Of a stretch of DNA of 30,530 nt, positions 1 to 30,530 are shown in pieces (positions within the stretch are counted from its first letter, which is position 1; each line of letters begins with the position of its first letter). This DNA comes from a virus. The translations under genes and the position numbers were made by a program. The stretch lies in the IMG/VR virus record IMGVR_UViG_3300042465_000444, positions 1 to 30,530 of that record; one strand, given 5' to 3'. The notes beneath the pieces are model-generated. The model was not told the DNA's origin. It saw only the letters and a list, made by a program, of their open reading frames with translations, and made no database searches.

Positions 1-1
1 C

Positions 2-1072
2 ATTACCTCATATGCCAAGATCAATTTGCCTGCTGCTGAACTAGATCAAGTGCTGGATAACATAATTAACCCTTTTACCAATGCCACATCTATTCGCTTG
101 GCTGGAGGTAACAAGTATGCGCTTGAGGCTTATAAGATCAAAGAGAATGCCAAGATAAGTGCAATAAGTGCAAAGCTGACTGACAGAGACTTTGCGCCTA
201 CAGCTGGTGCAGCGTTCAAGAAGATCCTGGCTGGCGATGCTGGTGAGTTGACTGAGATGTACAAAGGCATGAGTACAGACAGCAAGGATCTGTTGCGTGA
301 GCGCATCATCAAGTCTTTCTCAGATCAAGAGCAGACCAGAAAGATGGACGAGGCTATTGTTAAAGATGCCAATAAGACCAAGGGCAATGCGTTAACCCTA
401 GAGTACTTAACTGCTGGTGGAGCTAGAAAGCGCCAGATCGTAACTCAGTTGGTTGGCCTTGGTGAGATGACATTGCAGTCTGCTGAAGACTTGCTAAAGC
501 CAAAAGATCCTAGTCCAAACCCAGTGCTGACTGGCTCACTGTATGACCAGATCAGACGTGGCACGATCAATAACTTTCAACAACTAATACCTTTTTCAAA
601 TCAGTTAAGCAGGGCTGAGTTTGAGTCTTTGAGTAGAACCGTGGTGGATGATCAAGCACGTAAGTCATATGAGCGCATTGATCGTGTGTCTGGCATTGTG
701 AGCGCCTACGTGGATCCTGGAAAAGTAGTAGCCCAGAAGAAGATTGACATTACAAAACTTTATCTTGAAGAGCTTGCTATAAAAACAAAGAATGACCAGG
801 GCGTTGAAGTATTCCAGAGTCCAGAGCAGGCTGTTACCAATGCTATCAAGCGCTGGGATAGTGACTCTAACAATGGTAAAAAAGAGAAAAAAAGAGAAGA
901 TGCTGAAGCCAAAATTAATAAAACATTTGAGACAGAAAGCGTTAAAAAGGCTGGAGCCACGTTACCAAATATGCCAATAGATAAGATTAATTTTGATCAA
1001 GTCAAAGGTTTAAAGCCTGCAGAAATTAAGATCTTAAAAGAAGCTCAAAAACAATATATGGACAACATATGA
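2..1072 (+). CDS. Internal virion protein, C-terminal part (5' end outside window)
   Basis: The frame is open from the first complete codon at position 2 and reads through an internal TTG at 26, so the true start lies upstream and only the last 357 codons are seen. The product is hydrophilic and largely helical by composition, with charged stretches near the C-terminus (a run of Lys and Glu around 880-900) and no membrane segment. I recognise no catalytic motif. It is followed by two further very large genes coupled by overlapping stop and start codons, in the place where podoviruses encode the core proteins ejected into the host with the DNA, just after the tail tubular genes. The virion role is inferred from that position. 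Composition becomes visibly more AT-rich after about 780. Confidence 0.6.
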   Translation: MTSYAKINLPAAELDQVLDNIINPFTNATSIRLAGGNKYALEAYKIKENAKISAISAKLTDRDFAPTAGAAFKKILAGDAGELTEMYKGMSTDSKDLLRERIIKSFSDQEQTRKMDEAIVKDANKTKGNALTLEYLTAGGARKRQIVTQLVGLGEMTLQSAEDLLKPKDPSPNPVLTGSLYDQIRRGTINNFQQLIPFSNQLSRAEFESLSRTVVDDQARKSYERIDRVSGIVSAYVDPGKVVAQKKIDITKLYLEELAIKTKNDQGVEVFQSPEQAVTNAIKRWDSDSNNGKKEKKREDAEAKINKTFETESVKKAGATLPNMPIDKINFDQVKGLKPAEIKILKEAQKQYMDNI

Positions 1073-3576
1073 GTATTGAACGAGAACTCCGAGGTAACTG
1101 GGATAGCGTTTACTACCCAGCACCAGAGCCTATGGTTGAAGAGGCCATGGCGCCTGGCCAGCAGCCTGGTGATGTACTGGTGGCCGAGGCTGGCGGTGGT
1201 GGTGCTGCGTTTGGTGTTTATCCTGGCATGGGCAAGCGCAGCCAAAAGAGCAATATTGGCGAGAAGATGATTACTGGCGCACCAGACTTTGCAGCTGGCA
1301 CAGCTAGAGGCATAGCAACAAGTGCTGGTGGTATCGGTGGTGACTTACAAAAGATTGGTAGGTTTGCTTATGCTTTGGCTGCCGACAATCAAGGTGGCAG
1401 TTTCCAAGATAAATTGCAACGTGCTGGTAAGACCATGGAAGATCCAACTTTTCTACCGTCTAGTGAAGACTTGAGCAAAACTGGCTACACCATCCCAGGC
1501 ACTAATTTCACAATCCCACCATTTGCACCAGCTGTGCCACCTGGCACTACTGCGTTTGGCATGACTGCAGAAGAGCGCCAGCAAGCAGCGGAGCTTGGTC
1601 AAAATGTTGGTGAGTTAGTCGGTGATCCAGTCATGTTGCTTAAAGGTGGCCAGATGGCTGTTAAGGGTGCGGTTAAAGCAGCAGAGACGCTGGCGCCTAA
1701 AGCTGGAGAGATGGCGATCAAGAGCATGGAAATGCTTGGTAGTCCAGTGCAAATGGGCATTACTCCAACAGTAGCTAAGTTTCCAAAAGTAGAAGGTGGA
1801 ATTAAATTCCCAGAAGAAGAGTCTGCTAATTTATTGCGTTTGAAATTAAAACGTGAGCAAGAAACTTTACAAGGCAAAGCAATGCCTGGTATGCCAAAGA
1901 ATGAGCGTGAAGTAATACCAGCTCCAGAAGGTAGTGGCTTACCTGATTTTGTTGTTGGAAAAATTACTCCAGATGATTGGATTAAAAGAACTGAACAAGT
2001 ACTTACACCTCAAGAAATAAAACAATATTCAAAGTGGTATGACGAGGTTCGTGGTACTTTCCTAAAGTACACAGATAACGATGAAGCTAAAACAGATAAG
2101 TACATGAGAGCTTGGTTAGTTGCTAATCAAAATATTGGTGTAGATGGCGCATTTAATAATGTGTTGTTACAAGCTGAACAATTTGCACGTAATGTTCCAA
2201 AGGGTGAAATGAGGGCTGGTGGTTTACCAATGGCCACACAAGCTGCTAGAAATACTTTATTAGATCAACCAATTACAGAAGGTGTTGGTTTTAAGATTTC
2301 TGACTTTGTTGATAGTGCAGAAGGTAAAACAGTAAGGTCAATTTACGGTAACGATGTACAAGCTGGACAACCATTTGTGGTTGATATCCATACGGCACGT
2401 GATACTGGTTTGGTTGACAACATATTGCTAAACCATTTAGAGAAACAAGGATACGCAGTTGATCGAGACAAGATCAAAGTTGATCTAGCCACTGGTCCTA
2501 CAGATACACAATATGAAAATAGAGCAGATTTTGGTAGACAACTTACAGATGAGTTAAACAGCATGAATTGGCAAGGCAGATCTGATTGGCAGCCAAAAGA
2601 AGTGCAGGCCGTTGGATGGATGGCCATGACACGTTTGACTGCTGATGCAGCTACTGACACTGTTACAGCTTTAGAGCGCAATCTAAGACGTATCTCTATG
2701 GAGGCTGCACCAGGTGAAGGATCTCCATGGGCTAAGAAGTATGGCAGCGCATTTGCTGCTTTAGCACCAGAGCGCCAAGTACAGTTAACCCAGGTGGTGA
2801 CTGATCGTGCTATGGAGATGGCCAAGGAAATAGCTGGCATTGACTTGCGTACCATGGTGCATGGCACTGGTGGATGGCAAACCTATCAAAACCCAGCAGC
2901 TGTTGGCCAGGCATTAGCAACCAGAGAAGGTGGCGAGATTGCAGCCAATGTTTTAGGTTATTTGTTACAGCAAACAGAAGTATGGGTTAATTCAATAAAA
3001 GCCACAACAAAGAATCCTAAAGCATTAGCAGTTGATTTTATTGAATCAGGATCTGACAACCTATCCACTAACGATGGATTGCGATCATTCTGGGAAAAGG
3101 TAATGGCTGCAGATCCCACTAAGTTATTTGTTGGTTATCAACCAATTAGAACTGCAGATGGTGATGTTGGCATACGAGTATTGATTGATAAAGGCGGTGC
3201 TGCACGTATGCAATCTGTACAAGATGCATTGTCATCTGGTGGTGCAATTGAGAAAATGTTTGCTAATTTAGGATATGATGTAAAGGCAAGAGGTTATGAA
3301 GCCGATCTTGTAAAAGCACGTAATGATTGGACAGGGAAAGGATCTAAAAATGGGGAAACTTACTTGGGAAGGTTGGCAGACCTCGGTGTCAGACGCACCG
3401 CAGCCGACCTCGATCCTCTACGGGGCGAACTTGAGAAACTCTTTGAAAGAGAACTCTCAGGAGCAGGAGCAGTCACCACAACCCCAGCGCCAGCAACCCC
3501 AGCAGTTGCAGCAAAAACAGTTAAACGAAAAGTAACTAAAGGCCAGCCTGGTCAATCAAGTGGGAGTACTGAATAA
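1069..3576 (+). CDS. Large internal virion protein with a DUF7178/glycosylase-like helical domain
   Basis: 835 residues; ATG overlaps the previous stop as ATGA, so the two are probably translationally coupled. Residues 1-300 are Gly/Ala/Pro-rich and low in recognisable motifs. Residues about 316-522 carry WYDEVRG, then PFVVDIHTAR, then EVQAVGWMAM. This order resembles the phage helical domain I know as DUF7178, which has been linked to 8-oxoguanine DNA glycosylase-like folds; that assignment is from memory of the family pattern and is an inference. The C-terminus is a Pro/Thr/Lys-rich tail. It sits between two other large virion genes, so it is probably packaged in the capsid and ejected. The codons of the central domain are strikingly AT-rich compared with the flanks, suggesting a module acquired separately. 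Confidence 0.65.
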   Translation: MSIERELRGNWDSVYYPAPEPMVEEAMAPGQQPGDVLVAEAGGGGAAFGVYPGMGKRSQKSNIGEKMITGAPDFAAGTARGIATSAGGIGGDLQKIGRFAYALAADNQGGSFQDKLQRAGKTMEDPTFLPSSEDLSKTGYTIPGTNFTIPPFAPAVPPGTTAFGMTAEERQQAAELGQNVGELVGDPVMLLKGGQMAVKGAVKAAETLAPKAGEMAIKSMEMLGSPVQMGITPTVAKFPKVEGGIKFPEEESANLLRLKLKREQETLQGKAMPGMPKNEREVIPAPEGSGLPDFVVGKITPDDWIKRTEQVLTPQEIKQYSKWYDEVRGTFLKYTDNDEAKTDKYMRAWLVANQNIGVDGAFNNVLLQAEQFARNVPKGEMRAGGLPMATQAARNTLLDQPITEGVGFKISDFVDSAEGKTVRSIYGNDVQAGQPFVVDIHTARDTGLVDNILLNHLEKQGYAVDRDKIKVDLATGPTDTQYENRADFGRQLTDELNSMNWQGRSDWQPKEVQAVGWMAMTRLTADAATDTVTALERNLRRISMEAAPGEGSPWAKKYGSAFAALAPERQVQLTQVVTDRAMEMAKEIAGIDLRTMVHGTGGWQTYQNPAAVGQALATREGGEIAANVLGYLLQQTEVWVNSIKATTKNPKALAVDFIESGSDNLSTNDGLRSFWEKVMAADPTKLFVGYQPIRTADGDVGIRVLIDKGGAARMQSVQDALSSGGAIEKMFANLGYDVKARGYEADLVKARNDWTGKGSKNGETYLGRLADLGVRRTAADLDPLRGELEKLFERELSGAGAVTTTPAPATPAVAAKTVKRKVTKGQPGQSSGSTE

Positions 3577-6527
3577 TGTCATTACAACCACTTGACATCA
3601 GACTAGACAAGCTCATTCAGCAAGAAGCTGATATCGAGTCACGCATTGACTCTGCTAGTCAATTACGAGTAGACCCTGATATTGATGCTACCGTCCCGCC
3701 AATACTGCCTGATGCAATTGATCCAGGCGAGGGTGTGCAAGTTGCCCAACTTGGTCCCATTGCTGACGTCATTAAAAAACTTAGCAAGGTAGATATCCGC
3801 AAGCCACCAGTAGCGCCAGTTACCCCAGAGGCTATAGCTGCTGCAGCTGCTGAAGACACCACTAAGGCAGCCCTTGCTACAGGCACTACAACGAGCAGAA
3901 CCGAGGCAAAGATTGCAGCCAAGGTGGAAGTATCCAAGCAGCCTGGCCTGACGCCTGACGCCTTTGTAAGCCAGCGTAAAGACATCCAAGATCTGAGACA
4001 GACCTCAGATCCCGCCATGGAAAAGCCACCAGAGCTGGCATTCAATCTGCCATTGATGGCCACCACCGAGGATGTCAAGTCTACGATTGAGACTATCAAC
4101 CAGGCTGTCGGCATCAAGACCAAGAACATCACGTTTGAAGATGTGAAGAGTCTGGCTCAAGATGCTGGCATTGGTCCTAAGTTCATAGACGATATCTTCT
4201 CTGGCAAGCTACAAGTTAGCCCACAGAACACATACAAAGCGCTCAATGCCATGGTGGCCAGCGCTAAGAATCTAGATGCCTTGGCTGCCAAAGTAGCTGA
4301 TGGATCTGCAACACCTACCGAGCTGGCGCAGATGGCTCAGACCATCCATTTCCACAGCGTCTTGCAACAGAGTGTCAAAGGCTACCAAACCAACGTGGCG
4401 CAGTCTTTGGCTGTTATGCGTATGCCAAGAGAGGGCGCTGTAGATATCTCTGCCATCATGGAGAACTTTGGCAATGAGACTGATATCGTCAAGTTTGCCC
4501 AGGCTTACCTAGATGTCAAGACACCAGAAGGTAAGGCTAACCTTATCAAAGGGATGGCTCAAGGCAACGCTTGGGAGAAACTGTTTACCGTCTACGTCAA
4601 TGGCATCTTGTCTCGCCCTGGTACGCATCTCAAGAATGCACTAAGTAACACTGTGTTTTTACCCTACCGTATGGCTGAACGTGCTGGCGCTGCGGTGCTG
4701 GGTGATCTACGTGCAGGCATTGGATTGGGTGGCGATACATCATATGAATTGATGGAAGTGCCAACTATGCTTGCATCAACTTCTACTGCTGTTAACAATG
4801 GCTGGCAGTTAATGTCTCATGCATTTGTCAATGGTGTGCCAAAGGGCTGGACAGATCCAGTTAAGGTGGCCAGACAGCAGTCACGCATGGAGCTGTTCAA
4901 CTACAAGGCAGATGGCTCACTGCTATCTACTGGCCTCAAGGCAATCAACTACGTCACTACCCTGCCAGGCAGAGCCTTGATGACTTCAGACGAGTTTTTT
5001 AAGGGTATCAATTACACCTTTGAGCTGTCTGCTGAGACTGCCAGACTAGCCATCACTACCTATGACGATGCGCTAAAGGGTGGCGCCAGCGTGGCCGATG
5101 CCATCAAGGCAAGAGACGCTGCCATAGATAACTTCTTGCTAGATCCACCAGACTATGTATCTAACCTGGCTGAAGTCGGTACGTTTACCCAAAAGCTAGA
5201 AGGCATGGCTGGCAAGTTGCAGTCTAGTTTGACAACCAATACAGCTACTGGGTTTGCCTTACGCACTCAAATGCCATTCATTGGTACACCAGTTAACGTG
5301 CTAGGTGAAGTGGTAGCACGTACACCATTGGCGCCATTTACTAAGTCTTACTGGGCAGCTATGAAGGCTGGCGGTAAAGAGGCCGACATGGCTAACGTCA
5401 AGCTAGGCCTTGGCTCTGCTGCTATGTATGGCTTTAGTGAGATGGCCACCAACGGTCTGACTACTGGATCTGGACCAGGTGACAAAGGTACACGCCAGGC
5501 TATGGAGCGCCAAGGGTGGCAGCCATACAGCTTTGTTTTTGATGTGTCTGGGATTGAAGAAGATGTGCGGGATATCTTCACACCATTCCCTGGCACACGG
5601 TTTGGATCTGGTGAGTATGCAGGCAAAGTCTATTTGTCCTATCAGGGCATGGAGCCAGTAGGCGCTCTGATGGCCATGGGTGCAGACTATGTGGACTATG
5701 CACGTTATGAGCAGGATGACAGTCGCATCAATGCATATGCTGGTGGCTTAGTCTTTGGCATTGCTAACTATATGTTGGAGCATCCATTCCTAACTGGTGT
5801 ATCCAACATTGCATCTTTGATGGGTGGCAATGTGCCAAACACTAGAGAGCATTTGGTAAACATCTTGAATGGTGTGGCCAAGATGGGATCGTATACAGCA
5901 ATCAAAGCAATAGAGCCTTTGACTGGTGCGGTAACCAGTGTCAAGGAGAAGGTTGATCCATTACGCAGAGATTACCAAGCAGATCCAAATCTACCAGCTG
6001 GCCTCAAAGGCTTGATGGATGGCGTCAACAAGTGGCGCTCTGAGACGCCTGGCCTGTCTGAAGATCTGCCACCAATGCTTAACATCTATGGTGAAACTGT
6101 AGAGCATGAGTTTTCTTGGTCACCTATCCGCATGAAGGAAGGCAAGCAGCGCCCAATTGACCAGGCTCTGATCCAGCTCAATGCCAATGTCTCAATGCCA
6201 TCTAGAACGGTTAGCAAGAAGGATGGGGAAACTGGCATATCTACACCTACCAAGCTGACTACAGAAGAGTACAACGAGATGTTGCGTATAGCTAACAAGG
6301 AGATGGATCTAGAGTCTGAGGTCATGGCTGCAATAGATGTTGTCAAAGAAGACAAGAACCCAGACAATCTAATCTTTCACCAAAACGTGGTTAAAAAAGT
6401 ATTCAGTGATGTCTTTGAAGGGGCTAAGAGAAAGCTCATGGAAGACAGTATTTATTCTGATGCTATCAACAAACGCATTGCTGACAAAGCACAACGATTA
6501 AAGCAATTTGGACAAGGAGCTAAATAA
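3576..6527 (+). CDS. Very large internal virion protein, LPD38-like
   Basis: 983 residues, starting in a one-base TAATG overlap with the gene before and ending in a one-base overlap with the tail fibre gene. After an Ala/Pro/Thr-rich N-terminal 150 residues there is a long region whose motif VNGILSRPGTHLKNALSN (341-358) matches the signature I associate with the 'large polyvalent protein associated domain 38' found in virion proteins of podoviruses and pelagiphages. Residues 360-760 include several Gly/Ala-rich amphipathic stretches that could form a membrane-spanning conduit. The T7 counterpart by position would be gp15/gp16, but I see no lytic transglycosylase motif. Size and position support an ejected core protein; the exact activity is unknown. 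Confidence 0.7.
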   Translation: MSLQPLDIRLDKLIQQEADIESRIDSASQLRVDPDIDATVPPILPDAIDPGEGVQVAQLGPIADVIKKLSKVDIRKPPVAPVTPEAIAAAAAEDTTKAALATGTTTSRTEAKIAAKVEVSKQPGLTPDAFVSQRKDIQDLRQTSDPAMEKPPELAFNLPLMATTEDVKSTIETINQAVGIKTKNITFEDVKSLAQDAGIGPKFIDDIFSGKLQVSPQNTYKALNAMVASAKNLDALAAKVADGSATPTELAQMAQTIHFHSVLQQSVKGYQTNVAQSLAVMRMPREGAVDISAIMENFGNETDIVKFAQAYLDVKTPEGKANLIKGMAQGNAWEKLFTVYVNGILSRPGTHLKNALSNTVFLPYRMAERAGAAVLGDLRAGIGLGGDTSYELMEVPTMLASTSTAVNNGWQLMSHAFVNGVPKGWTDPVKVARQQSRMELFNYKADGSLLSTGLKAINYVTTLPGRALMTSDEFFKGINYTFELSAETARLAITTYDDALKGGASVADAIKARDAAIDNFLLDPPDYVSNLAEVGTFTQKLEGMAGKLQSSLTTNTATGFALRTQMPFIGTPVNVLGEVVARTPLAPFTKSYWAAMKAGGKEADMANVKLGLGSAAMYGFSEMATNGLTTGSGPGDKGTRQAMERQGWQPYSFVFDVSGIEEDVRDIFTPFPGTRFGSGEYAGKVYLSYQGMEPVGALMAMGADYVDYARYEQDDSRINAYAGGLVFGIANYMLEHPFLTGVSNIASLMGGNVPNTREHLVNILNGVAKMGSYTAIKAIEPLTGAVTSVKEKVDPLRRDYQADPNLPAGLKGLMDGVNKWRSETPGLSEDLPPMLNIYGETVEHEFSWSPIRMKEGKQRPIDQALIQLNANVSMPSRTVSKKDGETGISTPTKLTTEEYNEMLRIANKEMDLESEVMAAIDVVKEDKNPDNLIFHQNVVKKVFSDVFEGAKRKLMEDSIYSDAINKRIADKAQRLKQFGQGAK

Positions 6528-8512
6528 TGGCATACCCAATATCAGACGTAACCAGACGAGTTGTCTACACAGGCAGCGCTGGTGTCGGACCGTACTCATT
6601 CACATTTGAAGTGCTGGCTAACACTGACATCCAGGTCTACAAGAACACTACCCTGCTGACGTTGACTACCAACTACACAGTGACGATCAATGCCAATGGC
6701 ACTGGCTCGGTTACCCTGGTTGTTGCAGCCACTGGCGCAGACACCATCACCATTGTGGGTGACCGTGCTATTCAGAGGGCTACAGATTTTGTGACTGGCG
6801 GTGACTTGTTTGCCAATACTCTCAATGATGAGTTTGACAGCCTGGTCATCTTTGCCCAGCAAGTGGATGAGAAAGCAGACCGTGGCTTAAAAGCGCCAGT
6901 GACTGATCCGACTGACGTCAACATGGTGCTGCCAGTTAAGGCATCACGATTAGGTACTGTGCTTGCCTTTAATGCAACGACTGGTAACCCAGAGGCTGGA
7001 CCATCAATTGGATCAGTAACTACTGTTGCTGCTCAATCTGCCAACATCAATACTGTTGCTACTAACATTGCTAGTGTTAACACGGTTGCTGGAAATAATA
7101 CAAACATAAATACAGTTGCTGGAATCTCTGGCAACGTCACAACCGTGGCAGGCATTAGCGCAAACGTCACCAGTGTGGCTGGTAACTCTAGCAACATTAA
7201 CACTGTGGCTGGCAACAATGCCAATGTCACTGCGGTAGGTACTATCTCTAGCAACGTCACTACGGTGGCTGGAATATCGGCTAACGTGACTACGGTTGCA
7301 GGCATATCAAGCAATGTAACAACTGTTGCTGGTGTATCTGCTGCAGTGACTACTAATGCTACAAATATATCTAGCATCAACACTAACGCTACAAACATTG
7401 TTGCTATTCAGAATGCATCTACAAATGCTACAAACGCAGCTGCATCTGCTGTGTCTGCTGGTAATGCTCAGACTGCTGCAGAGGCTGCAAGAGATGCGAC
7501 ATTAAGTGCTTACGATAACTTTGATGATCGCTATCTAGGTAGCAAGACTAGCAACCCAACTGTAGACAACGATGGCAATGCCCTGGTAGCTGGCTCTTTG
7601 TATTTCAACTCTGTATCTGGAGCGATGCAAGTTTATACAGGCTCTGCTTGGGTAGCAGCGTATGTATCTGGATCAGGTTATTTAGCATCTGCAAATAACT
7701 TGTCTGATGTTGCATCAACTTCTTCTGCCAGGACTAATCTTGGATTAGGTACTGCAGCTGTAATGACTGGCCCTGCTGGAACTATTGTTGGTACTACTGA
7801 TAGCCAAACTTTAACCAACAAAACGCTGACTGCACCAACACTTGCATCTGCAGACATAACAACTGCACTAACGCTAACTGGTGCATCTGGCACAAGTGGT
7901 CAAGCATTAACTTCTGGCGGTTCTGGTGTAGCACCTACATGGACAACCATTGCAGCAACGCCAGGTGGTTCTACTACTCAACTTCAGTACAACAACGCTG
8001 GCGCATTTGGTGGTATATCAGGTGTTACAACAGATGGTACACGAATAACAAATTCAACAACGACAAGTGTTGGCGGTGCTACACCGTCTACAAGTGGTGT
8101 AGGTATAACATTTCCTGCAACACAAAATCTTTCAACTAACGCAAATACATTAGACGATTATCAGGAAGGTAGTTATACAGGAACATTAACAGGATGCACA
8201 ACGTCCCCAACAACTACTGTCTACTACACAAAAAACGGTAATATTGTTCATTTAAATAATCTTAATGTAGGTATCACTGGAACTAGTAATGCTACTACGT
8301 TGAGAATAACAGGTATGCCATCTTTAATAAGACCAGCAAATTCATCAAAAGCAGCAGTGCAAGGTGGTATTAGCGGTAGTGCATCACAAACAATATGGGT
8401 TTCGATTTTAACTAATGGTGATTTTTATTGTGAACAGGGTGGTGGTTCTTGGCCTACATCTGGGATAAAAGGTTTTGATTCTGGTTTTGGTATAACCTAT
8501 TCAACATATTAA
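6527..8512 (+). CDS. Tail fibre protein (T7 gp17-like N-terminus)
   Basis: 661 residues, starting in a one-base overlap with the upstream virion gene. Residues 1-150 resemble the T7-type tail fibre N-terminal domain that anchors fibres to the tail: YTGSAGVGPYSFTFEVL, then a beta-rich block, then DEFDSLVIFAQQVDEK and RGLKAP. Residues 161-290 are thirteen 10-residue repeats (consensus S-x-N-V-T-T-V-A-G-I), a fibrous shaft. Residues 300-325 are Ala-rich and probably coiled coil. From about 395 come segments typical of phage fibres (LGLGTAA, TDSQTLTNKTL, NTLDDYQEGSYTGTL). The last 110 residues should form the receptor-binding tip. Codon use becomes clearly AT-rich in this tip, as expected of an exchanged host-range module. 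Confidence 0.92.
   Translation: MAYPISDVTRRVVYTGSAGVGPYSFTFEVLANTDIQVYKNTTLLTLTTNYTVTINANGTGSVTLVVAATGADTITIVGDRAIQRATDFVTGGDLFANTLNDEFDSLVIFAQQVDEKADRGLKAPVTDPTDVNMVLPVKASRLGTVLAFNATTGNPEAGPSIGSVTTVAAQSANINTVATNIASVNTVAGNNTNINTVAGISGNVTTVAGISANVTSVAGNSSNINTVAGNNANVTAVGTISSNVTTVAGISANVTTVAGISSNVTTVAGVSAAVTTNATNISSINTNATNIVAIQNASTNATNAAASAVSAGNAQTAAEAARDATLSAYDNFDDRYLGSKTSNPTVDNDGNALVAGSLYFNSVSGAMQVYTGSAWVAAYVSGSGYLASANNLSDVASTSSARTNLGLGTAAVMTGPAGTIVGTTDSQTLTNKTLTAPTLASADITTALTLTGASGTSGQALTSGGSGVAPTWTTIAATPGGSTTQLQYNNAGAFGGISGVTTDGTRITNSTTTSVGGATPSTSGVGITFPATQNLSTNANTLDDYQEGSYTGTLTGCTTSPTTTVYYTKNGNIVHLNNLNVGITGTSNATTLRITGMPSLIRPANSSKAAVQGGISGSASQTIWVSILTNGDFYCEQGGGSWPTSGIKGFDSGFGITYSTY
7007..7396 (+). 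repeat. 13 degenerate 30-bp tandem repeats in the tail fibre shaft
   Basis: The coding sequence repeats with an exact 30-bp (10-residue) period for 390 bp with no insertion or deletion. The protein consensus is S-x-N-V-T-T-V-A-G-I; conserved positions are an Asn at 3, a beta-branched residue at 4, Thr at 5, Val at 7 and Ala at 8. DNA copies are divergent at third positions, so the repeat is maintained at protein level. Such repeats usually build a trimeric fibrous shaft. Confidence 0.93.
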
Positions 8513-8522
8513 AGGAAAAAAC

Positions 8523-8774
8523 ATGGCACTAATAGAAGACACAATAATGCAAAATATTGCAGTTAATAATACAAACGAAATAGAAGTTTGTAGATTAAAT
8601 CGTATTTTGCGAAATGGAGTAGTAATACAACAAAACCCTCATTACGATGTTTACTCACCTGGTACTGATGTATCACATGAAGATCAAAGAGTACAAACAA
8701 TTGCTTCAATAATATGGACTACAGAAGTTATTGCTGCATATCAAGCTCAAGTAGCTGCACAACAGGAAATCTAA
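8523..8774 (+). CDS. Small tail-fibre-associated protein
   Basis: 83 residues, ten bases after the fibre stop, with a good ribosome site (AAAGGAA) before the ATG. I recognise the type: short proteins containing 'NEIEVCRLNRILRNGVVI...HEDQRVQTIASIIWTTEVIAAY' patterns are common directly downstream of phage tail fibre genes, but no biochemical function is established to my knowledge. A fibre-assembly chaperone or tip protein is a reasonable guess from position. It shares the AT-rich composition of the fibre tip, suggesting that the two travel together as a cassette. Confidence 0.7.
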   Translation: MALIEDTIMQNIAVNNTNEIEVCRLNRILRNGVVIQQNPHYDVYSPGTDVSHEDQRVQTIASIIWTTEVIAAYQAQVAAQQEI

Positions 8775-8852
8775 ATGGCACTCACACAAGTACAGCCAGG
8801 AATGCTGGCATCTGATTCGCAGTACACAGGGTTTAAAACTGCAGATGCTTGA
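8775..8852 (+). pseudogene. 25-codon remnant of a tail-protein start
   Basis: An ATG directly after the preceding stop opens a 25-residue frame beginning MALTQVQPGML and running to QYTGFK before a stop. Starts of this form (MALTQVxPGx...QYxGFK) are typical of phage tail or collar proteins that continue for hundreds of residues, so this looks like a stub left after a deletion or replacement. The stub's end overlaps the ATG of the homing endonuclease gene by eight bases. It could alternatively be a real leader peptide that couples translation to the next gene. Confidence 0.45.
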
Positions 8853-9393
8853 GGATACTGACACACGCCTGGCCGTGCATGAGGCGAAAGGGCCAGTCTC
8901 TTTCATTGGCAAAACATTTACTAAAGAATTGGTAAGTGAGTACATTGCTTATGACTCAAAGACTGGATCTTTTAAGCGCATTAAAACATCTGGCACAAAA
9001 AGGGTTGGTGACAAAGTTGGTGTTGAACATGATCGTTATTTGCAGATAAGCATTTGCGGTAAAAAAATTAGAGGTCATCAACTTGCTTGGTTTTTAACTT
9101 ATGGATATATACCCAAAACAATTGATCACATAAATGGTAATGGTCTTGACAATAGACTATGCAATTTACGTGAAGTAACTCAACAGCAAAATTGTCATAA
9201 TCAAAGAACAGCACCAAGACATAACACAAGTGGTTTCATGGGAGTTTCTTTTTATAAGGCTGGAAGTAAATATTCAGCTCATATAAATTTAAATGGAAAG
9301 AAGAAACATCTTGGATACTTTGATGATCCATTGATTGCCCACCAAGCATACTTAACTGCAAAAAGAAAGTTACATTCAACATGCTCGATATGA
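8845..9393 (+). CDS. HNH/AP2 homing endonuclease
   Basis: 182 residues. After a short foreign-looking N-terminus (about residues 1-20) comes a typical HNH_3 nuclease: YDSKTGSF near 39-46, then HQLAWFLTYGYIP, then IDHINGNGLDNRLCNLREVT with the catalytic His and Asn residues, then QQNCHNQ. A C-terminal AP2-type DNA-binding domain follows (SGFMGVSFYKAGSKYSAHI...KKHLGYFDDPLIAHQAY). Enzymes of this type make site-specific breaks that spread their own gene. It sits between tail and lysis genes in AT-rich DNA. The first 14 residues resemble the N-terminus of the next gene (see findings), so it has probably inserted into a copy of that gene. Start chosen at 8845 because upstream codons belong to the stub in another frame. 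Confidence 0.95.
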   Translation: MLEDTDTRLAVHEAKGPVSFIGKTFTKELVSEYIAYDSKTGSFKRIKTSGTKRVGDKVGVEHDRYLQISICGKKIRGHQLAWFLTYGYIPKTIDHINGNGLDNRLCNLREVTQQQNCHNQRTAPRHNTSGFMGVSFYKAGSKYSAHINLNGKKKHLGYFDDPLIAHQAYLTAKRKLHSTCSI

Positions 9394-9593
9394 AAATGAT
9401 TAGTGAAACAGAAGCTAAGTTATTGACACATGAGCAATTGTGCGCTGAGCGCTACAAGCGCATTGATGATTCTCTGTCGCGTGGTGACAAGCGCATGGCT
9501 AAGATTGAATACCTCATCTATGCGGTGATGCTGTGTGTTCTGCTTGGACCAGGTGTGGCTGCAGACTTTGTTAAGAAGATGCTAGGCATCTAG
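9390..9593 (+). CDS. Small one-membrane-segment protein, holin-like
   Basis: 67 residues from ATG 9390, which overlaps the endonuclease stop as ATGA; an alternative ATG lies at 9381 in frame. The N-terminal half is charged (ETEAKLLTHEQLCAERYKRID) and is followed by one hydrophobic helix (IEYLIYAVMLCVLLGPGVAA) and a short basic tail (KKM). Proteins of this layout are frequent in podovirus lysis regions and are usually annotated as putative holins or lysis accessory proteins; activity here is inferred only from topology and position. No separate ribosome site is evident, suggesting translational coupling to the endonuclease gene. Confidence 0.65.
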   Translation: MKMISETEAKLLTHEQLCAERYKRIDDSLSRGDKRMAKIEYLIYAVMLCVLLGPGVAADFVKKMLGI

Positions 9594-9621
9594 ATATGGA
9601 CCCATTTTCAGTCTCCTATTA

Positions 9622-10320
9622 TTGGCACAAGGGGCTGTCTCTGCTATCAAGCAGGGGGTTGATTTTTTGCACCAGGGCAGGATTGCTCTGGAGTCAACTA
9701 AGAAAACAGTTGATGGAGTGGTGGCTGACGTCAAGGCGATTAAGAATATCTTTGATTGGTTCATTGGCCTCTTTATATCAAAGCCTAAAGCTGAGACTGC
9801 AAAGCCTGTTGCAAAAACAGCAGCCAAGTCAAAGCCAAGTGCAGCCAAAGAAAAATCCTACCAGCAGCTCGAGAGTGAACTTATCAGAGACATTGGAGAA
9901 AACCTCGGACTCCTCTTTGACACCCAACAACAAATCAATACCTACTATGAAGAGCTTGAAGAAGACTCTAAAACCAACTATGACCCAACCCAAAACACAA
10001 GCAAGAAAGCAATCCAAAGAGTAATCATTCAGCTAGAACTTGAGAAACTCATGGAGGCTACTCGTGAGGCGATGGTGTACAGCCCTCCAGAATGCAAGGA
10101 TATGTACAGCAGATTTCTTTTGATGTACGGCAAGATTGAGCAAGAGCAGAAGTGGGCTAGAGCAGAGATGATTCGCAGGGCTAGGTTAGCTAGGTGGCGT
10201 AAAGAGCAAGAAGAGATCAGGCATATTGAAATGATCAGTGGAGGCATTGCAGTGACGTTTATATCTCTAATTTTTGGGTGGCTCATGTGGCAACTACACG
10301 ACTTGTCTGGTGGATTTTGA
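9622..10320 (+). CDS. Unknown membrane-anchored protein; start possibly displaced by a frameshift
   Basis: 232 residues if begun at TTG 9622. The N-terminus is moderately hydrophobic (LLLLAQGAVSAIKQG just around the start), followed by a Lys/Ala/Pro linker at about 54-76, a long charged helical region (QQLESELIRDIGE onward) and a single C-terminal membrane segment (IAVTFISLIFGWLMWQL). I do not recognise a function. A better ATG with MDPFS lies at 9596 but in the neighbouring frame; adding one T to the run of four T at 9604-9607 would join it to this frame as MDPFFSLLLLAQGA. That suggests a one-base deletion or sequence error at the 5' end. The stop overlaps the next ATG (TGATG). Confidence 0.6.
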   Translation: MAQGAVSAIKQGVDFLHQGRIALESTKKTVDGVVADVKAIKNIFDWFIGLFISKPKAETAKPVAKTAAKSKPSAAKEKSYQQLESELIRDIGENLGLLFDTQQQINTYYEELEEDSKTNYDPTQNTSKKAIQRVIIQLELEKLMEATREAMVYSPPECKDMYSRFLLMYGKIEQEQKWARAEMIRRARLARWRKEQEEIRHIEMISGGIAVTFISLIFGWLMWQLHDLSGGF

Positions 10321-10454
10321 TGGCAGTCATGCTGTGCGTTGTCGTGGGTGCTACATCAATGGCATACATCGAGACTTTGTATATGAAAGCCCAGCTCAAG
10401 AAAGAGATGAAAGAGTTACGTAAGCTCAAGCAAGAACTGAAAGAAAGCAAATGA
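10320..10454 (+). CDS. 44-residue membrane peptide with coiled tail
   Basis: A frame too short for most gene finders. ATG shares its A with the preceding stop, and its own stop overlaps the next ATG as ATGA, so it is embedded in a coupled chain. Residues 1-20 are hydrophobic (MAVMLCVVVGATSMAYIETL) and the rest is a Lys/Glu-rich helix (LKKEMKELRKLKQELKE). Topology fits a small lysis accessory or holin-modulating peptide, but that is a guess. The tight overlaps on both sides are the main reason to accept it as real. Confidence 0.6.
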   Translation: MAVMLCVVVGATSMAYIETLYMKAQLKKEMKELRKLKQELKESK

Positions 10455-10678
10455 GATATCTACTGTTGCTGTTACTGCTGCTCACTGCCTGCGATGATCG
10501 CTACAGATATTTTTGCCAGGATCCTAAGAACTTCCCTGCCAAGAGATGCCAGCGCCCCGATTGCCAATTCACCCAAGACTGTCCCGACTACCTCGTTGCC
10601 CCCATACTGGAGAAAACAATTGTCCAACAACCAGCCCAAGTTTCATCCGAACCGATTGCTAACCCAAGAGGAAATTGA
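10451..10678 (+). CDS. Small Cys-rich lipoprotein
   Basis: 75 residues. The N-terminus is a textbook lipoprotein signal: MRYLLLLLLLLTAC, with the lipobox Cys at 14, followed by Asp-Asp, which in enterobacteria favours inner-membrane retention. The mature part is short and Cys-rich (CQDPKNFPAKRCQRPDC then TQDC), suggesting disulphides in the periplasm. I have seen similar small lipoproteins in podovirus lysis regions without an assigned role. Its 3' end overlaps the start of the next gene in another frame by 59 bases. It is not the Rz1 spanin, which is found further on. Confidence 0.75.
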   Translation: MRYLLLLLLLLTACDDRYRYFCQDPKNFPAKRCQRPDCQFTQDCPDYLVAPILEKTIVQQPAQVSSEPIANPRGN

Positions 10679-11123
10679 GATAAGGGTCTGGGCCTTTGTG
10701 GTCCTGATCGTTACTTTCATTCTTGCTGGCATTGTGATGTTCATGCTTTACAGCTTGGCCTTTGTAGTGCAGCCAATCAAGTCTATGGCGCCCATTGACC
10801 AGGCGTTTGCCAAAATGCTCAACGACATTGTGCTGCTCATTGTGGGTGGCATTGGTGGCGTGATGAGTCGCAAGGGTGTGCAGACTATTGCAGACAAGGT
10901 ATCTCAAGCAAGTAACCCAACACCACCTACACCGCCTGCTCCAGCTGCAGCGCCAGCAACATCTACCTGGACAGCACCAGCTGGTGGTCTGCCTGCTTGG
11001 GTTAACCCAGTACTTGACGAGGAATGGAGAGCGCCACCTCCACCGACTACACCACCTGACTACGTTGATCCAGCCAAGGAAGAGATCGCACAGGAACGTG
11101 CTGCAGCGAGGTCTGAAACATGA
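10620..11123 (+). CDS. Two-membrane-segment protein with Pro-rich tail, candidate holin
   Basis: The frame is open from an ATG at 10494, but TTG 10620 is preferred: it has a TGGAG ribosome site seven bases upstream and gives an N-terminus (MSNNQPKFHPNRLLTQEE) of the kind I recall from related phage proteins, whereas the upstream part is only a shadow of the lipoprotein gene. The 167-residue product has two hydrophobic helices (VWAFVVLIVTFILAGIVMFM and DIVLLIVGGIGGVM) and a long Pro/Ala-rich C-terminus. Position immediately before Rz, Rz1 and the endolysin makes it the best holin candidate in the cassette. Holin activity is an inference. Its stop overlaps the Rz start by four bases. Confidence 0.65.
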   Translation: MSNNQPKFHPNRLLTQEEIEIRVWAFVVLIVTFILAGIVMFMLYSLAFVVQPIKSMAPIDQAFAKMLNDIVLLIVGGIGGVMSRKGVQTIADKVSQASNPTPPTPPAPAAAPATSTWTAPAGGLPAWVNPVLDEEWRAPPPPTTPPDYVDPAKEEIAQERAAARSET

Positions 11124-11584
11124 TCCCAAACCCTTGGCTAATCATTGGCGCCTTAGTCATGGCTGCAAGCCTGTATTTCTATGGCCACCACAAAGGCTGG
11201 GCAGAGCGTGACCAGGAGATGCAAGCAGAGATCGCCATTAAGAATGAAGAGGCTCGAACCAAAGAGCAGGAACTTACCAAACAACTCAACGACAACTCTA
11301 CCAAGTTACTGGAGGCCAACAATGCCATTACTGAAAAACAGTCTAGTCTTAATCGTCTTATCCGCACTAGTAGCTTGCGGATCCAAACCCCAGGTTGTGT
11401 ACAAACCAGTGCAAGTACCGCCCCTGCCAGCGGAAGTAGCAGCCAAGCGGGAAGTGAATCTGACAGAGAGACTCTCCTCGCTATTGCAGAAATCGTCGCT
11501 CAAGGAGACAGGAACACAGCCCAGCTCAACGCCTGCATCGACAACTACAACAAAGTGATGGAGGCCGTAAATGTTAAACGCTGA
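11120..11584 (+). CDS. Inner-membrane spanin (Rz-like)
   Basis: 154 residues with one N-terminal membrane anchor (WLIIGALVMAASLYFYG) followed by a long charged, probably coiled-coil periplasmic domain (RDQEMQAEIAIKNEEARTK onward) and a C-terminal part with two Cys. This is the standard layout of the i-spanin, which with the Rz1 lipoprotein fuses inner and outer membranes in the last step of lysis of Gram-negative cells. A lipoprotein gene is nested in another frame inside it, which is the strongest support. ATG overlaps the previous stop (ATGA); its 3' end overlaps the endolysin start. Confidence 0.88.
   Translation: MIPNPWLIIGALVMAASLYFYGHHKGWAERDQEMQAEIAIKNEEARTKEQELTKQLNDNSTKLLEANNAITEKQSSLNRLIRTSSLRIQTPGCVQTSASTAPASGSSSQAGSESDRETLLAIAEIVAQGDRNTAQLNACIDNYNKVMEAVNVKR
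11322..11558 (+). CDS. Outer-membrane spanin lipoprotein (Rz1-like), nested in Rz
   Basis: 78 residues wholly inside the Rz gene in another frame. The ATG at 11322 has a strong GGAGG ribosome site at 11311-11315. The N-terminus is a lipoprotein signal with lipobox LSALVAC, putting the lipidated Cys at residue 19. The mature part begins with a Pro-rich segment (KPVQVPPLPAE), a hallmark of Rz1. The open frame extends upstream to 11181, but that part has no ribosome site or signal and is discarded. Together with Rz it forms the two-component spanin. Confidence 0.9.
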   Translation: MPLLKNSLVLIVLSALVACGSKPQVVYKPVQVPPLPAEVAAKREVNLTERLSSLLQKSSLKETGTQPSSTPASTTTTK

Positions 11585-12167
11585 GAAACTAGCCAAGCTG
11601 CACATCGGTGCTGACTGGGTTGATCCACTTAATGAAACCTTTGAGCGCTTTGGAATTTTTAGCCAGAATCAGCAGGCTACATTCATTGGCCAGTGTGGCC
11701 ATGAGTGTGGAAACTTCAGAATCCTGGAAGAGAATCTAAATTACAAAGCTGTAACGCTAATGAAGTTGTGGCCTAAAAGATTTCCCACACTGGAGGTGGC
11801 CAATGGCTACGCTGGAAACCCTAAGAAAATTGCAAATCAAGTCTATTCTTCTCGCATGGGTAACCGTGACGAAAATAGTGGTGACGGTTATCGCTTTAGG
11901 GGTAGGGGTTGTATTCAGCTTACTGGTCACTCTAATTATTTCCACGCTGGTAAAGCGCTGGGCGTGGATTTTGTTATGGACCCTGATCTTGTTGGCACTC
12001 CTAAGTATGCTGCTCTTACTGCTGGATGGTTTTGGTCTACCCACAAGCTCAATGCTCCAGCGGATGCCCTTGATCATGCCAAGGTAACCAAGATTATTAA
12101 TGGCGGGACAATAGGCCTGGAGGATCGCATCAAGCACACCCAGCAGGCCTTGTTAGTCCTGGCCTAA
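11571..12167 (+). CDS. GH19-type endolysin (chitinase-like lysozyme)
   Basis: 198 residues. Motifs of the glycoside hydrolase 19 fold as used by phage endolysins are clear: QCGHECGNF with catalytic Glu45, LEENLNY near 52-58 with a second acidic pair, RFRGRGCIQLTGHSNY around 108-123, and TKIINGG near the end. It should cut peptidoglycan glycan strands. There is no signal peptide, so it needs a holin to reach the wall, consistent with the membrane proteins upstream. A GGAGG site lies seven bases before the ATG, and the start lies inside the end of Rz. The stop overlaps the stop of the convergent RecT gene. Confidence 0.93.
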   Translation: MLNAEKLAKLHIGADWVDPLNETFERFGIFSQNQQATFIGQCGHECGNFRILEENLNYKAVTLMKLWPKRFPTLEVANGYAGNPKKIANQVYSSRMGNRDENSGDGYRFRGRGCIQLTGHSNYFHAGKALGVDFVMDPDLVGTPKYAALTAGWFWSTHKLNAPADALDHAKVTKIINGGTIGLEDRIKHTQQALLVLA

Positions 12168-13120
12168 GTGGCAGCACCAAGCGCAGCAATGCGCTGCTGA
12201 TGGCCAGCAATGTGGCGCACACGTTTGGCCGTATCTACCTTGTTGATGGTGTCAGCATTGGCCTCACGTAACTCACGTAACTTAGTCATGCGCTCACGTG
12301 GCTTGATCTTCTGGCTAGATGCTATCTTCTCGCAGAAGATCTCATACGCATCTTGCCATTCTTCTAACGTGGTGTGAGTGCTATGCGGTAGATCTTTGCC
12401 AGGCAAGATGATCGCAAACTCACCAGCTGCAGGCGGTGGCTCGGTGGCCAGCTCTTCAAACGGTGGGTGGTCAACGATCTCTACCTCACCAGTCTCAACG
12501 TCTGGCGCAGTGAACTCTACAGCTGGTGCTGGCGCCTGCAATGCATCAAGTGGGTTGCGTGGCGTGATGTCTTTAGCTGGGCGCTTAGTCTCCTCTGGAT
12601 AATCTTGCGCCTCTTCCACGCTGATCAAACCCTTTAACACGTCTGGGTATGCATCACGCAAAGCGAAACCTCTGGCTCTCATCTGCAGCATTCGCTTGGG
12701 GTATGCCTGCCATGGTCCCTGCTTGCCCCACAGGCCTGCACGTTTAGCATCTTCTACAGAGAAACGCACGGTGACTGGCGCCCTGCCCTTGCGCCTGGCC
12801 ACACACACGGCCACTGGGTTTGGCGTACCCTCATCTTCAATGCTTTCCTCTACGCCCTCACACACTGGGCTGGCCTGCACCAAAGCCATCATGGCGTCAC
12901 CGTACACACTAGGCTTGCCATTGATCACAGCAATGTTCTGCAGCGCTTGCATAGGGGCTAGACCCATCTCCATGCCCCACTGGATACAGACCATGATGTC
13001 CTGGGGCTTACCCATGTACTGCTTGGGGACCATGTTGCTGTTGGCCAGCATCTCCGAAAACTGTATGGCCTCGGTGACCGTAGCTGGCGCAAAGCCCTGG
13101 CGGTTAGTTGTGAGTTGCAT
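12164..13120 (-). CDS. recT: RecT-like single-strand annealing protein
   Basis: 318 residues. Residues 1-190 match the RecT pattern: an N-terminal region with MVPKQYMGKPQDIMVCIQWG, then GLAPMQALQNIAVINGKPSVYGDAM, then WGKQGPWQAYPKRMLQMRAR, a set of blocks shared by phage RecT recombinases. The C-terminal third is Pro/Glu-rich and then charged, probably a partner-binding tail. It would anneal single strands made by the exonuclease encoded just upstream in the same leftward operon, giving Red-like recombination and repair of replicating phage DNA. The start ATG lies 17 bases inside the end of the small gene upstream. The stop codon shares two bases with the stop of the convergent endolysin gene. 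Confidence 0.88.
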   Translation of the reverse strand: MQLTTNRQGFAPATVTEAIQFSEMLANSNMVPKQYMGKPQDIMVCIQWGMEMGLAPMQALQNIAVINGKPSVYGDAMMALVQASPVCEGVEESIEDEGTPNPVAVCVARRKGRAPVTVRFSVEDAKRAGLWGKQGPWQAYPKRMLQMRARGFALRDAYPDVLKGLISVEEAQDYPEETKRPAKDITPRNPLDALQAPAPAVEFTAPDVETGEVEIVDHPPFEELATEPPPAAGEFAIILPGKDLPHSTHTTLEEWQDAYEIFCEKIASSQKIKPRERMTKLRELREANADTINKVDTAKRVRHIAGHQQRIAALGAAT

Positions 13121-13283
13121 TGTTATCTTTCATGTAATGTTTAAGGGTTTCAAAAACTAAGGCGCTAATGCTGGTGACAAGCTCATCTGCCTGGTCAGTG
13201 TTGGCGTTAGTGGCATCCATCACAGCTTGCATGGCACGGTTGTGTGCAGCTGTGAGTTGATCCATCTCATGTGGGTTGATCAC
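13104..13283 (-). CDS. 59-residue unknown protein between exonuclease and RecT
   Basis: A small frame that fills the gap between the exonuclease and recT genes. GTG 13283 overlaps the exonuclease stop as GTGA; an in-frame ATG lies at 13265. The product begins with INPHEMDQLTAAHNRAMQ and continues to ETLKHYMKDNNATHN; it is helical and mildly acidic, with no Cys and no membrane segment. I recognise no family. Its coupling to both neighbours suggests it is co-translated and could be an accessory of the recombination pair. Confidence 0.65.
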   Translation of the reverse strand: MINPHEMDQLTAAHNRAMQAVMDATNANTDQADELVTSISALVFETLKHYMKDNNATHN

Positions 13284-14242
13284 GACTTGGCCTCTTTGAT
13301 AGTCAGTGTTGACTGGCGTATGGTGTAGGCCTCTTTGGCTGGTACGCTCTTCTCTTTCTGCGCTTTGTAACTGCGAGTTGGCCAGCTGATGGTGTAGCCA
13401 CCAGCGATACCCTTGGTTGACTTGCCCATCAACTCTTTGATGCTCTCCTCATCTGAGGCGATATCTTGCTCTAGAATTTTTAGCTGCAGTTTGTTGTCCA
13501 TGATGCGTTGAGCCATCTCGGCAGCCTCGGCATCTAGCAAGACGGTATCTTCTATTACTGGGTAGGCGCCACGTGCATCTGGCCACTTCTCGCCTGCCTG
13601 CGGTGGGTAGTAGTCAATCGAGCCAGTCTCTTTGAAGTTATCCAGGCGGGACTGGAAGTCTGTGGTTACCCTGGCGATGCTGTCCAGTGTGGCCTGGTGC
13701 GGAGCAAAGATAAACAAGCGCAGCTGAGTGCCTTTGTAGAGTGTGGCCAGCACACCCCACTTGGCCTGCATGATGTCCATCTGAGCCTGCAGCTGGATGG
13801 GACCACGCCACAGAGGTGGCGTATCTTCTGGCTCCATGGCGGTGAGCTTGGCCTCTAACACACCAACTCCATCGAGGGTAATCGAGTCCTGGCCGACAAC
13901 AAAGATGCCATTGTCTGGATCGCTGACGATAACCTGGCCACGGCCTTGTGCGCTGCCATCGAGACTGCAACACAGTGGTAGGCTGGTGTGAAAGAACGGT
14001 TTGTCGTGATCAATGACCAGCTCTGACAAGAGTAAGCGCTTGGCTGCCTCACGCAAGATCAAAGGCTCCAGCTGGTTGCCCCAGTCCATGGATTCATTGC
14101 CGATGTCTGGGCGCTCTTTGCCCTGGATGGCATTGATTGACATTTCCAATTCGTCATTGGGCGTGTTGTATTTAGACATACCCATTACTGAACATAAGCG
14201 GGATGCTGACAGCATGGTGTCAGGCGTGACTTTGTTGACCAT
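13280..14242 (-). CDS. YqaJ-type PD-(D/E)XK exonuclease
   Basis: 320 residues with the YqaJ/lambda-exonuclease core: SASRLCSVMGMSKYNTP at 12-28, DWGNQLEP with Glu59, CCSLDG with Asp95, GVLEAKLT with Glu130 and Lys132, and QLQAQMDIMQ with the conserved Gln near 152-154. These are the metal-binding and catalytic residues of the fold. It should degrade one strand from double-strand ends and feed the RecT-like protein two genes downstream. The C-terminal 100 residues are helical and less typical. The start lies 23 bases inside the end of the preceding small gene. Confidence 0.92.
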   Translation of the reverse strand: MVNKVTPDTMLSASRLCSVMGMSKYNTPNDELEMSINAIQGKERPDIGNESMDWGNQLEPLILREAAKRLLLSELVIDHDKPFFHTSLPLCCSLDGSAQGRGQVIVSDPDNGIFVVGQDSITLDGVGVLEAKLTAMEPEDTPPLWRGPIQLQAQMDIMQAKWGVLATLYKGTQLRLFIFAPHQATLDSIARVTTDFQSRLDNFKETGSIDYYPPQAGEKWPDARGAYPVIEDTVLLDAEAAEMAQRIMDNKLQLKILEQDIASDEESIKELMGKSTKGIAGGYTISWPTRSYKAQKEKSVPAKEAYTIRQSTLTIKEAKS

Positions 14243-14531
14243 TAAAGGACTCCTTGAGTTGATAGATGCGGATGATGCGGGCGTGAGCCTGCGGGTGGGT
14301 AGCCTCGGTAAAACCTACGGCCTTAAACTGCTTGCCTTTGAAGACAGCGCCCAGTACTGATGGGTGCATCTCTGCAGGCAGAGCAAGATTTTGTCGGATG
14401 TCATTGATGCTGACGCTGCCTTGTGCCTGGCAGATCTGTACGGCCAGCGCTCTCGCACGTGCCAGGAAAGTTGCATCACGCTGCTCAAACAGATTGAGCT
14501 GGGCGTCTCGGATAGTTTGACCTACTGTCAT
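14220..14531 (-). CDS. Small protein with a winged-helix-like pattern, function unknown
   Basis: 103 residues, predicted helical at first (RDAQLNLFEQRDATFLARARALAVQICQ), then a segment VSINDIRQNL...MHPSVLGAVFKGKQFKAVGF followed by ARIIRIYQLK. I have seen this pattern in hypothetical phage proteins next to recombination and replication genes; its shape suggests a winged-helix DNA-binding fold. No known function. It is the gene immediately before the exonuclease and overlaps it by 23 bases, so the two are probably co-translated. Confidence 0.7.
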   Translation of the reverse strand: MTVGQTIRDAQLNLFEQRDATFLARARALAVQICQAQGSVSINDIRQNLALPAEMHPSVLGAVFKGKQFKAVGFTEATHPQAHARIIRIYQLKESFNGQQSHA

Positions 14532-14539
14532 GCGTACCC

Positions 14540-14746
14540 TTAATTGGTTAAGTAGATGACTACCAAGGCCACGACACCAAGCACATAGATAGCTTTGTCG
14601 TAAGGCATTACAAGCAATTTAACTGGGGGATTTATCAATGAATCCTGGATGCGTAATTCATCGAGCGACATAGTGTGGCTTACCACAGGCTCATACCGTG
14701 AGCCTATGGCAACCTTGCCAGTGTTGTACGGTGTGGTCTTACGCAT
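14540..14746 (-). CDS. 68-residue membrane protein, unknown
   Basis: The open frame extends further upstream on the minus strand, but ATG 14746 is preferred because an AAGGAG ribosome site lies seven bases before it and the upstream part only shadows the recombinase gene. The N-terminal 45 residues are soluble (MRKTTPYNTGKVAIGSRYEP onward); the C-terminus is one hydrophobic helix (AIYVLGVVALVVIYLTN). Function unknown; a tail-anchored inner-membrane protein expressed early could act in host take-over or superinfection exclusion, but nothing in the sequence proves it. It overlaps the recombinase end by eight bases. Confidence 0.72.
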   Translation of the reverse strand: MRKTTPYNTGKVAIGSRYEPVVSHTMSLDELRIQDSLINPPVKLLVMPYDKAIYVLGVVALVVIYLTN

Positions 14747-15416
14747 GACTAAACTCCTTGAGGTTGATGTTGAGACGTTTGATAAGGGCGTTGACCTGGC
14801 TGGCTGCCCACTCGGTGTTACCACGTGGGGTTTGAACGCCACGAGTAGACAACTCTGCAGCCAGGTTACGCAAGGTGCTGGCGCCTGAGATAGCAATCAC
14901 ATCACGCAGGGTTGGGGCGATGCGGTCTGCATAGCTGTTAGCACGTGCCTGGATGGCAGCATTGCCTGCTGCAGAGCCGATCTCTGGTGTTGGGCAACCC
15001 AGTACTACCCCGCGGGCTTTGGCTGCTTGTAGAGCTGATTTAGTGCGCTTGGAGATCTCTTCACGCTCATGCTGGGCAACCACTGCACGTACACCGAACT
15101 CAAGAGTGCCAGCGTTTGGCATATCGGCAGCCACAATGTCCACGCCAGCCTTGCGTAAGGTCAACAGGAATGCTGCATCACGTGAGAGGCGGTCAATTTT
15201 GGCAATCAGGATGGCAGCGTTGTTGCGTCTGCAGAGATCGAGTGCAAGCTCCAGCTGTGGGCGGTTGTCGATCTTGCCTGACTCAATCTCTGTGAATTCA
15301 CCAATGATGTCTGCCTCATAAGAGCTGACCAGCTGGCGCTGTGATTCAAGGCCAAGACCAGAGTGACCCTGCTTGGCGGTAGATACACGGTAGTAAGCAA
15401 CGTATTTGGTGGCCAT
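14739..15416 (-). CDS. Small serine recombinase (resolvase/invertase family)
   Basis: 225 residues. The N-terminal catalytic domain is complete: YYRVSTAKQ with Arg10 and nucleophile Ser12, SGLGLESQ, IAKIDRLSRDAAFL with the catalytic Arg residues, and AVVAQHEREEISKRTKSAL forming the start of the long E helix. The C-terminal part (from about 170) carries a helix-turn-helix-like segment with TPRGNTEWAASQVNALIKR, common in small phage recombinases. It lacks the large C-terminal domain of serine integrases, so dimer resolution, inversion or regulatory recombination is more likely than integration. It is the second gene of the leftward operon. No matching crossover sites were recognised. Confidence 0.9.
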   Translation of the reverse strand: MATKYVAYYRVSTAKQGHSGLGLESQRQLVSSYEADIIGEFTEIESGKIDNRPQLELALDLCRRNNAAILIAKIDRLSRDAAFLLTLRKAGVDIVAADMPNAGTLEFGVRAVVAQHEREEISKRTKSALQAAKARGVVLGCPTPEIGSAAGNAAIQARANSYADRIAPTLRDVIAISGASTLRNLAAELSTRGVQTPRGNTEWAASQVNALIKRLNINLKEFSHA

Positions 15417-15418
15417 GA

Positions 15419-15646
15419 TTAAGCCTCCTTAGCAGCTGCTAACACTGCATTGTCGATCCAGTCACCAATTTGCATTGGTACTTTGCCGTTTTTTTGGATG
15501 CGGAAATTGTGCAGGCTTGCAAGATGGCAGTATGTATTGCCATTGCGCTCTGCACCTACGCCTAGAACACGCCATGCCTGGCCCATGTGAACTAGTGTGC
15601 AGTCAACTTTGCTGCGATCTCCAATAGTTGGTGTGATGTTTCTCAT
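15419..15646 (-). CDS. 75-residue unknown protein, first gene of leftward operon
   Basis: Begins with an AGGAG ribosome site seven bases before the ATG and ends two bases before the recombinase start. The product contains CTLVHMGQAWRVLGVGAERN and YCHLASLHNFRIQKNG, a compact beta-rich pattern that suggests a small binding domain, but I cannot name a family. As the promoter-proximal gene of the recombination operon it should be made early. The palindrome at 15675-15693 lies in its leader. Confidence 0.72.
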   Translation of the reverse strand: MRNITPTIGDRSKVDCTLVHMGQAWRVLGVGAERNGNTYCHLASLHNFRIQKNGKVPMQIGDWIDNAVLAAAKEA

Positions 15647-15674
15647 GTTCGAACTCCTGTTTCTCGGTGGTTCA

Positions 15675-15693
15675 CGATATCACTGTGATATCG
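15675..15693. promoter_or_regulatory. 19-bp palindrome, candidate operator
   Basis: CGATATCAC-T-GTGATATCG is a perfect 9-bp inverted repeat around one central base, lying 29 bp upstream of the leftward operon's first start codon. A symmetric site of this size is typical of a dimeric repressor's operator. The nearest regulator gene is the RHH protein encoded divergently at 15817. The pairing of that protein with this site is an inference. Confidence 0.7.
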
Positions 15694-15754
15694 CTTGTGA
15701 GTATTCTAAACCCAAATAAATCAACTAATTTCTAGGTGTTTACCCTAATGCCAG

Positions 15755-15783
15755 TTTAGCCTGGTAGAACTAGCGTATATGAT
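15755..15783 (+). promoter_or_regulatory. Probable sigma70-type promoter of rightward early genes
   Basis: TTTAGC (15755-15760), 17-base spacer, TATGAT (15778-15783). The -10 box is a strong match, the -35 is weak. Transcription would start near 15790, about 27 bases before the RHH gene's ATG, and would run over the short inverted repeat at 15787-15799. Confidence 0.5.
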
Positions 15784-15786
15784 CGC

Positions 15787-15799
15787 TTGCATTGTGCAA
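15787..15799. promoter_or_regulatory. Short inverted repeat at the predicted start of early transcription
   Basis: TTGCA-TTG-TGCAA, 5-bp arms with a 3-bp centre, directly after the predicted -10 box. It could be a second, different operator or the binding site of the RHH protein itself. Short enough to arise by chance. Confidence 0.35.
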
Positions 15800-15816
15800 T
15801 CATCCTACATCAGACT

Positions 15817-16008
15817 ATGAATAAAACACCAAAGCAGCCAATCTTTGTACGCATACGGCCAGAGACATTGATCATGCTAGACCGTGCCTGCAAGGCGCAA
15901 GCACGTAGCAGATCGCAGATGATTGATATGGTCTTGCAAGAGACGTTGACCAGGCAGTATGCGGATCTGAGTGTGCGTTTGAATAACTTAATAGGAGCGC
16001 AAGCATGA
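15817..16008 (+). CDS. Ribbon-helix-helix DNA-binding regulator
   Basis: 63 residues from ATG 15817 (the frame also has an upstream TTG at 15787, before which there is no ribosome site). The sequence fits the Arc/CopG fold: a beta strand (PIFVRIRPE), helix 1 (TLIMLDRACKAQA), a turn (RSR) and helix 2 (SQMIDMVLQETLTRQY). Such proteins bind palindromic operators as dimers. It is the first rightward gene, divergent from the recombination operon, with two inverted repeats in the shared control region, so it is probably an auto-regulator and early/late switch. No good ribosome site precedes the ATG. Stop overlaps the next ATG (ATGA). Confidence 0.85.
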   Translation: MNKTPKQPIFVRIRPETLIMLDRACKAQARSRSQMIDMVLQETLTRQYADLSVRLNNLIGAQA

Positions 16009-16178
16009 CACCCAAAGAGGCAACCAAGCTGTTAGACATGGCCAAAGATGGTGAAGATATTCCAGAAGAGGTGATCACCGAGGCGCTCGAGTGGACAGAT
16101 GACATTGACGCCTATGACCCACCGTGCGAGGCAGTCGAGGCCTGGGTAGAAAAGATGCGTAGGAAGGGTGTATTTTGA
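16005..16178 (+). CDS. 57-residue acidic protein, unknown
   Basis: Starts in an ATGA overlap with the RHH gene, preceded by AGGAG, and ends in an overlap with the RuvC-like gene. The product (MTPKEATKLLDMAKDGEDIP onward) is strongly acidic in its first 45 residues, ends with a basic patch (EKMRRKG) and has no Cys pair or membrane segment. No family recognised. Too short for default ORF cut-offs but supported by coupling on both sides and by a ribosome site. Confidence 0.75.
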   Translation: MTPKEATKLLDMAKDGEDIPEEVITEALEWTDDIDAYDPPCEAVEAWVEKMRRKGVF

Positions 16179-16633
16179 TTACAACCGTACTAGCCATTGA
16201 TCTTGGCACACGCACTGGCTGGGCAGCGCTCACGCAGGGCAAGGTTGTGCATGGCTGGGTAGATCTCAAGCCAAAGCGCTTTGAAGGTGGCGGTATGCGC
16301 TTTCTCAGGTTTAAGCAGTGGCTCGGAGAGATCAAGAGCAGCGTTGGTGATATCCAGGCGGTGTACTTTGAAGAAGTCAGGCGCCACCAGGGAGTTGATG
16401 CAGCTCACGTGTATGGTGGCTTGATGGCCACGCTAACTGCCTGGTGCGAACACCACCAGATCCCTTACAGCGGTGTACCAGTCGGGACTATCAAGCTCCA
16501 TGCTACTGGCAAAGGCAATGCAAACAAAGATGCCATGGTGGCTGCCATGCAGGCCAAAGGCCATCCAGTAACAGATGACAACGAGGCCGATGCCCTGGCC
16601 ATCCTACATTGGGCAATGGAGCAAGACAAATGA
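16175..16633 (+). CDS. RuvC-like Holliday junction resolvase
   Basis: 152 residues beginning at TTG 16175, which overlaps the previous stop as TTGA and has an AGGAAGGG ribosome site seven to ten bases upstream. RNase H-fold motifs are in order: LAIDLGTRTGWA (Asp9), VYFEEVRR (Glu66/67), GLMATLTAW, TIKLHATGKGNANKDAM and DDNEADALAILHWA (Asp135, Asp139). These match RuvC-type resolvases of phages. It should cleave branched DNA formed during recombination-driven replication and clear it before packaging. It works in the same DNA-processing pathway as the RecT and exonuclease genes, though it is transcribed from the opposite strand. Confidence 0.92.
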   Translation: MITTVLAIDLGTRTGWAALTQGKVVHGWVDLKPKRFEGGGMRFLRFKQWLGEIKSSVGDIQAVYFEEVRRHQGVDAAHVYGGLMATLTAWCEHHQIPYSGVPVGTIKLHATGKGNANKDAMVAAMQAKGHPVTDDNEADALAILHWAMEQDK

Positions 16634-16809
16634 TTGATCACACGCCAGAGGAAGACGAGGCATTCAGTGCCATGGAGCAAAGCTCTGTTCGCAAAGAAAT
16701 CATCAGCAACCCCAGCAAGGAGACAAAGCTGCTGCTAGAAGTGGCGCTGCTGACTGACCTGGTGCGAAATCTGGCAGACCGTGTTCGCCAGCTGGAGGCC
16801 AAGCAATGA
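16630..16809 (+). CDS. 59-residue coiled-coil protein, unknown
   Basis: ATG 16630 overlaps the resolvase stop (ATGA); the longer in-frame start at 16609 lies inside the resolvase gene and is rejected. The product is acidic at first (IDHTPEEDEAFSAMEQ) and then a leucine-rich helix with heptad spacing (LLLEVALLTDLVRNLADRVRQLEAKQ), so it probably forms coiled-coil oligomers. No known function. Next gene starts in another ATGA overlap. Confidence 0.75.
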   Translation: MIDHTPEEDEAFSAMEQSSVRKEIISNPSKETKLLLEVALLTDLVRNLADRVRQLEAKQ

Positions 16810-16910
16810 GCAACATACTTGTTATTTCCCTGCTTGCATTCTTAGGTGGACTTGTTGTGGCCGTTATTGGCATAGCACTACTTATATTTTGGAGTTACCA
16901 GGATGAATAA
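16806..16910 (+). CDS. 34-residue single-membrane-segment peptide
   Basis: A minimal gene in an unbroken chain of overlaps. The product is almost entirely one hydrophobic helix (ILVISLLAFLGGLVVAVIG, then IALLIFW) with a short polar tail SYQDE. It ends eight bases after the start of the next gene. An early-expressed inner-membrane peptide; role unknown. Confidence 0.65.
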   Translation: MSNILVISLLAFLGGLVVAVIGIALLIFWSYQDE

Positions 16911-17127
16911 GACCAAGGATTACATAGCCCTGTACAGGGACGAGGATGGCACTGTGGTGGAAAGCCAGACGGTTAACCATGAAGTCAGACAGTGGCTGGC
17001 CACCATTGAGGAGCTAAAGCTGGCGCTGTACACCGAGATGCACAAGGTTGAGGACTATAGGCAGCTGCTGGATGAGACTCGCAAGATCACGCTCGATCTA
17101 GCACAGAAGATTAACAAAGGCGTCTAA
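16903..17127 (+). CDS. 74-residue helical protein, unknown
   Basis: ATG lies within the end of the preceding peptide gene, with an AGGA site (16899-16902) immediately before it and TTGGAG further up. The N-terminus DYIALYRDEDGTVVESQTV looks beta-rich; residues 28-70 are a long amphipathic helix (ATIEELKLALYTEMHKVEDYRQLL), likely coiled coil. No family recognised. The stop overlaps the start of the zinc-ribbon gene by one base. Confidence 0.72.
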   Translation: MNKTKDYIALYRDEDGTVVESQTVNHEVRQWLATIEELKLALYTEMHKVEDYRQLLDETRKITLDLAQKINKGV

Positions 17128-17372
17128 TGAAGTGTCCTATCTGCAGCGCTTGGACGCTGGTTAAAGAAACCCGCAAGCGGGAAAACAATATCACTGTCAG
17201 GCGGTATGAGTGTGCCAACTTGCACACGTTTAAGACTACCGAGCAGATCACCCAGATCCTGGACGCCACGCACATGGAGCAGCTGAAGTTAACCAGGATA
17301 GAAAACTTAGCCAAGGCCAGCAAGAGCAGAACAAGGGCGCCCAGGAAGTCTAAAAAGGCTAGTTATGCATGA
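17127..17372 (+). CDS. Small zinc-ribbon protein (NrdR-like N-terminus)
   Basis: 81 residues. Cys3-x2-Cys6, a basic beta hairpin (KETRKRENNITVRRYE), then Cys29-x3-His33 make a compact zinc ribbon like the N-terminal domain of the NrdR repressor; the ATP-cone domain of NrdR is absent. The remainder is a helix with a strongly basic C-terminus (KASKSRTRAPRKSKKAS). Nucleic-acid binding and a regulatory role in early expression are likely, but the target is unknown. ATG overlaps the previous stop by one base. Confidence 0.82.
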   Translation: MKCPICSAWTLVKETRKRENNITVRRYECANLHTFKTTEQITQILDATHMEQLKLTRIENLAKASKSRTRAPRKSKKASYA

Positions 17373-17599
17373 GACACAAGTACATCTACAGGAAGGCAAG
17401 CAATGCGCCCTCACCCAGCCTGGAATGCCTGCTGATGGCGTGTGGCAGAGAGTTGTTAACGACTTGGGAAGTCTTGCGGGACAAGGAGTTGATCGAGAGG
17501 CATCTAAAGGCGCTAGACGCTCTATATGGCGCAAACGCAGAGGCCAAGGTACGCCAGTACATGAGAGAGATCCACAGAAATGAGCGCAATGCCAGATAA
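17369..17599 (+). CDS. 76-residue unknown protein upstream of the replication gene
   Basis: Starts in an ATGA overlap with the zinc-ribbon gene; an alternative frame starting four bases earlier (17365-17583) is rejected because only this one shows ordinary helical protein composition. The sequence has CLLMACGRELLTTWEVLRDKELIERHLKAL and GANAEAKVRQYMREI, two or three helices. No family recognised. It overlaps the start of the replication gene by 20 bases, so it is probably translated with it. Confidence 0.7.
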   Translation: MRHKYIYRKASNAPSPSLECLLMACGRELLTTWEVLRDKELIERHLKALDALYGANAEAKVRQYMREIHRNERNAR

Positions 17600-18458
17600 C
17601 GTGCTGCCATTCGAGTTGCCTGCTAAACCCAGGCTGAAGCTGCAGGAGCCACTGCCAGACCAAAGGAAGATCGTGGTGCTGCCATTCAAGGCAGTGTTCG
17701 ACAAAGATCTGGGTGCAGCTGGCGTAGCAGTCCTGGCAGGCCTGTGTGCGTTCTGCAACCGTGCTGGCATTACCTGGGTTAGCCAAAGAAGACTAGCTGG
17801 TGACTTAGGCATAAGCCAGCCAGCGATCAGCAGGCAGATATCCAAGCTAAAGAAGTTGGGCTACATCGAGGTACTCAGGAAAGGCTATGCCAATGCCAGG
17901 AATGAGACAGTCAGAGTGATCTTTGATCCCACAATAACAGCTGAAGAGGCCATAGCCATGGTGTCTAACAAAGAGGATGCAAGGCCACCAGGACTCATAG
18001 CAGCTGAAGAAGAAAGGTTACAAAAAGAGGTAGACAAGGAAGGCCTCAGACGCATAGCAGAGATGCTAAAGGAATCCATCACCAACCGCAACAAAGTAAC
18101 ACCAAAGGAGTACGACATGAAGAGAAAGAACAAGGCAATAACGCCTGTGGATAACACGCCTACATCTGTGGATAAGTCAGTGGACAACAATGTGGATAAC
18201 TTAAATGAGCGATTACATAGGGTTATCAGTGTCGATAACATAGGGTTATCAAAAGACACGGTATTTAACACTATATCTATTAATATTAATGTTATGAACA
18301 ACAAACAATTAAAGCAGTATTCAAAAGCTGAGATTGAATCCAAGATCGAACTGCTGCTGCCTGCCTACCATGCCGAGGGCATCGAGCCTACCGAACAGGC
18401 GCTGGTTGATGGGATCATGCACATGATGGCAACCCAGACCAAGATGAATGCTGTTTAA
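17580..18458 (+). CDS. Winged-helix replication initiator protein with origin inside the gene
   Basis: 292 residues (ATG 17580; a second in-frame ATG at 17589). Residues about 38-118 form a winged helix: PFKAVFDKDLGAAGVAVLAGL, then WVSQRRLAGDLGISQPAISRQISKLKKLG (recognition helix near 78-92) and a beta wing with YIEVLRKG and ETVRVIFD. Residues 185-235 are a low-complexity linker in which VDN/VDK recurs; that stretch is encoded by DnaA-box-like DNA. A short helical domain (KAEIESKIELLLPAYHAEG) ends the protein. This layout resembles lambdoid O-type initiators: N-terminal DNA-binding domain, linker carrying the origin, C-terminal domain for host partners. No helicase loader follows, so host DnaA may supply that step. 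Confidence 0.82.
   Translation: MSAMPDNVLPFELPAKPRLKLQEPLPDQRKIVVLPFKAVFDKDLGAAGVAVLAGLCAFCNRAGITWVSQRRLAGDLGISQPAISRQISKLKKLGYIEVLRKGYANARNETVRVIFDPTITAEEAIAMVSNKEDARPPGLIAAEEERLQKEVDKEGLRRIAEMLKESITNRNKVTPKEYDMKRKNKAITPVDNTPTSVDKSVDNNVDNLNERLHRVISVDNIGLSKDTVFNTISININVMNNKQLKQYSKAEIESKIELLLPAYHAEGIEPTEQALVDGIMHMMATQTKMNAV
18146..18315. other. Putative replication origin: DnaA boxes, direct repeats and AT-rich stretch
   Basis: Three exact copies of TGTGGATAA (reverse complement of the strong DnaA box TTATCCACA) start at 18146, 18167 and 18191, all in one orientation, with a near copy AGTGGACAA at 18179. The last three starts are 12 bp apart, about one helical turn. They are followed by a 14-bp direct repeat ACATAGGGTTATCA at 18215-18228 and 18238-18251, with a related inverted GATAAC at 18234-18239 between them. 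Then comes an AT-rich stretch (about 18252-18315) suited to unwinding. The order (initiator boxes, iterons, AT-rich) is that of a DnaA-assisted origin, placed as in lambda within the initiator gene. Confidence 0.78.
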
Positions 18459-18794
18459 ACGCAATCTAAGCCACCTAGAAGGCCATGAAACCATCCAGTC
18501 AATATCAGGGTAGCCACATGGCACATCAAAGCCTTGTAGAGCCTGCTACCGTATGCTGTACTGAACTCAAACGAACGTATGGGAACAGTACAGGGGGGTG
18601 GCGTACCTATACAGAGGCATGGCAGGAGGGTGCTTGGGCATTGCAATCCTGCGTTGTAGCACTTTCGATGTACCCTCCCCCCACCCACCCACCTCACCGT
18701 AGGGGTACTTAAATGAATTTTTCCCCAATTTCTTTCTGTATACCTTTTACTACATTGGTATTTTCTCTATTTTTTCAACCAAAGGACTAAGTTA
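18459..18794. other. Non-coding intergenic region with hairpins and a quadruplex tract
   Basis: No convincing gene. The forward frame at 18485-18712 and the reverse frame at 18455-18697 both lack ribosome sites and have atypical composition. Contents in order: GGTAGC/GCTACC (18509-18514 and 18545-18550); an 8-bp inverted repeat CTGTACTG/CAGTACAG (18556-18563 and 18586-18593); a G6 run at 18593-18598; a C-rich tract at 18673-18690 flanked by GTACCC (18670-18675) and GGGTAC (18703-18708); then AT-rich, pyrimidine-rich DNA up to the next ribosome site (AAAGGA). Probably an untranslated leader or a structured regulatory or replication element. A promoter for the following genes probably lies in its 3' part, but I cannot assign boxes with confidence. 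Confidence 0.6.
18673..18690 (-). other. Canonical G-quadruplex motif on the minus strand
   Basis: Read on the minus strand the tract is GGG-T-GGG-T-GGGGGG-A-GGG: four G-runs of at least three with single-base loops, the arrangement known to give very stable parallel quadruplexes. The plus strand would be a cytosine-rich i-motif type sequence. It lies on the template strand for rightward transcription, about 360 bp past the putative origin. Confidence 0.8.
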
Positions 18795-19127
18795 ATGACT
18801 ACTAACTATGACAAACCATTTGAGCTAAGACCAGGTCAAGGCTCTGCGTTTAAGAACAAGGATAAGACTGAGGACTGGCATGCTGACTACAAGGGTGAAC
18901 TGCTACTGCCTGATGGCACTCTGCATTGGATTGATGTTCAGCCTGGTAAGACACGTGCTGGTGAGTGGTACTTCAAGATTAAGTTGGGTAAGCCAAAGCA
19001 GCCTAAAGAGAGTGGCCAAGCACAAGGCATGGTCTTGGACCAGCCAAAGCCTTTTGCTGCACCAGCTGCCAAACCTACCCCTGCTGCCAATGCTGTGGCT
19101 GCTATGGATGACGATATTCCTTTTTGA
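18795..19127 (+). CDS. SSB-like protein with acidic C-terminal tip
   Basis: 110 residues, with AAAGGA eight bases upstream of the ATG. The first 70 residues (QGSAFKNKDKTEDWHADYKG, then LHWIDVQPGKTRAGEWYFKIKLGK) form a small beta-rich domain of a type I know from phage genomes, plausibly a reduced OB-like fold. An Ala/Pro linker follows and the protein ends DDDIPF, the acidic peptide by which bacterial SSB proteins bind their partners. It should coat single-stranded DNA or at least recruit host SSB-interacting factors. Position after the replication gene supports this. Length is shorter than classical SSB (about 170). Confidence 0.78.
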   Translation: MTTNYDKPFELRPGQGSAFKNKDKTEDWHADYKGELLLPDGTLHWIDVQPGKTRAGEWYFKIKLGKPKQPKESGQAQGMVLDQPKPFAAPAAKPTPAANAVAAMDDDIPF

Positions 19128-19135
19128 GGTGAGCT

Positions 19136-19345
19136 ATGACTGATAAACAAATTGGAATGGATGAGATGAGGTTGCGTGATTACTTTGCGGGGCTGGCCAT
19201 GCAGACCATATTGAAAGATCAATATGAAGATGGTTTGTATGTTGGTGACGGTATTGAAAATACAGATCTTTATGCAGAATTGTGCGCTGTAAGTTCATAC
19301 ATCATGGCTGACGCCATGATCAAGGCTCGCAATGTCAAGACCTAA
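19136..19345 (+). CDS. 69-residue unknown phage protein
   Basis: ATG 19136 preceded by GAGGTGAG; an in-frame ATG at 19157 is possible. It contains MRLRDYFAGLAMQTIL and ends with SSYIMADAMIKARNVKT, a pattern shared by many small phage proteins without known function (DYFA...AMQ...YxMADAMxxAR). Helical, acidic in the middle (DQYEDGLYVGDGIENTDLYAE). It overlaps the terminase small subunit gene by 14 bases. Confidence 0.75.
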   Translation: MTDKQIGMDEMRLRDYFAGLAMQTILKDQYEDGLYVGDGIENTDLYAELCAVSSYIMADAMIKARNVKT

Positions 19346-19775
19346 GTACCCGACTCAGATCCCGCCAGTTGCTGGCTGGGGTGGCACTCGCTCCATTGTC
19401 AGGCGCTTGGAGCGCTCCACTACGCTGGTAAAGAACAAGGAGGCCACTGCGTATGCGTTGCTGGCCATGGCTAACACCAAGATCACTGACATCATGAGCT
19501 GGGATGAGAATGGCCATGTGAAGGTCAAGCCTAGCCACTTGATCCCAGAGACTGCGTTGATGGCCATTAAGAATATCAAGGTGCGTGTGGACAAGGACGG
19601 TGCGTCTACGCTGGAGATTGATCTCTATGACAAGGTGGCGGTGCTGCGGATCCTGGCTAAAGCTAGTGGTTTGCTGGACAACCCAGACAACGAGGACAAG
19701 CCTAGCGTGATTGGTATTAATGTACGTGCGCCAGATGTTGTGGATGTGGAAGACAAACCAAGGGGAGAAACATAA
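19332..19775 (+). CDS. Terminase small subunit-like protein
   Basis: 147 residues located two genes upstream of the large terminase. The C-terminal half carries IKVRVDKDGASTLEIDLYDKVAVLRILAKASGLLD, which matches the Terminase_2 small-subunit pattern (ikv...d..ka...LgkhlGl). The N-terminal half has a basic stretch (GGTRSIVRRLERSTTLVK) that could bind DNA and a helical segment (YALLAMANTKITDIMSW). Its role would be to recognise the packaging site and load TerL. The usual clear N-terminal helix-turn-helix is not obvious, so assignment rests on the C-terminal pattern and on position. Confidence 0.72.
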   Translation: MSRPKYPTQIPPVAGWGGTRSIVRRLERSTTLVKNKEATAYALLAMANTKITDIMSWDENGHVKVKPSHLIPETALMAIKNIKVRVDKDGASTLEIDLYDKVAVLRILAKASGLLDNPDNEDKPSVIGINVRAPDVVDVEDKPRGET

Positions 19776-19777
19776 AA

Positions 19778-19987
19778 ATGATGCAACAACGCTTAACCGA
19801 TAGCCATCCAACTGTGCGGGTGTTCCCGCGCACGCTGCAAGAAGCCTACCCCAAAGAATACGTCAATGAAGACATCTTCACTGGACCACACCGAGATCCA
19901 CCACTAAGTGACTTTGCAATACTCATGGCGATCATTGCCATAGTTAGCTTTTTCTTTTATATGTTTAGCAAATACATCTGGAATTAA
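19778..19987 (+). CDS. Small membrane protein between terminase subunits
   Basis: 69 residues with an AGGGGAG site upstream; ATG 19778 and 19781 are both possible. The first 45 residues are polar (LTDSHPTVRVFPRTLQEAYPKEYVN) and the C-terminus is a single hydrophobic helix (FAILMAIIAIVSFFFYMF) ending KYIWN, a tail-anchored layout. I do not recognise it. Small membrane genes between terminase subunits are sometimes lysis-timing or exclusion genes, but this is speculative here. Confidence 0.7.
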   Translation: MMQQRLTDSHPTVRVFPRTLQEAYPKEYVNEDIFTGPHRDPPLSDFAILMAIIAIVSFFFYMFSKYIWN

Positions 19988-19989
19988 CC

Positions 19990-21546
19990 ATGAAAACTAA
20001 AGAGCATTCGCCACGTGAAATGCCAATCGCTGGGTTGAATCTGGACTTTAGTAAAAGCCCAATCGTCTACGACATGATACAAAGCAACGCCTTTGTACAA
20101 GGCTTAATGGGTCCTGTTGGCTCTGGTAAGTCTTACGCCTGTGCAGCCAAGATCATGATCAAAGCTGTCCAGCAAAAGCCCTCCCCTGTGGACGGCATCA
20201 AGTACAGCAGATGGGCAGTGGTGCGTAACAGCTACCCCATGCTCAAGACCACCACTATTAAGACCTGGCTAGATCTCTTCCCAGAGGCCACCTTTGGCAA
20301 TCTGCTGTGGACGCCACCGATTACCCACCATATCCGCTTGCCTGCCAGGGGTGACGCTGCTGGCATTGACTGCGAGATTATTTTCTTAGCCCTTGATCAA
20401 CCAAAAGACGTGCGTAAGTTGCTCTCGCTTGAGTTGACTGGTGCGTGGGTAAATGAGGCACGTGAGTTGCCAAAGGCTGTTATTGATGGCCTCACCCACC
20501 GTGTTGGCCGATACCCTACTAAGCGTGATGGCGGTGCTACCTGGCACGGCATCATCATGGATACCAATCCCATGGACGATGATCACTGGTGGCATCGAGT
20601 CGCTGAGAAGGAGCCAATCACTGGCAAGTATGCGTGGAAATTCTTTAAGCAACCAGGTGGCGTGATTGAAGTGGCCAAAGAAGATCTGCCAGAAAACCCA
20701 GAGGCCAACGATCACATATTTGCAAGTGGCAAATGGTGGCGTCTGAATGAGAAAGCAGAGAACGTCAACAACCTACCCGCTGGCTACTATATGCAGCAAT
20801 TGGCTGGCAAGAATCTAGACTGGATCCGCTGCTATGCCCAGGGCGTCTACACGTTTGTGAAGGACGGTCAAAGCGTCTGGCCTGAGTACGATGACAACAT
20901 CATGGCTGCCGAGCTGGAGGCCGATCCTAATTTGCCCATCCAAGTCGGCCTTGACTTTGGTTTAACCCCTGCAGCAGTCTTTGGCCAGCGCCATCCAAGT
21001 GGCCAGTGGCGTGTATTGCATGAGATCGTCACCTTTGACATGGGTCTGGAGCGCTTTGGCCAGCAATTGCTCACTGAACTGCAGACCAGGTTTCCGAAAT
21101 ATGAGGTACGCATATGGGGTGACCCCGCTGGTATGCAGCGTGATGCCATTTATGAAACTACTGCGTTTGAATATCTGCGCTCACTAGGGCTAAAAGCAGA
21201 GCCAACAGCGACAAACGACTTCAAAGCCAGGCGTGAGGCTGCAGCTGCACCAATGAATCGCATGGTGATGGGCAAACCTGGCCTACTGATCAACAAAAAC
21301 TGCAAGTTATTGCGTAAGTCTCTGTCTGGTGGCTACCACTTCAAGCGTATTGCAGTGGGTGCTGGCCATGAACGGTTCAAAGATACGCCAAATAAGAACG
21401 AACACTCGCACGTGGGTGACGCATTTGGGTACTTACTCACTGGTGGCGGTGAATATCGTCAGCTGACCAGGGGATCTAACCGCACAAATGGAAAAGTCTT
21501 CATTGCCCAAACCATAGCATCGGATGATTTTGATGTCTTTGCCTGA
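19990..21546 (+). CDS. terL: Terminase large subunit
   Basis: 518 residues, the full length expected. The N-terminal ATPase has Walker A GPVGSGKS at 41-48, an adenine-binding region before it, and a Walker B-like segment LTGAWVNEARELP with the catalytic Glu. The C-terminal RNase H-like nuclease has VGLDFGLTP, IWGDPAGMQRDA and HVGDAFGYLL with the metal-binding Asp residues. It cuts concatemers and pumps DNA into the prohead through the portal encoded at 23949. The preceding gene ends two bases before it. Confidence 0.97.
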   Translation: MKTKEHSPREMPIAGLNLDFSKSPIVYDMIQSNAFVQGLMGPVGSGKSYACAAKIMIKAVQQKPSPVDGIKYSRWAVVRNSYPMLKTTTIKTWLDLFPEATFGNLLWTPPITHHIRLPARGDAAGIDCEIIFLALDQPKDVRKLLSLELTGAWVNEARELPKAVIDGLTHRVGRYPTKRDGGATWHGIIMDTNPMDDDHWWHRVAEKEPITGKYAWKFFKQPGGVIEVAKEDLPENPEANDHIFASGKWWRLNEKAENVNNLPAGYYMQQLAGKNLDWIRCYAQGVYTFVKDGQSVWPEYDDNIMAAELEADPNLPIQVGLDFGLTPAAVFGQRHPSGQWRVLHEIVTFDMGLERFGQQLLTELQTRFPKYEVRIWGDPAGMQRDAIYETTAFEYLRSLGLKAEPTATNDFKARREAAAAPMNRMVMGKPGLLINKNCKLLRKSLSGGYHFKRIAVGAGHERFKDTPNKNEHSHVGDAFGYLLTGGGEYRQLTRGSNRTNGKVFIAQTIASDDFDVFA

Positions 21547-22003
21547 TTTACCCACCATGCCAGGCCTGACCTGGGTCCCATTCCAGCCTGGCCACGTAGC
21601 AGTGATGAATGTCAAGGCTCAAAACTTTCAAACCATCAGCAGAGCCATGGACGTGATGACCATGCTAGAAAACCAAGCACGGTATGGCCACGCTATCACA
21701 GCGATATTGCATGGCAGACCAGTTGCCTGCTTTGGTGCGGTGTCTATCTGGAAGGGTGTCGAGGAGATGTGGTGCTTTATAGAGGAACGTGGGCGCAAAT
21801 ACCCAAAGACTCTGACAAGAGCAGCCATTGTTTACCGTGATTTCAGAGTGATATCGCAGAATTTACATCGACTACAAATAATCGTAAGATGCGTTGACTT
21901 ACGAGCTGTGCGTTGGGGCAATGCTATTGGATTCGAGATAGAAGGCTTGATGAAAAAGTATGGACCAGACGAGGCAGATTTTTTTATGATGTCAAGGAGC
22001 TAA
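21524..22003 (+). CDS. GNAT acetyltransferase-like phage protein
   Basis: 159 residues from ATG 21524, with other in-frame ATGs at 21533 and 21551; the start is inside the end of terL. Segments GHAITAILHGRPVACFGAVSIWKGVEEMWCFIEE and KTLTRAAIVYRDFRV, followed by RAVRWGNAIGFEIEGLMKKYG, follow the order of a GNAT fold: strand with the substrate loop, acetyl-CoA site region, then the WGNAIGFEIEG motif. Proteins of this kind occur next to the terminase in many podoviruses, and T7 gp13, an internal virion protein, has a similar pattern. Whether it modifies a host target or is structural is open. Confidence 0.72.
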   Translation: MILMSLPDLPTMPGLTWVPFQPGHVAVMNVKAQNFQTISRAMDVMTMLENQARYGHAITAILHGRPVACFGAVSIWKGVEEMWCFIEERGRKYPKTLTRAAIVYRDFRVISQNLHRLQIIVRCVDLRAVRWGNAIGFEIEGLMKKYGPDEADFFMMSRS

Positions 22004-22005
22004 AC

Positions 22006-22245
22006 ATGGGTGGAATATTTGGTGGTGGTGGTGGTGGATCTTCAGCAGCAGCAGAAGAGCAGATCCGAGTTCAAAAAGAACAGATCCAAAAGCAAGACGA
22101 GCAGCTTGCTACACAAGAAACTAACCTAGCTAAGAAGACCCAAGCTGGCATGGCTGCCAGACGTGGCGGTGGCTTGCGTCAACTGCTTTCGCAAGAGAGA
22201 CAAGACAGCGAGTTGGGCGTTACATCTAAGCTGGGTGGAATGTAA
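22006..22245 (+). CDS. 79-residue Gly-rich, coiled-coil protein
   Basis: AAGGAG lies six bases before ATG 22006; the upstream open frame to 21913 overlaps the acetyltransferase gene and is rejected. The N-terminus is MGGIFGGGGGG followed by a Gln/Glu/Lys-rich helix (EQIRVQKEQIQKQDEQLATQE) and ends with RRGGGLRQLLSQ...LGGM. I have seen similar Gly-rich starts in small virion-associated proteins near portals. Function unknown; a head or neck component is plausible. Confidence 0.7.
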   Translation: MGGIFGGGGGGSSAAAEEQIRVQKEQIQKQDEQLATQETNLAKKTQAGMAARRGGGLRQLLSQERQDSELGVTSKLGGM

Positions 22246-22247
22246 TC

Positions 22248-22409
22248 ATGGCAGACATGAAATCCAAGATGCAAGAAAAAGTGCATAAAGTGATGAAAGA
22301 GTATTCCACTGGAAAGCTCAAATCATCTTCTGGTCAAAAGGTCAAGTCACGCCAACAAGCAATTGCTATTGGCATGAGCGAGGCTAGACAAGCTGTTAAG
22401 AAAAAATAA
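22248..22409 (+). CDS. 53-residue basic protein, DUF6496-like
   Basis: Starts two bases after the previous stop and ends just before the next ATG. The sequence KVHKVMKEYSTGKLKSSSG followed by RQQAIAIGMSEARQA matches the pattern I know as DUF6496 (KVGKVMxEFKxGxLKSSSGxKVxxxxQAIAIALSEA). It is strongly basic and may bind DNA inside the capsid. Too short for default ORF cut-offs. Known in many phages, without assigned function. Confidence 0.85.
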   Translation: MADMKSKMQEKVHKVMKEYSTGKLKSSSGQKVKSRQQAIAIGMSEARQAVKKK

Positions 22410-23003
22410 ATGGCAGTGATTTACGTTACCAGAGAATCTGAAAATCAGAGCGCACAGTTTGTCGCTCTGACTCATAGGAACAATGCTGGACTACAAATAA
22501 TTTCTGGTGCTGATGCGCCAGTAATTAATGTAGATGTAAATCACCAGCGCAACCATGATGGCCGTGCGTACTTTGCGTACAAGATTGCACCAGACTCTGC
22601 GCCACTTGCAGCTGACGCCAGCATTAATATTGTTTTAGCGTCACCGTCTGGTGTATATCCACACATTACTGTTTACGGTATGTGTTTGGGCGATGCAGAG
22701 TTGTATATCTATGAAGGAGCGTCTACAACTGGTGGCACAGCGTTTACGCCAATTAACAGAAACCGTAACTACGCTATAAGCAATTCAAGTCAAGTGGCTA
22801 TGGTGATCAATCCAACAGTAACGTCTGTTGGAACAGAGATTGATGTACAACTTATTCCAGGTGGCTCTGGCAAAAAAGCCAGTGGTGGCGCTGCTGGTTC
22901 ATTGGAATATGTCCTAAAGCCATTGACCAACTATCTATTTAGATTAACCAATGTAAACAGCGCTGCACACGCTGCGAGTTTAACTTTAGAGTGGTACGAA
23001 TAA
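22410..23003 (+). CDS. Probable capsid-associated structural protein
   Basis: 197 residues, beta-rich, rich in Asn/Ser/Gly/Val, no Cys cluster except C91. It ends with the sequence TNYLFRLTNVNSAAHAASLTLEWYE, a C-terminal pattern (YL.R.TN.......LEWYE) that I recall from head fibre or head-decoration-like proteins encoded between terminase and portal. Functional assignment is inferred from that and from the structural neighbourhood. Starts immediately after the previous stop; stop overlaps next start by one base. Confidence 0.65.
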   Translation: MAVIYVTRESENQSAQFVALTHRNNAGLQIISGADAPVINVDVNHQRNHDGRAYFAYKIAPDSAPLAADASINIVLASPSGVYPHITVYGMCLGDAELYIYEGASTTGGTAFTPINRNRNYAISNSSQVAMVINPTVTSVGTEIDVQLIPGGSGKKASGGAAGSLEYVLKPLTNYLFRLTNVNSAAHAASLTLEWYE

Positions 23004-23473
23004 TGGCAACCAACATGATCAATGAGGCCGAGAAAGAAATGGAAGGCGAGGGCGAGTACCAATGCCCCCTGGCCACCAGAGACATCAAGACCAATCTCAA
23101 AAACAGAAACTGGGCATTTGAGAATGTCGGCTATGGGCCAGCTAATCCAGATGATGCAAAGAACAATGTAATATTTTGGATCCGCAAAACCGTGATCTGG
23201 AACACAAATATTGATGAGGCCATGGGTATGCGATGCGGTAACTGCGCTGCGTTTATTCAGACCACCCAAATGCTTGACTGCATTAAGGCAGGCATCGAGG
23301 CCAAGAATCCTGCAGAGGAATCTGGCTATGACGAGGACGTAATTGAAACCGCAGGCCTTGGCTTTTGCGAACTATTCCACTTTAAATGCGCCAGCGCAAG
23401 AACGTGTGATGCGTGGTTGTCTGGCGGTCCTATCACCGATGAAGAGGAGGAAGAATCTGATGAATATGAATAA
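23003..23473 (+). CDS. Cys-rich acidic protein, possible metal or Fe-S binding
   Basis: 156 residues; ATG 23003 overlaps the previous stop by one base (the longer open frame from 22991 is not needed). Seven Cys are present; six are clustered as C78-x2-C81, C93, C122, C129 and C135, in contexts MRCGNCAAF, LDCIK, GFCEL, FKCAS and RTCDAW. This spacing suggests a metal-binding fold, and I have seen similar proteins compared to high-potential iron-sulphur proteins; that is tentative. The C-terminus is very acidic (TDEEEEESDEYE). Located among virion-assembly genes. Function unknown. Confidence 0.7.
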   Translation: MATNMINEAEKEMEGEGEYQCPLATRDIKTNLKNRNWAFENVGYGPANPDDAKNNVIFWIRKTVIWNTNIDEAMGMRCGNCAAFIQTTQMLDCIKAGIEAKNPAEESGYDEDVIETAGLGFCELFHFKCASARTCDAWLSGGPITDEEEEESDEYE

Positions 23474-23624
23474 AAAAATTTGGAATCAAGCTCGGCCAAA
23501 AAACTTAGGTGAGCCAAAGAAGTTGTCACCAGCCGATAAGAAGTCAGCGCAAGCCAGTGCCAAAGCAGCTGGCCGTCCATATCCCAATCTGGTTGACAAC
23601 ATGAATGCAGCCAAAAAGAAATGA
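23460..23624 (+). CDS. 54-residue basic protein, conserved in phages
   Basis: An AGGAGG site lies nine bases before ATG 23460 inside the end of the previous gene; a second ATG lies at 23466. The product KKIWNQARPKNLGEPKKL then AKAAGRPYPNLVDNM matches a common small phage protein (W..ARPK.LG.P..L...AKA.GRPYPNLVDNM) of unknown function. Strongly basic. It ends four bases inside the start of the next gene (ATGA). The extended open frame starting at 23343 is only a shadow of the upstream gene. Confidence 0.8.
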   Translation: MNMNKKIWNQARPKNLGEPKKLSPADKKSAQASAKAAGRPYPNLVDNMNAAKKK

Positions 23625-23947
23625 GTAAGTACAAAGATCCAAAGGGGGGTTTGACTGAAGCAGGCAGGCGCAAGTTCGAGCGCTCTGGCGAGAGTAAAAA
23701 CCTACAAGCTGGCGTCAAGGCATCTAACCCAACAGGGCAAGACGCTAGACGCAAGGGATCTTTTTTAACTCGGTTCTTTACCAACCCCAGCGGTCCACTG
23801 GTGGACAAGAAGGGTGAGCCAACCAGGCTGGCGCTGTCTGCCAATGCATGGGGTGAGCCAGTACCAAAGACAGCTGATGCAGCTGCTCGATTAGCAGCCA
23901 AAGGCAGGGCGATTCTAAAAAGATACCAAGCAAGCAAGAAAGATTAA
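23621..23947 (+). CDS. DUF6321-like small basic protein
   Basis: 108 residues, starting in an ATGA overlap. Contains YKDPKGGLTEAGRRKFER, then RRKGSFLTRFFTNPSGPLVD, then GEPTRLALSANAWGEPVPKT and AAKGRAILKRY. This is the conserved core I know as DUF6321, typical of podoviruses and usually near the portal. The basic, conserved sequence suggests nucleic-acid contact or a virion role, but no activity has been assigned to my knowledge. One base separates it from the portal gene. Confidence 0.85.
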   Translation: MSKYKDPKGGLTEAGRRKFERSGESKNLQAGVKASNPTGQDARRKGSFLTRFFTNPSGPLVDKKGEPTRLALSANAWGEPVPKTADAAARLAAKGRAILKRYQASKKD

Positions 23948-23948
23948 T

Positions 23949-25508
23949 ATGGCAAAAATGAGCGTTGAGCAAATTCTGCAGCGACACAAAATAGCGCAGA
24001 ACAAAAAGGATGACTTTCGCAGTCTCTATGAAGACGCCATGGAGTTTGCCCTGCCCCAGCGCAATCTCTACGGTGGTGAGTACGAGGGGAAAGTTGGCGG
24101 TAAACGCAAGATGACCAGGGTGTTTGACTCTACGGCCATCAACTCTACCCAGCGCTTTGCTAACCGTCTGCAATCTGGCATCTTCCCGCCACAGCGTAAG
24201 TGGTGCAGGCTTGAGCCTGGCACTGACATACCCATGGATCGCAAGAGCCAAGTGCAGATGATGCTTGATATGTACAGCGACAAGATGTTTAGCGTCCTAA
24301 AGCAGTCTAACTTTGATATTGCTATGGGTGAGTTCTTGCTAGATCTCTCTGTCGGCACAGCTGTCATGCTGATCCAAAAGGGTGACGCTGTTAATCCAAT
24401 TAACTTTATCCCTGTCCCGCAGTATCTGGTTAGCTTTGAAGAGGGCGCCAATGGCCAGGTGGATAACGTCTACCGCAAGATGCGTATCAAAGGCGAGTCC
24501 ATCCAGATGCAGTGGAAAGATGCAGAGATCCCACCAGATCTGCAGCGCCTAATTGCTGATAAGCCCACTGAAGAAGTAGATCTGATTGAGGCCACCGTGC
24601 TTAACCTAGACCGTGGTGACTACGGTTACTACGTGATCCATGAAAAGTCTAAATCTCAGCTGGTTTACCGCAAGCTCAAATCTAGCCCATGGGTGGTGTC
24701 ACGCTACATGAAGGTGGCTGGCGAGATATATGGGCGTGGTCCAGTGCTGACTGCCCTGCCAGACATCAAGACCCTTAACAAGGTCAAAGAGTTGCTACTC
24801 AAGAATGCCAGCCTGGCTATCACTGGTGTCTACACGGCAGCTGATGACGGTGTGCTAAACCCAGCCAACGTGAAGATCACGCCTGGCGCCATCATTCCAG
24901 TGGCCAGAAACGGTGGACCACAGGGTGAGGCGCTTAAACCGCTGCCACGTGCTGGTGACTTCAACGTCTCCCAGCTGGTGATCAATGACTTGGTGCAAGC
25001 AATCAAGCGAACACTGCTCGATGAGAGCTTGCCACCAGACAATATGTCGGCCAGATCTGCCACTGAGGTGGTAGAGCGCATGAAGGAGCTGGCTCAAAAC
25101 CTTGGCTCTGCCTTTGGCCGTTTGATCAATGAGACGATGATCCCACTGGTTACCAAGATCCTAGAAGTCATGGACGCTGATGGCATGATTGTGTTGCCCA
25201 TCCAGGTTAACGGTCTAGAGGTCAAGGTTAGTCCTGTCTCTCCGCTGGCCATGGCTCAGAATATGGACGAGATCAACAACATATTGCAGTTTATGCAGAT
25301 CACTGCTGGCATGGGTCCAGAAGGCCAGATGGCCATCAAGGCTGGCACTGCCATTGATTACATTGCCGACAAGCTCGGTGTGCCTATCCAGGTGCGTACT
25401 ACTGGCGAGGAGCGTAAAGCGATGATGCAGCAGATGGCGCAGGCTGCCATGATGGCACAGCAGCAGCAAGGTGCGTTACCAGCGCCAGCAGGCGAGGCTA
25501 TGGCATGA
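23949..25508 (+). CDS. Portal (head-to-tail connector) protein
   Basis: 519 residues, the usual length for T7-type portals. Family features: an N-terminal helical region (YEDAMEFALPQRNLYGG), TRVFDSTAINSTQRFANRLQSGIFPPQRKW, ANGQVDNVYRKMRI, and later YGRGPVLTALPDIKTLNKVKE and SARSATEVVERM, all shared with Head-tail connector proteins. The C-terminus is Gln/Ala/Pro-rich. Twelve copies would form the ring through which DNA enters and leaves. Upstream gene is one base away; the stop overlaps the next start (ATGA). Confidence 0.96.
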   Translation: MAKMSVEQILQRHKIAQNKKDDFRSLYEDAMEFALPQRNLYGGEYEGKVGGKRKMTRVFDSTAINSTQRFANRLQSGIFPPQRKWCRLEPGTDIPMDRKSQVQMMLDMYSDKMFSVLKQSNFDIAMGEFLLDLSVGTAVMLIQKGDAVNPINFIPVPQYLVSFEEGANGQVDNVYRKMRIKGESIQMQWKDAEIPPDLQRLIADKPTEEVDLIEATVLNLDRGDYGYYVIHEKSKSQLVYRKLKSSPWVVSRYMKVAGEIYGRGPVLTALPDIKTLNKVKELLLKNASLAITGVYTAADDGVLNPANVKITPGAIIPVARNGGPQGEALKPLPRAGDFNVSQLVINDLVQAIKRTLLDESLPPDNMSARSATEVVERMKELAQNLGSAFGRLINETMIPLVTKILEVMDADGMIVLPIQVNGLEVKVSPVSPLAMAQNMDEINNILQFMQITAGMGPEGQMAIKAGTAIDYIADKLGVPIQVRTTGEERKAMMQQMAQAAMMAQQQQGALPAPAGEAMA

Positions 25509-25762
25509 GTGGCTGGGATGACCTAGAGGCAGAGCCTGCTGCCTTTGAGCCTGATCAAGACAGGGTAGATCTGAACCTCCAGGTGGCAAAAACCTTTGCC
25601 AGTGCTGAAGGTCAAAAAGTGTTGGCGTGGCTGCGAGAGTTCTATCTTGAGCAACCGTGCTGGCAACCAGGCTCTGACAGTTCGCTGGGTGTGTTCCGAG
25701 AGGGGCAAAACAGCGTGGTCAGGGATATTGAAAATAGAATCCGAAAGGCTAAACAAAGATGA
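25505..25762 (+). CDS. Bbp19-like protein
   Basis: 85 residues starting in an ATGA overlap with the portal gene and ending in one with the scaffold gene. The region VAKTFASAEGQKVLAWLREF and FREGQNSVVRDIENRIRKA matches the family around Bordetella phage BPP-1 Bbp19 (TFxTxxGxxVLxWLR...F.EGxxxxVRxIxxRI). Its position between portal and scaffold is the same as in that phage type. Molecular function unknown; a head-assembly factor is likely. Confidence 0.82.
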   Translation: MSGWDDLEAEPAAFEPDQDRVDLNLQVAKTFASAEGQKVLAWLREFYLEQPCWQPGSDSSLGVFREGQNSVVRDIENRIRKAKQR

Positions 25763-26523
25763 GTGATGCAAATGACAACCCAGGCCTGCTGGCTGGTGCA
25801 GACGAAAGCACAGACCAGCCGATAACCGAGGGCCAAGAGCAGACAATCAGTCACGTACAAGGTGACCCTACCGAGCAAGACGATACCCCACTGGAGCGCC
25901 CTGACTTCTGGCCAGAGAAATTCTGGAACAAGGACGATCAAGCCCCAGACCTAGAGGGAATCAGCAAGTCTTACGTGGAACTAGAAAAAAAGTTCCGAGC
26001 TGGTGGCCACAAACCCCCAGAGAATGGCGAGTACGACATTGGCAGTCTAGGCCTCAAAGGTGATGACCCAGTGGTCAAAAGCTATGTGGGCTGGGCGCAG
26101 AAGTACGGTATTAGCCAGCAAGCCTTTGAAGACCTGGCACGTGAGGTCACTGGTATTGGCGCTAATAACATAGCAGAAACCCGCCAAAGCATGGCAGACG
26201 AGCTGGAGAAACTTGGACCCAATGCCAAGGCCATCATCAACAACATGGCTGGCTGGGGCAGAGGTATGGTGCAAAAGGGTATCTGGAGCCAGGAAGAGTT
26301 TCAAGAGTTCACCCGCTGGGGTGATACCGCTGCGGGTATTAAAACCCTGCAAAAGCTCAGAGAAACCTACGAGGGTAGAGTACCCACAGACACATTGAAA
26401 CCAGACGCTGCTGGCTCATTGTCAAAAGAAGAGCTGGATGCCATGGTGGCCAACCCAGAGTACAAAACAAACCCAAGCTACCGAGCCAAGGTAGAGAAGT
26501 TGTTTGAGAAGATGTACGGTTAA
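25759..26523 (+). CDS. Scaffold (head assembly) protein
   Basis: 254 residues, very acidic N-terminus rich in Asp/Glu/Gln and Pro, then RPDFWPEKFWN, ISKSYVELEKKFRAGG, PPENGEYDIG and several amphipathic helices, ending with a basic helix (YRAKVEKLFEKMYG). This is the typical pattern of podovirus scaffolds: ELEK near residue 70-75, helical middle, basic C-terminal helix for capsid protein binding. Located right before the major capsid gene. Transcription terminator follows immediately after its stop. Confidence 0.9.
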   Translation: MSDANDNPGLLAGADESTDQPITEGQEQTISHVQGDPTEQDDTPLERPDFWPEKFWNKDDQAPDLEGISKSYVELEKKFRAGGHKPPENGEYDIGSLGLKGDDPVVKSYVGWAQKYGISQQAFEDLAREVTGIGANNIAETRQSMADELEKLGPNAKAIINNMAGWGRGMVQKGIWSQEEFQEFTRWGDTAAGIKTLQKLRETYEGRVPTDTLKPDAAGSLSKEELDAMVANPEYKTNPSYRAKVEKLFEKMYG

Positions 26524-26539
26524 TGGCAAGCAGTTGCCA
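26524..26539 (+). terminator. Upstream hairpin after the scaffold gene
   Basis: TGGCAA-GCAG-TTGCCA, a perfect 6-bp stem with a 4-base loop, directly after the scaffold stop. No T-run follows, so it is not a terminator alone. It may protect the 3' end or add to the terminator just downstream. Confidence 0.5.
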
Positions 26540-26546
26540 ACTTTAT

Positions 26547-26577
26547 AGCCAGGTGTAACAGCCTGGCTTTTTTTTTT
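26547..26577 (+). terminator. Rho-independent terminator before the capsid promoter
   Basis: AGCCAGG-TGTAACAG-CCTGGCT: a 7-bp stem with an 8-base loop, followed by ten consecutive T (26568-26577). A textbook intrinsic terminator separating the packaging and assembly transcript from the capsid transcript, followed at once by a new promoter. Confidence 0.92.
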
Positions 26578-26586
26578 AATTAATAG

Positions 26587-26617
26587 TTGACACAATTCTA
26601 AAAATATGATTTAGAAT
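26587..26617 (+). promoter_or_regulatory. Strong sigma70-type promoter for the major capsid gene
   Basis: TTGACA at 26587-26592 is a perfect -35 box. A TAGAAT -10 box (one mismatch) lies at 26612-26617 with a 19-base spacer; TATGAT at 26605-26610 is closer to consensus but with only 12 bases spacing. The intervening DNA is AT-rich. It lies just after a strong terminator and about 140 bp upstream of the capsid start, fitting high, independent capsid expression by host RNA polymerase. Confidence 0.72.
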
Positions 26618-26628
26618 GTAAGCACTGA

Positions 26629-26739
26629 CAACCGTAAGGCCAGTGACGATAGTAGTCTATCCAGGGGTGCGCTGTAAGGCACAAGTCTTGGCCCAGAGCT
26701 TTCTGGACAACCGTTGGCGATAAACATTTCATCAACCGT
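26629..26739 (+). promoter_or_regulatory. Structured capsid leader with three CAACCGT copies
   Basis: The leader of about 135 bases before the capsid gene holds CAACCGT at 26629-26635, 26708-26714 and 26733-26739, and small hairpins such as CCAGA-GCTT-TCTGG (26693-26706). The repeats might bind a regulator or form alternative pairings that control capsid translation or mRNA stability. The function is inferred; the repeats are seen directly. The ribosome site AGGAG (26745-26749) comes after them, six bases before the ATG. Confidence 0.45.
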
Positions 26740-26755
26740 TTTCTAGGAGAAAACA

Positions 26756-27598
26756 ATGGCAGTTAGTATCTCTAATGCTTTTGTAACCCTGTTCGACACG
26801 GAAGTAAAACAAGCGTATCAAGCTGATGCTGTCTTGCGTAATACTGTTCGTCTACGTACTGGCGTTACTGCAAGCACACACAAGTTCCCAAAGATCGGCT
26901 CTGGCGTTGCACAAGTTCGTGTACCACAGACTGACGTCACTCCACTCAACGTCACCTATTCACAAGCAACTGTCACTTTGACAGACTACATTGCTGCTGA
27001 GTACTCTGACATTTTCAACCAAGCTAAAGTTAACTTTGACGAGCGCCAAGAATTGGTGCAAGTTGTTGCTAAAGCTATTGGCCGTAGATCAGACCAGATG
27101 ATCATTGACGCATTGGCAGCATCAAGCACCAGCTTGACCGTTGCTACTAGCATCGGTGGTGCTGGTACAAACTTGAACATGGCTAAATTGCGTGAAGCTG
27201 CACGTTTGCTAAACACTGCAAACGTACCCGCAGAAGATCGCTACATCTTGATCCATGCATCACAGTTGTCTAGCTTGTTGTCTGAGACATCAGTCACCAG
27301 CTCTGACTTCAACACTGTGAAGGCCTTGGTTCAAGGTGATATCACTACATTTATGGGCTTTAACTTTGTGACTATCGGTGACCGCTCTGAAGGTGGTTTA
27401 ACTGGTGGTGGCTCTGGTTCTACCCGCAAAGTGTATGCCTATCACAAAATGGCAGTCGGCATGGCTGAGAGCATGGCAATTCGTTCTGAAATCAACTACA
27501 TCCCTGAGAAAACCTCTTGGTTAGTTAGCTCGATGTTCAGTGCTGGCGCTGTTGCTATCGATGCTGGTGGTTGCGTTGACATCACTTGTACAGAATAA
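26756..27598 (+). CDS. Major capsid protein
   Basis: 280 residues with a strong AGGAG ribosome site. The beginning VSISNAFVTLFDTEVKQAYQ, then VRLRTGVTASTHKFPKIG, VPQTDVTPLNVTYSQATVTLTDYIAAEYSD and ALVQGDITTFMGFNFVTIG are characteristic of small HK97-fold capsid proteins of podoviruses. It has its own promoter, and codon choice looks more like highly expressed genes. It directly follows the scaffold and precedes a probable decoration protein. The C-terminus ends with two Cys (GGCVDITCTE). Confidence 0.95.
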   Translation: MAVSISNAFVTLFDTEVKQAYQADAVLRNTVRLRTGVTASTHKFPKIGSGVAQVRVPQTDVTPLNVTYSQATVTLTDYIAAEYSDIFNQAKVNFDERQELVQVVAKAIGRRSDQMIIDALAASSTSLTVATSIGGAGTNLNMAKLREAARLLNTANVPAEDRYILIHASQLSSLLSETSVTSSDFNTVKALVQGDITTFMGFNFVTIGDRSEGGLTGGGSGSTRKVYAYHKMAVGMAESMAIRSEINYIPEKTSWLVSSMFSAGAVAIDAGGCVDITCTE

Positions 27599-27609
27599 GG
27601 AGGCACATC

Positions 27610-27891
27610 ATGGCATTTTCCGCAACAGGCTTTAACGCTATCGGTGGTCAGTCTAAATCTGGCAACGCACCAGCTATTTATAGCTATTCATCAGCTGACG
27701 CTCAATCAGTAATTCGTGTCTCTGGCTACTTCAACTCTGTCGCATCAGTGTTGAAAGTCGGTGATATCGTTTTCTGCTACAGCGCTACTGGTGGTACACC
27801 AGTTATGTCTACTGCTTATGTGGTTAGCAACGCCTCTGGCGTGGTTGACATTACTGACGGTGTGACCATAACTGCAACTGATACTGATTAA
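27610..27891 (+). CDS. Probable capsid decoration/stabilising protein
   Basis: 93 residues; a very strong AAGGAGG site (27597-27603) sits six bases before ATG 27610, and the upstream extension to 27586 lies over the capsid gene's end. The product is small, beta-rich and Ser/Gly/Ala/Val-rich: YSYSSADAQSVIRVSGYFNSVASVLKVGDIVF and TAYVVSNASGVVDITDGVTI. Similar small proteins follow the capsid gene in other podoviruses and are thought to cement the shell. It shares the capsid promoter and is followed by a terminator, consistent with abundant production. Confidence 0.75.
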   Translation: MAFSATGFNAIGGQSKSGNAPAIYSYSSADAQSVIRVSGYFNSVASVLKVGDIVFCYSATGGTPVMSTAYVVSNASGVVDITDGVTITATDTD

Positions 27892-27908
27892 TCAGTAGTC
27901 AAGTAAGC

Positions 27909-27943
27909 AGGCCAACTTCTAGTTATCTGGAGGTTGGCCTTTC
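27909..27943 (+). terminator. Terminator after the capsid operon
   Basis: AGGCCAACTTC (27909-27919) pairs with GAGGTTGGCCT (27930-27940), an 11-bp stem with one G-U pair and a 10-base loop. Only a short T-rich tail (TTTC) follows, so it may be partial, letting some transcription run on into the tail genes and so reducing tail relative to capsid expression. Confidence 0.8.
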
Positions 27944-27962
27944 TCACATTTTGGGGTGACCT

Positions 27963-28577
27963 ATGGCTAGTGGTGATACAGATCTAAAAGTATGCTCAGA
28001 CGCCCTGCTAATGCTTGGCGCTAAGTCGATATCTTCATTCAATGAGGGTACTGACGCATCCAATATCTGTGATCGCATTTACCCAGACCTCAAGAAATCT
28101 ACGCTCCAGTCTTATCCCTGGAGCTTTACGTTTAAGAAGGTGCAGCTGGCGCAGACAATCAATACGCCAGTTAACCAGTATCGCTACGAGTACCAGCTGC
28201 CATCAGACCGTCTTGGCACTATTCGTAGGGCTTACAACTCCACACAAGTTGGCGCTAGGACATTTACAGACTGGGTTATCCAGGGCGATAAGCTGCTAAC
28301 CAATGAGTTAGCTGTAGTCATTGACTACCAATATCTGCCGACAGAATCGGAGATGCCTAGCTATTTCATTCAGCTGCTCAAGTACATGATGACCTGGCAC
28401 TTGGCAGACCCAATCACAGATCAGATTAGCAAGACCCAGTACTGGCAAGGTATTGCTACTGGTGGACCAGCTGAGAATAACCGTGGTGGTTACTTTCGCA
28501 CGGCCATGGTCATTGACGGCCAGGGCAATACTACCCAGAGCTTTGAAGACTTTAGCCTAATTGCTGTGAGGAACTAA
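27963..28577 (+). CDS. Tail tubular protein A (T7 gp11-like)
   Basis: 204 residues, normal length. Family pattern: LKVCSDALLMLGAKSISSF, DRIYPDLKKSTLQSYPWSFTFKKVQL, RYEYQLPSDRLGTIRRAY, DYQYLPTESEMPSYFIQLLKYMMTWHLADPIT and KTQYWQGIA. It forms the ring between portal and nozzle in T7-type tails. It starts after the capsid-operon terminator and its stop overlaps the next start by one base. Confidence 0.95.
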   Translation: MASGDTDLKVCSDALLMLGAKSISSFNEGTDASNICDRIYPDLKKSTLQSYPWSFTFKKVQLAQTINTPVNQYRYEYQLPSDRLGTIRRAYNSTQVGARTFTDWVIQGDKLLTNELAVVIDYQYLPTESEMPSYFIQLLKYMMTWHLADPITDQISKTQYWQGIATGGPAENNRGGYFRTAMVIDGQGNTTQSFEDFSLIAVRN

Positions 28578-30530
28578 TGACAAGGTTAGTTTCCTTTCAG
28601 ACTAACTTCAGCAGCGGTGAATTAGATCCGCTGTTGAGGGCTAGGGTTGACTTAACTCAATACCAAAATGGTGCTGAGACACTGACTAACGTCATTGTGC
28701 AGCCACAAGGTGGTGTGCGTAGACGTGGTGGCTTGAAGTACTTGTTTGAACTACCAAGCGCTGCAGCACCAGCCAGTGGCACTCGCTCGGTGGCCTTTGA
28801 GTTCTCTGTGGATGACAGCTATATGCTGATCTTCACTAACCAGAGAATGTATATTTTTAAGGATAAGACTCAGATCACCAACATCAATGGTGGTGGCCTA
28901 GACTATTTGGCGGTTACTGCGGTGACCAGTTCTATTCTGTCAACTATGGTCTGGACTCAGTCTGCAGACACATTGATCCTTGTCCATAAAGATATCCAGC
29001 CAATCAAGATTGTGCGTGGTGGTAGTGACTCCAGCTGGACTGTGAGCAATATTACTTTTATCAGTATTCCAAAGTATGCATTCACCATTACTTTGTCTAA
29101 CCCAGCAGGCACATTGACGCCAAGCGCTAAGTCTGGCGAGATCACTTTGACTGCCAGTTCTGCAGTGTTTAGCTCTGGTTCTGTCGGCCAATACATCAAT
29201 GCCACTCCGCAAGGTAGGGCAAGGATCGTGGCTTACACAAGCACTACCGTGGTAAGCGCTGTGACCGAGATACCGTTCTTTGACACCACTGCAATTGCTA
29301 ATGGATCATGGGAGTTGGAGTCTGGCTATGAGGATGTGTGGTCAAGCACTAAGGGCTGGCCAAGGAGCTGCACATTCCATGAGGGACGTCTGTACTTTGG
29401 TGGATCTAAGACTCGGCCAAGCACCATATGGGGCAGCAAGGTAGCGCAGTTCTTTGACTTCAATCCTGACCAGGCTTATGACGATGATGCGGTGGAGGCC
29501 ACGCTAGACACTAACAGTTTGAACGTGATCATTGACATTATCAGTGGCCGTGACTTGCAAGTGTTTACCAGCGGTGGTGAGTTCTATGTCCCGCAAAATG
29601 GCTTAGATCCAATCACGCCAACTAACTTCTTTGTTAAGGCCGTGTCTCGCAATGGTGCTAGAGAAGGCATCCGAGTTCAAATTCTGCAGTCTGGTACGTT
29701 GTATGTGCAGCGCCAGGGCAAGGCTCTTAATGAGTTCCAGTTCTCTGACACTACCCTGTCCTACGTGAGCCAGTCGATCAGCTTGCTGTCTAGCCATTTG
29801 ATCAATGCACCAACTGAGTTGGCGTTGCGTAAGAACACTAGCACTGAAGAGACAGATACGCTATTCATGTTGAATGGCGATGGCACGATTGCTAACTACT
29901 CTATTCTGCGCCAGCAAAACGTGGTGGCTCCAAGCAAGCTCACTACTGATGGCCAGTTTAAAGACATTGGCGTGGATATTGAGGATATCTACGTGGTGGT
30001 CAAGCGCACGTTTAACAGTGTCGATAAGTACTATGTTGAAGTATTTGACAACACGGTGTTTACAGACTGTGCGTTTACTGGTGGCGTGGCCACAACGATA
30101 TCAAGCCTGCCACATATTGGTAAGACTTTGAATGTCAAGGCAGATGGCTCGGTGCTGTCAGATGAGGTGGTTAGTGGCGGTGGATCTCTGACAATGGACA
30201 GAGCCAGCGTTACTAGCTATGAGGTTGGCCTGCCGTTCACGGTGAGCATTGTGACTTTGCCGATTGAGCCAAGACTCCAGGCAGGAGCCAGGACTGGCTT
30301 TGTCAAGCGCATTGTTGAAGTCAATGCCATCCTGTATCAGACCCAGCACATTATTGTTAACACCAACCTTGTGCCAATCCGCACGTTGGACACTGCAAGC
30401 ATCATGGACAACGATGTGCCAGAGTTCACTGGAACTAAGTTGATATCAGGTATCAGTGGCTATGACCAAGACGCCCAAATAACTATCACTCAGACCTTGC
30501 CTCTGAAGCTCAACTTGTTGGGCATGGAGT
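28577..30530 (+). CDS. Tail tubular protein B (T7 gp12-like), 3' end outside window
   Basis: The frame is open from ATG 28577, which overlaps the previous stop by one base, to the window edge: 651 codons without a stop. The N-terminus SFQTNFSSGELDPLLRARVDLTQYQNGAETLTN and GGVRRRGGLKYL are typical of nozzle proteins. Later come FHEGRLYFGGSKTRPSTIWGS, DPDQAYDDDAVEATLDTN-like text and QVFTSGGEFYVP. The last residues seen (QDAQITITQTLPLKLNLLG) resemble the end of such proteins, so only a few codons are missing. It forms the tail nozzle. Confidence 0.95.
   Translation, partial: MTRLVSFQTNFSSGELDPLLRARVDLTQYQNGAETLTNVIVQPQGGVRRRGGLKYLFELPSAAAPASGTRSVAFEFSVDDSYMLIFTNQRMYIFKDKTQITNINGGGLDYLAVTAVTSSILSTMVWTQSADTLILVHKDIQPIKIVRGGSDSSWTVSNITFISIPKYAFTITLSNPAGTLTPSAKSGEITLTASSAVFSSGSVGQYINATPQGRARIVAYTSTTVVSAVTEIPFFDTTAIANGSWELESGYEDVWSSTKGWPRSCTFHEGRLYFGGSKTRPSTIWGSKVAQFFDFNPDQAYDDDAVEATLDTNSLNVIIDIISGRDLQVFTSGGEFYVPQNGLDPITPTNFFVKAVSRNGAREGIRVQILQSGTLYVQRQGKALNEFQFSDTTLSYVSQSISLLSSHLINAPTELALRKNTSTEETDTLFMLNGDGTIANYSILRQQNVVAPSKLTTDGQFKDIGVDIEDIYVVVKRTFNSVDKYYVEVFDNTVFTDCAFTGGVATTISSLPHIGKTLNVKADGSVLSDEVVSGGGSLTMDRASVTSYEVGLPFTVSIVTLPIEPRLQAGARTGFVKRIVEVNAILYQTQHIIVNTNLVPIRTLDTASIMDNDVPEFTGTKLISGISGYDQDAQITITQTLPLKLNLLGME

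Follow-up and report, generated by a model that had tools for sequence, protein, structure and literature searches.

The initiator gene and its surroundings

The window, which is the whole 30,530-bp stretch of viral DNA that was analysed, encodes RecT-, YqaJ- and RuvC-like proteins, a single-strand DNA binding protein (SSB) and a resolvase. The SSB gene belongs to a replication/recombination block (18795-19127, plus strand; PHROG 18154, 8.7e-6). At 14739-15416 on the minus strand there is a serine resolvase N-terminal domain (PF00239) and the full recombinase domain is absent. The published report on Methylophilales phage MEP301 likewise describes a protein with the resolvase N-terminal domain and no full recombinase domain. 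Two genes lie further from the block. An HNH_3 endonuclease gene follows the tail genes (8845-9393) and is possibly a homing insertion, and a Glycoside hydrolase 19 (chitinase-like) protein encoded at 11571-12167 is a probable endolysin.

The replication initiator gene (17580-18458, plus strand) encodes a protein of 292 aa. The protein has a Pfam match to HTH_36 (5.7e-8) and moderate PHROG matches to replication-initiation and O-like groups (best 3.8e-8). PF04492 (Phage_rep_O) is absent among its Pfam matches up to an E-value of 0.1. An AlphaFold2 model built from 37 relatives (mean pLDDT 63.6) has an N-terminal winged helix, with helices and wing at residues 36-113, then a disordered linker (pLDDT below 50 at residues 170-230) and a C-terminal helical domain (helices at 231-291). 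A search of the full model against the PDB returned only generic MarR-like winged helices at E above 0.001, which does not allow a finer assignment. The recognition helix (residues 80-93, QPAISRQISKLKKL) is encoded at 17817-17858 on the plus strand and carries the motif QPxxSRQ, which pairs with GATAAC iterons. The codons of the predicted disordered linker (18087-18269, plus strand) overlap the DNA sites described below. The C-terminal domain (18270-18455, plus strand) was delimited from the model and from a comparison of relatives. It contains a conserved AEG.P motif, is swapped among phages independently of the winged helix and is a candidate contact to the host helicase machinery. After the initiator gene, at 18600-18790, a C-rich run (ccctccccccacccacccacc) gives way to AT-rich DNA. 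MEP301 has a similar C-rich run after its initiator gene (L082, about 855-880).

Boxes, iterons and AT-rich DNA within the initiator gene

Three exact DnaA boxes (TTATCCACA) are located on the minus strand at 18146-18154, 18167-18175 and 18191-18199, and there are no further exact copies in the 30.5-kb window. The site at 18179-18187 (minus strand, AGTGGACAA / TTGTCCACT) is a degenerate box with two mismatches. In several close relatives (L004, L009 and L002) this site is an exact or one-mismatch box. The array lies about 570 bp into the gene. Protein-preserving codon shuffles of the initiator gene contain a mean of 0.36 exact boxes, compared with the three observed, and none of 400 shuffles had three or more. 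When one mismatch is allowed, the whole window has 11 boxes against 7.5 expected, which is near chance; therefore, the evidence in the window lies in the exact cluster only.

The third box is followed, 20 bp start-to-start, by the first of two 17-bp palindromic iterons. Iteron 1 (18211-18227, GATTACATAGGGTTATC) has one arm mismatch, and iteron 2 (18234-18250, GATAACATAGGGTTATC) is spaced 23 bp from it. Both are within the initiator coding sequence and no other such palindromes occur in the window. A candidate unwinding element, assigned from composition and duplex stability, lies directly 3' of the iterons (18251-18321), as is the case in lambda O-type origins. The most AT-rich 60-mer of the window (82%) and its least stable 50-bp stretch both start at 18262, and both extremes are about 4 SD off the mean. 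The GC skew is weakly positive almost everywhere in the window and is uninformative on the position of an origin.

The original prediction, which was made before these scans, had described most of this arrangement. Its three exact boxes in one orientation, the near copy that sets a 12-bp step, the AT-rich stretch after the repeats and the placement of all elements within a winged-helix initiator gene were recovered. The two 14-bp direct repeats that it reported are real, but they are the right-hand parts of the two palindromic iterons. It also counted TTATCGACA at 18230 as a last near-box. This candidate was rejected as a DnaA box because it overlaps iteron 2 and because it is gone in L009, where the iteron is kept (CCCGATAAC).

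The predicted disorder falls exactly on the codons that overlap the boxes and iterons. Read on the coding strand, TGTGGATAA is free of stop codons in two frames only, which give VD[NK] and xWI, and the hydrophilic VDN/VDK reading is used here rather than the hydrophobic WI. It is therefore plausible, as had been proposed, that the linker is shaped by the DNA sites. The opposite direction of cause, in which selection on the protein maintains VDN/VDK and codon choice happens to produce the boxes, would fit the observations that almost every in-gene box in the family falls in one reading frame and that the protein motif persists. It is nevertheless extremely unlikely, since the shuffles fall far below the observed counts both in the window and across 70 sequences (6.3 exact boxes against 50 observed), the segment is predicted to be disordered, and the same boxes recur in the same frame in other initiators.

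Conservation of the boxes among relatives

A first scan of IMG/VR returned 80 loci with identities between 34% and 98%. After scans with other members as queries, the collection stood at 117 distinct full genes, and the linker and iterons are present in 95 of these. No close DNA relatives were found among isolated phages. Two scans of cellular genomes for a host returned one 5.9-kb MAG contig only (L083, Chloroflexi by title), which has 43% identity over the winged helix and is too weak a match for a host call.

DnaA-like boxes, defined as sites with at most one mismatch and no overlap with an iteron, are kept in 87 of the 95 linker-bearing genes. With few exceptions they share one strand; most lie 5' of the iterons, and tandem boxes are spaced by 12 bp. 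The 12-bp step is dominant in iteron types A, B and C (defined below). By type, boxes are present in 10 of 10 A genes, 54 of 58 B genes, 3 of 3 B5 genes, 19 of 19 C genes and 1 of 5 D genes. The distance from the last box to the first iteron is 20-23 bp start-to-start in most genes regardless of iteron type. Box positions are thus conserved while the protein linker diverges, which is the outcome that the original prediction expected of related phages. Many of the boxes of types B and C are TTGTCCACA, which differs from the E. coli consensus at one position. In the first set of loci, exact boxes number 55 in 23.8 kb of linker DNA and 5 in 561 kb elsewhere, an enrichment of about 260-fold.

Eight of the 95 relatives have iterons and no recognisable boxes, including four of the five type D genes and four of the 58 type B genes. 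This suggests that DnaA is not required in every lineage or is otherwise recruited. The type D genes in question (L189, L197, L202 and L217) keep the palindromic iterons GCAACCTCcaGAGGTTGC and contain no recognisable box, and the 4.8-5.0 kb of DNA around them is also free of exact boxes. Judged by sequence, they have lost the DnaA module in nature. A helicase or DnaC-like loader of their own was looked for in these phages and was not found on their contigs, which are partial.

Iteron types and recognition helices

In each group the boxes are closely followed by two or three palindromes, the sequence of which is specific to the group. Type A iterons, GATAAC(5)GTTATC, go with the helix QPxxSRQ, type B iterons, ACAACC(4)GGTTGT, with QQxx[SA]KQ, and type C iterons, GGACAC(6)GTGTCC, with RQxxTNQ. 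These three types were defined first. Genes with helices that did not fit, QQxxGKQ and RQxx[ST]KQ, then led to two new iterons, namely B5, which has the type B arms with a 5-bp gap, and D, GCAACC(6)GGTTGC. The type D member L107 has the helix RQxxTRQ and its iterons are degenerate. The helix motif predicts the iteron in all 10 QPxxSRQ genes, all 58 QQxx[SA]KQ genes and all 19 RQxxTNQ genes, although in 7 of the 19 type C genes the iterons are seen only when up to two arm mismatches are allowed. The matrix of types is fully diagonal, with 156 exact own-type palindromes in the genes and none of other types; outside the genes there are 2 own-type palindromes in 508 kb. In types A, B, C and D, AT content peaks immediately 3' of the final iteron. 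The AT alignment of B5 is disturbed by a spurious third iteron match.

Because the relatives share descent, the correspondence between helix and iteron rests on about five switches and not on 95 genes; a tree built from the N-terminal part requires about five changes to account for the five iteron types. Two mosaics indicate that the winged helix and the iterons move as a unit. The window and L012 are 97% identical in the C-terminal domain and 62% identical in the helix region, and their iterons are different. The window and L009 have the helix and iteron type in common, and their C-terminal domains are 50% identical. The correspondence suggests that the winged helix reads its iterons specifically.

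The boxes remain constant while the iterons and helix switch, and the distance between box and iteron is also nearly constant. This points to two recognisers, most simply the host DnaA and the phage initiator. The boxes could instead be extra sites for the initiator, given that they share an array with the iterons and that the DnaA assignment is read from their sequence. A single recogniser of this kind is very unlikely: its boxes would have kept their sequence through each change of iteron and recognition helix, they are non-palindromic, and in other initiators boxes of the same sequence lie next to different palindromes.

Comparison with known origins

In lambda, palindromic iterons are located in mid-gene O beside an AT-rich tract (PMC7466680). 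The same scan applied to lambda O as a control recovered the known palindromic iterons and the AT-rich stretch that follows them, and found no DnaA box. The window initiator gene resembles lambda ori in gene O, and its variants in Stx phages, in having an N-terminal DNA-binding domain and mid-gene palindromic iterons by an AT-rich tract. It differs in that lambda has four iterons and the loader gene P downstream, whereas the window group has two to three iterons, tandem boxes and no P.

The elements of the plasmid RK2 origin, going by its map and a figure legend, are in the same order as those of the window, and oriV sits outside the rep gene of the plasmid. RK2 oriV comprises DnaA boxes, iterons and an unwinding element (PMC4980987), and the window also combines these three. 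Unlike RK2, the window has them inside the gene and its iterons are palindromic. The Rep proteins of plasmids contain two winged-helix domains (PMC4980987), whereas the model of the window initiator has one winged helix and a different helical C-terminal domain. The proposal that the locus joins a lambda-style placement with a plasmid-like DnaA set holds for the elements and their order; it does not extend to membership in PF04492, a partner P or a Rep with two winged helices.

Gp55 of MEP301 is 40% identical over the winged helix, and SSB and terminase genes are located downstream of it as well. Unlike the window initiator, it has 201 aa and lacks the linker, the boxes and the iterons of the window group. 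Together with its group, this isolated relative accounts for 22 genes, whose short initiators lack the linker, the boxes and the five iteron types.

Exact box pairs 12 bp apart were found in at least 120 IMG/VR viral stretches (L219-L338), mostly intergenic among the matches listed. The notion that tandem boxes are unique to the window group was rejected on this count, and the boxes as such are not special. Many of these pairs could mark uncharacterised DnaA-assisted origins, or bacterial contamination. Among the matches listed, tandem boxes are inside three further and more divergent phage initiator genes, beside palindromes. One of these, on metagenomic contig L232 (9482-10477, minus strand), is a Phage_rep_O member (Pfam, 41.5 bits), unlike the window protein. 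It is like the window in having three exact in-gene boxes 12 bp apart, palindromes GGTAACTnnnnAGTTACC (GGTAAC/GTTACC) and then AT-rich DNA. No match to DnaB, IstB or lambda P was found in its 28.9-kb record. The O gene of Halomonas phage YPHTV-1, a single example with a replicative helicase gene after it, has no boxes and no such palindromes.

Proposed mechanism and its alternatives

The window probably has a phage origin within its own initiator gene, as in lambda, in which boxes, iterons and unwinding element follow one another as in iteron plasmids. This reading is well supported by the comparative evidence; it predicts DnaA binding and origin activity, and DnaA may also recruit DnaB. It is very improbable that the array is instead an operator controlling expression or a site that titrates DnaA. 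DnaA boxes can serve both transcription control and titration, but this array is well inside the gene, with iterons and the least stable duplex of the window beside it, and its elements are ordered like those of a plasmid origin.

The initiator, through its winged helix, would bind the two palindromic iterons, as the helix-iteron correspondence suggests, and would probably do so as a dimer since the sites are dyad-symmetric. Host DnaA would bind the three to four tandem boxes, a step suggested by their sequence, constancy and spacing. The last box is about 24-27 bp centre-to-centre ahead of the first iteron, and a joint complex of DnaA and initiator may melt the AT-rich stretch at about 18.26 kb. 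DnaA, the C-terminal domain of the initiator or both would then bring host DnaB with the host loader, and the host replisome would follow.

The original prediction had noted no helicase loader or DNA polymerase, and this extends to the relatives. No match to the DnaB, IstB/DnaC or Pol A families was found in 15 near-full-length records of 30 to 39 kb, lambda P (PF06992) is absent in 19 records and PF01695 is absent in 26. The published MEP301 report also states that no DNA polymerase was found (PMC8024684). With none of these families matched in the records covered, most of the replication work must fall to host proteins.

One step of the proposed mechanism is contested by an alternative that accepts the origin itself. 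DnaA may be an accessory that stabilises the opening or ties replication to the state of the host, with the C-terminal domain alone recruiting DnaB, an arrangement reported for certain plasmid Reps. We give this possibility somewhat less than an even chance. It agrees with the type D and type B genes that lost boxes while their iterons remain, with the conserved AEG.P motif, and with a plasmid review that describes contacts between Rep and DnaB and a requirement for DnaA at RK2 that varies with the host (PMC4980987). However, the retention of boxes at a near-fixed distance from the iterons in the great majority of genes suggests more than an optional role.

A broader proposal is made tentatively, and we consider it less likely than not. 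The locus may represent an undescribed and widespread class of origin in which in-gene host DnaA boxes replace the missing loader (lambda P), initiator/iteron pairs are swappable while the DnaA module is constant, and the arrangement has more than one origin among families of phage initiators. Searches of the open-access literature, mostly at the level of titles and abstracts, returned no description of such a phage origin.

If the origin reading is correct, two textbook designs, the in-gene iterons of lambda and the DnaA-assisted origins of plasmids, are joined in environmental phages. This would explain how replication starts in phages that lack a recognisable helicase, loader and Pol A. The one-to-one link between helix and iteron would provide a natural code of specificity, which swaps can test. 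The coding sequence would also have to satisfy two constraints at once, with the disordered linker fitted around DNA that is predicted to bind proteins.
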